A DNA stretch of 64,000 nucleotides, taken from NCBI RefSeq assembly GCF_037126465.1, contig NC_088204.1, positions 21,830,804 to 21,894,803 on the forward strand, in the 5' to 3' direction. The translations under genes were made by a program, and so were the position numbers. The notes beneath the pieces were generated by a model that worked only from the letters and a program-made list of their open reading frames with translations, had not been told where the DNA came from and made no database searches. The first letter of the stretch is position 1. Every line of letters begins with the position of its first letter. Positions 1 to 64,000 of this stretch are shown in pieces. This stretch comes from Ornithodoros turicata (Eukaryota; Arthropoda; Arachnida; Ixodida; Argasidae).

Positions 1-569
1 ACTTCTTGGCTTTCTTTTTCTCGCCATTTGTCGTGCACGACATCGTTACGGACTATAGTTACGTCTGCCCCTGACTCAAGACGCGTATCTACATCGGTCT
101 CGTCTATACAGAACCGAATTGTCGGAGCGCCCGTGTCATCTAACACGTTCGAATCTCTTTCACACAACAGGGTGACCTTGCTTACTGCACTGTATTCCCC
201 GTTTTCCTTCATGTGGGGAGAACGGTCCTCCACTTTCCCTGCCTTCGAATGCGCTTGCGAGCACTGACCTTTGTCGTAAACTATTGCACCACCTTGATAA
301 GGTTGAGAGGTACCTCTCTGGTCCGTACGGATGTGCCTGATACTGGTGTTACCACCGCGCGTCATTTTATCTAGTGTCGCTGCCTGCTCCTTTTTCTCCG
401 TGGAAAGGTTTTGATTCCTGTGCTGCCTATCCCTGTCCTTCTCAAACTGTGCCAACATTACCTTCATTTCGTACAACTCTCTTTCTAAGCGCAGCTTCTC
501 AAGTACACTCTCTGGTACTTTGTGTGTGCCTGAACCCGTGTCACGTATGCCATCTGCATGAGTGATCAT
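1..569 (-). CDS. Gypsy-like LTR element gag/protease ORF, shortened, runs off left edge
   Basis: On the minus strand the frame is open from an ATG at 569-567 to the window edge, about 189 codons. The N-terminal quarter is a charged heptad-like helix (LEKLRLERELYEMK), as expected for the start of a Gypsy-type gag. The C-terminal part holds RLESGADVTIV, which matches the aspartic protease signature of LTR elements, where the usual motif is D-S/T-G-A; here the first position reads E. No CCHC zinc knuckle and no capsid-sized middle lies between them, so gag seems to have lost its centre. The LTR, primer site and leader lie upstream in the right order. A 68-codon ORF ends at an ATGA overlap with this start, probably by chance. 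This is probably a non-autonomous derivative. The call of gag/protease rests on motifs only. Confidence 0.6.
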   Translation of the reverse strand, partial: MITHADGIRDTGSGTHKVPESVLEKLRLERELYEMKVMLAQFEKDRDRQHRNQNLSTEKKEQAATLDKMTRGGNTSIRHIRTDQRGTSQPYQGGAIVYDKGQCSQAHSKAGKVEDRSPHMKENGEYSAVSKVTLLCERDSNVLDDTGAPTIRFCIDETDVDTRLESGADVTIVRNDVVHDKWREKESQE

Positions 570-789
570 GCCGTTAAGTGCGCGATTTCCTGACATCTCT
601 GTACAACCGCTTTCAGCCATACGCCTAGCCAATATCGACATGGTGAGCCCTCGAACTTGATAAGCAAAAGGGACTCACCGTCAACTCTCGATGTTAATTC
701 CCACGTCGATGTTCCCAAGCCGATGCCTTCTCTGGATTGCTGGTGAATCCAATAGCGTGACGTTTTGAGCACAGAACCTTACGTTTGAC

Positions 790-1280
790 GCAGACACTCC
801 ACAGCCGGTGATGAGCCTCTCACTTAGATGTCGCTCGCCGCTAACCTGCGCCGCTCACCGCTGCCTCCCGGGCGTCGTCTCCGTTGCTGACCACGTAGGC
901 CTCCGACTTCTCACGTAGATAACGCCGGCACGTCTCCGTTCCAGCGAAGCAGGCTTCTCACGTAGATGTTGCCGCTCTTCGCCTCCACCTCTGGATCTTC
1001 TTGGTAACCGCTAAGGTTCCCGGCCTCTCGCGTAGATAACGCCGGTCTCACAGCAGACAGCCCTGACGAAACGGCTTCTCACGTAGATATGGCCCTCCTG
1101 TTCGTCGCTGTTTCTGCTGTCCACGAAGCCTCCCTCCAAGGTACCACTCCGTGATTCCGCTGCTGCCTTGACTCAGCGTCGGCGACACAGGCTTCTCACG
1201 TAGATGTTGCCTCCTCCGTTCGTCGACATCCTGCTGATCAAAGGCCAGGCTGGTTTCGGCTCACCTCGCTGCTGTCAATC
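790..1280 (-). repeat. LTR element leader with six copies of a CTTCTCACGTAGAT motif
   Basis: Plus-strand copies start at about 814, 905, 952, 1022, 1073 and 1190. The shared core is SSCYTCTCRCGTAGAT, usually followed by RNYGCC. Spacing is irregular, about 47 to 117 bases, so this is not a simple tandem array. The motif sits between the primer site and gag, in what would be the RNA leader of the minus-strand element. A function in packaging, transcription or translation is possible but not shown. Confidence 0.7.
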
Positions 1281-1300
1281 CCATCCTGTCGGCTGCGCCA
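1281..1300 (-). other. Candidate primer binding site (tRNA-Ser-like)
   Basis: Read on the minus strand the site begins TGGCGCAGCCGACAGG. TGG complements the CCA tail of a tRNA, and CGCAGYCG matches the acceptor stem of metazoan tRNA-Ser, which several insect Gypsy elements use as primer. It lies directly downstream of the LTR-like segment and upstream of gag. Confidence 0.6.
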
Positions 1301-1692
1301 GTCAACTTCTTCCTCGGGTCCCGGGGAAGAGAGTTGTCGTGAAGGGGTGGTGGTGGGACGACGCGAGTCCGGTCCGCGGAGAGAGCCAGGCCAGTCCAGG
1401 TCGCAGCGGAAGAAGTTTATTTACATCTATATACAGCAAGACGACTTCTGAAGAGACAGTCCGACAAAGATCAGATCAAAGACTCCTACACATGGGCGAC
1501 GGGCCTTTTTGTTCAAAATCAGGGTGCCGCCCACAAATTGCACAAACAAAATCAAAGATGCAAATTTCACATTTCTCAGCCCCAGGATTGGTCCGTTATC
1601 GAAGGTCTCCAAAATGCTCCAATCCTGAAGCGAGCAAATTACAAAGGATACTTCCCAGAATTCGATAATTGTCACAAATAAACAATGTTACA
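1301..1692 (-). mobile_element. 5' LTR of the Gypsy-like element (boundaries approximate)
   Basis: On the minus strand the segment could start with TGTAAC at 1692. It contains a TATA-like TGTATATAG near 1430 and an AATAAA at about 1421-1416, and runs into the primer site at 1300. A second LTR is outside the window, so neither edge can be proven. The plus-strand ORF at 1204-1668 is antisense to this segment and is not called as a gene. Confidence 0.5.
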
Positions 1693-2929
1693 AATCCAAA
1701 ACCCATTAGTGGCTCAAAACGAAATGTATACAAAAACATAAAAGGGCTCGCAGGAAACGAGTTCCCTACATATGGCAAGTTTGGCCTCAATTCATGTTTC
1801 TCGAGTCCCCGAGGGAAGACAGACGCCAGTGTTCGGCATGTCATAATGCCCATTCATACACGGACGTCTGGAGATAATCCGCATCTATTCATGGAGCAGT
1901 GTATCCATGAAACTGACTTTAAACAAAACTCTCTGGAAAGAAATAGGCGACGGAGTAAACCGGGTTCTGGCAAACAAAAATAAAATAACTACAGTCAACA
2001 AATGCTCCTTAATTAGTGACTTACTACAAACTGCACAGAGAGGTGCTCTCGATGATCATAGAACTTAACAGGCGTGTAGCGTCGTCGGCGATAATAAAGA
2101 GATACTTCACAGTCTGACTCGGAAGACCGTGGTGATTCCCGCACATGGAATGTAGCATATAATACTTTGGTGCGGCAGTGCCCATTACCGAAAACCCGTC
2201 TGTTGTTTCCAAGCGGCCAACCTCAAGGCCCTACGGATGCGTCCGGGCGGGGAAAGGGACCGCGGCATCCGTTCATCATCGGACGTCCGCTTGTGCGCCA
2301 GCATTCATTCTGCCCTGGCCCCCGGCTCCACTAGGTCACGAGGTGACTTTGCTGGGTGCGCATTTATACGGTTTACCTTTTCAACAAAACGTTCTTTTCT
2401 GCTTCCGTGCACATCGGCGGGGCTCGTTACATTCAAAGAGTGCTGGTTATTCAGAACGTTCAACTATACGACTGGATTAGTGTGTCATTCACTTTCATCA
2501 GATCCACGGTTGCTTTGGAAACTTTCAGTTGCAATTGGGAGCCACTTGCAATTTTTCAGTTGTTCAGTTCAGCCATACTTGTAGGAAGCGGTGGTGGTGA
2601 TTTCCTACGCACGTCTTCAGCAATCATAAATACGTACAATGAGATTGTTGAACGGAGATTCTCGGATAGTGACTACATACAACAACAGGCAGCCCTCAAT
2701 GATATTTGTTATCCCATGGAAACCGCTGACGTCAGTATCCCACACGTACTTCTCTTCAGCAGAAAAAGGAACTGTGTTGGCTGTCGACAGCAGTGCGGGA
2801 TAAATGAGATGCACATATACTGATGTGGGACAAAATCCTTGCGTTCTCACCTCATGATATATCTAATACAACCTCTGACTTCGATATCCTATGCAATGGA
2901 AATCGTTCAAAATTCTGAAAATTCGTGAA
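1693..2929. other. Unassigned stretch, no supported gene
   Basis: Several short overlapping ORFs lie here, the longest 155 codons at 2356-2823. None shows a recognisable motif, signal peptide or convincing exon boundaries. Nothing else is supported. Confidence 0.4.
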
Positions 2930-3125
2930 ACGAGACTGTTGCCAACCTCCGTATCTGGGAGGTGACCCAGGTTCAAATCCCATGCTTTGCTGTCTAGGGC
3001 GTCTACCGTGGCTTTTTTTTTTTCGGACGCTCTAATGCAAATGTTGGTTCATGTCCTTATGAAGTGCGCACAGGACGCATGATCTCCCCGAGCAACATGT
3101 CGCCATATCAGCAGGCAGTAATAAA
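2930..3125 (+). repeat. Possible tRNA-derived SINE fragment
   Basis: A B-box-like GGTTCAAATCC lies at about 2970-2980, followed by CCATGC, a T-rich run and a non-tRNA body. The A box is not recognisable, so this may be a 5'-decayed SINE of a family different from the copies at 10.7, 18.9 and 35.2 kb. The assignment depends on the B box. Confidence 0.35.
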
Positions 3126-3193
3126 TCTACAAAAACCGACCTCCAAATCTCGATGATCGACGGAAAGCACTCTCACTGCCCCCACTGGAAACC

Positions 3194-3228
3194 TTATTTA
3201 TTAGTTATTAGTAATAACTAATAAATAA
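3194..3228. repeat. Perfect AT-rich palindrome, 17-bp arms
   Basis: TTATTTATTAGTTATTA is followed by a single G and then its exact reverse complement. It lies just upstream of the presumed LINE 5' region. Confidence 0.9.
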
Positions 3229-3831
3229 TTCTTCCAGCTGAGACTGAATGTCCCTTTCGGGAACGCCTTTGTGTGTTTCACCTTTCACGCCTTCACGCCC
3301 CCCGGCGTCGGGAACGTGGCGCCCCCATCGCCCGGCAGGTCCGACCTGTCGCAGCAGCCCGCTCTCACATTATGGTTGGGTCGCTGTGGGAGTCGAGACC
3401 CCTACGTCGAACTGTACGTAGCTCACCCGTGTCCGGGGAAATGGGAGTCCTGGCGGTTGAGCCAACCCGGAGGTTGTGTTGGACCCGTAAGGGCCCCTTT
3501 GGGAAGGCAACACACCGCTTTGGCCCCTGACTTCTCGTAGTCGGGAGGTCCTGGGAGGTCCGACCAGGACTATGCAGTTCAGTCACTGCCCCTTCTCCTC
3601 TACACTTCCCTCCTTTCCTACTCCTCTTTCCTTTCCTTCTATACCCCCTTTTCTTTCCCTCTCCAAGTCTTGGCAGTGGCAAGGACCAACCTCGAGCAGC
3701 GTTTTCACCTCTCTGAGTACACTGCTCTAGGGTATAGTACTTGCCGAAATGCTGGCGCGTTGAACGCGCCCCCTAGTTGGGCTCGGTGGTGGGCGGCATA
3801 ACGTGAGTACCGAATATTTCTATTCCACTTC

Positions 3832-5049
3832 ATGGGTTCTGAAAATCACAAAAAACAAGATCGACCCCTGAAAAGGAGTCGCACCGAGGTCACGCTGAAA
3901 GTCGACAAGAAACACGCAGAACACTCACTATCAGAGCTCTCTTTCCCGAGGTTTCTGGTGGTACATTCAGCCGACGCTGAGAGGCCAATGAGCAGAATAT
4001 CTCCATTCGTGATTGCAAAAGACATCGAAAAGATTGTAGGAAAGGACTATTCAGCCAAAAAGCTTTTTTCTGGAGATCTACAAGTTGAGGTACAGACAAA
4101 GAAACAAAGTGACGCGTTGCAAGCCACCAAGCAGATTGCTGGAACGGACGTTTGTGTTACCCCACATCGTGTACTCAACACCGTGAAAGGTGTTATCTCA
4201 GATGATGATTTACTTACAAGCTCTGAAAACGAAATTTTAGAAGGTTTGTCTTCGCAAGGGGTCACCGCGGTACAGCGTATAAAAATCCGTAGGGAAGGCA
4301 AAGAAATCCTGACAAAACACATTATACTGTCGTTCTGTTTGCATTCTCTCCCACCTACAGTTAAAGCGGGGTACCTTAATTGCCAAGTACGTCCATACAT
4401 CCCAAATCCACGGCGATGCTTTAAATGCCAGCGCTTTGGGCATGGTTCCCAAACTTGTCGTGGCGAAGCAATCTGCCCAAAGTGCGCGGGAAAAGACCAT
4501 GTACCTGAATCTTGTACTAATGCAGTTAAATGCTTAAACTGCGCAGGCGATCACCCAGTTTTTTCAAGGTCATGCCCTCGATGGCAACAGGAGAAAGAAA
4601 TTCTAAAGATTAAAACAATACAAAACATATCGTATAAAGCGGCAAAATCACAGCTTGATTTCCAAAGAGTTGGATCCTTTGCGGAGGTGGTGCGAAAGGG
4701 AATGGCCCCACCCCCGGCGTGCGTTGAGACTCGGACACATTCTAAGCCGGAGTCCCAACCCAACATTCCCCAAAAGACTAGGCGGAGTACGCAGAGACTG
4801 CAGCCAGTCTCCGTAGCCTGCCAAACGGAGTCCAGTGAAGAAACCTCTTCGGAGGCTGTCGCCACCCCATCTTCTGGGGGGAAGTCAATGGTGACAGTAG
4901 AGGGAAGTCAACAACCCATGGAACTTTCGGATGCAGATGACCGTGCATCGCTGAAGTCAGTGTCGAGTACATCTAGCTTCCATGGCCGAACAGAGGCTTC
5001 AAAAGGGAAACGTTCAAAAGGCAGAGGAAGAGGCACGACAACAACTTAA
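3832..5049 (+). CDS. LINE ORF1, gag-like nucleic-acid-binding protein
   Basis: This 405-codon ORF starts at an ATG. Three CCHC-type zinc knuckles lie near residues 196-250: CFKCQRFGHGSQTC, CPKCAGKDHVPESC and CLNCAGDHPVFSRSC. An N-terminal basic region comes before a domain of roughly residues 40-190 that occupies the place of the RRM-like domain in other ORF1 proteins. The C terminus is low-complexity, rich in serine and threonine, and ends basic. Such proteins coat the LINE RNA and form the particle needed for target-primed reverse transcription. It is complete and directly upstream of ORF2 in the same orientation. Confidence 0.85.
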   Translation: MGSENHKKQDRPLKRSRTEVTLKVDKKHAEHSLSELSFPRFLVVHSADAERPMSRISPFVIAKDIEKIVGKDYSAKKLFSGDLQVEVQTKKQSDALQATKQIAGTDVCVTPHRVLNTVKGVISDDDLLTSSENEILEGLSSQGVTAVQRIKIRREGKEILTKHIILSFCLHSLPPTVKAGYLNCQVRPYIPNPRRCFKCQRFGHGSQTCRGEAICPKCAGKDHVPESCTNAVKCLNCAGDHPVFSRSCPRWQQEKEILKIKTIQNISYKAAKSQLDFQRVGSFAEVVRKGMAPPPACVETRTHSKPESQPNIPQKTRRSTQRLQPVSVACQTESSEETSSEAVATPSSGGKSMVTVEGSQQPMELSDADDRASLKSVSSTSSFHGRTEASKGKRSKGRGRGTTTT

Positions 5050-5118
5050 ATAAGTTGTTGAAATTTTAAATATAGCCTAACAAGATTACTTTGCCTTTAG
5101 AAAGGCACACTTCTAATA

Positions 5119-8100
5119 ATGAGTATTTCCATTACACAGTGGAATTGTCGAGGCTTACGGAGCAACTTGGATGACGTATATGCCATAACTGAAAGGTACA
5201 ATTCAGTGGCTATATGCCTACAAGAAACTTTTCTTCCCGGAAATAACATAAACCCATTCAAATACTTTAATCTTTTCTCTAAAGCGAGGACTAACACAGG
5301 GCGCCCCTCTGGAGGCGTGGCAATACTTACAAAGAAAAATTTACCAGCAAAAGAAATTCCTCTTGTCACAGGTTTTGAGGCAGTTGCAGTGCAGATCTGC
5401 ATCGATCAAGTTTTTACTCTATGCTCCTTGTACATCCCTCCAGATTTTGACTTTGATCCCCTGGAACTAGAGCGACTTCTGTTGCAACTCCCACAACCAT
5501 TTGTGGTTCTCGGTGATCTTAACGCACATAACCCCTTGTGGGGTAGCAACAGATATGACACACGTGGTAAACATATTGAAAATGTAATACATGCCCATTC
5601 TTTGTGCGTGCTGAACATGGGAGCACCTACTTATTATAATGCTTTACATCATACCTTCTCGTGTTTAGATGTATCGTTCTGCACTGCATCGATATTTCAA
5701 CTCTTTGAATGGTCAGTGAATGACCATCCTTATGGAAGCGATCATTTCCCGACAAACTTGAAGTATGTACAACATTGTAATTCTCTTTTAACGCGGCCGC
5801 AGAGGTGGAAACTGTCCCGCGCAGATTGGGAAGCTTTCCAAAAAATATGCGTATTGGGACCGTTATCCTCTGATATGACAGTCGACGAGGCGAATCAAAA
5901 CATTGTGGAGGCAATAATACACGCTGCTGGAAAAACTATTCCAAAAACAACAACCTCCCTACCTAAACGTCCTAAACCCTGGTGGACTGATGAATGTAAA
6001 AAGTCATTTAAGGAACAGAGGAAAGCTTGGGGAAAATTTCGTAAGTTCCCAACGCTGGAAAATCTTATAGATTTCAAGAGGAAGCGTGCTGCAGCGCGGC
6101 ACACTCAACGAAAAGCCAAAAGAAAATCTTGGCACGAATTTCTTACATCTCTTAATCGCAACACCCCATCTAAAGTTATATGGGATAGGCTAAACAAAAT
6201 CCGAGGTAGTTATCGAGGTTTTACGATGCCTATGATTCATGTGAATGGAGTACCTTGCGAGAACCTAGACGAACAAGCAGATGCCCTGGGTGAATATTTT
6301 CAAGAGATATCTAGTTCGTCACACTACAGTCCACGTTTTTTAAAATACAAGAGCAGAGAAGAAAATAAACGTATCGTCACTAGCACATTTGATACTGAAC
6401 CCTATAACACAGACTTCACGTTTGACGAATTTGAACAGGCTTTGTGCATTGCTAAGAAAACAGCCCCTGGGATGGACTCCATACACGTTGATATGATCAA
6501 ACACCTCTCAGTTGAGTCACAGGCTACACTTTTAAAATTTTTCAACCAGATATGGAGGGAAGGGAAGTTACCTTCTGGATGGAGAGAAGCAGTTATCGTA
6601 CCCATACTCAAACCTGGAAAGGAACCATCATTAGCTAGCAGTTACAGACCGATTGCACTGACCAGTTCGGTAGCAAAAATTATGGAACGTATGGTTAACA
6701 ACCGCTTAGTGTACGTATTAGAGGATAAGGGCGTTTTTAATAAATACCAATGCGGCTTCCGCGGGGGTCGGTCGACAATAGACCACCTAGTACGTCTGGA
6801 GACACAAATTCGGGAAGCGTTCGTACGAAACCAGTATTGCATCTCAGTATTCTTCGACTTGGAGAGAGCATATGATACTGTCTGGAGATATGGAATCCTA
6901 CGAGATCTTAGGTCATACGGAATCTGTGGACGTATGATCAGGTTCCTCGAAAGCTTTCTTCAAGATCGTACGTTCCTAATACGCCTGGGAACCACATACT
7001 CTCGACGCTTTATTCAAGAGAACGGAGTCCCGCAGGGATGTGTTTTAAGTGTCACGCTCTTTATAATGAAAATTAATTCTATATCTAAGGCTATACCTCA
7101 AAACATCCCATTTTCACTTTATGTGGATGACGTCCAACTGTCGTACAGCTCGGTTAACCTCCGCGGGGCGGAGAGACAATTGCAGAGTGCTATAAACAAA
7201 CTTTGCAACTGGGCGGACGAAAATGGCTTTCGTTTCTCGGCTGAGAAGTCTACATGTATGGTTTTTTCGCGCAAAAGGGGAATGCTCCTAAATCCGACCC
7301 TTAAGCTAAACAAGCGTGAACTCCCAATACGAACAGAGCACAGGTTTCTTGGTGTTACCTTCGACCATAAGCTGACATTCATACCACACATCAAACACAT
7401 CAAACAGAAATGTAATAGAGCTCTTAATATAATGAAGATAATATCACATAAATCATGGGGAGCGGACAAAGACACAATGGTGGAAATTTACAAATCCGCT
7501 GTACGTCCAATACTTGACTATGGAGCTGCAATTTATGGGTCAGCTAGACCATCAGCATTGAAAATTCTTGACCCCATACAAAACCAAGCTCTTCGCCTGG
7601 CGACGGGAGCATACCGTACCACTCCAGTGGAGAGTCTTTACGCAGAGTCAGGCGTTTGCAGCCTTAGAAGGCGAAGGCAATTCCTTTCTTTCATGTACGC
7701 TGCGAAAATAAGGAGTCAACCAGAAAACCCTGCACATGGATGCATTACTGAAACCCGATACAAAAGACTCTTCGCAAATAAACCAAGAGTAATTCCCCCA
7801 TTAAGTATGAGATTGGAACAAAATGCTCAACAGGTGAACTTCCTGGACTTCCAGAACCCCCTCTTTGGAGCAGTTGCCAGTACAGCTCCGTGGGAGAGAA
7901 AGAGGTTCTCATGTAACCTTGCACTAACTAAATATGATAAGAAAGCGGTCAATCCGCAGGTCATCAAACAAGAATTTCTTGCCATAAAGGACAGTTACGG
8001 GAAGCACGATGAATTTTATACTGATGGTGCAAAAGGCAAAACTGGAGTTGCGTGTGCTTTCGTTGCTAGTACATATAAGCGATTGACGAAATTAAATAAG

Positions 8101-8841
8101 CTCTGCAGCATTTTTACGGCAGAACTGTATGCGATTAACATGGCGTTAGACAGCATAAAGGAACACAGTGTTAAATCGCCTGTCATATATACGGACTCCT
8201 TGAGCTCACTTTTAGCTATAACGTCCACCAAGCAAACAAATAATTATTTGGTGAAGAATATCCAAAATAGTGTTCTAACACTTTCGATGATGGGACATGC
8301 GGTGAAATTTATGTGGGTTCCAAGTCACATAGGAATTAAAGGAAATGAACTTGCAGACCATGAGGCTGCACAGGCACTTTTGGGGAATATCACGGAACAA
8401 AGAATTCTGCTGCATGACTTCAAAAGAGCAGTGCAGAAAGCTCTGCATTGTGACTGGCAGCGAAACTGGAATGAACAAGTCAGAAACAAGCTGCACATGA
8501 TAAAGCCAACATTGTCATTGACAAATGTTTCTAACAGAATGGACCGCAGAAGAGAAGTGACCTTGTGCAGGCTGCGTGCAGGTCACACCTTTCTTACCCA
8601 TACATATCTTCTTAAAAGAGAGGACCCGCCTCGCTGCGAATTCTGTGATGACATCCTCACAGTACTTCATTTCTTGCTGATATGCCCTGTATATGAACGG
8701 CTACGACGAAAGCATTTTAAACAGATCTACGATATGCTCATTCCACTTCATCCTGCGCTCCTGATAGGAGATGAACCGCTTGTGGAGTTTGACTCTGTAC
8801 TAAACTTCCTTAAGGACATCAAGCTCCTCCAATACATCTGA
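5119..8841 (+). CDS. LINE ORF2: endonuclease, reverse transcriptase, RNase H
   Basis: This is a complete 1240-codon ORF starting at an ATG. Residues 1-230 form an APE-type endonuclease with QWNCRGLRSN, CLQETFL, VLGDLNAHNPLWG and GSDHFPT. The reverse transcriptase spans about 430-760, with SYRPIALTS near 508, GFRGGRSTIDH and a catalytic YVDD at 668-671 in place of the commoner YADD. RNase H follows, with YTDGAKGK near 968, TAELYAINMAL, YTDSLSS and WVPSHIGIKGNELAD near 1067. A CCHC-like cluster, CEFC...LHFLLIC, sits near 1173-1190. All active-site positions I can check are present. The enzyme nicks target DNA and copies the LINE RNA in place; the SINEs nearby may use similar machinery. Confidence 0.92.
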   Translation: MSISITQWNCRGLRSNLDDVYAITERYNSVAICLQETFLPGNNINPFKYFNLFSKARTNTGRPSGGVAILTKKNLPAKEIPLVTGFEAVAVQICIDQVFTLCSLYIPPDFDFDPLELERLLLQLPQPFVVLGDLNAHNPLWGSNRYDTRGKHIENVIHAHSLCVLNMGAPTYYNALHHTFSCLDVSFCTASIFQLFEWSVNDHPYGSDHFPTNLKYVQHCNSLLTRPQRWKLSRADWEAFQKICVLGPLSSDMTVDEANQNIVEAIIHAAGKTIPKTTTSLPKRPKPWWTDECKKSFKEQRKAWGKFRKFPTLENLIDFKRKRAAARHTQRKAKRKSWHEFLTSLNRNTPSKVIWDRLNKIRGSYRGFTMPMIHVNGVPCENLDEQADALGEYFQEISSSSHYSPRFLKYKSREENKRIVTSTFDTEPYNTDFTFDEFEQALCIAKKTAPGMDSIHVDMIKHLSVESQATLLKFFNQIWREGKLPSGWREAVIVPILKPGKEPSLASSYRPIALTSSVAKIMERMVNNRLVYVLEDKGVFNKYQCGFRGGRSTIDHLVRLETQIREAFVRNQYCISVFFDLERAYDTVWRYGILRDLRSYGICGRMIRFLESFLQDRTFLIRLGTTYSRRFIQENGVPQGCVLSVTLFIMKINSISKAIPQNIPFSLYVDDVQLSYSSVNLRGAERQLQSAINKLCNWADENGFRFSAEKSTCMVFSRKRGMLLNPTLKLNKRELPIRTEHRFLGVTFDHKLTFIPHIKHIKQKCNRALNIMKIISHKSWGADKDTMVEIYKSAVRPILDYGAAIYGSARPSALKILDPIQNQALRLATGAYRTTPVESLYAESGVCSLRRRRQFLSFMYAAKIRSQPENPAHGCITETRYKRLFANKPRVIPPLSMRLEQNAQQVNFLDFQNPLFGAVASTAPWERKRFSCNLALTKYDKKAVNPQVIKQEFLAIKDSYGKHDEFYTDGAKGKTGVACAFVASTYKRLTKLNKLCSIFTAELYAINMALDSIKEHSVKSPVIYTDSLSSLLAITSTKQTNNYLVKNIQNSVLTLSMMGHAVKFMWVPSHIGIKGNELADHEAAQALLGNITEQRILLHDFKRAVQKALHCDWQRNWNEQVRNKLHMIKPTLSLTNVSNRMDRRREVTLCRLRAGHTFLTHTYLLKREDPPRCEFCDDILTVLHFLLICPVYERLRRKHFKQIYDMLIPLHPALLIGDEPLVEFDSVLNFLKDIKLLQYI

Positions 8842-9170
8842 CATTGTTTCAACCCAGTGATCGCCCAGTAGATAAACTTCGCTCTGAACACTGAACCCGC
8901 AGGAACAGGGACGTAGGCCCTCGCCTGAGTGTGCTCCGAAGTTCATCAGAACAGAGGAATATTGGTGACTCCCTCGCCTGGAGCACCCTTGGAATCCCTT
9001 CGGGGTAGAGGGCTGGGTGATCCCCTCGCCAGGAGAACCGCCGAAGCTTCGTACGCGAAGCAGAGGAATATTGGCAACTCCCTTGCCTGGTGTTTCTCCA
9101 AAGTTCCGCCGCTCAGTACCCTTAATATACTAAGTTCGACTATCTGCCTTGAATACATCACGTAGAACTA

Positions 9171-10727
9171 CTTGTCTATACATTGACCACCATATATACC
9201 TATAAGGGATCACATCCCTGTGGTTCGATGTTACGGACAATGACGTGTGACGTGACTTGTTATCTGACATTAGTACGTGTATACATTATTAAATATTGCA
9301 GGAAAACCCAACAATATCATATTTTAGTAAAACCACAAGACATCACAGTGACTACGATACACCTACATACCACTATACGGCGCAGCTTGATCTTCGATAT
9401 CCTTGCGCCAGAAAACTCCAAACTCCAAACGCCTTCACGCCTTTCACCTATCGACGTGCTCAACGTGTGGAGTGATATCCTGATTCACGCACGAGCCGGT
9501 AAGCTCTGCGGAGAGCCCTGGACGGAACAGACAACACACCGTTTGTCTTAGTGAAGGTCTTGAGAGACTGGCCTGCCGTCCATCGAGAAAGAGATCAAGA
9601 TTGTTTTATGTGCTGTCTAAGTAGGGCCCACATATGCATTGTCAAGGAAGACGATGGAGATACTGTGACAGTTCGTTCTGTTTGCTACCTTCGAGCACTA
9701 AACATCTTCGCTATAACGGCCCGTACTTCTCGCTCTTCCTCTATACATCCGTATGTTTTGCCATCATCACCATCATCATTTCGCCGACTCTGCAAACTCC
9801 AGGAAGACACCGTACAGCAATTACACCTGTCACTTGGCTGCATCCTCGCCATGAAACTCTCATCCCGTTTCATCGCGATCCAGTGTACATGTGCCCCCTG
9901 AGGTTACATAAACTTTCTCTTCCCGAGGCAGTGAAGCGTCCCTATATGGAATACCGATGGGAATCGCGTGATAAGGGAAAGCAACCGACGATTTCCTTTC
10001 GCAATCAAAATGGCCCTCTCATCGGTGCCTTCCGTGACCTGATGGCCCGGTATACCCGTCAAGCTGGAAAATGATTGGCAATCACGCGCACGTAGCGTAT
10101 GATGAACAGGAGCCGTCCTTGATGTGCTCTGCAGGTCTGCCAGATATACGGTGTATACGTATCTATCTTTCCTCCGCAAGCGCATATATGCAATAATAAA
10201 AAAAGAAAAATATTATTAACCTCAATGTGTCACTACTCGGCTATTACTCATTTCCGCGGTAATATTAACGGTTACGCACTGCTTGCGTGACAGAATATGT
10301 AATAGTTATTTCGCGGAAAGCAGTACAGCGTGAAGAAAACGTCCTGGCAATTGTCCGCCTCAATTATCGCACGTGCACGTGCGTGTTAACAATGCGCAAG
10401 TTGCACCGCATGCTTGGCATGTCGACGTTACGGCGGAGGCTCCGCCTTGGCTTGGTGGGGCAAATTAAATTGAAAATTAAACGTAGAATGAGGCTCAGCC
10501 TTCTGCAGGAAAAAAAAAAAGAAAAGAAGAAAAGGCTAGATTAGCTGCGAGGGTTTTGACAGTCATGGATAAGGTAATCAAAAACTAACAATTACAGCTA
10601 AGCCTTCGAAAATGCGAGTAGTAACTGAGTTAGCTACAGTTACTCTTTTCGAAATTAAATTTACTTTGCAGCTACATTTTAAGAAAAAAAATCTGATAAA
10701 TTTGACTGGTACAAATTTTATTTTAGC
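9171..10727. other. Unassigned stretch between LINE and SINE
   Basis: Overlapping ORFs of 85-146 codons (for example 9551-9901 and 9634-10074) have no recognisable domain and no clear splice sites. An A-rich run lies at about 10510-10535. I see no gene that I can support. Confidence 0.4.
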
Positions 10728-11026
10728 ACTTGTACCGTCACCGGCCTCGGTGGCTCAGTTGGTAGCGTGTTCGCCTTCTGATCCCGAGATCTCGGGTTCA
10801 AACCCGGCCGAGGACGCCAGCAACTTGGTGGCAGGGTACAAGTTGCTTAGACACGCCGTCTTCCGCGAAGGACGTTAAATACGGGGTGCCGTGTGATGAG
10901 CTTTCATCGCACGTTAAAGAACCCTCAGGTGGGCAAAAGCAATCCACAGACCGACCGCTGTGGCGTCGCTCATGATCTCAGTTGTCTCGCGACGTAAACA
11001 CCCAATTATTATTACTTGTACCGTCA
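10728..11026 (+). mobile_element. tRNA-derived SINE (Ruka-like) with perfect 13-bp target duplication
   Basis: The SINE body is 10741-11013. It opens with a tRNA-like head containing an A box (TGGCTCAGTTGGTAGCG) and a B box (GGGTTCAAACCCG), followed by a non-tRNA body and a short tail, AATTATTATT. ACTTGTACCGTCA is repeated exactly at 10728-10740 and 11014-11026. Head and body resemble the Ruka SINE of ticks as remembered. It is not a tRNA gene, because the anticodon arm does not fold and the 3' part is a SINE body. Confidence 0.88.
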
Positions 11027-12840
11027 TTTATGTTCGAAGAGACGTCGCGAAAATGGTCCACAAATTGGATTGGATTGGATTCAATAGAAAAATAACGTGG
11101 ATATTGTGGTTTGCACGAATGTGGAACAGCCTACCCTAGTACTCTTACGGTTGACTGCGCGCAACGACCGTTAGGGGTTGGTCGGGTTAATGACGGGAAG
11201 GAAACTGCATCAGTGAAAAATAGAGAAGAGTGGGATTTGCAACGCGTGTGCGAAATGGCTATGCGTAGGCGCTGAGTTCTACTTTCTTCGTGATGCCGCT
11301 ATGGCGTCAAAAACATGATGTCCGCAAGGCATGTCCCGGAAATATTTTACAACGACCCGGAACTCTCGATGCCTGACTCGAGATTGTCACGGACCGAGTA
11401 CTTTGAGGGCACTGGAAGACCGGTTGCTCGGTGCTGCAAACTCCGACTGCAGGAGGCGACGAGCTCCACTGTAGCGTTCACAGGGATGTTTTATGTCTTC
11501 CACAACACCACGTGTAGAGTAGTTTGGTAGAGGAAGCTCTTCCGGTCTTGTGTAATATAAGCGGCCACTGTATGGGACGTTAGGCCGCAATCGATGAAGT
11601 AAGTGTCTCTACGCTCCAGCGCTTCGGCGATTTGTTGTTATATCATGGTGTCTTCGACTGGTCGTCCCGATACTCCGAGCTGGAGCGGGTCAGACCGCAT
11701 CTCACTCCGGCTCCGAGCCGGAAGAATCGTGCAGAAGCCGGACGCGGCAGGTTCGAGCAGAGGAGCGGAGAGGGAATGTTAAATCACGTGACTTCCGGTG
11801 TTTCCCTCGTAGTCACAACGACGACGACCCAAAATGCAGAGCATGGCAGGCATGGCGGAACAGAGACACTTGAAACACTACTCAGCGGAGGCTGGAGCAG
11901 TCACGTGGCCGGAACCTAACCAGATTTCGCAACCGCTTTGACGGCGTTGATGAGAGCACTCTAGAGCGCTCCAAATGCTACCAGTCGAATGCACTGAGAG
12001 TGCTCTGTTTCGACCTTGTCGCGTTACTCTCAAACCACCAGTCTGTGTGCGCTCTTTAGCCTCGTTCCCAGCGACGACACAACAGGGGTGGACTGCCAAA
12101 ATCGCTCTTCCCATCGGGGTGAATACTGGTGGTCGCCGTCCTTAATGACTTTAATGAGTATGACCGATTAAAATCTTAACATTCCCTATAACTAGTCATC
12201 TGGGAAACATCTGAGTAGCGTATCAATGTTCGAAACATCAAGCAAAAAGAAGACTGCATGAGTCCGCGTGCGATAAGCACAGTTGTTCACGTGAGAATAT
12301 CGTTTCTACGCAGGTTCCCGAGCGAGAGAAAATGAAAAGGTATGAAATGAACACAAACGGACACGAAAATGAACGAAAACACACGCGGGGAAAGAACTCG
12401 GCAAACGGCAGTCCAGATGTGCACAGTTCCTATGACCACCACGGGGTGACAGCACTAATGGCGGCGCCCATTCGTTGAATCGCGTTTTTATGTTAAGACA
12501 CCATCATCACTGTCACATCGGTTTGTATACGCTGTTCAACGTCATTAACTGCCCTTGATCTGTGGTTAGAAGGATATACGATAGGAAGCGGCGAAAATAA
12601 AATAGAGATCTAGGCCACTTGATACGACCACATTATGCGCGTATTTTCTGTTTTGCTTACATCAATTAACTGGAAGTAGCTCAAGTACGGTCGTCTGAAG
12701 TGAGTTGCGTGGTAGCATTACGTTGAGTTGTGTGGGTTACTGTAATAATGCATAACGCTTAATAGCTCTCGTTGTACATGATAACATGCTACGATACTGA
12801 TATGGCATACATGACACTGATGAGTACTGGTCTACGTAAT
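11027..12840. other. Unassigned stretch
   Basis: Short ORFs such as 11315-11530 and 11632-11919 lack motifs and splice support. No repeat with clear ends was recognised. Nothing is called. Confidence 0.35.
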
Positions 12841-12841
12841 A

Positions 12842-12885
12842 CACCGGGTGTTTATATGTGCTTGCGTCAAAAAAGCGAACGGCCA
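12842..12885. repeat. Single GGGTG-type transposon end
   Basis: ACCGGGTGTTTATATGTG resembles the terminal sequence of the GGGTG-ended elements at 15.5, 22.0 and 36.4 kb. No matching opposite end was found nearby, so this is a solo end or a chance match. Confidence 0.3.
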
Positions 12886-13785
12886 CGAAGCGGTGTAAGT
12901 AAATAAGCTGCGGGCAACAAATTTACGAATAGTAAAAAACAAATTCACTACTCAATAATTGAAATGCAGTGTAGGACGTGTCGCGTTATTTTATTTATTT
13001 CTCGTTTCCTTGAAGTTTACACTGTTTTTTGGTTCAGTAGCTTCCTTTAACAGGGCAACGGCAAATCAAAAAGCTATTTAATTAAAAGAATTGTTATACT
13101 ATATAGAGAGAGTACTGTTAATATAATAACATACTAAATATATATAAGATACTATATGGGTATGCGTCTGCATAGTGCAACATGACATGACACGATGACG
13201 TTTATATAGAATATGTATACAAAGTTTTTCATTTTTTAAAGGGTTCGTTAATTTTTCGCCTTGGGCGCGTTGCCAGTTGTTCTCTTCTCGGCTTCGCTAT
13301 GCCGTGAATTCGTTGAAAAAGAATTTCCGTGTGCGGCCACACGCCTGACTAACCGCCATCCCCCAGCGCACGCAAGTTCTTCTAAAACGGCTCATGCATT
13401 CATGACGAACGACTGGGGGGTTGAGCGTTACTTAAAATATGCATAATCACGTAGTCACGATCAAGCGTACGTGTAACAACTGTACGATGCTGTAGACTTG
13501 ACGTCTGAAGAAACGTATATGAATACACAAAGTTATACTTCTCAGGAGGTTTATTAATTTTATTTACTTTCGTGCTTTCTCTTCGTTTTTTTTCTCGAAT
13601 AATATGAGAGGAAATGTCGGTACTGTATGCAGGAAAACTCCTGTATAGCAAAGTGTACCGAACTGCTCTTATGTCGACGTGTTCCGCTTTACTGAGAGCC
13701 GTAATCGTGCAATCCTGCAAATGCAGCCTGATGTAATGGGCAAATATGTACAAATGTCAAATATATTCGTATACAAATGTCAGGG
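12886..13785. other. Unassigned AT-rich stretch
   Basis: The segment is rich in A and T, with TATATA runs near 13100-13160. Only short ORFs without motifs are present. Confidence 0.35.
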
Positions 13786-14060
13786 CAGAGCCGTAGCGAT
13801 GGGGGCGAGAGGGGCAGCCGCCCCGGGCGCCCTCGCCAGAGGGGGCGCCGAACGGCAGGCCCTGCAAGGTTGTTTCTACAGTGGAAAGCTGGAATAAAGA
13901 GAATTTGAATTTACGATCTCGGGCAGTGCGAATGATCATTTTCTTTTCTTTGTTTACAGAGCTCCTGACGGTTGTGAGAGAGAGAGAGGGGGGGGGGGGG
14001 GCTCGTTTACCCTGGCCCGGGCGCAAGCTCGCCTCGCGACGAGTGTCGCTTGTCGAAATT
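13786..14060 (-). mobile_element. hAT-type MITE, copy A (one end decayed)
   Basis: The left end reads CAGAGCCGTAGCGATG. The body matches the element at 22,544-22,844 in opposite orientation, sharing the GGGCGCC block, the AGAGAATTTGAATTTACGAT block, the TTTGTTTACAGAGCTCC block and a (GA)n(G)n tract at about 13978-14002. The right end keeps GCGCAAGCTCGCCTCGCG but lacks the last terminal bases, and no target duplication can be scored. Confidence 0.75.
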
Positions 14061-14762
14061 CTCTTGTCCATCAACACGTATAAAATTCACGTAGATCGTG
14101 CGCAATATTATTCTCCGCGTGGCTTCAGTAAACTACATTTTTCTGCTACGTACATCTGATTACGAAACACATCCTGCTTCCTAGTTCCTACACATCGTTT
14201 CGGCCATTCATTAAGTAAGCTGCATGTATATACTGACTAGTGTAGAAACGCTTAGGGAAGACAAACACAGACACAACGCACAAAGAGGTAGTGCGCTGGA
14301 AATTTGTTGCTATAGTGCGTTTTCTGTGCGTCATGCTTTACCAACATGCCCAGTCGGACGTATAAAGTGCATGTACTGGAGCGTTTCTTTCGTGAAGTGC
14401 ATTTCGGTTTTCACGTAGTTGCAATTACTGTTGCAATTTTCAGCCATTGTTAATTGGTTTCTATTTTCTTGGAATTAAACACGCACACTAATTAATTGTT
14501 TTTCTTTTGTATCACCTAGTTCATGTCGAGTCAGAAGTTTAAGTGACTGACATCCGTAATGTCGTCTGGGAACTTGATACTTCCCTCTCTCAGCCAGTAA
14601 TATTATAGTGTTCACAAAAAAAAATCACGTCGTTTAAAGGCAGACATTTACATAATTGAAACCCGTCCTTACAGCTGAAATAAAACAGTTCCTAAGGCGT
14701 TTTATGGATGTGCTAAAAATAAAGTAATAATAGATACGTTCATAAGTTAAACAAATAATTGA
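14061..14762. other. Unassigned stretch
   Basis: No ORF or repeat with recognisable structure was found. Confidence 0.35.
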
Positions 14763-14915
14763 CCCAAACAGCACAATGTACTGAAAGCCGAGTGCAATAG
14801 GGGTGGACGGGTAGGTGGAGGGCCTTGAACAGACTGGTGAAGCTAAAGAACTTTGATAAGACACATACCGTCCACCCCTATTGCACTCGACTTTCAGTAC
14901 ATTGTGCTGCTTGGG
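14763..14915. mobile_element. Foldback MITE with inverted arms of nearly 50 bp
   Basis: CCCAAACAGCACAATGTACT at the left pairs with AGTACATTGTGCTGCTTGGG at the right. The match continues inward to about 14,811 and 14,867 with few mismatches, around a loop of roughly 55 bases. The 2-bp GA on both sides could be a target duplication but is too short to prove it. Confidence 0.75.
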
Positions 14916-15499
14916 GACAAAATTAAACTTTGTGTTGCAGGAAAGTTTGTTCAGGAATGATAAATCGAACCTGTCAAGCGTGCAAAACAGCGTCCAGCTC
15001 CAGATAACAACAACAACAACTAAATCATGACTATGGCCTGGGGTGATTCACCGCTTAAGAGCAGTACCCTACCCCATTACAGCTCCAGATAAGGAGACAT
15101 CACAGATATACAATTTCACCTTTGGCTGACCTCGCTGAAACATCGAATAAAATGCTAATGCGAAGATAAGTTGCATCCTACAGATTATGTACATCCCGGA
15201 CTTCTTGTTAAATCTAAAACCACTGCGGTACCAATACCTTCCCATCTGCTGTAGGCAAGTCAAACGATAAGCAGAGATTGTCGTAGCAAGAGCGAAGCCT
15301 CGTTATCGTTGCTTTCCTCGTATGACCTTTAAATCTCCTCCCTGATACAGTTCTTACCAGATACGTCGCCAAGGGCGGTGCTCTAGTGGCTTCTTTATTT
15401 CTCCTATATTTTTTAGCGGCACGTAGTCTTTAGATTGCATTATTATACTGAATATCGAAATGTGAAAAATCAACAATGCCGATATTTCGCCCAGTATAC
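14916..15499. other. Unassigned stretch with a (CAA)n-linked repeat
   Basis: At about 15004-15075, CAACAACAACAACTAAATCATGA runs into a block similar to segments near 23.7 and 28.3 kb, probably a shared retroelement end. The rest is unassigned. Confidence 0.35.
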
Positions 15500-15825
15500 A
15501 GGGTGCGTCACGTAAGACGTACTGACCAGAATTTTATTAAATTCACGATTTTTTTTCTTTTTTTGGAAAAGCCCAGGTTTCGATTCTTGCGGGGTAGACT
15601 CTTCATGGTTTTGCTCTACAACTTTGCAATCACGCGGCGCTCATCCTATTTTCACTAATTATGAAGATTAATTATGAAAGTTAATTAACGGCTGCGCTAA
15701 TTACTGATACACCGTCACCTTTGAGTAGGCCCCATCGGGAATAGATATATTCAACGACTTTTGCGACAGAAACATATAAATCGCCAATTTAATAAAATTC
15801 TTGTCAGTCTTACGTGACGCACCCT
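15500..15825. mobile_element. GGGTG-ended DNA transposon, 326 bp
   Basis: AGGGTGCGTCACGTAAGAC at the left is mirrored by GTCTTACGTGACGCACCCT at the right. The inner arms continue with AATTTTATTAAATT and its complement. TA lies within two or three bases of each end, as expected for TA-targeting elements. No transposase ORF is present. Confidence 0.8.
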
Positions 15826-16049
15826 TGTACGTACATAGAAGAATGGTCTCTGTTCGAAATACCAGCGGCACCTGGTCTGAGGCTTCTGGCTGCTTCACTT
15901 CTGCTATGCTTCATCTATACTGTATTGGATAGGCTCCCAAAGAGAGTGTATCTCCGAAACTGTTGTTTCATGCCGTTTGACAGCTTTTCCCTCCTGTAGC
16001 ATACCACTGTCACAAATCAAAATGAATGTTCACCAATCTCATTCATTCG

Positions 16050-16112
16050 ACCTTGTTGTTGTTGCGCCATTAAACCCAAAATCAGTGTCATCATCATCAT
16101 CATCATCATCAT
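16050..16112 (+). repeat. SINE-like tail ending in an (ATC)n microsatellite
   Basis: GTTGTTGTTGCGCCATTAAACCCAAAATCA is similar in plan to the 3' tail of the 10.7 kb SINE, and runs into nine ATC repeats. The body of a SINE is not recognisable upstream. Confidence 0.4.
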
Positions 16113-16227
16113 TCGACTTGGTTGGCACGTCAAACATGTATCAGGTTACACTAGACTTATCCTGCTCCCGTGACTCTTGGGCTCTGGCTGGTCCTAAAGG
16201 CTGATTAACATTGCTGCGGTTACAGTG

Positions 16228-16350
16228 ATGGTGATGAAAGGGCTCGCCGTTATCGGCCTCACCGAGGTGGGCAACATCACGACTGCCGCCGTGGGGAAAT
16301 GTGCGTCCTGGGCCGACTTCTAAGGGACATATATGTCTAAAAGCGTCTGA
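16228..16350 (-). repeat. SINE family B, copy 1 (partial)
   Basis: The segment shares CTCGCCGTTATCGGCCTCAC, GGTGGGCAACATCACGAC and GTGCGTCCTGGGCCGACTTC with the copy at 26.4 kb. The tRNA-like head that the 26.4 kb copy has at its high-coordinate end is missing here. Confidence 0.65.
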
Positions 16351-16699
16351 CGCTGACAGCGAATCATTGCAACGGAACATCCTTTAGGATGGAACGAAGG
16401 TACACGTAAGACGCTGTACGGCAGCCGTCATCGCAGTAACATGAATCAACATTAAGGCTGTGGGTTCGAACCTGTTTCCTGTCGCGACATGGAATCACCA
16501 TTGCAGCCCATATAATTACAACCGCAGGGAGAGGTTTAATTGGACACGCCGTCAGGTTGAACACCACTAGGGGTCACCGAAGAACCGAACACCGAAGAAC
16601 CCTTAGATTGGAAAAGCTAATCACTGCGGCATTTCGCAGCGTATACCGCGGAATTATTTAATCGATTCCCCGGGAGGGATATGTTTAACAGAGTGAAAG

Positions 16700-17190
16700 A
16701 GAAAAGGAAATGTCAGCCAGGCTATTGCCAGCTTGCTATTCCGAAAAAGAGAAATAAAGAGAAAGAAAGAAACTAAAAGTAAACAAAAAGAAAGAAGGAA
16801 AAGGGAAAAAATAAAAGAAAAACAGGCACGCGGTGCAGTGCAGTACAGACACGAATGTCCAGTCAGAGGGCAGACGAAAGGCCAGAGTCTTCCAAGAAGC
16901 AGGAGCAGGGCTGTAGTTACAACCCACGGAGTAGGCCGAGGGACGGGCCCAAGGAGGGCGGCCATGGACAGTGTGCTGCAACCCAGCTGTATTAGATGGC
17001 GATGGAGGGCTTGCCGTTGGGGAATGTGCTGCTGGCAGTGCAGAAGACAATGAGGAATGTCGGCCACCTCGCCACAGCTGGAACACAAGCTGGATTGGCC
17101 CATTTTGTAAAGAAGCAATGGGGTGCGGGCAAAGTCGAGACGGAGGGGGTGGCTTCCCCAGATTGAAACGGGACTGACCAGGAACTATTC
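16700..17190 (-). mobile_element. Decayed LINE ORF2 tail
   Basis: On the minus strand a short coding remnant holds CSSCGEVADIPHCLLHC, the C-terminal zinc cluster typical of LINE ORF2. The flanking coding sequence is spread over two frames (frames ending near 16,736 and 16,654), so at least one frameshift is present. No intact domain remains. Confidence 0.65.
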
Positions 17191-17840
17191 TCAGGGAGTG
17201 TATGCTCTTTTTGTCTGACCACCCTTGGTCGCTCAATGAGGCCACTCACGTGAGGATGATAGGCCACTCATCGTCGGGTGCCTTCTCTGAGAGTGACCGC
17301 CGTCGGTGCTCTGGAATCTAGGTTTCCCGGGCAAGCGCATCTTCGACCAACTCTATATAAGCTATGACCGCCCATCCGGTCCCCCGTGTGAACGGCTTTG
17401 CGTAAATCACGGTTGCGTCATCTAGCGTTGCGTTTCTAGTGCGCGTATCACGTGGGTCTTGCCGAGGGATAATTTTGAACACTAGTGTTCCAGATGTAAT
17501 TACTCAATTTGAGTCTCGGAAGGCCTTAGAGTGCAGCTCATCACGCAGGGGGGGGGGGGGGGGTGAGAAAAAGCAGGTAATGATAGATGTATTAAGTGGA
17601 GTACACGCTATGGTCGGGACGATCTTGTGCTTAAGGGTGTACTATGGAGTCTTTCTTCCGGCTTCCGATACTGATCAGTGTTGCTTCATGAAATGCTTCA
17701 TAGTCTTGCGTACATCGTGAGGTATGTAGAGGCTGTGTTCCTGCCTGAAAGGAACCTTGCAAGGTAAAGCGTGCCATCAGACATGTTCTGAATGACATAT
17801 CCAAGGTGTACTTTTCTGTGCGTAATAGGTTAATGTAAAA
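17191..17840. other. Unassigned stretch with a poly(G) tract
   Basis: A run of about 14 G lies at 17,548-17,563. The short ORFs have no recognisable motif. Confidence 0.35.
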
Positions 17841-17843
17841 TAT

Positions 17844-18170
17844 TATTTTATTTGGAGAGTCCCACACCGGCAGCACAACAGACAATATTAAAATTGACGT
17901 TTCGAGGCCTATAAAGGCCTCATCATCAGAATGAGGTTCCCCGGCGTCCGTTGTCTACTTAAATAGTGGGGTATATCTATCCGGCAGGGGACCCGGATGC
18001 TTGTTCATGCAACCTTTACCTGTCTTGATGTACCACGATTCCGAGTTCTTTCTAACCCCCCAACAGCACTCACGTGCTAAGTTATCAGGTGAAGGTGACG
18101 AAACGTCAATTTTAATATTGTTTTTAACCTGTTGTGCTGCCGGTGTAGGATTCTTCAAATAAAATGCTTG
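17844..18170. mobile_element. Penelope-like element terminal fragments in inverted orientation
   Basis: The left arm (17,844-17,904, read on the minus strand) and right arm (18,099-18,170, plus strand) share CGAAACGTCAATTTTAATAT, TGTTGTGCTGCCGGTGT and TTCAAATAAAAT-like blocks. About 195 bases separate them. CGAAACGTC next to CTGATGA is a hallmark of PLE pseudo-LTRs, which carry hammerhead motifs. No reverse transcriptase remains here. Confidence 0.65.
17896..17929 (-). ncRNA. Hammerhead ribozyme-like motif of a Penelope-like element
   Basis: On the minus strand the core CTGATGA is followed by T, then the stem GAGGCC, loop TTTATA and stem GGCCTC, then GAAACGTC. Core boxes and stem II match a hammerhead except for one extra T next to the first box. 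Activity is not implied, and stems I and III were not confirmed. Confidence 0.6.
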
Positions 18171-18239
18171 TTCCCGGCACTTGGAGTGTTTTTAGTAAAA
18201 TATTATGTAATGTCGAATAATAGTAATTGACACAACAAA

Positions 18240-18355
18240 GCGTACGCCCCCCCTCTCCCTCTGAATTAGAAGCGATAACCCTGTCATTCGTAGCAATGGT
18301 TGGCGCAAAATGTGCTATGCGGTGTGGAGTTCTATTTTTACGGGGTGCCTTGTCA
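18240..18355 (+). repeat. Dispersed repeat, copy 1 (second copy at 28.79 kb)
   Basis: GTACGCC, then GCAATGGTTGGCG, TGTGCTATGCGGTG and GAGTTCTATTTTTACGGGGTGCC occur in the same order and strand as at 28,790-28,910. It looks like a diverged interspersed element without visible ends. Confidence 0.55.
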
Positions 18356-18898
18356 TGCGATATTGTAGTATGCTATTAGTTTCCACTGTCACATTAATAT
18401 TTGATGACAGTTACGTAATTAGAAATTAAGCGTTCTGTATGCCACTGTTTTGTTGCGCATGTTAGGCGTCACACGCGGAAGCTCACGAAGCAAGTATATC
18501 GCGTCACCAATTATGTCACTTTATATATCACGCTCGTATATATTCGTTGACGACTGCATGCGCAACTAACACATGAAAAAACTTGTCTTCCGAGACATAC
18601 AACCAAAATGTACGTTTTACGTTTATATCTATGTTTTTCAAGGGGAAAAAGAAAACAAAACAAAAATGCAGCAACATCTCTAACGAACGGCGATATGCAT
18701 ATATTTCCGTTATACTACGTAGAGTAAGTCCTATGAAACGGAACACTCGGGCTCGAAACAGGTAGTTTTAGCAGACCAGTAACATCAACGGGAAGGTATC
18801 GCACCAACCGGAACCAATGACAGCGTTGTGCGACTCAGAATCTACCTGTGAACTGGCCTTAACCGGAATTAACCGTTAATTGGTTGCGGTGCGTTTCT
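18356..18898. other. Unassigned stretch
   Basis: No gene or recognisable repeat was found. The ORFs at 18,528-18,765 on both strands are short and featureless. Confidence 0.35.
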
Positions 18899-18910
18899 TC
18901 GAAGACGATG

Positions 18911-19094
18911 GCTGGTCTCGGCGGATCAGTTGGTGGCCTGTGCGCCTCTCATCCCAAGGTTCCAGGTTCGATCCCGGTCGAGGACGCCATCAACTCACAA
19001 GAATCCTCACGTGGGCAAAACTAAGCCACAGACCGACCGTTATGGCGTCCCTCATGATCACAGTTGACTCGCGACGTAAGGCCACGAATTATCT
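18911..19094 (+). mobile_element. tRNA-derived SINE (Ruka-like), diverged and shortened
   Basis: The head (GGTCTCGGCGGATCAGTTGG, B box CAGGTTCGATCCCGG) and tail (ACAGACCGACCG...TGACTCGCGACGTAA) match the 10.7 kb SINE, but the middle is deleted. A weak repeat, TCGAAGAC, flanks it at about 18,899 and 19,096. Confidence 0.8.
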
Positions 19095-19103
19095 ATCGAA
19101 GAC

Positions 19104-20039
19104 CGCGTTATTAGCGGTTGGCTCTCTTATGTATGCTGTATCTGATGGCCAGCCACGACCCGTGACGAACGGTCCCTCTGACGACATGGCCGCACCGCTG
19201 GCCTTTCTGTCACTTGTGCTGCCCTTGCATATGTTGTGGTCCCTGCCGTAACGCTTTCCTCGTGTAGCGAGTGCCGGCTTAGCGTAAGAAAATATAAAGA
19301 AGAATAAAAACCACTGGCGCACAGCCAACTTGATGAATGCCCGGAGGACTACGAAAATCAATCGGGAAGGCCGTTGTCCTCAAGGAACTTTGAAGTTCAT
19401 CCGGCGCCGGCTCGGAAGGACGCGGATACAGGACTCTCCAGACCATGCACGGTTGTAAACGTCTACCTTTTATTTTTTAATCGCAATTGTTTTCATTTTC
19501 TTTCTACACTCACGGCAATAAAACGCAGGCTGGTAATATCTTTGAGGGATTAGCTTACCCAGAAGTATCAAGGCAACGGAAAAACCACCCCGTCGCGAGC
19601 ATGAAGTTTACAGTCGTGCTTTCGATAAGCATCTGGGTGGAGTCTAGTCGCCGACAACCAGGAGGGCGTTGGTCTTTCAGACATTCAGGTATGTTCGGCT
19701 TTGGTCTGATTGCAGCCCACTACGGGACCTTTTTATTGTCGCTCTCGGTTGCTTTGTCTTCGCGTTTGTAGCTTTTACATTACGCGTATTTTTCGAAGGG
19801 TGCTTCTTTCGCCATCGTTACCATCATCATCGGCGTCATGCGCACTAATGTCTACCTCGTGGCCTTGCTGTATAACCAGGATGAATGCTTCCGTCTAACT
19901 AACCTTGCTCTACTTAACCGGATGCTCGAGTGGATATTTTCTGTTCGTTCGGCATAATTACGCAAGATCGCGTCTGGGGTACCGGGAAAGGGTTATCGGG
20001 ACATCCGCAGAAATGAATGCCGCGAGAGAGCAGATAAAC
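19104..20039. other. Unassigned stretch
   Basis: Only short ORFs without motifs are present (for example 19,487-19,771). No repeat structure was recognised. Confidence 0.35.
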
Positions 20040-20250
20040 ATTTCCTTCTTTCTGTGTACAATAAACACCGCGAAGCAACTGTAAGCGGTGTACAGATGGA
20101 GAGAGGATAGTATTAGGAAGAGACAGGGAGTCTTACTACACCTCTCCTGGGACGACTTTAAAGGGGAATCACGACGACATCTGCCAGGAAAGTATGGCGG
20201 AAAACCTCAGACCACACAGCCGGTGGTAGGACACGAACCCACCACCTTCC
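20040..20250 (-). repeat. SINE family B, copy 2, with homologous flank
   Basis: GACGACTTTAAAGGGGAA...CCTCAGACCACACAGCCGGTGG matches the 26.4 kb copy, and a B-box-like GGTGGGTTCGTGTCC reads on the minus strand. The left flank (GCGAAGCAACTGTAAGCGGT, GTACAGATGG) also matches the flank of the copy at 20,585-20,850, so a longer unit was duplicated. Confidence 0.6.
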
Positions 20251-20345
20251 AATCTTTAGACGAAATAACTAGTATACATATAGTTTCAATTGAATGGTGG
20301 CGGTTGAAGGAAAGGCACCAGCAATGCGATGAGATGGAATGGGAT

Positions 20346-20445
20346 CTCATCTCATCCTGGCTACAGTCGTGACGCAGCCCACATACGTGAGGCCAACAAC
20401 GGCAAGCCGGTTTTCGTCACCAACCACCACCACCACCAATGGGAC
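20346..20445 (+). repeat. SINE family B fragment, opposite orientation
   Basis: GTCGTGACGCAGCCCACATACG and GGCCAACAACGGCAAGCC are the reverse complement of the family B block GGCTCGCCGTTATCGGCCTC...AACATCACGAC. Only the distal part is kept. Confidence 0.5.
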
Positions 20446-20584
20446 GAGACGAATGAAACTTTACATGAGAAAGATATGCCGCCCGCCTCGAGTGTGGTCG
20501 CCTGTATGAATGTGGGAGTGAATGGCAACACAGTATATAGATCAAGTATTCACTGAAAATGTGGTTTTGAAAGAGGAAAATGCA

Positions 20585-20850
20585 CTTTGTTGTATTCCGT
20601 GCTAGCGCCGCGAAACAACTGTGGCTATATAAGCGGCGTACAGACGTGGACAGATAGAGATCAGGACGATAGATACAGCAGGAATGAGTGTGGTGGACTG
20701 GGGGGTTAGTGTGCACCCTGGGCCGACTTCAGGGGGAACTGTGCCAACATCCGTCTGCAAAGCCTTTCGGTAAGCTCAGGGAAAGCCTCAGACAGCACAG
20801 TCGGTGGTATAGGATTCGGACACCCCACCTCCAAGTCACAGCACGCCCTT
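20585..20850 (-). repeat. SINE family B, copy 3, with homologous flank
   Basis: GTGCACCCTGGGCCGACTTC, GGGGGAACTGTGCC and CCTCAGACAGCACAGTCGG match the 26.4 kb copy. The left flank repeats that of copy 2 (GCGAAACAACTG, AAGCGGCGTACAGACG). Confidence 0.6.
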
Positions 20851-21956
20851 GGAACTGAAAAAGAAAAAAAGAAAAATTCACTTTCGTGAAGCATGCAGAT
20901 CGAGTATATAGGGTATGGATAAGTTAGGTAGTTTATTCGCATGCGAAATTATGATTGATCGTGCGGACCTATAATTTTCGAGCACACGAAGCATATATAG
21001 GTTCAATGCTCTGTAGCCTTGCTCTACTAAGCTGTACGACGCTAAGCAAAAAATGATCTGACGCAGGTGTCGCGAGATTGCGTTAAGCGTAGCGCGGGCG
21101 TTACTCAGAATGCATTTGCATAAAGGACAACGAAAAAAAAAAAAACAGTAATTTGCAGCAATTCATTTCCTATTTTCCGTGTGTCGGCTGATGAGTATCG
21201 GTGGCTTACGCGGTTGTGGTTTAATGTTGCGGTGTCCCCTTGAAATTATGGATCTGGATCAGATATTTAGAATGCCACTACATCTAGTTTTTAAATCACG
21301 TTTTCCAGCAGTCTTTTTTTCCGTGATTAGCGAGTGAGATAGCCGCGTTGTCGCCCGATAAATCTAAAGCCGAATGTGTTATACCGGTACTGCATGTTTT
21401 TCTCATTTGTCCTGCGTTGAGGTTCCACCTTTTTGGTGCATAGCATAATACTGCTCTCACAATTCGCCGGAGGCAGTAACGACAGAGCAGAGCCAGCGCA
21501 TTGATAAATTTCATGATTCATATCTTCGTGTTTTTTTTTTTTTTTTTTTTTTTTATATTCGACGACATCACACCTTGGAGAATGGTTTGATGTTTGAATA
21601 ATGGGCTGGCGACGTGATGTGATGTGGTGTTGAAATTCAAGTCGAAATGATGAGGTTGGAAGTTGATGGCTCATGATTGTTCAATTCGAGTTATTGCTTA
21701 CGGTGTCGTTGAGTTATGATGCTCATATATGAGTAAGACCCACCATGATGTGATGATAATTATAATTCGTGCCTTTTACATCGCGAGTCAACTGTGTGAT
21801 CGTGTCATGTGATCAGTCATCATGCGATGCTGGGTGAATTTCTAGAAAAACACTGGCCTATCTGTGTAAAGGAGTGATGCCAAATGCATTTCCTCAGAAA
21901 ATGGTACCTCATTGAATAAGGAGACCATCTATAACATACAATATATGTGCATATAA
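20851..21956. other. Unassigned stretch with a 24-T run
   Basis: Poly(T) lies at 21,531-21,554 and could be the A tail of a minus-strand retroelement, but no element body was recognised next to it. No gene is supported. Confidence 0.4.
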
Positions 21957-22389
21957 AGGGTGTTTCAGTTAAATCCCCGGGATAAAATATTCGCGAACCG
22001 GCGCACCAGTCGAAGAACTTTCGTTTTTACAAGTATCTGCCCGGTACCACCTACAAGCTGCGCATCGTGTGAATGAGTGGGGGGCGCTCATTATTTATAT
22101 ACAAATTCAAATGAATTACGTGAAAAAACATGGCTTTTAAAGCCGGGCGCCGTCGGCATTAAAAGGGGCCCCTCCTCCATTAAAATGGGGAAGGTCCCTT
22201 TTGGGACCTTCAGTGGACACCTTTTTTACAAGAAAAATCTGCCTCCGAAGCGGGGCATTTGGTGCAGTAATTAATTGCTTTCGGTTTACATAATTTTGTC
22301 GCGTCTGGTCGCGGTGTAAGAAAGAAAGGTCTTGGACTGGTGCACCCGTTCGCGAATTATTTAGCCCGGAGATTTACCTGAAACACCCT
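21957..22389. mobile_element. GGGTG-ended DNA transposon, about 430 bp
   Basis: GGGTGTTTCAGTTAAATC at the left and GATTTACCTGAAACACCC at the right begin inverted arms of about 60 bp with a modest number of mismatches, including TTCGCGAAC and GCACCAGTC blocks. Both flanks are TATA-rich. No transposase is encoded. Confidence 0.8.
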
Positions 22390-22535
22390 GTATAATATAC
22401 TGCAAAGTCCAATGCCGTATGATGCAACATCTTGAAATATTTGAACGTAGTTACTCCATACAACATCCTTTCAGTGGTGATGTTACCTTTTGCGGACATC
22501 ACCTTGGTGGACAGTGTCACAACTTGAAGAGGATG

Positions 22536-22852
22536 ATGATAAACAGAGCCGTCGCGCGAGGCGAGTTTGCGCCCAGGGCAGCGTAAACGTGAAGCGCCTC
22601 CCCCCCCCCCCCCCCTCTCTCTCTCTCTCACTGCCATCAGGAGCTCCGTAAACAAAGAAAAGAAAACGCTTATTCTCACTACCGAGATCGTAAATTCAAA
22701 TTCTCTTCATTCCTGCTTTATACTGTCCAACCAACCTGCCAGGACCTGCCGTTTTCCGCCCGCTCTGGCGAGGGCGCCCAGGGCAACTGGCCCTCTCGCC
22801 GCCCCCCCCCCCCCCACACACACACACACATCGCTACGGCTCTGATGATAAA
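22536..22852. mobile_element. hAT-type MITE, copy B, with perfect 8-bp target duplication
   Basis: The element is 22,544-22,844. It starts CAGAGCCGTCGCG and ends CGCTACGGCTCTG. ATGATAAA is repeated exactly at 22,536-22,543 and 22,845-22,852. Inside are (C)n(TC)n and (C)n(CA)n tracts, and a body shared in inverse orientation with 13,786-14,060. Confidence 0.92.
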
Positions 22853-23413
22853 TGAAGATTAGATATCCTTACGGCCAGAATATTTCAAGCAATCAATAGC
22901 AAAGGGTCGTCGTCTATTTTACAATTCACTCACTTCGATAACCCAAATATATAATAACGATAAAGATATAACACAAATGAAAATCTTCATGAATGGAGTT
23001 TGCGGCTTCGGCAATCCTAGACCTGTTTTTCCAGCGCACATATTTTCGTGATAAAACAAGCGTACACGCACGATTATTTATACCGGGCCTGAGGGCGGGT
23101 CTTCTGTTCCTTGAACAGGAACACGGGTATGCATTCGGAGTGATGTTTGTAACAGCGTGGGTGCCGATATAAATTTGGTGCAATGACATTTCAGCGCTGT
23201 TTCGCAAAGTCAGCACTGAGAAAAGTATGTTACTTTTTAATGTACTTATGCTTGGTGGTGGTGATAGAACTGCTGAAAGTGTCTGTCCAATCACAAGGCA
23301 CGCAACAAGGGGTAGTATTAGTTGACTGGCATGTGGGTCCACTGGAGACCCCTTGCGCTTCACGTTGAAATGGTGCCCCCTTACTTGTCAGGTAGACCAG
23401 TTAGGTCGCACCA
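22853..23413. other. Unassigned stretch
   Basis: A 145-codon minus-strand ORF at 22,926-23,363 has no recognisable motif, and no splice sites support it. Nothing is called. Confidence 0.35.
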
Positions 23414-24016
23414 CACTCTAAGAAAAAAAGGAGTAGTTTTAATCCACTGGGGACTAAATGCATTGCCGCAAGATATAGGTCTTTTCGGGAGTAAATGAAT
23501 GTCACAGAGTGGAGACTACATTTCACGCTCTGTTCTAAGAGTCCCAGGTACATATGATTCGTGTCTATGCATGAAACCGTCAACCGTGATATATCGAGTG
23601 CTATAAAATCTTGCAACATGCATTTTTGCCTACATTTGGGCACGATTTTGCACTTGGGCACCACCGCGGTGAAACACCCCATCTCATCGTCATCATTTAT
23701 TGTTGTTGTTTTGCATTTGGGCACAATTTGCGAAGAAAGAAGCGCTATCTGTTCCTTACTCTGTATGGGTAGAAAATTGCTACATTGGCTGAGTCATGCA
23801 GCCTCATGCCATCAAATGGACCAAGAGCACATATTTACGTAGACTGTTACGTTCGGAAGACCATTTGCGAAGTTCAGTGACTATATGTGCAGTCCTGGGG
23901 AGCAAATGTCGGGGTTATGGGGTCGAGAATAGGAAGTAATTGCAGTCTAAGGGACTAGAAGCTGCAATTGCTCTCCACTTTGCTCTTTTTTGTGTGTGTG
24001 TGTGTCTTAGAGTGCA
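23412..24016. mobile_element. Non-autonomous CACTA-like element, 601 bp
   Basis: The element is 23,414-24,014. It starts CACTCTAAGAAAAAAAGGAG and ends TGTGTGTCTTAGAGTG. The first 21 bases differ at one position from the left end of the 52,122-62,858 transposon. A 2-bp CA flanks both ends, as TA does for the large element. It encodes no transposase and would need one supplied in trans. Confidence 0.8.
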
Positions 24017-24440
24017 CGGGCAGTAGGGGAAAGAAAGAACCTGGGGAGCTACGCACACAGCTGACCTGTACTTGCATAGCGTATAACAGAATGCATGAAC
24101 TGCAAATGTTCAATATGGATTACATCACATATTATATGCGCTCCTGTATAAGTTGGTTCATTTAATTCCATCCCGCACATTAATTCCTCAACTTAAAAGA
24201 GATTCGTTTGCTTTCCTCTCTTTTTTTTTCTTCTTCTTTTTTATCATCCGCTATACTTGAATACCAGTGCAGACAGTTCTGGTTGCGACTTTTCGTTCAC
24301 ATTTTCAAAATGCTTCAGAGTTATCGTGATTGTGAAAGTTATTGAAGTTATTAATCTCTATAATCACGATTGTACGAATGGCCATTTCGTGGTTACTGTA
24401 CAAGGCATAACGAACTCAAGGGTCCGCAAAACGGCGCCGC
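24017..24440. other. Unassigned stretch
   Basis: A T-rich run lies at about 24,217-24,243. No gene is supported. Confidence 0.35.
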
Positions 24441-25225
24441 AATGTCCATTAACCGCATTCCAGACATGTGCAAAATACTGCGCAAAAGTATTCAAAATAA
24501 GATACTAAATACTCCGCGTAAAAAGTATTCCAAAAATAGGGCACAAAATATTCAAAACTGAAAATAATTTGAGTAGGGTACTAAATACTCTAAGAAGTAT
24601 TTATACTCTTTAAAGTACTTTAGTATTAGGCAGTAAGTGAAACGCGTATTCTGAACGTGGCCGTACAAATGAAAGGAATAAACTTCATCCGCCATACTTA
24701 AGCATATCTTTTATTTGCAAGGTTTTGGTGTCAAGTAATGTTTCGTTAGGTTTGGTGAACTCAATAAACTTTGGTGATATGTCCCGAGCCTGACCCAAAA
24801 CTTTGTAATCCTTCCTGTATGTCAGCTCGGGTCTTTCAACATCTGGCGCGTGTTTATTGCCTGGCTGACCAAGGGAATAAATGCCGAGATTCTCTTGCGC
24901 CTAAGCCTTTGGCGATTCGCCTGGCTATATGAATAGGAACCGATTTCTTACGAAGGGGTCGGGGTATTGAAAGGGAAGGCCAAGCGTGGGACCAGCCTAT
25001 TGCACAGGATGAGAAATGACACATGTGCGAAATCCCCCCCCCCCCAAAAAAAAAGAAAGATAACAGGGGGGAAAGTTCCAGTGAACTGAAAATCTGGACA
25101 CGGCCTGACGGGGAAGGAAATTATTTTGAGCACTGAGTAGCGAATACTGAAAAAAAGTATTTTGAATACTTTAACAATACTTGTCGCACAAAGTATTGAG
25201 TAGAGTATCAAAATACCGGGAAAAG
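24441..25225. mobile_element. Possible hAT-type element with AGTATTTNAATACT-rich ends
   Basis: Repeated AGTATT, AATACT and AAAATACT motifs cluster at 24,470-24,620 and again, inverted, at 25,120-25,220. Such termini occur in hAT elements. No matching terminal bases or 8-bp duplication could be fixed, so the edges are approximate. Confidence 0.4.
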
Positions 25226-26394
25226 ACAGATGTAATTTTCGTTACCGTTTCCATTTACGTTACTGCTATATTTGCGTTTCCGTTATCCGTTTCTGATACC
25301 AGCCGTTCCATTTCATTTCGGTTACGTTTCCGTTACTGTTTCCGGTAATGGAACGGCTGTTAGAGCTGCGGGAGGACAGCCCGTCCGGATCTGTCAGCAC
25401 CTCGTTTTGCCCAAGTGCTGCTTCAGCGCCACGCGTACACACTCAAGTAATTTTACGTCGTTGAACGCGCACATCTTGTAAGATAAAAAAATAAAAAATG
25501 GGAAGAGTTCTTGCCGACGTTTACGTTCGGTCGGAGCCGTTTTCTTCTTTCTAAACTCCATTAAGAAGCATTCCAAAGTCTATACTCGACGTTTTCAAAA
25601 TCCATTCAAGTCTCCGCAACAGGGTCATTTATTCCTGCATGGGGCTCATTCCTCCTTGCATCCCACCCTTCGTGCAATGATGGTTTCTTGAAGGTACGCG
25701 CATTTCATGAAGCCTCGTCCATGTGCCCTGTATTATTTTTTATTTTCTTTCTTTGTCCGCTGCGCCGAAGGCCGTGGAGAAGCAAAAAGAAGAAGACTAA
25801 GAAAAAAAAGGAGTCTGCTTCATTGAGTACTGGTTGCATAGAGTAAATGCTGGACGGACGTGCATGTGCCGCTTGGACGGTCGTGGTCACAACCATTTTC
25901 GGGACCCTTTATTATCTCTGACCATAGCAAGGCCTGCAGAGAGGAGGCTATTATTTATGTATTTTTTATGGGCCTCGCGATTGAAGGATGATCAGATAGG
26001 ACGCTTCAGAGTACCTCAGCTCTTTCCGCAGCTTTTTGTTGTCGCGAAGATATACGAGAGAAGGCCTATAGGAAAATTACCTGGTTTCAGGAACATTGTG
26101 CGTTTGCTTACGAATTATATGTTTCCTTGCTTTCCTTCCATCTGTTACGGGTTGGGTACGATTTTATCTTTTTTGTTCTTTCGTAGAGATCAGTGAAGTG
26201 AGCGAGGTACTTGTTTTTGGTTTGAAGGGGTAGACAGGTTGTTTCAAGAGACAATAAGATTGTGAGAGAGATATTCTTTTGGGATCTGTTGGACGTGCCG
26301 CGGCCGGTGTTATTACTCCTCCAACAGTGTGTCTCGCGTTTTATTTTCTATTTGTTCTTCGTGTTTCGGAACCAGGAAACTCTCGGCTTCAGAG
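25226..26394. other. Unassigned stretch
   Basis: At 25,235-25,370 there are repeated CGTTTCCGTTA motifs that may be another transposon end. The ORFs here are short and featureless. Confidence 0.35.
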
Positions 26395-26640
26395 GTGTAA
26401 GGTGGTAGTGGTGCTTCTCAAAAAGCTCGCGGTTGTCGGTCTCACAGAGATGGGCAACGTCACGACTAACACTCTGGGTGAATGTGCGTCCTGGACCGAC
26501 TTCGAAGGGAACTATGCCGACATATGTCTGACAGCGTCTGAGGAAAGTCCAGGAAAAACCCCAGACAGCACAGCCTTCACCGTGATTGAAACCCGGGGGT
26601 ACCTCCCAGTCTCGGGTAGCTCCAGGATGTAAAGTTTTCA
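26395..26640 (-). repeat. SINE family B, most complete copy
   Basis: On the minus strand the element starts with a tRNA-like head whose B box reads CCCGGGTTTCAATC, near 26,585-26,600. The body shared with copies at 16.2, 20.1 and 20.7 kb follows. The family is distinct from the Ruka-like SINE. Confidence 0.7.
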
Positions 26641-27640
26641 AACGGGCATTCCCGAGCGCAATGAAAGTACTGAAAGCACTTTTGTGGACCTCATTTCTCT
26701 CGAATACAAATTCAATTATCTGATATGGGACGCGCCACAGGGTTGGTGACCAGAGCGATTTTTAATCTATCGGCACAGAAAACGATCTTAATAGCGCAAC
26801 ATCTCCGCGCCATCGGCCCCGCATCCCGGACGTTGACAAAAGGCCAGCAAAATAGGTCGTGATCCGATAGAATCTTCGGAGAAATCCCCGGTCGACAGCT
26901 CCGATCTAGATGGCACAGCAACCAATACATGTTCGGCAATTCTGTACTGGAACGCATCAGCAGGAGGTCACTCAGTCGTCACAGACTCCCCTTGTTGCGG
27001 GGCGTCACAACGGAATCTTGCCGTCGAGTGAAACCGGTTCGTTGAACGGCTCCTTCTGGCAGAAGAACACAGAGGAAGCGCAATCGTTCGATCGTCGAAC
27101 CGCAGGCGGTCGCTGGCTCGGAAGAGCTTTCTCCCGTGCATGCTAGGGGCGCCGCCGAGGAGGTCCCTGCCTGTTGGTTCTTCTGGCACCCCAACTCGTT
27201 TGGCAACGGCGTTGTTCTTGCTGTAACTAGGGGAATGAACGAACGGTAGCTGCTGGCGGTAATCGAAAAACTTGTCTTGCTCGTGCAACGAAGACCGAGG
27301 TGAATGTTAAGGTCGCGCAGTTGGTCGTTCTGAAGGAACCTTTCTTTCAGGCAGGGATCCAGGGGAGCGAAAGTGAAGTTCCTAAGCGTGAGTGATCGGA
27401 TCAGTCAGTTAGTGCAAGACGCGGAACGGGTACATATTTTGTGATATGGGCCAGGCTGAAGTCCGGTAATTATTTACAAATGGCCGGAAATGGTAAACTC
27501 CACCAGGACATAATGCTGTCCATATTACATCGCTTAATAAGAAATACGAAACTGAATTGGAAGGCAACGGGGAAACACAGCCGTTTTTTTTTAGAACGGA
27601 AACTCAGAAATAGTGGAAGAAAGGGGATCCCATCTGAACC
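26641..27640. other. Unassigned stretch
   Basis: Short ORFs on both strands at 26,712-27,288 show no motif. No exon pair could be built. Confidence 0.35.
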
Positions 27641-28410
27641 CCTTTAAAGTGGGGTGGGGTTCTGCGGGGAAGCATCGCGGTGAACACACACACACACACA
27701 CAAATAGAGATACGATGATGAGATGGGGCTGATGCCGGCCAGCAGGCTGGGCGCTGCCCCAGTGCCACTTGTACGTGATGAGAGATGATGATGGATATGA
27801 TAAGGGGTCCGGTAATCAAAGCAGGGTGGAGAGGCCTGTTGATGACAGGAAGTCCTAAAGTTGACGCAGACCTTGGCGTGTATGAGCTGGACGGGACCAT
27901 GGGCCCAGCACCTTGCCTATGGTAAATGGGCGATTATCGATCGCATGCAGTTCGTGCTGCAAGATCGCACGCTCCGCTGGTAGTCCGGGCAGTCCATAAG
28001 TAGGTGGTGCAGGTGTGCACGCACACTGCATGCTGCACAAAGGTCCGAGGGCGCACGGCCAAGACGCTGCCTCATAACTGGTGTAAATGCAACATTCAGC
28101 CGCATGCGGTGAAGAAGGGATGCGTAGTGTCGCGGAAGGCGATGAGGAAGCGACAGTGAAAGTGAAGGATCCACTGCGTGGAGCAGAGAGTATAGGGTGT
28201 AATGTCATGCAGCCACTGTGATCTTGTCTTGTCTGCAGAGAGAGCACCGACGAGGGCCTGACGATCACCTTTGGGCCATCGCGGTGAAGCATCCCATGTC
28301 GCCATGACTTTTCCATCATTTATTGTTGTTGTTCGAAACTGTTCATAAAGGCACGGTCTCGTTAAATGAAAGCATCGTGAACTACATATGTTGAACTCCA
28401 ACATCATCTC
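27641..28410 (-). mobile_element. LINE fragment: ORF2 C terminus and 3' UTR, frameshifted
   Basis: Minus-strand coding sequence holds ADKTRSQWLHDITPYTLC in one frame (to about 28,180), then LPRHYASLLHRMRLNVAFTP and the zinc cluster CAACSVRAHLHHLLMDC in another (27,917-28,174). One frameshift near 28,170 links them. A 3' UTR with a (TG)n tract (27,688-27,702 read as CA on plus) follows. (CAA)n and ATAAATGATG at 28,315-28,335 mark the 5' break. Confidence 0.7.
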
Positions 28411-28789
28411 TGTTCCTAATCTATCATCTGTTTGTACTTTATGTGTGTAAGCGTACTGGGGTAGCCAGTTCGACTTCGTCGAAACTCACATCACCATCGT
28501 AGAGGCGATCGCAATGCCATACAATACTGACTGCATCAGGTCTTACATTTACAAACAAAAAAGTAAGTACGAAAATAAAACAAAGTGAGGAGCAAAGGTA
28601 ATAAAAAACACACTATTATCGAGCCAGAGGGGAAAATACAAGTGAATCATGCTTGGGTACTTTATGTGGGTGCTCGCTGCTTGTAGATCTGCAAGCACTC
28701 GTAAACTGAGCACCCACATCCATGTTATGCTGTATGCTCTAAAAACAGACATGATTTATGAAAAGCGCGGGGTATACGCCTTTTCGAGA
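28411..28789. other. Unassigned stretch upstream of the AKAP2-like exon
   Basis: An 11-bp inverted repeat (GTGGGTGCTC ... GAGCACCCAC) lies at about 28,664-28,715. No exon was recognised. Confidence 0.35.
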
Positions 28790-28910
28790 AAAAGTGTACG
28801 CCTCCTGTGTCCAACTAATCAACAGTGATAAATTTATCATTCTGTGCCATGGTTGGCGTTCAGCGTGCTGTGCGGTGAAGTTCTGTTCTTAGGGGGCACC
28901 ATGTATTCCT
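28790..28910 (+). repeat. Dispersed repeat, copy 2
   Basis: It shares GTACGCC, CCATGGTTGGCG, GTGCTGTGCGGTG and AGTTCTGTTCTTAGGGGGC with 18,240-18,355 in the same orientation. It ends about 100 bases before the splice acceptor at 29,009. Confidence 0.55.
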
Positions 28911-29009
28911 CTAAAGTGCTTTTTCTTTTTTGCTTCTGTAGTGGCTCAGAGTAGAACAGAGCTCTATGACCTCTGTAATTCTTATAGTGTCCCTTCTTTT
29001 CTTTCTCAG

Positions 29010-31380
29010 ATTCCCTGGATTCCACGTCCCCTCCGAAGGAGTCTTCCGGCTTCGCCAGCATGTCTGAACAAGACCTGATCGGCTTCGACGATGGACCTGT
29101 GCCGCAGGAGGTGGTCAATGGCAAGCTGCCCCTCAACGGCAATGCCGTAGATATAACGAAAACAGAGATGGTGCTGAACAATCTTAATGCCGAAAAAAGC
29201 CTAAAAAACGGCAAGCACGAGGAAACCCAAATAGAAAATGTGAATGGAAGCCACGAAACGGAAGTGGACTACGACGACACTCCAGCGAACGGTCATTTGA
29301 ACGGCAATGCTGTGAAAGACGCTAACGGAGTGCAGGCGGAAAACGGAGAGCATGTCTACAGCGAAGTGCCCGAGAAAGAAATAGGCGAAGATAACATTTA
29401 CGAAGAAGTGATGCCAGTTGCTGCTAGGAAGAACAAGGAAAGTACCGCAGTGAAACACGATGACGCGAACGAAAATGGAAGTCCGCTGTACGACGACTCA
29501 TCGTTGTCCAGCGAACTCTCAGCTGACCTGTCACCACCGCCATCGAACACCGAAGATGCCACGGGAGCTGTCATGTCGGATCCTGAATGTGATGCTGTTA
29601 TGGCTGCTGAGATCTCCCAGGAGGAAGCAGCTTCAGCGACAGCTACGGACAACGAGCCCCGAAATGATGGCGAACCCACGTACGAGGATGCATCCTCTGT
29701 AGCCGATGCGACTTCCGTGAACGGAATGCCATTCGTGGCGCCTGTGGTGAACGAGGAGCTCGGATATGCCGAAGTTCCCGCATCGATATCGACACCGGAT
29801 GTGGTGCCTGCCACTAGTGAAAGTGTTGAGGACGGCCAAAGTGAAGGACCCTGTTACGCGAACGTCGACGTCTTCGTAGACTGCGTCGAGACGACAGATG
29901 CTGACGAAACTTCCGAAGAACAGTCCTCTGACTTCCACCAGCCACATGTCACTGACGAAACTGTCAAGGCTGTAACTCATACTGAGGTAATGCTGACGCC
30001 TGAAATAGAGGCCGTGAAGAAAGAACATCCACAGTTGCGGACTAGGAGCACCGAGACCATAATAGACAAAGAAATCCGAGCGCAGAAAGAAAGAGAAGAA
30101 ATGATCGCTCAAGAACGAAAGCTAGCCCAAGAAATAATGAAACGGTCCACGAGCGTTGAAAAAGAAGTCACGTCACCAACGTCGACTCCAAAGATGCCGG
30201 TAACAACTACCAGACAAACTTCGTTAAACAGCGCACCGTCTACGCCAGCAGTGTCATCACCTGCGCCATTCCCGGCACCTGTAGAGAAGCGATACAACTG
30301 TCCCTCGGACTCTCGAATCGCCGATGAAATCCGAGAACTTAAAGAGCGAGAAGAAGAACTGAAGGAACTTCGCGAACGACTTCAAGCTGAAGGAGAACTC
30401 GTGGCCAAGAACGGGATGCAGAAGTCTAACAACGCAGATGCGTCCGAAATGACAAACGGAAGCTCGACTCCCTCGTCCACCACTGGGCTGTCCAGGACTA
30501 TGAGCGTAGAGTCCGTACAGAGTGGGCAAGCAAGTTTGTCCTTCGGCTCAAGGCGTAAGGATCGCATTACGGTAAGGCCACTGTCTGACGAGACAGAGTC
30601 TCTATCCCCTACCGTGTTTTCACCATCTAACGGAGAATCGCCAATCGAACGAGAAATTCGCATGGCAAAAGATCGCGAAGAAGCGCTTAGACGGGAAAAA
30701 CTTCTTCTGGGACAGCTGCAAGCTGAAGGGTTCGTTAAGAAGACTGAAACCACTCCAGTAGCTGCGAAGCCAGTGAACAATGCAGTCCGCAGCCCGGTTA
30801 GAGGAAGCGCTCAGAAACTGCTGGCAACATCGCGAATCCAGCAAGAGATAGAAGAGCAAACGCAACGTGAGATGGACCTGCGGGCTTCAGGACACATCCA
30901 GACTATCTCTCAAGAAAGGACTGATTCTAAAGTTACTGGAATTGGCAACGTCCTGGTGACTGGCCGGTCAGAAGAGGCGAAGACGCCACCGCAGCAGCCC
31001 CAGCCTGCTTTTCTTGCAAATGATACATCGATTCCCAACGTCGAGATTTACGAAAAGACCCCGCCGGCTACCAAGCCGGCAACACCGGTATCGAACGGAA
31101 AATGTGCCGGAGGAGTAACGCCAGTTACCAACAAGAACGGTAACCCTCCGAGAGCTGTAAGCATGCAGAAGTTCATCGCAAGCCGCGGCAAGGAGTTGGT
31201 CTTCACACAGCAGCACAATGGATCATGCGGCTCGGAGATAGGTCCGGGTCTGGGTTACTGTGAATTGAAGCCTCCGCAAGTGCGAAGAGGAAGCGGGGTG
31301 GACCGCAAGGGCTTTGTGACGGCGGAAACGAAAATCCAAGAGGAGATGCGTGCCATGAAGGAGAGGGAAGAAGAGCTGAA
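29010..31380 (+). CDS. AKAP2/MISP-like scaffold protein, large exon
   Basis: The exon is bounded by an acceptor (TTTCTTTCTCAG) and a donor (GTAAGT at 31,381). The frame is open from the acceptor through the first ATG at 29,060, so this may be an internal exon of a longer gene. From that ATG, residues 1-280 are acidic and probably disordered, with tyrosine motifs YSEV, YEEV, YDDS, YEDA, YAEV and YANV at 100, 114, 144, 208, 236 and 266. Five short helical modules of the form I-x-x-E-I/M...K-x-R-E-E lie near 335, 420, 528, 590 and 757. This spacing of ReEE-rich coils is what I associate with AKAP2 and MISP, cytoskeletal or PKA-anchoring scaffolds. The family name is from memory; the coding exon itself is secure. 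Confidence 0.85.
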
Positions 31381-31879
31381 GTAAGTCGATCGTTACTGCT
31401 GCTCTGACGTTACGGGTCGCTCGATTTTCTAATCGCTGTTGCAGATTGCGCCTATCAGGCAGTACAATAACGTGTTATTTTTTGGCAGCTAATTGCACAT
31501 TCACACACCGTTCTTGGTGCACCAGAGCATGTCTGTAGCGCAAAATATTCATCGCAAGCGCAAAGAGCCAAGAGGACACTGCAACGGGTGCGACTACGTT
31601 GAGGACCTGAAATACTGTCTGGCGATCTCGAGACATGGAGCCAGTAGGGGTCCACATTCCCTATCATTGCCATGTTAGCTCTGACAATATTACCTTTACA
31701 TTTCTAAAATGTACACCATTTGAACGAGAACATTTGGCACCAAATGCACGCACTTTAGTTAACAACGTGAAGGATGCTAACCTGCTGGAAGTGCTCTGAG
31801 GTTTCGTCTCTGCCCGGGGGGGGGGGGGGGGGGGTATTGTTTATCTAAAGAAATTTAAAAAAATAAGAAAGAGAGGGCG

Positions 31880-32765
31880 GTCTGCCTGCCGAGACGGGCG
31901 GCAAGTTGCCACACAGAGAGAGAAAAAAAGGCAAGTAAAAAGAAAAAACGGGACACAGCAACTAGGCACACGACACATACGACGATGATACGTTCAGTGC
32001 AAAGTTTGGTGGCTGTGCCATCTGGTGGTCACCTTCGGCTCACACCATACATTCACCATAATCACTTTCAGTTGGTCACAGGTTCGTTCTTTTAAAGTTG
32101 TCATAGGTTGTTGGTAACTCAGTTCACAGCGTTGTCTATTTCTTCTTTGCTGTCCGAGAATACCTAGGAGGTTACTTTCCATCATGAAATCTAGGACTAT
32201 GATTTGTGTTGCCCGCCGCGTTGACATTGGTCCAGTAGGGTAAATGAGTGACTCCAGAAAGGGGTCTGGGTGACCTAGGTTACCCATTCTTTCCATTAGG
32301 TGCTTCCCTTGCTGTTCGTATGTTCTACAGTGAAGCAAGATATGTTCTATATTTTCTTCGACATCACAGGTGTTGCACAGCGCATCTTTACTTCGTCCTG
32401 TGATGCAGAGGACGTCCTTAGTCTTGGCGCTTCGAGTTCGCAATCTCAAGCGAAGTTTCTTCCATTGTGAAACCCCTTGTGACGCAGAGGGGCGAGCTGT
32501 TTGCATCGCTGTCCTGGCATCGGGGTGAAAGCGCCATACATGTTCATTTATAGCAGTTTGTGCTTGAGCATTACTTGGAATAGCGGGGAATGTAGGAGGA
32601 AGCCTTGCAGCCTCATTGACTAGTGTGTCGGCTCTTTCATTTCCAGGTAGGCCCTTGTGCGATGGCACCCATTGCAAGGCGACTACATTGCCCCTGATCT
32701 CTAGTTCTTTTATGACTTCTCTGCCCGGTCCGGTCAAAAATATCTCCCTTTCTTTCCTTTTCTTA
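31880..32765 (-). mobile_element. 5'-truncated LINE: RNase H and C-terminal zinc cluster
   Basis: The minus-strand frame is open from about 32,760 to 31,994. It starts inside the RNase H domain (ALQWVPSHKGLPGNERAD) and continues to CNTCDVEENIEHILLHC. No stop or frameshift interrupts this part. The family differs from the complete LINE at 3.2 kb. An A-rich stretch (plus-strand T-rich) at about 32,745-32,790 marks the 5' break. Confidence 0.75.
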
Positions 32766-32809
32766 TTTATTTGTTTAATTATTTTGTGGGCGAAGAATAC
32801 GTTCTTATA

Positions 32810-33737
32810 GGCTCCTAATACCAGTTAAGTGTCTCCTTAGGTCTCCAGATAATTGTCTCTTCAAACGATTACAACGTGTGCAATAAAACTTGGGGCGCGT
32901 TCCTCGCCATTTCGTAGTTTTGAAAGTTCGCTTTTGCTCCGCTTTCGCCTGCGCTTCGTGGGAGGCCGTTGAATGGTTAGGCACGTGTTCGTAGCCACGT
33001 AACAGATTCACAAGTTTGCGTTGGTTCCGCCCATCACCATAGGAGAAGACGGGCCACGTGGTACTCTTCGCGGGGTGAGCGCTAAAGAGCCGTTCCCTGC
33101 CAGCCCGTGCTCCTATGATCGTCGGCGTTCAGAGTGAAGATTGGACGACGAAAATATATTCGAGGTTTGACGTTCTCATTGGAAATAAAATGTGTTCTAA
33201 TATAAGAAAGGGCATCTCCGATGACGACTGAGTGCACAAATACCGCACCTTCCTTCTCTCAGCCTTCGTTACCACGTGGGGAAAAGGGACGAAGAGAGCA
33301 TGGTGACAGGAATATTTCGAATTCATACTGTTAGCATTGTGTTAACACTAAACTTGTACTCAACCCAAGTAAGCTATGTATCGTGACATATCCTGACAAA
33401 TGAGGGAAACGAAAGCACGGGACGGGAAGGACACAAGACTGACTCTCGACTCATAGACTGTCGTGCATCCTTCTGGTCCAGTGTTTTCGTTTTCCTCAAA
33501 CTCAAGGCAACGTTACCGTCGTGAAGGCTGTATCTTCCATGCAATATTTCTGTGAAGCTTTAGAGATCGCGAACAAAACACAAGCAGACAATGGACGATA
33601 AATGTAGAACAGAATGCTGTTTTCCACGCGCTCTCGTGCTGCATGACAGTTGGCTTTTATTTATTTATTTTCACTTGCACCGTGGCCATTGGACGGTCTG
33701 GGGGCGCTGACGAGGGCGGAGCCAACGCGAACTTGCG
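32810..33737. other. Intronic stretch without recognised elements
   Basis: A 68-codon minus-strand ORF (32,805-33,011) contains a CTRC pair, but there are too few residues to call a zinc finger. Nothing else was recognised. Confidence 0.3.
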
Positions 33738-34260
33738 ATGGGGTAGATTCACACGGCGGACCGACCCCAGGAATCGATCCACGGACTGCGTAAACGGCAG
33801 AGCTTACGTCATGGAAAGTGCGCACTGCGGTCCGCGAGGGACCAGATCAGGGAGCGCGGACCGTTCGCCTCCGCCATACAAACGATCCGCGCGGGCTGAG
33901 CATAAGAGCTCTGCGCCCGGGTACGTATATACCTGTCGGTCGCGTGACGTCACTAGGGTCTCGAGGCTTTCTTCCTGCTCCGGTCCCTCATGTGAACCCC
34001 TGAGGAACGCGCCCTTGGTTCCTCGCGTGTACGATGCCGTCATCCGCTGTTTCTGGGTGCACGTGTGCGGTGGTGCGTTCGCCAGAGGCTTACTGTGGGC
34101 TCACACGAAAGACCGGAGCAGGGAGAACTCCTCACGACCCGAGTGACGTCACGCGGCCCGACAACTCCACGCGCGGACCGATTGTATGGCGAGGCGAACA
34201 GTCCGGGCTCCCTGACCTGGTCCCTCGCAGGCCGGAGTGCGCACATTTCCATGATGCCAC
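33738..34260. mobile_element. Two MITE copies in inverted orientation forming a long hairpin
   Basis: Copy 1 spans about 33,738-34,003 and begins GGGGTAGATTCACACGGCGG. Copy 2 (about 34,085-34,258) is an inverted partial copy. Blocks such as GTGCGCACT, AGGGACCAG, GTTCGCCT, CGTGACGTCACT and CTGCTCCGGTC appear in both, in opposite order and strand. A third copy lies at 35,607-35,921. Confidence 0.75.
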
Positions 34261-34741
34261 AGTTATTTTTCCTCCAAATCCTGGGGCAGGATCTGTCTGT
34301 CTTTCTTGTTTATGGGAAGAAACGAAAGATATTTCTGCATTGAACGTGGTACACTTTTTGACCAGGTTGACTGAAATGCTGTACCTGCTAGCAAATGTTC
34401 CTGCACAAATGCTATGTAGTTGATCCATATTGTGCTACGAAAATTGGAACTACGTCTTTCTCTCTATCTATGGCACTGATTAGGCATACCTGTGGACAGC
34501 AGAGTACGCACGAGGGGAACTAACCCATAGGGGTGGACTAACCTCGACTCGCTTCCGAGTGGTCGTTCTTTATGAACTGTCTAATTGTCCAACGGAAAAG
34601 TGATTGTCGATTTTTCATTGCTGCTTCCTAATTTAGTCACACTGGCAATATTGAAAGTATGCTACGCAAAAGTATGTAGTATGTGTAGTACACTACACTA
34701 GATTTTTGCAGCCCTTGATTGATATTTGTGCTTCATTGCAG

Positions 34742-34922
34742 GAGGCAGAGAACAAGACTGATTGGACAGCCACAGCCAAACCTCTCCTCTAATGAATATG
34801 GCAAACCCTCGTCGCCGGATCAAATGACATCATCTGTAGAGAACCTGTGGGCTCAAGAGCAAGTCTCAGACAGGACTGATGGTGCCGAAGATGCGCAACT
34901 ACTTAGTGGCTCTGATGGAAAC
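34742..34922 (+). CDS. AKAP2/MISP-like scaffold protein, exon 2
   Basis: TTCATTGCAG precedes it and GTAAGC follows. The large exon leaves two bases (AA); the first base here (G) completes a lysine codon, and the frame continues RQRTRLIGQPQPNLSS, extending the last coiled module. The exon adds 60 further codons and ends in phase 0. Its content is polar and probably disordered, with an acidic stretch near the end. Confidence 0.85.
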
Positions 34923-35170
34923 GTAAGCTCGCAGCCTCTCTTAATTCTTTTCCTAGTTTGTACATCAAGGTCGGCGGTCCTCAGCTGCGAGCAGTCGTCA
35001 GCAATTGAGTCACCTGACTTATACCCCAGATATACGGGCATTCTTCGACGACCTTTGCAACCAACTGCAGTGAAAAACGCGCGTAGCGCCAGCAACCTTG
35101 TAATGTGTCAACTTCTAAAAGGGCATTGAATCCAATGCTCCTTGACAGGTTGACACATTACACACTTGCT

Positions 35171-35442
35171 GGAGCTACGTACCATCCTCGGTAGCTCAGT
35201 GGGGTGCTGGCTTGCTGAGCTCAAGATCGCGGGTTCGATCCCGGCCGAGGGCGGTAGCAATGTGGGGGAGGTAAACATTGCTTCCAGCACTGTGTGTCCG
35301 AAGATTTCCGGCGCACGTCAAAAGAACCTCAGGTGGTCGAAATTATCCGCAGTCCTACCCTGCAGCACGTGCAACATGTCGCCACACTGGGCAGACAAAC
35401 CTTACGTGTAACATCACGGTACCATTATTTGGAGCTACGCAC
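35171..35442 (+). mobile_element. tRNA-derived SINE (Ruka-like) with 12-bp target duplication
   Basis: The body is 35,183-35,430. The head has an A box (GTAGCTCAGTGGGG) and a B box (GGGTTCGATCCCGG). GGAGCTACGTAC at 35,171-35,182 and GGAGCTACGCAC at 35,431-35,442 form a target duplication with one mismatch. The insertion is older than the 10.7 kb copy. Confidence 0.85.
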
Positions 35443-35606
35443 GTTTTTCAAGGCAGTTGGTTTCAACGCTCGTTGAAGACTGCCCATGTAACAGGTGTAT
35501 CAGACAGCCGAAATGACACACTGTTACACAAGATGTATAACTTTTATTTTTGTAATGTTTAGTGTTATATTGTATTTCCAGCATACTTTCCTCACCGTAA
35601 AGGGAG

Positions 35607-35921
35607 ACTAAGGGTAGATTCGCACGACGGACGGATCCCCGGATTGCGTAACGTCACAGCTTTTACGCCACGGAAATGTGCGCACTCCGGTCCACGACGT
35701 ACCAGATCAGGGAGCGCGGACAGTTCGCCTGCCCCATAGAAACGGTCCTGGTGACGTCACTCGCCTTGCAAGGATTTCTCTATGGGCGCCGTCATGGGGG
35801 GGGGGGGGGGGGATCCCATTCCGTGAGGACCCCCCCCCCCTTCTCCCCTGAAAAAATTCCTGACGACGCCAATGGATCTTTTCCCTGCTCCCGTCCCTCA
35901 TGTGAATCCACCCTAAAGAGT
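35607..35921 (+). mobile_element. Third copy of the GGGTAGATTC MITE with a nested G/C-tract insert
   Basis: It starts AGGGTAGATTCGCACGACGG and ends CCTCATGTGAATCCACCCT, so its termini are inverted repeats. Inside, 35,786-35,871 is bounded by GGGCGCCGTCA and TGACGACGCC and contains 17 G and 12 C, which looks like a second nested element. Confidence 0.7.
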
Positions 35922-36405
35922 AAAAATTCCTCCTCGTGGAATAAAAGATTCCGTTGCTTTGCCACCAACACAAACAGGAACGGGATTCAGCATCGTCGTT
36001 ATTTACGCGCAAATGAAACTGCATTTTGCGCCTTCCATCTTCCCTCCTTCGAAGCGTGACACTGCGGAGTGACCTTCCATTGGTGTCCTCATACGACTTG
36101 CCCAATCATCGCGGGAGACGGTTTGGGGAGAGCAACGGGAGGGCGAAAACCCTCTCACAAAAGAGCTCTTCATGAACCCTTCAGAACGTGAAAACCCTGT
36201 AATGAAAGGAATCCGAAATCCTACCAACCGAAATCCTCTGATATGCTCCCGCAAAAGCTTCCGTCATTCGCACACTAGTCCTGGAAAATAGCGTGCGCTC
36301 GCAGCCAGTCCTTGTCTCTAGGGATCTCTGAGCGAGGACTGACCCGTGCTTGTGCCCGAAGCGACGAAATTGGTATGAAGTGGGAGTAGAGTAGAACATC
36401 TATAC

Positions 36406-37434
36406 AGGGTGTTTCACGAGAAATGAGCGAAAGTTAAAAAAAAAGATTCGTCGCACACCAAAAAGACGGACTGCATAGTGTTACCAGTGGTGTGAGCATA
36501 ATCAAACTATTTTATGTGAGGAAAAAAATTAGCCGGAGCTCTTCGGCTGCACGTAGAGTATATGTTTGTAAGTGCCCAAACGTCGCTATGCCAGTACTGG
36601 ACAGCTGTTTCGGCCTTATTGGGCCGTCGCCAGCAGTACGCAGGCAGGCAACGTTTGAGAGGGTGGCGTCAGAAGGTCACGTAACACGCGATTCCTCTCG
36701 TCAGGGTGAGCGACTCACCATTGAAAGCCCAGTGCAAGGCCACTGAAGTACGTAGAGTATATGTTTGTAAGTGCCTAAACGTTTTTATGTTTTGTAATTC
36801 ATTAATTAAGTGAAATTAATTAATCAGTTTTTAGTTATAAGGATTAGAGCCAAAATGTCAATGAGAAGGTTGTAGCGGGTGATACAACGACCCGAAACCC
36901 GTTGATTGCAACTTTGTACCTCTAACGGATCCTTTCTTTTTTTTTCCCGGTTCCAGATATTAACTTTCGGGTTTGCAAAAAACGGACGCGGGACCTGTTG
37001 CAGACGTGCCGGATCACAGCGCACTCGAGCATCCTGTTATCGAACAAAGACTATAGTCACAGTTCTCATTGACATTTTAGCTTGACATTGACTCCTCACG
37101 TGTCTGCGACAGGTGTCCCACTTCGGTTTTATGCAAACTCGAAAGTTAATTTTTGGAACCAGGAAAGAAGTATCCATTAGAGGTACAAAGTTGCAATCAA
37201 CAGGTTTTGTGTCATTGTATCGCCCGCTACAGCTGTTTCATTGACATTTTGGCTCTAATCCTTATAATTGAAAAACTGATGAATTCATTTCGCTTAATTA
37301 ATTAATCAACTCCAAAACAAAAACAGTTTGAGTATCATCACAGCACTGGTTACACTATGCAGTCATCTTTTCCGTGTGCGATGAACCATTTCTGTTTTGC
37401 TTTTTACTTTGGCTCATTTTTCGTGAAACACCCT
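36406..37434. mobile_element. GGGTG-ended DNA transposon with long inverted arms, interrupted by a PLE fragment
   Basis: AGGGTGTTTCACGAGAAATG at the left is mirrored by CATTTTTCGTGAAACACCCT at the right. Long inner arms match, including AGGTACAAAGTTGCAATCAA and TAGAGCCAAAATGTCA with their complements. TATA lies on both sides. The left arm is broken at about 36,540-36,782 by a Penelope-type insert. No transposase is present. Confidence 0.75.
36551..36781. mobile_element. Penelope-like fragment between 32-bp direct repeats
   Basis: ACGTAGAGTATATGTTTGTA at 36,551 recurs at 36,750 and both copies continue with AGTGCCYAAACG. Between them CTGTTTCGGCCTTATTGGGC resembles a PLE pseudo-LTR; on the minus strand it gives CTGGCGA, a GGCC-AATAAGGCC hairpin and GAAACAG, a degenerate hammerhead plan. 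Confidence 0.5.
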
Positions 37435-38067
37435 ATAGTGAACCCAGATATAGTGAGGATATGGTTATAGTGAAATAAACCTGCAGTCCCGATCTGTTGA
37501 AACCCCTGCCATGAACTACTGATACATATAGTGAAGTTTCTTTAGTAGCCCGACCACCTCCGCACAACTGTGTTGCAATCAGCTCAGTCGTCCCTTTGGA
37601 AAAGGGAGAGTATGTGGGTGTCCTGAGGTGGAGTAGGGTCATGAGAAAGTTGCCACGAGGAATTTCTACTGAGCTAAAACATATCATTATTGCAAATTTG
37701 CACTGCGTTTTTAATGTCCAGTCGTCAATTTTTTAAATTTAAATACCTACATCGCCAGCAGGCATTACAGTTGGGCATTACAGCAGGCATTACAGTTACA
37801 ATAGTCACACATACATACAGTCTGCACCACATAACTACACCAGCATACATTGGCATTTAGTTGGCATTGGCACAACCTAGCGTAGAACATATCTCAACAT
37901 TTGGCTCTTCAGCTACAACGCTGGACAGAGTATTCCATTGTGATATTATCCATGGGAAAAAGGAATATTTGAAAGGAATACATATTTGAATACTCAGAAA
38001 TATTGAGGAAGAGCATTCATTACATTGCTTCATTGCAACAAATAAATGTCATATTTCTTTTGCACAG

Positions 38068-38151
38068 AATTCTGGATGCGCAAGACGCCGCAGCGCTTTG
38101 ATTGCACAATGGGAACAGCGTATCCAGAAAACAGATACGGTCAAGTCATAA
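38068..38151 (+). CDS. AKAP2/MISP-like scaffold protein, last exon
   Basis: A strong acceptor (TATTTCTTTTGCACAG) comes before a phase-0 frame, as required by exon 2. It encodes 27 residues including RRRSALIAQWEQRIQ, then TAA. A basic helix ending the protein suits a terminal cytoskeletal or membrane-binding segment, but that role is inference. The three exons together give 876 codons from the ATG at 29,060. Confidence 0.75.
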   Translation, partial: NSGCARRRSALIAQWEQRIQKTDTVKS

Positions 38152-40200
38152 AGAAGCACCTTGGTCTGAGGAGGAGCCCCACACTGTAGCACAGTGATGT
38201 ACAGGATGACATTGTTTTGGCGATGGTGTTTTTTACACCAAGGATCCGTGCCTGCAGAGGAACTGTTCTGTAAAGTGGCAGCAGGCAAGCTTTTACTCCA
38301 TACAGCTAAGCTGAGCTAAGCAGTATGCAAGCTGTAGCATAGAAGCGAGCCTGCAATTATAATTAACGGTCTGTTCCCTTGGTGAGCTATTTTACGGTAA
38401 GCAAAGTAAGTTTACGAGCTGTGAGAGCCCCTATAAATGTGAGGACATGTATAGATGGATGGCTTTCCTCAATATTTTTACATATATGTCTGATTTATTT
38501 ACGCCTGTGTGTTTTGCTTCCTGGAAGCTTTGAGAGGTTGTTAAACAGCGACGAATTAGATCTGGAGGGTTGAAGGCATATCAAGAAAAGTACTGATGTA
38601 TTCAACCAGCTGAGGCCTTAGGCAATGAAACTATACGATGTCAAACGTTATATTACGTAGTAACAGTAGCCCTTTTGCTGAGGGCTCAGGACATCGAATG
38701 TGTCATTTGTTAGGACACAGATAGCCCTGAGTACCGTGAGATGTACTGCCACCATCAGACTTAACCAGAACATGTGATTGCCACACAGCATTGGCCAACC
38801 TAGCATTGACCAACACCACCTAGATACAGAAGGCCTGCTTATTGCCTCCTCTCCCTCCTTCGCGACGTGGACATATAAATTCAGAATTCGTCTGCTACTG
38901 CGATTCGCCGTTCTGCAAATTCAAGAACTCTCAAATCATTGCACCTAACTTAGAACCTGTAGACTTGAATTTGTAGACAAAAGTGGAACACACTTCCAAG
39001 AAAATCAGTCTTGAGTAAGATATGAGACCGTTTTGTGCTTTACTTTAAAGTTGTCCCAGTTAGTACGCGGGGACGTTCACCCACTCCTAGCAGACGACGG
39101 TGGTTCGTCTCCATGGCTACGACCACTGAAAGCACGTTCGTGATTGGCTACAGCCCGCAACCGCTATCGCTGAGCACTCACACTCTCCATAACGGTGCGG
39201 CATGTGCCCTGAGTCCTAGTTCCAAACCGAACACCTTCACACCGCTGAATTCTGCGCGGCACAAGCGGTCACACAGTTTAAATCTGATGGCGGCTATACA
39301 AAAACTTTGTGCTCCGAATAACTCCTAGTAAAATATGGTACTGCACCACTCTTACTTGGACAGGCCAGTAAACTTCCTGTACTTTTGATTTAAAATCTAA
39401 AGGCATTCAAAAACCTATCATGTTCCATTGCTCTCGCAGAGTGGACAATGAACATACAGGAGTGACATTTTACAATCATGTATTGGCTCGACACTTATTT
39501 TCCTCTTTACAACGAAGAAGCGAACATTGTATGGCAGAGTGACGTTTCTCGGCATTGTAGATATCGTTTTCAGCATGTGTGTCAGAACCTGACGTGCATC
39601 ACTGAGCAGTAAGAGCATTCATGTTTAGGCCTTACCCCCCATTACTGTGCCTAAATACAAATCCTATTCCTAGCAGTGACAATGGTGCATAGTTTTCAAG
39701 TATGTGAAAGATGTTACCTTAACCCAGTACATTAGCATTGAACCTCCAAAATATTAATAAGTGCACATGACATATCTGCAGCTATGAAAGTTCACGGGCA
39801 GTGTCGCATGGTTTGTGAGTTTAGCCGCAAGTGCCTTAAGAACTGAAGAGCCGTACAGCACAGTCAGTGTTGAACACTGGTTTCTTCTCAGAAGCGGAGC
39901 TTAACTGTCAACAGTGTGATTCTGAGTGGTGAAAGGAAAAAGTTATTTAAGCTTTCTTAACTTTCTTGTTAAACTGGCACATTGCCAATTTATATTCTGT
40001 ATGCAGGGAGACCTGTTTGAGGCCATGATGCTTGTGTGCTCCTTCACACAACGTTGTATCAGTGCATGTTGTGATACGTGTTATGCTATATCTACGAGTT
40101 GAAACTGTATTGAAAACTGGCCATATTATTAGGACAGCCATACCGAGTGATTCAATTTTTATTTTATTGTAGTGACAGAAATAAAATGTATAACTTTCAT
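38152..40200 (+). other. Probable 3' UTR of the AKAP2-like gene
   Basis: About 2 kb of low-coding sequence follows the stop codon. A 97-codon ORF at 39,035-39,328 starts with GTG and does not fit as a further exon. The end is set by the AATAAA near 40,180. Confidence 0.5.
40180..40185 (+). promoter_or_regulatory. Candidate polyadenylation signal AATAAA
   Basis: It is followed about 20 bases later by a GT-rich stretch (TGTTTTGTCTTTGGTGG), the usual downstream element. Confidence 0.5.
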
Positions 40201-41095
40201 AGATGTTTTGTCTTTGGTGGGAGGAGCAACCTGCACAGTACGCAATGCACAATACAGTGGTTTCTTTTGCTCATTATTCTATACATCTAATAAGTAAGCA
40301 AAAGTTTCATGAAGACCTCATTTTCACAAATTTAAGGTCTCACGAATTATTGGTCACAGGAAGGAAAAATTGTAATTTACAATGAATGAGTTTCACAAAG
40401 TCGAACTTACCTACAGATTGCAAATCATTGTAACAACATTATAGTATACCAGCATACTTTGGAATATTTAGCATACTTTTGCAACATTTACACTACTAGA
40501 TTCTGCACTCATTCGAAAATCATTTTGTTGTTCCACCAGTGAAGTTTCCCAGGTGTTCCGGGTGAAGTGAAATGCCCAGCAGTCGGAACTAACAAAACAA
40601 CTTTTATATACAGCTCAACAAAGGGTATCCAACTGCCCATCAGTGAGCTTAGTGGTCCCACACAAGAACTTAATGGTACGTCAACGAGGCTTTGCAGTCG
40701 AACAGGTATGCCTCCCTGTAGATCAGGGGCCCCTAACGGGACATCAGAGATATGGAAGCATATAATCGCCAAAACATTCCATGCAGGACGTCGTAAAGGA
40801 CACAAGTCTAAAAGCTAAGGCGGAACTTGCGTCCGGTCCTAGTCTTGTCCTTTAGAGTTTCGTTGTGTCGAAAGTTCTAGCTGTTATAAAAATAAGCAAT
40901 GCTGTAGCCGACGTTCTTCCGTATTCAATATAGCAGCTCGCATTGTCCTGACAGGCCGATAGACCTCCGACCGTCAAGCTACAAATTTTTTTATGCCGTC
41001 TTACTCATTACGACTCGGAATATTCTAATATTTATTCAAGATGCAGTCGTTCGTGATATGTAACCGACGTCAAACTTCCCTAAAACTGGTCAGCT
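40201..41095. other. Unassigned stretch
   Basis: A plus-strand ORF at 40,567-40,818 follows an acceptor-like TATATACAG but has no partner exon and no motif. Nothing is called. Confidence 0.35.
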
Positions 41096-41147
41096 CTCAG
41101 AGGCTCAAGTTGTCTCGCGACGTAAACACCCAACTCAGAGGCTCAAG
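41096..41147 (+). mobile_element. 24-bp SINE 3'-end insertion with perfect 14-bp target duplication
   Basis: CTCAGAGGCTCAAG occurs at 41,096-41,109 and again at 41,134-41,147. The 24 bases between them, TTGTCTCGCGACGTAAACAC plus CCAA, are the extreme 3' end of the Ruka-like SINE seen at 10,982-11,005. This is a very strongly 5'-truncated retroposition. Confidence 0.85.
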
Positions 41148-41230
41148 CTGCGAACGCAGCAGCGTGTAAGGACGATTGAGTATCGCGCGGCGCTTGCAGC
41201 CTATAAAAGGTATTAAAGACTATAAAAACC

Positions 41231-41433
41231 CCGTGCCGGGAAACAAACAAAAAGGGCGACACAACTCCTAAGTCCTATACTTTCGAAAAGATAAAGGCAC
41301 TACGCAGGCTTGAGGGTGTGAGAGGGTAACCTTGCAGAAGAGGGCGTTGCTGGCTCAGGTTATTTAAGAGGCAGATCTGTCAATAAAATTCAGTCTGTGC
41401 TATGTGTCGTCCTTTTGTTTGTTTCACGGCACG
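41231..41433. mobile_element. 203-bp element with 32-bp inverted ends
   Basis: CCGTGCCGGGAAACAAACAA at the left pairs with TTGTTTGTTTCACGGCACGG at the right, continuing to GCGACACA and TGTGTCGT with three or so mismatches. AATAAAATTCAGTCTGTGCT inside resembles the ends of PLE copies. The family is uncertain. Confidence 0.6.
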
Positions 41434-42958
41434 GTTTTTTTAATCTCTTTTAAAGTATGAAATACCGAACAGCCCAATTTTTTGCAATTTTCTATAAGAG
41501 GCCACGAGCCATGCACCATAAGCATCCATAGAACGACTAGGAGCTTCATAGGTGGACGTCGCTTTCCGCGTATCCGCTGGATGTCGCGTGTCGGCAGATT
41601 CAAACATTTTCCTAGTCTTGACAGAATTCCCTGATGGAATGGAGTGCTGCGAGAAAAACAAAAAAAGCGCGATTGCACTGCAGAAGATTGATTCTCGATG
41701 GGTCTACAGAATGTCTAAACCAAAATGAGTAAGAAACACAGACGTTGTGGTAGCCTTGAGTTAATAACCCAAGTCATTCCTCACTTCAATGTTGTGTGTG
41801 TAAATTAAATAAATTTAGACACCTCACCCCTTCGGTTTAACAGCAGCAGTAAACAGGGCTGTCGGACTCACCAAATCACGGAAGACAAGCTACAAGTATA
41901 GTATATGTGCTGTCTCTCTTCAACTCGGTCGCGGTGGAAGGAGGCGAAAGTGAGCTGGTCCTTCATATTTGGAGAAGGGCCCCTCGATAATGCGGTCCGC
42001 CCTGGGTGGGCCGTGTCTTTGAATGGTACGGCCGATAAAAAGGTCGTCGGGGGAGCACCGCTTGCGGTGTTGTTCCGGGAAAGAATTTTTCTTTGGACAT
42101 TTCCACTTTGATGCCATTGCATCAAATGAAATGGACACTGCCATCCTAAGTGAGGTTTTGGTCTTTCAGCTCTGGAGAGCGTTTATCTTATCAAATCCTG
42201 CGCGCATTGTATACTTTAAAAAGTCTTGGAAACAAAAGAGAGTCCCAGAGAAAGATAAATTAATTGCTGTCATGATGTCGGAAAAAAGAAAGAAATAAAC
42301 AAATTTTGTTTTCTTTTACTTTTTTTTTACTTTTGTGGAGCTCCCATCAGGCCATTAGACCCTTAGGTCCTAATGGTTCCATCAAACCGCTAAACCGTTA
42401 GTCTTATTGGAGATGTCCGAAATTACGATAGGCCTATCGGCCTAATGGTCCCATTAGGATTGGCTCTGACGGATTTTTCGATTGGGATGCGCCCCTACGT
42501 TACGTCTACCCGGCTTTTCTGAAAAGCAATGAGCGAACTGCTCAATAACCTCTGTCAGCTCTTCACTCTGATTTCAGTCCAGATGTGCATGCCCAATTTC
42601 TGCTAAGTTTAGGCTGCCCTCTCCTTTGTTGCGGGGGGGGGGGGGGGGCTTATAAGTGGTGTAATGGGCACGCGGTCTTTAGTCCTGGGAGGGGACGACA
42701 CTTGAGTGACAAGGGTGACAGCTTTGAAAGTGGGATCTAATGTCCGCTACCATAGTAGGCCAATAAAATCCGCTTCGGATGCGCTGCCTAGTTTTCTTTT
42801 CCGCGAAGTGACCTCCACATGGCATTTCGTGGGCTAGGCGTATAGCACCTCCTCCCTTCGTGACTTAGGAAAGACCAGCTGCTTCTCCTTCCTACCACCT
42901 ATTTCCTCCACGTGAAATAGCATATCATCTTCTACTCTTCTTCTTCTTCTTCATTATG
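41434..42958. other. Unassigned stretch with a poly(G) tract
   Basis: An 18-G run lies near 42,632-42,649 and a TTC microsatellite near 42,939-42,952. ORFs are short and overlapping on both strands, with no recognisable domain. Confidence 0.35.
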
Positions 42959-44625
42959 GGTTTATAGAGATGTTAGCCAAGCTAGGGCTATGCCGTGGCT
43001 GCCCGCCTGTGCCCACGCGTCAGCTAACGTAGGGTCACTCTTTTGTCCCCTGCGGAAGTCAGATTGTAGCTGATTTGCCTCCTCACCGTCCTGCATCTCA
43101 ACAGCTAACACCTTGGCCGCATTTATCTCATCATGCTGTTCTTCTTCAAATTCTACCTCGTCAACAGTCTCGAGGATTTTCGCCGGTGCCACATTTAGGC
43201 CTACTTCCTGCTCCACAGTTATAATTCTGCCGGTCTCGGTTTCTAGTTTCTCTCCCTTCTGCTTAATTCATCATAATCCTCAGGGGTTAGTAATGCCCCA
43301 AGACCCTTAGCTAACTCCTCTGTAACTGCACATAGAGTTAGTACTTGTTGGTTTACATTTCCCTCTTTCCCTATTAAGCTGAGCGCGACGTACACCAGAT
43401 CAGCCGTGATCGCGGGCCCGAAAGCACCTCTCAGCTTGATTGTACCGCTGGTATCGGATAAACATCTTTCTGGCAGATCGTCCAAGCTAACTACCGTGAT
43501 GTCGGCACCCGAATCCAACCTGGCTTCTATTGCTTTGTCCCCGACCTTGAGACTCACGGTTTTTGCGTCTGCCTTATCTGTGCTTTCCCGCCCTTCCATG
43601 TCTAGGTGGTCTAGGCACGACACCCCCGCAACTAGCTTTGATGCTTCTTCCATTGCTTCAACAGTCTTTTCGTGCGTTTTCCTTTGTTTCGGCTGTGGGA
43701 AGTCCCTGACCATGTGACCCAGTGTGCCACAGTTGTAACATCTAGGGGGTTTCCTATCTCCTTTGTTCAGCGACCTTACTGACGCGCCTTGAGAATTTGC
43801 TTCGCGTTCGCTTGTGCCCCCTTGTCGTTACCACACCTTCTCGCTTTAATCCCCTACGGCCTTGATGGCTCTTTTCGTAGTTCTCGGCGAGTTCCGCAAT
43901 TTCCTTAGGCTGTAGCCATTCCTTTGTCTCATTCTGTACTACATAACTGCGCATGTCTTCGGACATAACGAGCTTCATCCTATCCGCAACTACTTTTAGA
44001 TCCACCATCGTTTCTATCTTTCGGCTCTTAACGTAATACGCAAACAGGGTTTCTAGCGTCGTTGCGAACTGGTTCCAAGATTCGCCTTCTCCCTTTCGAG
44101 CCGTGTTAAACTGCCTTTTGTACTCATTAGCAGTGAGCTTCAGCTCTTTCAGAATCAATTGCTTCAGATCCTCGTACTGCATTATCTCGCCATCAGATTG
44201 ACTAGCGACGAGCGTTCTGACCTTCTCATTTAGAAAGGGCAAGATAATTGTGCCCTGCACAGATTCCGGAATTTCAAGCGATGCGAAAAGCGTATCCACG
44301 TTTTTGAACCGTGCGGGCACCATGGCGTCTGACATTGGCATGGGCGCTAGTGCTGCTCTCAATTCTTTCGCGTATTTCCCAATCTTGCTCCGCGTCCCGC
44401 CAGCGCGCACGTCACTCCCGTTACCCGCCCGCACTCGCGCAAGTTTTAACCTTTCCAACTCAATCTGCAGCTGTAATGCCTGCAGCTCCATTTCTTTTTC
44501 TTTTCGTCGGACACTGCGTCTGTCCGAACACCCTTCGCCCCATTTTCGTCGATCACAACTTCCTCCGGAGTTACGCCTGGAGAATCCCTTTTATCCATTG
44601 ATCTGGTTGTTACCAACATGGTGAA
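42959..44625 (-). pseudogene. Gypsy-like gag/protease remnant with frameshifts
   Basis: On the minus strand gag begins near 44,619. The 43,754-44,491 part has an N-terminal helix (LQLQIELERLKLARVR) and a capsid-like middle; a zinc knuckle (CYNCGTLGHMVRDF, last cysteine replaced by F) and protease (RLDSGADITVV) follow at 43,243-43,760. Three frame breaks are visible: near 44,500 in an A-rich run, near 43,820 in a G run, and near 43,250 after protease. The remnant stops before reverse transcriptase, and no LTR was found. Confidence 0.75.
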
Positions 44626-44775
44626 CCTCGGAGAAAACAGGACAAAGTCCTACCTGCCTTTTTTGTCTTCCGTGATGGCTGGTGACGGATAAAAGCGACT
44701 GATTTTGCGCCCACTTTTATCAACGCCATCTGCATGGAGAGAGGCATGTTGGGAAGACTAATCGGCAACGCTTCC
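44626..44775. other. Short spacer before the minisatellite
   Basis: On the minus strand this would be leader of the gag remnant. No primer site was recognised. Confidence 0.3.
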
Positions 44776-44990
44776 GGTCAAGAGATCCAACGAGTCGCGA
44801 GATCCATCGAGTCAGGAGATCCAACCGGTCACGTGACAGGCGAGTCAAAAGATCCAGAGCGTCAAGAGTTCCATCCCGGTCAAGAGATCCAACGGGTCAA
44901 GAGATCCATCGAGTCAGAAGATCCAACCGGTCACGTGACGGACGAGTCAAGAGATCCAACCAGTCAAAGCGTCATACTGGTCAGGATTCC
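44776..44990 (+). repeat. GTCAAGAGATCC minisatellite, array 1
   Basis: About 13 diverged copies of a roughly 15-base unit, GTCAAGAGATCCAWC plus one or two bases, follow each other. A longer period containing CCAACCGGTCACGTGAC occurs twice. The same unit recurs at 47.27 kb. Confidence 0.8.
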
Positions 44991-45495
44991 CGACAGAAAA
45001 GAAAGTCTATCCCTTACCATGTTCATTGCAGAACGATTGCCCTGTACGTATTATTAAGTTAGGAAGTAATATGGCCGGTAACAGTGAATACTTTTCGGTT
45101 TTTTCTCTCTTCTTACCACACACGCACAAAAAAAAGTAAGCGAGAAAATACTGTGGTTGCGCTGTAGGTTACGGCGGCGAGTCGAGTCCCCCTTTTGCCT
45201 TTGCACGTTTATGCCCATTGTCCCTAGCGCCGTAACACGCTATGCCAGAACGGATGCTTGTTACCAAGAATATTGAGCTCTAGAGTTGGAGCCTCTGTTT
45301 GTATGTCTTCTTGTGTCTTCGTCCCTGTTTCGACTGCTCCTTGTTCTCCGAGAGAATATTGAGCTCAACTTACAAAGAATCGTAGGCCGCAGAGTTTAAA
45401 ACTTATCCTTGTCGCATTCTTTTCATTAGCCCCCACCCTTGTCAGGTTATTCTATTCTTTTACTGACCGTGCGGGAAAATACTGTCAGACTGTGC
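44991..45495. other. Unassigned stretch
   Basis: No gene or element was recognised. Confidence 0.3.
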
Positions 45496-46470
45496 TTTCC
45501 AATCAGAGGTGGGGAAATTACTTTTATTTTGTAATGCATTACCATTACTCATTACTTGTATAAAAAAACTAATGCATTACACTAGTCATTACTTTTTCGA
45601 TGTTAGTAATGCATTAGTAATGCCATTACTTCAACGAAGTAATGGCATTACTCTGGCATTACATTTACCTTTTAGGGCATAAGCCTCAAAGATGCTATGC
45701 ATAAGTTTTCCTCCTCGCTTTTTTGTTATAGGCAATAGCCACCCGAGTATCCCCCATCTTTTGCCGTACTGAACACTCGTTCACCGGAGGGAATAACTGA
45801 ATTTCTGTGTTGTATTGCATGAATAGTCTCTTCATTTTCGGGAACCCATCTAGCGATTCCAGGCTGCGATCCTTATAGCTTGCACCGAACTTTAAGATGT
45901 CTCCCATCCCAACTAACTGGCTCGATATACGCACTAAATTCGACCTACGAATGGGACAAGTCTTCACCCGCCGGCTCCATGTTGCCTTTTCGCTATGCCC
46001 AGCCCTAAAATTCTGTCCTTGCAGAAAAACGACCTCTGACAGCACAAGAGAAACTAACACGGTACCATACCAAAACAGCGAATCACTAGTGCAATTGTCA
46101 CTTGTTACCATAATAGAGGCTATGTTTCTTTTTCGTTGATTATCCTCTACTCCAAATGCGTACAGGAGAAAATCGGTGATACCATCATGGACACTTGTGA
46201 CACACACCGCCGACTGTTGAACTGGGCCCTTCTCTTTCTTTGTTGCCCTGAAACCTGGATGTGTTCCCAATCTTCACGTGGCGCAATGAACATTCGACAA
46301 AAGTAATGAGTAATGCCACCCTGCATTACCCAGTCGCAATGTAATGCATTACCATTACTCATTACTTGCTGGCAAAATGTAATTCATTACCATTACTCAT
46401 TACTCAAAAGTAATGCATTACCGGTAATGCATTACTTTGTAATGCATTACTCCCCACCTCTGTTTCCAAT
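45496..46470 (-). mobile_element. hAT element, 959 bp, with perfect 8-bp target duplication
   Basis: The element is 45,504-46,462. It starts CAGAGGTGGGGAAATTAC and ends GTAATGCATTACTCCCCACCTCTG-like (last 11 bases CCCCACCTCTG). TTTCCAAT is repeated exactly at 45,496-45,503 and 46,463-46,470. Both subterminal regions are dense in TAATGCATTA motifs. A 191-codon minus-strand ORF inside (45,695-46,270) ends with LFMQYNTEIQLFPPVNE, similar to the C-terminal dimerisation region of hAT transposases, so the copy is an internally deleted derivative. Confidence 0.9.
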
Positions 46471-47067
46471 CAACATTGACCTGTCACGTTCATTGACCTC
46501 AACCCCAAAATGCAGGGAATACTGCTGGACTCAGAGCTCTCTTTGTACTTGTGTCCATTGGCGCAGCCGTCCCCACGTTATGCCAGAACTGAAGTTTGTT
46601 ACCAATAATAATGGGCCCAGCCGTAAACTGCTTTGCCTTTGTCCGAAACACACACACAAAGATGTTCGGGCATATCAAGCTATCTTTCGTATCCTGAGAG
46701 AGTCCATGATCGTACGGTTCCGCCATGTAGAACGTGTGTCCACAACAGCGACTTGGCTCTTCGACTATGAGCCTGCTGTGATACGAGAAGTGTTTGAAAC
46801 AGCAGCCGGCCCACCCAATGTGAGTGTACGTAGCCCACGCTAACTATAGAAATAATCTCTAACACGAAGCGCTGAAAAAAAAAAAAAAAAGAAGACAGCA
46901 CTCCTATAAATTTTGTGTTACAAACAGGTCGATCTTACAATGCAACCACCTGTTTTTAACACAAATGACATGAGAGAGCTGTCGGCTTTTCTTTGACTGC
47001 GCTATGTGTTACAAAGTAACTAAGTCAATAAAAATGAGATGTTGATTTGCCACCTGCATTTGTATTC
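46471..47067. other. Unassigned stretch
   Basis: An A run lies at about 46,875-46,891. A 176-codon plus-strand ORF (46,313-46,843) starts inside the hAT element and has no motif. No gene is supported. Confidence 0.35.
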
Positions 47068-47069
47068 TA

Positions 47070-47187
47070 CAGGGTGGGCCATTTATATGGATACACCTTA
47101 ATAAAATGGGAGTGGTTGGTGATATTAACTTCCTGTTTGTGGCACATTAGTATATGTGAGGGGGGAAACTTTTCAAGATGGGTGGTA
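47070..47187 (+). mobile_element. Mariner/Tc1-type transposon end, truncated
   Basis: TA precedes CAGGGTGGGCCATTTATATG, followed by ATACACCTTAATAAAATGGG. This start matches, as I remember it, a TA-targeting element found in fish, lamprey and other distant animals. Similarity appears to stop near AAGATGGGTGGT at 47,187. No opposite end was found. Confidence 0.55.
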
Positions 47188-47265
47188 CCCCCCACGTAAA
47201 ACGGGTTCCTTGTATTTCGATACGGGTCATTTCTGCTTAGCGATGTTAGAGTTAACGACGTCACA

Positions 47266-47430
47266 CAAAGGGGTCAAAAGATCCAAGGCTGGCGAACCCT
47301 CAGACGAGTCAAGAGATCCAACCGGGTCAAAAGATCCAACGGGTCAAGAGATCCTCCGAGTCAAGAGATCCATCCGTGGATCTCTTGACTCGATGGATCT
47401 CTTGACCCGTTGGACCTCTTGACGTGGAAT
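47266..47430 (+). repeat. GTCAAGAGATCC minisatellite, array 2, ending in a hairpin
   Basis: Direct copies of the unit at 47,270-47,370 meet an inverted stretch. ACGGGTCAAGAGATCCTCCG...GAGATCCA faces TGGATCTCTTGACTCGATGG...GACCCGT, giving arms of about 34 bases around a very short loop near 47,373. Confidence 0.8.
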
Positions 47431-47544
47431 CGATTGGCAAGGAGAGCGACAGAACCTCTTCTTCGTAACAGACGGCTGCCGGTATGAACTTTTAATCACG
47501 TAACGTAAGTATAGATGGAATCAAAAATAAAATTCGCAAAGATA

Positions 47545-47935
47545 TACAGGGTGTCCCAGAAAACGTGTTACTGAATTTTACTAAAAAAACTACGCCACAT
47601 AGAATCATGGTGTCAACGGCATTTGTTCTTCCTAGGTTTTTGCCATCTCCTGATGTGCCTGTCATGTAACCTAAGTTTAATTATGTAAATTTTTGCAAAG
47701 TAAAGGTCACTTGTTTACCCCACCAATGTGAAGAGCGTGTCGAATTTCCTCAAATTAATTATAATTGACAGGAATGTTGAGGAGCTATCATACCGGAAAA
47801 AATCGCTGGGAAAAAATCATGCTCTACGGAGCTCGCAGAGGATAGCGCCCGGCAAATTTTTCAGCGGAACCATTGTCAGTCCGACGAAAGGAGGTTGGAA
47901 ACCCAGCCCACACCGGCATGGCAGAAAGAGATAAC
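47545..47935 (+). repeat. GGGTG-type single end and dispersed repeat body
   Basis: TATACAGGGTGTCCCAGAAA begins like the ends of the GGGTG-ended elements, but no inverted partner lies within 1.5 kb. This is a solo or truncated end. Confidence 0.4.
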
Positions 47936-48595
47936 ACAGACATAGTTTATCGCGTCTGGCCTCGGCCGGGACCATACCTTCTCTCTCTCAATTTCAGGAA
48001 CTGTCACTTTTTCTACTATCATTCTGTGAGGCCCGCGAACGCAAATGCGCTAGTTGAAATAGGTGTATCCGCGCACATTGAGAATATCCGCACGTTCGCG
48101 ATCACTGCATTTGTAAAGAAAAATCGACATGACGAAAAAGTTATGTTACAAACGTTTTTACTGTTCAGCATTTACTTTTCTTTACTTTTACCTGCCGATG
48201 CTTCGACTCTAGTCGGCGAACACTGAAGAACGCCCTCGCGAAACTTGACAACCGACCTTTTAGTGTTGAGAAGATACTGGGGAGCTGGCTAAGGCAGCAC
48301 CAGCCACTTGCGCTGTGTGCACTGACGAAATACCTCGACGACATACGTGCTGGAATAATCTTTTAAATCATTCACTGCTTTCACACGTCAAGCGTTCCTA
48401 CGTTTCCTTTTTCTTTTCTTTCTATTTCTAATCTAATCTAATCTACTTCTCAGCATAGAAACTATCTGGTAAATGTAAGGAATGGCACACTTGGGCACAA
48501 TTTTGTTTTCACTGCGTGATCCCGATTCCATAAGGGGACATATCGACAACAACAACAACATAGATGAATGGATGACGAGGATGACGTGCACATAT
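47936..48595. other. Unassigned stretch
   Basis: A (CAA)n run lies at about 48,548-48,560. No gene is supported. Confidence 0.35.
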
Positions 48596-48950
48596 CGAGG
48601 CTGCGTTCCAAAAAACTCGCGCCCGCGAAGCCGCCTGACTAGGCAGCTGAGTAGACCCCTTTGCTTGTCACTATTGGAACAGGCTTGCCTAGCCGAGGCG
48701 CCTGTGGCGCCATCTCGTTGCTCGCGCAAGAAATGTGTACGGCGCAAGCGCAGCAGGTACTAGAGTTTCCCGCTGTCAGCCATCCCGGCTGTCAGATGGT
48801 CAGGCGTATAACTAGACTGCATCAATGCGCACTAGGCGGTAGCCGACTGAATAGCGGACTTGGCGAGATTTGGAACGAGGCTTAACATGGCGGCACTTCC
48901 GGTTAGACCGCTAGGCAGTCGACTAACCGGGGTATTGGAACGCAGCCCGA
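48596..48950. mobile_element. MITE, 349 bp, with 13-bp ends and 3-bp CGA duplication
   Basis: The element is 48,599-48,947. It begins GGCTGCGTTCCAA and ends TTGGAACGCAGCC. CGA flanks both sides (48,596-48,598 and 48,948-48,950). A 3-bp duplication and GG...CC ends suggest the PIF/Harbinger group, though that group usually prefers TWA. Confidence 0.7.
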
Positions 48951-49936
48951 GAGAAATACTATTTGCGCATAAAATACGGACAGCCGCGCGCACCGCCGCC
49001 GAAGCGTACGATTTTGCCCGCATTTTGTCAGCGCGCATTTCAAAACATTTTATTTTTATTCGTAAAACACCAGGATGTCGCGCGGATCCACGGTTATATA
49101 ACCGCACCCGCACGGACGGCAAACTATACGGCAGTTTCCTAGAAAGCAGCCATCTTGCCTGACGTCACCCGGTCGCCATTACTGCAGTCGCCATTACTGC
49201 GTCATGGCCGCGCCCAGTGATATGTGCCGAAACCAACGTATAAGACAGGGGGCGCTGTAGATGGTGTGTTACGCCCATCACGGCCGACTACTACCTTGTA
49301 TGCTGGTAAAGGAAGTTCTTTGGAATGTTGTAAGGTATTTGGTGGGTATTGGAGTGTGCTGGGAAAACGCCTGGGACGGAACGTTACTCTGGGGCTCCAG
49401 TCTGCGTGTCAGTCGATAGTACTTTTTTTCCTTTCTTTCTCTCTCACATGTTGCGGACTCCCTCGTTGTGGAAAAGATCGTACTAGCTTGCGAAATGGCC
49501 GCAATGGATTCAGGTTGCGAAGGGTACAGCATATCTGTACAGCCACTGTCATGGTGTTCGCTCCGGGCCATTGCAATCTTCCTTTGGAAAAACGTAGGGG
49601 GGAGATACTTTCCAACGACCTGCACAAACCACATTCCCGCTTCACGGTGAAGGCTTCACCGCTAAGATGAAGTTGACGCGCAAGACACGGGACGAGCGTC
49701 ATTTGCCCAGAACAACTTTCGCACGGGGCGTGCAAGACGCATCAGGGAGCAGTGTTGTGTGTACGGGGATCACGTGAGCACAACAGGGCTCAAAAAAACA
49801 AAAAAAACAAAAACAAAAAAACAAAAACAAAAAACACAAACAAAAAAACAAAACAACAACTTGACAAAAAAACAACAACAAAAAACAAAGAAAAACAACA
49901 GGGTGGTGTTGTGTGATCCTTCTAGGGAACAGCTTG
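48951..49936. other. Unassigned stretch with an A-rich CAAAA tract
   Basis: A long run of A with scattered C lies at 49,783-49,904 and may be the tail of a retroelement. Upstream ORFs (48,860-49,162 and 49,224-49,670) have no motif and no splice support. Confidence 0.35.
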
Positions 49937-50850
49937 CAGAGTTCGAGGTAACTCGTTACAAGTAACTCGTTACTGTAACCGAGTTCCTTTTTTCGGTAAC
50001 TTGTAACTTAACTCGGTACTTTTGCACCGTGGTAACTTTCAGAGGAACTCGTTCCTTTTTCAGGTAACTTTGCCAACGTAACTTAAGTTACGTTCCAAGT
50101 TACTTTTAACTCGCTTTTCACTCGCGTCCACATATTTTCTTGTTGTCTCTCCGATTCCTTCGTGGCATTTTTTCCCATAAAACGTGATATTCAATCAATG
50201 ACAGTATTTTATTCAGGAAGTAAGAACCGCTGCCATTGAAATGAAGCTGACCCATTGTGCGCCCACAGGGAGTAAGATGCAAAGCGTTCGAATAGATCTC
50301 TACCAGAGAAACGTCATCATCACATTGGTAGACAGACTGAAACCGAAACAAATCGGAAGGAGAGGGCTGGGTTCCACGAACGGGCACTTGTTCGCTGCCA
50401 CTGAAAGAAAAGCAGGGCAGAGGGTCGCGTCCCTTTAATGGACCATATCGTAATCCCCTCAAGACGTGGCTTTCGGGCGCAACCCTGTTCACCTCTAGCT
50501 GCGAGTGTACTTCAATTCTAACAAATTTGTCGCGCTGTCGAACACAATGACGTCATTTGTTTACAAACAGGGAGAGGTCTATTGTTGGACATATACGAAA
50601 ACGATCTAAGCGTGTTGCACTCCTCCGCAGGCAACTCAAGGTCTAACTCAGCTGCTCACGCGCGCTGCGCCTGCGTAATGCTATTTTGTGTCCGAAGTAA
50701 CTTGGAAGTAACTCGTTCTTTTTTTCTAAGTAACTCAGTAACTGCGAGTTACATTTCAAGCTGAAGAACTTCGTTATTAACTTAGTTACATTTTGCACAC
50801 GGTAACTTAACTTGTAACGAGTTCCTTTTGACGGGTAACTTCTCAATCTA
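49937..50850. mobile_element. hAT-type element with GTAACTCGTTAC-rich ends, right end decayed
   Basis: It begins CAGAGTTCGAGGTAACTCG, close to the start of the element at 58,186. GTAAC and AGTTAC motifs fill 49,945-50,110 and, inverted, 50,695-50,850. The right terminal CTCTG and a target duplication were not found. Confidence 0.6.
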
Positions 50851-51203
50851 TGGTTTATCGCATCGTTCCCTCTCCTTCCGTTTGGTGGCGGTGCTATCCG
50901 TCTAGTTTTAGTCGGTAATGTACCTACCTCATGTTGTAGCTCTGATTTCAAAAAAATAAAGTTGCAAGCACATTATGCAGCTAACGACTGGCTGTCTTTT
51001 ATTCTTGTATGCCGTATTTAACGCATTTATTAACATATATTTTTTATATAATGTGTTTATGACTACGTTTCTATTCGACAAGCAGGGACTCCAGATGTTG
51101 AAACCAGTGAATGACTGTCACCCAATAAACGATGAGGAAGTGGGTGGTACAGCTTTACTCTAAAAAACAATTTAGTTTCTCCTAGCTCTAGCTCTGCTCG
51201 GAA
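50851..51203. other. Unassigned stretch upstream of the orphan ORF
   Basis: It is AT-rich and without motif. No promoter can be pointed to. Confidence 0.3.
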
Positions 51204-51686
51204 ATGGGGTTCTTTTCGCGGATTTTTCGTCGTCAACCGGTCCACCCGAGCGTTTTGCTCGCGATTCTCGAGGCCATAGCGTGGAATCTGGAGAGAGGTG
51301 CACCGGATGTGTTTCCGGAGATCCGGAAAAATTTGCGCAGCTTTTCCAGATCCGAGGGCTGCATTGAAGAGCATGTAGCCCTTCTGACTGCTCACGTCGG
51401 AAGCCGTATCCCGGGCATCAGTGAAGGCTGCCTTGACATCATCGCAAAAATCCTACGCAGCTACTCCAAAAAACTCGGCTACATGGACATAGCAAGGATA
51501 GCTCGTTGTCTTCTGCTGTGTGACCCTCTCAACGAAGACATCGGGAAGAAGGTACGTGGCCTGGTCGCAGACATCTTTCTCAGGCACCGGATGGCTGCCG
51601 TTGACTACACCCGCGGCTTATTGTTCAAGGTAGACGACGTCACGGCTGCACGAATCAGAGCGCTCACGGGCATCTACATGAGCTAG
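51204..51686 (+). CDS. Uncharacterised intronless ORF, 160 codons
   Basis: The frame starts at an ATG and ends TAG. I do not recognise the product. It begins MGFFSRIFRRQP, a short basic stretch with a glycine at position 2. Most of the rest is predicted by eye to be helical, for example LLAILEAIAWNLERG and DIIAKILRSYSKKLGY. No signal peptide, membrane segment, zinc or catalytic motif is visible. The ORF is more GC-rich than its AT-rich surroundings and is uninterrupted, which suggests either a real single-exon gene, a retrocopy or an integrated foreign sequence. Chance is less likely at this length but not excluded. Confidence 0.5.
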   Translation: MGFFSRIFRRQPVHPSVLLAILEAIAWNLERGAPDVFPEIRKNLRSFSRSEGCIEEHVALLTAHVGSRIPGISEGCLDIIAKILRSYSKKLGYMDIARIARCLLLCDPLNEDIGKKVRGLVADIFLRHRMAAVDYTRGLLFKVDDVTAARIRALTGIYMS

Positions 51687-52022
51687 ACGCGCTCGCTATC
51701 CGTCTGCCTTGTGGTCGTATCATTATTTCACGTGGTGACACCCCTGTCACATCATCTCTTCATCTTATCACCCTCTCATCTTCCACAAGGTAGTCAGGGA
51801 GCGAAAGTCCAACCTGCAGCCTCCACGCGGTGCTCCCGGACCCCGGAGGTCCTCGTCTCCGGGGGCTAATGGCAGGCAATGGCTCCCACGAGCCATCTTG
51901 TCTTCACGTCTGCCATTGTTACGAAAGGTCATCTACGACAGCAACAGCGTATATGATACATGCATCAGTTAACAACACAGAGTATGGAGCGTTTCAGAGG
52001 CGTCAAGCTGCACCGGAGTGAC
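51687..52022. other. Stretch between orphan ORF and host repeat
   Basis: CGGACCCCGGAGGTCCTCGTCTCCGGGGGC near 51,838 could fold into a GC-rich hairpin. No gene is supported. Confidence 0.3.
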
Positions 52023-52574
52023 CCAAAGAAAAGCAATTACTGCTAAAGAAGCATATGATGACAAAATGGGTACGACCAGACACTGGTCGCACAGCAAGTC
52101 TTCGGCAGCCTCCACACTGTACACTCTGAGAAAAAAAGGAGTCGAACCGGAGTTTTAAGTAGTTTTATGCCCCCTACTGCATACAAACTCCCAGTTAACA
52201 CCCTTGCAACCCCTACCCCATATGCAATTTTCTGTTTTACTCTTTGTTTACTCCCACAACTCACATTTTACTCCCCAGACGGAATAACGCATATGTGAAT
52301 TCTATGATTTAACCGATGGAAGACTTAGAGTAATGCTCTCTGGGCCCTCGAGGTGTATGGAAATAAATAAATAAAAACTTAGTCAATTGATTTGATTAAT
52401 TAAGAAATTACTTTTATGCCCTGTCGTTTAACCCGATATGTTGCAAGATATTATCAGGGACGGATTTTGGTGTTGTTTCATTTTTTTTTATAAAAGCTGT
52501 AATGCCTGAATGCACTATAACCTCTTGGTCGCACAAAGAGAGAAAGAAAATATATGTATATGAAAAGCTCTTGC

Positions 52575-52580
52575 TTTATT
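52575..52580 (-). promoter_or_regulatory. Candidate polyadenylation signal of the Tnp2-like gene
   Basis: AATAAA on the minus strand, about 290 bases after the stop codon and inside the transposon end. Confidence 0.5.
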
Positions 52581-52870
52581 TGTAGTAGGACACCATGTAT
52601 AGCAAACTACATATTATATGTGAGAAACTTGCAATACATGTATACAAATACAGCATGACAATATCAAATTGCAAAAACAATCAAACATGTGTTTATAAAC
52701 GTAATCAATTAGCGTAGGATTTTTCCACAGTTGAAGAAATTTAGAAGGTCTCTTGACTGCTACAGGAAAGCAAAAAGAACATGTCAGTCATGTTTGGCTA
52801 TATATCAGCAGGGTCCCTTGGTTCTTTTTTTCAACCACATAGCATGTTACTCTGATCACGCCTCCATGTA

Positions 52871-55384
52871 CTACCCGGTTCCACTAGCAGGATCCTCTTC
52901 ATACAGCTCGAAGTGTGGAATCACCTCATATCTATCCTGGTGTTTATATAAGTCTAATGCACTGTATTCTGGATGCTGCCCTGGAGATAGCAGTGTGTGC
53001 ACACCTGAACGCCTTACCTCATAACTATGCCTATGTTCATTGAACTGAAGTGTGTCAAGCAATTCAACGAATAACAATAGCGTTCCTCTGTGAATAATCA
53101 TTACAGACAGCTGTGCAAAAACTGGAGCTTCTTCTTTCCAGCTTGCACAGTACACATCTTCAACTTGGTAGGTGTTAGCATCGACACTTGCAGATCGGAC
53201 ACTGTAGAGTATTTCATTCTCGGAAACACCTGCAGGGAACACAGACTTTACTGCATCTGGAAGTTCCGACCACAGTACGCTCTTCCCTGTACTCGTAGAA
53301 AGAGGCTTTGAAAAGCGAGTTGCCGAGAAGTGATAGCATTGTTGCAGCTGTCCCCTGGTTGACATCGTCTTGCAAATATTCACGAAGGATTTGGACTTCA
53401 TAGCAATGTTCTTGAAATACGAGTGCTTTGCCTCAAATCGCATGCTCCAGTACCTTCTTGGTGGCCCATACAAGTACATAAAGCGGGGATAGTGGACAAG
53501 GAAATGCATTTTTGGGATTAACTTCTGGTTTGGAAACACATCAGCAAACTTTTGAAGAAAAACATCTACTTTCACTTGCAAGTATTGAATGCAGTCTGCT
53601 GGAACCTTGTCTGCCAGAATAATGTCCACAATGTGCCTGTATAGCAGGTATACTTCCCATGCTGGATGTCCTTCAGGTACCAAGTGGCTGATCATCTGAG
53701 GCAAGAGACGAAAAATACACCACTTCTGGCTTGCGGTTCCTTTGATGTGGCTATTTGATCTAAGGAAAGAATCTGGCAGGGGAACGGGCTTAGATTTCTT
53801 ATCATTAATCCCATATTTAAATGTGGATATCACCTTCAGACTTGACGCACTGATTAAACCTGAATCTGCCAGTGACATCAACACATGTTTTAGAACAAAA
53901 GCAATGCCACCTTCAAGAATGTCATGCATTGCGTCCGGTAGCAGCTGCTGTGTGACATCAAAATCAGGAATGTGCAGCAAAGGCGACCTGGCGACAACTC
54001 CATAAAGCCTGGATTTGGTGTGGTCAGCCTCAACAGCAGCAATATGGTCTTCATGCACAGAAGCCGTACGTATTTGACAGTTGTGTTCACTAGTCACCTT
54101 GTTTATGTACTTTGAGTCTGTCACACAAAACCTGCAAAAGTGGCCACTACCAAATGAGCTGCTGAAGCCACCAATGCGATTAAGTGACAGGTTGTCACCG
54201 ACAATACCCAATAGGCATATCTTGACTACTCTTGTCCGTCCGTCAACTGTGATTTGTAGTCCATGCTGGTGCAGATGTGAGATTTCCTTGATCAGTGGAT
54301 CAAGCACCTTTTCGATTCCAAGAGATTTTACATGAGCGTACTTCACCAACATGACCTGATGAATAGCGTTTAGTCGTGACCTGTATTTGGGGTGTAAATT
54401 AATCACAGAAAAGTATGCAGCAAGAATCTTGTGTGTGCCTGCGGCAGACCCTAATGGATTAACAAGTTCCAACTCGTCTGTGTACAAAAGAAGCACTATA
54501 GTTTCAGCATCACTGTTGCGGAGAATGGCCCTCTGCCTTGCATAATCACCATCCAGAATATCAGAGAGGACACCCGAGTTACTTGGCTCACAGTTTGCGC
54601 CCAGTATGTTCTCAACTGCATCATCTGCAGAAAGCATATTGATCAAGACTTTGCCTATGGGCATATAATATAACAAGCGGCAGGGAGTGACGGATTCATC
54701 CAGACGAATCTCCTGAGGTTCTGTGTATGGCAGTGATTCTTTAACATACTTCATGAAGATGTAGTCGCTCTTTATAGTTGTCCACAGCACATCTAACACA
54801 TCACTCGAGAGAAACGTCAAGAGTTTCTCGTACGCGTCCTGTGGCGTGTTCTGTTCGGCAACAGTTTTCAAGTGACGCTGAAAAAAGTCAAACAGCAACT
54901 GGACGAAAACTTGAAAGTCCCCGAAGATGCTACTTACAACGGTGCGCGGCAATCGGTACTCCTCTCGTGTCTTCAAGAATAGCATGGCGAGATGTTTCTT
55001 CATCACGTTCAAGAATGACACTGGGTCTGAAATATTCTCCTCACTTTGCTCTTGGGGATTTTGTTCCCGGGCTTCCGACTCCCTGCTGGACGAGGGCTGT
55101 GTATGCGGGCTCTGCACGGGATCCTGTTCGATACTTTCCATGCTGTCATCTGCGCCTTGATTCGTGTTACTGCTGTCATTTTGTCCGTGTGCTCTTCCAT
55201 GCATCGGGTGGTCGCGTTTCACATGTTTCATCAGCCCTCTGTAGGTGTGAAATGTTCGAGCACACCCATGAAGACCGCATGTGACGGCGAATCCAGGTTC
55301 GTGAGCATGAGCGTATCCTATGTGGCGTAGCACGTATGCGTAATCGGGCGCAAAGTACGGACAGCTAGAGCAATAGTAGGCCAT
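52871..55384 (-). CDS. Tnp2-type (EnSpm/CACTA) transposase with N-terminal C2H2 fingers
   Basis: This is an intronless 837-codon ORF from ATG to TAG. Residues 1-65 hold two C2H2-type fingers (CSSC...HIGYAH and CGLHGC...HVKRDH). An acidic, disordered linker follows to about 115. The catalytic body shows the Tnp2 pattern: YTDELE near 302, VGDNLSLNRIGGF near 396 followed by FCRFC, LPDAMHDILEG near 475, and MRFEAKHSYFKN near 650. The acidic residues at about 302, 396 and 651 could be the D-D-E metal ligands. Plant Tnp2 has the matching GDxPAxRKVxGF...C-x2-C and F-E positions. It would cut and rejoin the CACT...AGTG ends. The fingers probably bind end or subterminal DNA. No break is present. It is transcribed away from the second gene. 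Confidence 0.85.
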   Translation of the reverse strand: MAYYCSSCPYFAPDYAYVLRHIGYAHAHEPGFAVTCGLHGCARTFHTYRGLMKHVKRDHPMHGRAHGQNDSSNTNQGADDSMESIEQDPVQSPHTQPSSSRESEAREQNPQEQSEENISDPVSFLNVMKKHLAMLFLKTREEYRLPRTVVSSIFGDFQVFVQLLFDFFQRHLKTVAEQNTPQDAYEKLLTFLSSDVLDVLWTTIKSDYIFMKYVKESLPYTEPQEIRLDESVTPCRLLYYMPIGKVLINMLSADDAVENILGANCEPSNSGVLSDILDGDYARQRAILRNSDAETIVLLLYTDELELVNPLGSAAGTHKILAAYFSVINLHPKYRSRLNAIHQVMLVKYAHVKSLGIEKVLDPLIKEISHLHQHGLQITVDGRTRVVKICLLGIVGDNLSLNRIGGFSSSFGSGHFCRFCVTDSKYINKVTSEHNCQIRTASVHEDHIAAVEADHTKSRLYGVVARSPLLHIPDFDVTQQLLPDAMHDILEGGIAFVLKHVLMSLADSGLISASSLKVISTFKYGINDKKSKPVPLPDSFLRSNSHIKGTASQKWCIFRLLPQMISHLVPEGHPAWEVYLLYRHIVDIILADKVPADCIQYLQVKVDVFLQKFADVFPNQKLIPKMHFLVHYPRFMYLYGPPRRYWSMRFEAKHSYFKNIAMKSKSFVNICKTMSTRGQLQQCYHFSATRFSKPLSTSTGKSVLWSELPDAVKSVFPAGVSENEILYSVRSASVDANTYQVEDVYCASWKEEAPVFAQLSVMIIHRGTLLLFVELLDTLQFNEHRHSYEVRRSGVHTLLSPGQHPEYSALDLYKHQDRYEVIPHFELYEEDPASGTG

Positions 55385-55831
55385 CCTTGCAAAGTTTCAA
55401 GCACAGTTGCACAACATTTACATCAAAACTGCGGCTCGATACATTGCGACGTACACACGACAACAGCTGCAGCAAGCGGCAAGCTCGTATTGGCTCCTGG
55501 CTTCGGCTACGGCAAAGCTCACAACTAAGACCGCCAAGACAACGTTGCAAAAGCAGCAAAGATCAAAGAGCAACTAACCATAGTATGTATAGCCTTCAAA
55601 AACGTGCGTATCGATAAACAAAAAACTTGATGCGAAGGAAGAATGAAGACCGGCTCCGAATCCGTCTAAATCTGAAATCCAATTCAAGCCAATCACAAGT
55701 TTTTGTCTGTTGCCGCCAATTCACCGGTCGTTCGTTGCGTTCGTTGGTTTTCGCGTGTCGAACCTTCCAAATTACACTGCTGTTCTCGCGTATGATAAGT
55801 ACAATTAGCTCATTCCTTGGCGACCTCAACT
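55385..55831. promoter_or_regulatory. Shared divergent promoter region of the two transposon genes
   Basis: Only 447 bases separate the two ATGs, which face away from each other. No clear TATA box was found. The region carries short ORFs without motif. Confidence 0.5.
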
Positions 55832-58800
55832 ATGGGAACCGTGGAGTGCCTTTTTATGTACAAGGAGCATAAGAAAATAATACGTGTTGGCGGAGATCGG
55901 CGTATCAACGATGTCCGGGACGCCTTTCTGAGGTCGGAACTGGGAAGTGCTGTACCGCCGGGTTCATCACTAATTATACAGGTGGGTTCGTACATTTGTG
56001 ATTACGTCTGGTTTATGTCACCCATTCTTTCGAGCATTGAAAGTTCAGGACAACGAAAGACTACCCATAACTACAAATGTTTGCTCACGTGTAGATATCC
56101 TTCTTTGCGACTTTGCGAAAACGCAGCATAAAAGTTCATCGCTATTCTACTTCTTACAGCTCTACAGCAAGAAATTTTCAGAGTATGTTGACATGGAAGA
56201 CAGCGACCTTATAGAGGACCTCGACAAACTTAATGTCGTTCTGAAAGTTAGCTCACACGAGGAGGCAGGGGGCTCATCCGAGGCACTTCATGTTGTCACG
56301 TGAGCACAGTAAAGCATGCAGCAACTCTGACAATGGCTGAACTAGCCAGCTGCCTGCCTAGACTCTCGAGAGAAGTGCATGATTTTGAACATGAGCGCTG
56401 CGCGGGGTCTCAATCATTATTTGTGACTGTGCGCGATCTGTGACGTGCCTTGCACTGGCACTCAATACCCCCATATGTCCCACCTTTTTGTACAGGGAGC
56501 AAACTGTTGCACAAGCTTCTGGACCGTACAGGCTTCCTGAACCTACGTACGATGTCCTTCAGTGTATTAAAGATGTGCAGCAGACAAACATCACCCCTGA
56601 CCTTCGCAACAGACTTGTTAAATGGCTCCATGCCGACATTTTACGATATGACCTGTAAGTTCCTACTTTTGCAAGACTGTGCAACGTTTGCTGCAGTTGT
56701 GGGTGCAAATTAGCCAGTACATTGCATGTGCTAACTTTCATTTGCATATCAACATTTTTATTTTTGTTTTTTTAACATAGATACCCAGGTCGCAAGAATC
56801 TCTACTACGAAGCTGCCCGCCAGCTAGTGTTTGCATACCCAGTGCTAAAAGATGCGGCAGGAAGTGGCTTTGTGAGCTGAATGTTCAAATGTTTCACTGT
56901 TTCATAGCACTCAGAAATTGCTGGCAATTAGTCTTATTCATGGTTATGTTCATTCTCTTTCCTGGAGCTAGCAGTTCGGCTCCCATGCTGGTGTTAATGT
57001 GTGCTGTGTGCGATGTAATCTCAATATATTAAAATCAGCCAACATGGCTTTGAAATGCAGGACTCATGGCAACGGGCCTTAAGATTCCGCACAAAAAACC
57101 AAAGAAAAAAACCATCAGATGTGCCAGCAGTCCAAGAGCAACGAGAAAGATTCCAGCTGCATAAAAGGAGGGCGGTGCCTGAGTGCAGCCAAACCAAGAG
57201 GAGATGCTTTCATACTGTGGTGTGTTCACAATAGTAGCCAGAAAAGTGCGACACATATCTTTGTACATTTGGGGGGGGTGTAATTATCCATGTACATTAA
57301 TGCTATTGCAGAATGCACAAACTTTTGTGGAACAGTCAAGTGATGATGACAAATTCCCTGAGAGACGAGCATGGTTGCAAAATGATGCACCAGCTGTGCA
57401 GGAGGTGGTGCAACGGTATCCAACACTAGGAACTGCCACTGGGGTTGGTATTTGTTGCTGTTAATATTCCTTTGTCTGTACTTCAAAGATGAGTTGAACA
57501 GAGTTTTGATTGTGTCATGACGAATTGTTTCAGGTTCATGACGAGTTCATGCGGCTCACTGGGAAAGATCCAGAAAAAGAGTTTCTCGAATTTATTAACA
57601 CAAAGGGAGAACGCATTATGAAGCTCGCGAGACAGAAAAAGAGCACAGCGAGGGTGATGTCACTTATAAATGACAAGCTCAGTCAGTCATCAAGTCTGGA
57701 TACACAGAAATGTAAGTCCAAGGCACATAGACAATTTCTGCAATGTGTCATGTAGTACTGTCGTTTGTGTGGAAAAAGGATAAATTAGGCCATAACATTT
57801 ACAGCATACCGAGGGACTAGGGTCGTTGGTACTGAACATTCATACTGTATGTGCAATTACGACACAGACGCAAATTGACAGACCAGCACGTGCTTCCAAC
57901 GTAGTTTATAATTCCAAACATTCGCATATCCTGAATACACATATATGCAAACAAACAACGCCCCTATGATCTACCAGCGGCTGCTCTGGTTGTGGTGAGC
58001 TCTTTATCTCTAAGCGCAACCAAATTGTGGCTTACGCGTCCGCTCATCACTCTGATAAACGTGGCCTCGACTACCTCCCTTTCAATCCCATTATCAGCCT
58101 TGTATACAACCTTTGTATGTTCTTACATTTGCCTGCACCCCCGTCAGTGGGTACGTTCTTTTTAGTTAGCCAGGTCATTACCAAGCAGAGTTGTACGTAA
58201 CTCGTTACCCAGTAACCAGTTACTTTTTTCGGTAGCGAAGTAATGACCTAGTTACTTTTCTAAAAATTGTAACTAATAACGTATTCAGTTACAAAAATCA
58301 GTAACTCGTTACTCACGTTACTCGTTCCTTTCCTACGTTTACACTCGGCTTCAACATGGACTACATCGGCAATTACTATGTGGAAATTCCTGAAATCTCG
58401 TACACTTCTAACACGAGGTGACCTGACGTGGATGTTCAGCTCCTCGGAGCCTCTGGTCGACAGTCATTCTTTTGTGGAGTCCTAAAGCGGCCTGCATGAC
58501 GAATGCCGAAACAGTTCCCGGTCGTGTCATTGACCATGAAATCATTCTTGGAAAAATACCCTGGTTTTGTTCGTGTGTGTGTGTGTGTGTGTTATCTCCC
58601 AGCAGCTGCCAATGGAGATACTAGAGTAACTAAGCTCGCCGAAACTCGGATCCGGAGATAGCATTGTCATTCTCTGCTGATTCCCCGTGCTGTTGTAAAG
58701 TTGACCCACCCGACCTGGACCACGAGATCTCAGGCTTATTATATGCAGCTCGCGCATGTCATTGGCCTAGCAGCGTATCCCGGGAAGAAACCTTAGTCCC

Positions 58801-61800
58801 TGTATTTTCTCTTCCACCTCCACACTTGTGGACTCCAGTGAGGATCACTCATTGGATTATAAGATGGCACAGATGATAATCACGTGAGCGTGGCCTGGGT
58901 TGTACGAGACGTTCAGGGTGAAGGTGGCAAAAGGTGACGGGAATATAGTATTTTAGTGTCTTCTTTGCCTTCCCAAACTAAAATGACCGAATATTCGCAT
59001 TCGAATCTGGAGAAGTGTGCTCGGGTAAGCGCCTTCAATATTTTAGTTAGCTATAGCAGTTACCGTATCGAGGGATTATACGTTAAAGGCACTGCTTTTC
59101 ACGAATCAATCGAATACCACCTGGGGCCAATGACGTGTTGTGAGGAGGCAGCTCAAGAACCCTGACTGATCTGATGGTTTACAATGGAGGGGGGGATCAT
59201 GTTTATTAAAAGAAAGGAAAAGTTAGCCATGCAAACAGCCAGCTTATACACCGGCTTGTAGTCGTTGGTGTAGACATTGGTGTAGCGTTTATCAGTTCAA
59301 ATAAATGCACAGTATTGCACTGACGTCGTGTAGCCTCCTAACAGTGGTGCCAAAATAAGGGAATAAAAGCAGCTGTTGACCTTGAATTCACAGAACAAAA
59401 AAAAGAAATAAAATCAGCCTTGTTACTGATCAGGCACATCCAATACATGCATCAAACAAAGGTGGCCGTATCTGATGCAGCCATGCCTTTCTACAGTAAT
59501 TTTTCAGTCTTGCCACAGAGACTCTCTTGAGCAAACGCACCAAAAATAACCAATGCCCATGTCGAGTACCAACTATTCTTGAAAACGAATTCCATGGAAA
59601 TTGTCGGACCAAATAAAGCACGTGTCAATTTTGATGTTGACATTGGTGTGGCTCTGTGACAGAGTGGTAACGTAAAAGTTACTTGTTACTATCGAGTAAC
59701 GGGAACGCGTTCCTTTTGCTGCTTTGGTAACGTATTTAGTTCCTTTCTTTTTCGTGGTAACGAGTAACGGTATTTAGTTCCTTTTTTTTTCGGTAACGTG
59801 TACAAGTCTGTTACCAAGCAATGACCTTCTATGCTCGTTTAACATATTGTTAATACATCGGCCAATTTGGCCGATGTAAGACTGCCCGAGGACAGTGTAA
59901 ATTTATACACCACACCGCTGGCACATGTGGTGTATTTGCTAACATTCTGTCTAGAACACACTGCTCGCTCTACGGGGATCATTAATCATGCCCATGAGAG
60001 AAGTCAGTCTACCGGCTGTGATCACCAAATGTGAACCCCGTGCCCATTAATTAATTGAATTATATTTTTTATTGTTTTGCATGTGGTCTTACATCGGCCA
60101 AACCAGCTGATGTAACAATAGGTTAAAAGAGCATAGAAGGTCATTTCTCGGTAATGTCCCGGTTACCATGAAAGAACATAGCGGCAGACGTTGGTGAAGT
60201 CAATGGTAGAAGATACCAAGGTTGTATACATTGGCTGGTAATGGGATTGGAAGGCAGATAGTTGAGGGCGCACTTATCAGAACGACAAGCATATGCATCA
60301 GTAATGAGGTGGTTGCGCTCACAGATAATGCATTAATATGAATCTAGACAGCTGCTGGTAGACCATAGGGGGTGTTGTTTGTTTGTATATTCAGGACATG
60401 TGAATGTTTGGGGGTACTGTACGTATTGGAAGTGCTGGATTTTGTCCTTTTCCGTCTATGTCTTACTTGCACATACAGTATGAGCATTTACAAAGCGGTA
60501 TGTCCAGGGGGCAGGGCAACAGACAGGGACAGTATTTGATGCTCTTCCTTTGTGTTACACCCCTGCACTTTCACATATTTAAATTTCAACCAACATGCTC
60601 ATCCTCTAGCATTCAGTTGGCCAGCATGTACCACATACGACTGCTTGCATTCTGATTGCCTGTTTCTATGTTGCAGATTGCTACTCAGTGGGAGTTGTCC
60701 ATGCCATCGCACATCTATTGAAAGAAAGTGCAAGTGATATCTTTACCATGGTAAGCAGTCATATTTTGGAATGCGTGCGTTAGTTAGAAATGCTAATACA
60801 CGTGGCTATATCACGTAGATCAATGAAATCAAATCACTCTCTTACCACTGTAAGTTATTAGTTGTGCCCTTACTGCCATGGCTTTCTATCTATACTTCAG
60901 TGGGTTACCAAGTGTAGGTGGCAAGTTTTCCGCCATTAGACGGTTGAAAGCGCGACAAGTTAGTATCGCCTGGCTGGGTTGTCTCTGTGCCCTTTTTTTT
61001 TCTTTTTTGTAGTGTTGCGGTTGCCAACAAGTCAGTCAACTTGTATCCTGGTTAAACCTATTTTCTTGTGCAATATGCCTTGCTTTGAGGATATGCACAC
61101 TGAGGATGGACACAATGCATGTGTAGCCAATCATTAGGGGAAATAGACTTCTCCTCTGTCACCAGAGGTTTAAAAAGATAGGTGGCAGTCCACAAGTCAG
61201 TGGAGTGGGCTTGTTAAACAAAATGTTTCTACAAGCTACGTGCTCTAACTTTTTCCCTTCTCTTGATAATGTGCTGGAGCTATAGGTTCTTTACACACGG
61301 AATCTATTAATGAGTGTTATCATGTGTACAACAGTGAAAGCCGAGATACGGAAGAAAACTGTCGTAATTATGTACCAGCTCGCCCTTGCCCTTCTGCTGT
61401 TATCATATGTGTTTTGTTCTTCATTTGACCGACCCTCAGAAAATTGAAAAAGCTGCCTGTTTCACATCTTGAGTTAGGCTGTGTTAGATTTGTTGCGCTT
61501 CCTGGTTTTGCATTACATCCACACTAGAATTGAAGTCTGTGCAAAAATAACACACATCGTACTAATCTGCTCTCTCTCTCTCACTTCTCTGCACCAATTT
61601 CATTTAGGAGGACACAGCTGTGTATCCAACAATTGTGACACAGGATCCTTTCAAGTTCCAGCCATGTCGAGTTGCTGTGGAAGGGTGCACTTATGAGGCG
61701 GTTGACACCATAGCAGCCATATGCATCATATTTGAACTTTACTGGGTTTTTAATTTAAAGTATGCTCCGTTACTTACAAGAACACTGAGCCTTTTTGAAC

Positions 61801-61889
61801 ACTACCTTGGACTCGGCAGCAGTAAAAAAAACGGCATTCTTGTGTCACGAGTAATCTCTGACCTCGCCGCACTAGAGGCTAAGCATTAG
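55832..61889 (+). CDS. SAMD3-like second protein of the CACTA-like transposon, nine exons
   Basis: Exons: 55832-55981, 56160-56299, 56496-56654, 56781-56871, 57061-57216, 57312-57443, 57534-57711, 60677-60750, 61608-61889. Every junction has GT and AG, and phases agree throughout, giving 453 residues. The exon 5 donor could also lie three bases later. Exons 3-5 hold a basic helical domain (LVKWLHADILRYDLYPGRKN, then SWQRALRFRTKNQRKK) that I associate with vertebrate SAMD3-like proteins found beside similar transposases. The last exons hold VVHAIAHLLKESASDIF and FELYWVFNLKYAPLL, also typical of that group. Residues 1-90 (exons 1-2) may form a ubiquitin-like or PB1-like fold, by length only. 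A helper role in DNA binding, like TnpA of plant CACTA elements, is inference. The exon model is secure; the function is not. Confidence 0.78.
58178..59818. mobile_element. hAT element, 1625 bp, with perfect 8-bp target duplication, nested in a PLE
   Basis: The element is 58,186-59,810, starting CAGAGTTGTACGTAACTCG and ending TAACGTGTACAAGTCTG. TTACCAAG is repeated exactly at 58,178-58,185 and 59,811-59,818. GTAAC-rich subterminal stretches lie at both ends, and a (GT)n run at 58,573-58,592. No transposase ORF is present. It is younger than the PLE it interrupts. Confidence 0.9.
59856..59880. repeat. Palindrome with 10-bp arms at the PLE GIY-YIG core
   Basis: TACATCGGCC...GGCCGATGTA lets both strands read YIGQ. 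It is a by-product of the YIGQ...GRC coding sequence. Confidence 0.6.
60083..60425 (+). mobile_element. Penelope-like element fragment with GIY-YIG domain, head-to-head partner
   Basis: It encodes YIGQT, a stop in place of the GR position, then CNNRLKEHRRSFLGN. The match to the left copy continues to about 60,425 (CATAGGGGG, AACAAACAAC and CATGTGAATGTTTGG blocks). About 200 unpaired bases (59,886-60,082) lie between the two heads. Confidence 0.75.
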
Positions 61890-62400
61890 AGTCAGAGAAT
61901 TACTACAGCGGTAGTCTGCGAGAGCCATTGATAGAAACTAATGCAGACAGAAAGACCACAGAGCTTTTTGATGTCATTTATGTTTGTTGAAAGCTTCTGT
62001 GTTTGGAGTTCTCAAGCTCTAGTCAAGTGTGTTTAAGCTTTAGTGTGTAAACACCAGGGAAGGTCACTGGGTGGTTACTAGTCAGGTTAAATATTCTTTA
62101 TTTTATTGGTAAAGTGTGCAATCTACATGTAATGTCTTAACTAACTTTGGCACAAGCTGTTGCATGATGTATTAAGTCTTTGGTCCCACTATAATTCAAG
62201 CTGAGTACTCTAGATTATTTCTTTTTCCACTACGCTATTTTTTAAATGTAGTTTCCTGAGAACGCCCAATTTTACTAAGCTCCCCCTTCGGTCTGTTTAA
62301 GATAGCAGTCAGCTGCTGCAGTAAGTTCATAGAACAGTGGATAACTGTTATACTTTGTACTGTTTTGTTTTCTCATCTTATAAATTTGTAATCGAGTTAT

Positions 62401-62406
62401 AATAAA
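62401..62406 (+). promoter_or_regulatory. Candidate polyadenylation signal of the SAMD3-like gene
   Basis: AATAAA lies about 510 bases after the stop codon and is followed by a GT-rich stretch. It is inside the transposon end. Confidence 0.5.
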
Positions 62407-62454
62407 TGTATTTCACTTGAAATTGCTGTGGTCAAGAATTTTGTTGCATGGATA

Positions 62455-62835
62455 TGGAGGTGGAACCAGAAAACTGGAGTAATTTGTACTCCATTGCTGG
62501 AGTAATAATACTCCCTAAATGGGCTTACATTAACTCCCAAATAGCATTAAATTTACCTTATATGTGGGGTTACACTTACACCTCATGGTGGAGTAAATGC
62601 AGGAGTTTTGTTAGAGTAACATTAACTCCCTTAAGGAGGTGTACGTTTTACTCTGTTAGAGTAATATTAACTCCCTTAGTGAGGTGTAAGTTTTACTCTC
62701 TGTTAGAGTAACATTAACTCTCTGAGGGGGTTTAAGTTTTTACTCCCTGATCCCTGGAGTTCTTGTTACTCCTGAAAAGGGGTGTTATTTTGCACCCCGG
62801 AGTTAAGCCATTTTACCCCCACAAAGGCATTGGCA
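62455..62835. repeat. Right subterminal region with GGAGT/ACTCC motifs and a threefold repeat
   Basis: Three tandem copies of about 46 bases start GTTAGAGTAA at 62,610, 62,655 and 62,702, each continuing with ATTAACTC and TTTTACTC. More GGAGT and ACTCC motifs fill the rest. Subterminal arrays of this kind are transposase-binding sites in plant CACTA elements. Confidence 0.75.
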
Positions 62836-63380
62836 CGACTCCTTTTTTTTTCAGAGTGTACTGGAGTCGGATCCCTGATCAAACCAGGCAAATATTGTCC
62901 GCTCTACAATGTCTTCGCCACATGTCTCAAATATTCCAGGACTAGCAATCCCGTTTTTACGGAGGAGTAAAATATGGTGCACATCGTTCGCACAACCTTC
63001 AGAATACAGACCCAGCTCTAGAGGAGTAGCTGACGAGAGAACGGCAAAGAACTACCACTGAAGAAAGCTGTGGTTACGATATGGATACGATGCAACACTG
63101 TTCGCGCAACATATCTCCGGCAGCTTCGACACTGATCTGGCGTCAAATCGGGGTACCAGAGTTGATATCGCACGCACTATACAGTGCCTTCGTCACACGT
63201 TTCAGATGTTGCAGGGCTAGCACTCAAGTTTTCACGAACGAGGTACGTACGGTAGTCACGTACGGACGAGGAAAGTAAACACAACATTTGCACCAGCTTC
63301 ACAAAACAGAGCCAGCCGTAGAGGAGCACCAGAGCTAGAAACCAGGCTTCAAGCATACAAATGCCACTTCAGCACGTCAT

Positions 63381-63998
63381 CAGGGATTTCCCTACACCCT
63401 CCCTGCATTTTTGCAACCCCCCCCCCCCCCTGAAATTTCTCAGGTGACTCCACCCAGCTCGGCCACCAACACGCTCTGGTAGTGAGTCCGGCGCAGCGAA
63501 TTACATCCTGTGCTGTCAAACTTGGGCTGTAGGACCACAGTCATACAGATGATTGTACCATGCATTTGTCCAAAATCATTTGAAAGTGACTGTGCAATGC
63601 ATATAGCGCGTATGTATGAGCACGCAAACTCAATGTGGATCATCAAGAGCCATTTGCGCACAACTCAACCAAGCGAGGTATTCTAAGGTTTTCACCGTTG
63701 ATTGCTAGGTGTTCGTTGACAAGATGGTAGTTTCTTATCTTTGTCCGTCGTGTGATTATGCATCTTAATGTTGAAATGCCGTTCACAATGAATCTCTGTT
63801 CTAATGTACTGTGTTCTAAAGTAATATCATGTACAAATAAACCGGGAAAGCTGTGCAGATATGACACCGTTGTGCCACGATTCTTTCCGTGTCTAAGAAA
63901 AATTCCGTAAGTGGAACCTTCACCAAGCATGACCCCCCCCCCCCCCCCTTGAAAGCTCGGGGCACCCCCCCAGTTATGAATTTCTGGGGAAATCACTG
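63381..63998. mobile_element. Possible hAT-type MITE with poly(C) tracts at the right edge
   Basis: It starts CAGGGATTTCCCTA and ends TGGGGAAATCACTG. CACGTCAT precedes it, and the two bases left in the window after it are CA, which agrees with an 8-bp duplication but cannot prove it. Poly(C) runs lie at 63,417-63,430 and 63,931-63,948. Confidence 0.45.
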
Positions 63999-64000
63999 CA

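Follow-up and report, generated by a model that had tools for sequence, protein, structure and literature searches.

Does the interval from 52122 to 62858 of the 64,000-nucleotide window (the whole stretch of DNA analysed here) hold one transposon with two genes of its own, or a transposase gene and a neighbour that share these coordinates for some other reason? We consider it probable that the interval is occupied by a CACTA/EnSpm-type DNA transposon, complete in structure and with two divergent genes, most likely in an animal genome, a reading of a mobile CACTA-like two-gene element that draws on the ends, the flank duplication, a broken host repeat, a short relative, a motif cluster and the motifs of the transposase.

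Ends, flanks and the interrupted host repeat

The CACTA-like element extends over 10,737 bp (52122-62858) with TA flanking each side, and its borders and related features are as follows.

52120..52121, no strand: left TA of the 2-bp flank, presumed target-site duplication, its direct orientation deduced partly via the CA...CA of the 601-bp relative
52122..52144, plus strand: left terminal inverted repeat, CACTCTGA..., from end comparison and pair control
52122..52521, no strand: left subterminal region, 400 bp with 5 ACTCC/GGAGT motifs (12.5 per kb)
62459..62858, no strand: right subterminal region, 400 bp with 14 ACTCC/GGAGT motifs (35 per kb)
62836..62858, minus strand: right terminal inverted repeat, from end comparison and pair control
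62859..62860, no strand: right TA of the 2-bp flank, from the flank sequence
63046..63242, plus strand: paralogous host-repeat copy without interruption, from alignment, the insertion point corresponding to ~63135-63136
23414..24014, plus strand: 601-bp relative, its left end 20/21 as in the large element, with 10-bp perfect inverted ends and CA on both sides

The initial annotation had described near-identical CACT...AGTG ends, and these were borne out: CACTCTGAGAAAAAAAGGAGTCG from 52122 and CACTCTGAAAAAAAAAGGAGTCG reversed from 62858 are identical at 22 of 23 positions, and the inverted arms comprise 26 nt at 96% when the flanking GTA/TAC are included. As a control, CACT/AGTG pairs separated by 150-15,000 bases and matching at 2 or 3 flanking bp were scored over 20 bases. 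Three pairs within the window reached at least 15/20 (19, 17 and 15), that of the large element being the best (19/20); in 20 first-order simulated windows, the highest-scoring pair that matched at 2 flanking bp gave 13-15/20, a range that understates the background of real repeats, since another inverted pair in the window, at 17/20, lies above it. The ends read CACTC rather than CACTA, with CACT present and the fifth base different, and CAC..GTG ends are consistent with EnSpm as characterized in PMC12730594.

The TA duplication that had been proposed could be placed on firmer ground with the short relative. Because TA is palindromic, in the large copy alone it may be read as element end or as duplication; in the 601-bp relative, CA...CA forms a true direct repeat and favours duplication. 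The EnSpm target-site duplication is given as 2 bp (PMC1636069) or 3 bp (PMC12730594), and the flanks TA...TA and CA...CA fit the 2-3 bp of CACTA/EnSpm, as two insertions only, with a chance of ~1 in 16 for any single 2-bp flank match.

The element interrupts a host repeat of which the adjoining second copy is whole. Alignment of each flank with the whole repeat unit scored 54 (left) and 52 (right), against 27 and 25 for the best of 300 shuffles each, and the joined flanks matched the repeat copy at E 1e-14 with 138/202 positions identical. The number of TA at the empty site is nearly equally well accommodated at 0, 1 or 2 by this alignment (scores 87, 88 and 88).

ACTCC/GGAGT motifs crowd both subterminal regions, the right one of which also contains a 45-bp unit three times (62609-62749); their density falls to 1.0 per kb between the end regions and 1.75 per kb in window positions 1-52121. 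When 400-bp windows were taken every 50 bp, the 12 densest all overlapped the right end, and those ranked 13 and 14 overlapped the left. These observations bear on the reading in which there is no single element and two unrelated genes lie by chance between separate end sequences. The weak tnp2 match of the transposase (see below) speaks for such a coincidence, and no second full-length copy came to light; against it stand ends at 19/20 with a flank match (13-15 in the 20 simulated windows), a host repeat broken at both unit ends and a motif cluster inside both ends, and we regard it as very improbable.

The transposase gene

52871..55384, minus strand: transposase, 837 aa in a single open frame, from ORF translation
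52575..52580, minus strand: AATAAA hexamer behind the transposase gene and inside the element, a consensus match only

Translation confirmed that the 837-aa frame is unbroken. Its assignment to Tnp2 is less clear-cut: Pfam matched PF02992 (Transposase_21, tnp2) to residues 291-438 at E 5.5e-4, but at 19.6 bits this lies below the curated cut-off of 28.6. PF13960 (DUF4218) matched residues 591-666 at E 0.048, and the two matches fall in order over the candidate residues of the transposase, which were picked by eye and positioned by script as D303, D397, C417-x2-C420, H487, H627-x3-H631 and E651. PMC12730594 lists C(2)C and H(3-4)H, placed after the second D and before the E, for EnSpm, Mirage, Chapaev and Transib; the candidate residues here fit a DDE arrangement with both ahead of the E, a feature common to the whole CMCT clade. 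Judged by these residues, the protein appears to be an EnSpm/Mirage/Chapaev-type enzyme, a placement that is good, not certain, because the tnp2 score is under the curated cut-off.

Residue patterns were defined after the protein had been inspected, and their shuffle frequencies are to be read accordingly: a loose D-D-CxxC-HxxxH-E pattern occurred in 137/3000 shuffles and in 9/3000 with MH required, and the pair of C2H2-type patterns at the N terminus (residues 5-26 and 36-59) in 0/3000. Pfam matched zf-C2H2 at E 3 only. Structure prediction without relatives gave a pLDDT of 35.6 overall and helices for residues 1-62 (pLDDT 52.8), a low-confidence fold by which zinc fingers are neither supported nor excluded.

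Further searches yielded matches that we set aside. Three NCBIfam rows (E 4.9e-4, 0.038 and 0.031) all lay under their own cut-offs and were taken as spurious, the first evidently so as a bacterial family at 19.2 bits, a score so near that of tnp2 that it counts against the tnp2 match. A PDB sequence search returned one row at E 0.62, attributed to chance. One scan of bacterial and archaeal genomes with the E-motif pattern gave five loci, and their best tblastn match to the transposase, at E 0.41 over 35 residues, was likewise put down to chance. Viral contigs contained no match to the transposase or its E-motif pattern in a scan that reaches close relatives only; such scans may omit records near the window's own genome.

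A second gene within the same ends

55385..55831, no strand: presumed divergent promoter between the two start codons, 447 bp, postulated from distance only
55832..61889, plus strand: gene 2, 454 aa in nine exons (55832-55981, 56160-56299, 56496-56654, 56781-56871, 57061-57219, 57312-57443, 57534-57711, 60677-60750, 61608-61889)
57840..60483, no strand: nested fold-back insertion within gene 2 intron 7, ~72% complementary between its arms (57840-58185 and 60147-60483), outer limits not fixed
58191..59805, no strand: further element within the fold-back, with TTGTACGTAACTCGTTACC / GGTAACGTGTACAA as its ends and limits set by eye
62401..62406, plus strand: AATAAA hexamer behind gene 2 and inside the element, a consensus match only

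The claim of a second, spliceable gene held up in a model whose splice sites were chosen by eye so that the frame stays open: eight introns, GT...AG in all, and an open frame from ATG to stop. Scored by the codon preferences of the transposase, this frame gained +67 bits and the other two -57 and -132; it ranked top of the three in eight of nine exons, exon 5 being second by 0.009 bits per codon. A bacterial-type promoter scan of the intergenic stretch was discarded, as it says nothing about an animal promoter.

For the gene 2 protein, Pfam listed no family at E up to 10 (its filters drop most matches above ~0.1), PF03004 (tnpA) included, and a PDB sequence search with the protein returned no match. 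An Rfam search was likewise empty. One stretch of the viral contigs matched a gene 2 pattern and encoded no relative. The sole hint of DNA binding is a run of basic residues, a 45-residue segment from position 185 with a net charge of +11. Similar proteins are presumably those annotated 'SAMD3-like' among the repeats of fish and cnidarian genomes.

We think it unlikely that the CACTA-like transposon owns only its transposase and that gene 2 is a captured host gene or fragment. In favour of capture, the gene 2 model has eight introns and the transposase frame needs none; the start of gene 2, however, lies 447 bp from that of the transposase, its AATAAA is inside the element, and the presumed 'SAMD3-like' repeats would make it a transposon protein. 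According to PMC8195511, capture of host fragments is frequent in CACTA elements, but the captured pieces are described as fragments and gene 2 runs as a single frame from ATG to stop.

The initial annotation had also called the element recent or active, which we could not uphold. Both frames are intact, yet intron 7 holds ~2.6 kb of nested, diverged insertions, with fold-back arms only ~72% alike and another element inside; these insertions leave the claim unsupported, and the ends, too short to say much on age, led us to discard an age estimate made from them. Intact frames despite such insertions would also suit a domesticated pair, a former transposon kept as host genes and no longer mobile; domestication would not, however, require the ends, the flank repeat and the subterminal motifs to stay intact, as they have here, and we judge this reading decidedly improbable.

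Proposed mechanism and comparison with known systems

Under the two-gene transposon reading, the minus-strand gene would encode a DDE-type transposase, with catalysis predicted from its residues and binding to the transposon probably through the finger patterns at the N terminus; the enzyme would cleave at the CACT...AGTG ends and insert them elsewhere, duplicating 2 bp of the target. The plus-strand gene 2, with start and polyadenylation-like hexamer within the same ends, would belong to the element, and its protein may be a helper binding to the ACTCC/GGAGT motifs that cluster in the subterminal regions. By analogy, a protein unrelated to TnpA may fill the job of TnpA in plants; we hold this helper role tentatively. 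That the element represents an animal EnSpm branch with two components, a zinc-finger DDE transposase and a divergent, unrelated partner replacing TnpA as subterminal-repeat binder, is possible but somewhat doubtful.

Animal CACTA-like elements seem, by our impression from parts of the literature, much less studied than plant ones. Among the literature matches listed, taken as titles and abstract openings (Repbase reports and most subscription papers lie outside this set), no two-gene divergent animal CACTA was announced and SAMD3-like proteins were not tied to an animal CACTA element. With both of its genes intact, this complete copy offers a concrete test of whether animals too need a second protein, a gene 2 protein without a detectable TnpA domain lets independent recruitment be tested, and the element, if proved active, is a possible transposition tool.

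Animal Harbinger and ISL2EU elements also move by cut-and-paste and carry two genes, one of them for a second protein; they resemble the present element in gene number but belong to another transposase superfamily and have other ends. Plant CACTA elements duplicate 3 bp at their target sites. The parallel with plant TnpA and TnpD that had been drawn is a fair analogy, but Pfam finds no TnpA domain at E up to 10 and gene 2 is a divergent gene rather than a splice form. By PMC8195511 and PMC1636069, plant En/Spm shares CACT...AGTG ends, short subterminal repeats (here the ACTCC/GGAGT crowding at the ends), two proteins and gene-less short relatives such as the 601-bp copy, which is too short for either gene; it differs in CACTA ends and overlapping splice forms, as opposed to CACTC, a 2-bp duplication, divergent genes and no PF03004 here. 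Among the CMCT clade (EnSpm/Mirage/Chapaev/Transib), the C(2)C and H(3-4)H ahead of the E and after the second D, the CA...TG ends and duplications of 2-5 bp are alike, and the CA flanks of the 601-bp relative speak against membership in the TA-duplicating ESTA.

A close animal comparison is with SmTRC1 and other TRC elements, which PMC1636069 describes as CACTA-related, with a 9.2-kb element reported in Aedes. Alike are the animal host, an enzyme of the Transposase_21 type with CxxC close to its second D, and a further protein, and 2-bp direct repeats flank 7/14 SmTRC1 copies (DeMarco et al. 2006, PMC1636069). The same text gives as TRC criteria CCC ends, a box I with D-G and W-P, and a box A of [LVI]-D-x-[LM]-H-x3-L-G. 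Compared by eye, the present transposase agrees with boxes I and A in part, with TDELEL where D-G stands and PDAMHDILEG. By these criteria the element does not fall in the TRC family. The three TRC ends reported there begin CCC and those here CACT, and the other SmTRC1 proteins, PrA and PrB, are alternative splicing products (PMC1636069), whereas the second gene here is separate and divergent.

Termini and insertion site of the large element

Features of the large element and associated sequences (window coordinates)
52122-62858: large CACTA-like element, 10,737 bp, a single unit with two divergent genes
52871-55384, minus strand: transposase, 837 aa
55832-61889, plus strand: gene 2, the second gene of the element, nine exons, 454 aa
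57712-60676: intron 7 of gene 2, containing a fold-back insertion; arms 57840-58185 and 60147-60483, about 72% alike
63046-63242: uninterrupted copy of the host repeat, aligned with both flanks of the element
23414-24014: short relative, 601 bp, CA on both sides

A scan of the window for CACT/AGTG pairs (spacing 150 to 15,000 bases, 2- or 3-bp flank match required) returned three pairs reaching 15/20 matching bases, scoring 19, 17 and 15, the best of which bounds the large element. Its termini are inverted copies, CACTCTGARAAAAAAAGGAGTCG, identical at 22 of 23 bases, and the best pairs in 20 first-order simulated windows scored 13–15 (2-bp rule), bearing out the near-identical CACT...AGTG ends of the initial annotation. 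The 17/20 pair at 33823-34239 likewise exceeded the simulated best, so the simulation underestimates how common real repeats are. This 417-bp stretch, with inverted ends CACTSCGGYCYGCGAGGGAC and flanks that extend the inverted repeats, is probably another short inverted-repeat element.

The large element splits a host repeat into a left half (from 52030) and a right half (from 62861), which scored 54 and 52 against the uninterrupted copy (maxima of 300 shuffles, 27 and 25); the joined flanks aligned with that copy across the insertion point at E 1e-14, with 138/202 positions identical. Because the flanks are two halves of one repeat, the large element entered it as one block. As initially annotated, TA lies on both sides; empty-site alignments with zero, one and two TA scored nearly equally (87, 88 and 88), so the proposed 2-bp duplication itself leans on a second insertion, the 601-bp relative with its CA...CA flanks. 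Host repeat units at 62861-63326 (offset about 276-300 bp, 68-79% alike) were absent from the tandem-repeat program output, and a 160-aa open frame just left of the insertion (51204-51686) matched no Pfam family (E cut-off 0.001).

The left end of the 601-bp relative, which is too small for either gene, agrees with that of the large element at 20/21 positions (0/100 shuffles), and its inverted end is perfect over 10 bp. Its right end meets a CA microsatellite, making that limit less secure. Self-comparison of the window (E up to 1e-3), too coarse for matches as short as the ends, gave no further similarity between the two elements. Counts of the ACTCC/GGAGT motif, picked by eye from the ends of the large element, are 14 for the rightmost 400 bp (35 per kb), where a 45-bp unit present three times makes up part of the cluster, 5 for the leftmost 400 bp (12.5 per kb), 10 for the intervening 9,937 bp (1.0 per kb) and 91 for window positions 1-52121 (1.75 per kb).

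Coding capacity and nested insertions

The annotated 837-aa transposase frame proved unbroken throughout 52871-55384. Its putative family matches are weak: Pfam Transposase_21 on residues 291-438 (E 5.5e-4, 19.6 bits, under the curated cut-off of 28.6) and DUF4218 on residues 591-666 (E 0.048, 13.9 bits, under the cut-off of 27), with an evidently spurious bacterial family at 19.2 bits, near the Transposase_21 score. Candidate D303, D397 and C417-x2-C420 lie inside the Transposase_21 stretch and candidate H627-x3-H631 and E651 inside that of DUF4218; their order and content fit the D-D-CxxC-H-H-E arrangement of EnSpm, Mirage, Chapaev and Transib enzymes (PMC12730594), which strengthens the weak matches. 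With patterns defined after the transposase was seen, the loose spacing of the candidate residues arose in 137/3000 shuffles (9/3000 if MH at 486-487 was demanded). The two C2H2-type patterns at residues 5-26 and 36-59 arose in 0/3000; Pfam zf-C2H2 reached E 3 at best.

The second spliceable gene described within the same ends was also recovered, with GT...AG at all eight introns. Scored by transposase codon preferences against an intron background, its predicted frame gave +67 bits versus -57 and -132 for the other two, and led in eight of nine exons. Because splice sites were selected by eye to preserve the frame, the lack of internal stops in every exon owes something to that choice, which does not bear on the codon scores. 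The protein matched zero Pfam families (E up to 10) and no PDB sequence, and an NCBIfam row (E 0.031, under cut-off) looks spurious. We take it to resemble ‘SAMD3-like’ proteins, presumably recurrent in fish and cnidarian genomes.

A second element, at 58191-59805, interrupts the fold-back insertion of intron 7, and the large element minus this insertion is near 8.1 kb. Either the large element is old enough to have gathered insertions or it moved carrying them; its intact predicted frames argue against great age. The nested element carries ends of the GTAACTCGTTAC type and is related to a stretch at 49962-49998 (87% over 39 columns), and 59811-60154, within the fold-back, is an imperfect inverted repeat (42-nt arms 90%, 29-nt arms 86%). 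Elsewhere, a LINE-like retrotransposon at 3832-8841 has two unbroken frames, one of 1240 aa that encodes endonuclease, reverse transcriptase and RNase H domains and one of 405 aa that is zinc-knuckle-like by eye (no Pfam family at an E cut-off of 0.001); the 312 bases after it contain no long A run. The frame at 29060-31384 matches AKAP2_C (E 2.4e-18), which points to an animal host without narrowing it further.

Proposed mechanism and comparison with known systems

The most likely mechanism is that of a transposase with a putative finger region, assisted by a proposed helper protein. The finger region would recognise the element ends, and the enzyme would cut at CACT...AGTG and insert with a 2-bp stagger, cutting and joining being roles that follow from its family as assigned from sequence. 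The two genes would share a 447-bp start region, and the gene 2 protein, produced from the side opposite the transposase, may, we infer, coat the subterminal motifs and help draw the ends together, like plant TnpA. The motif boxes of animal CACTA-related (TRC) elements, as given in PMC1636069, are matched only in part by the transposase, and plant CACTA elements have subterminal repeats bound by the regulatory protein TnpA (PMC8195511).
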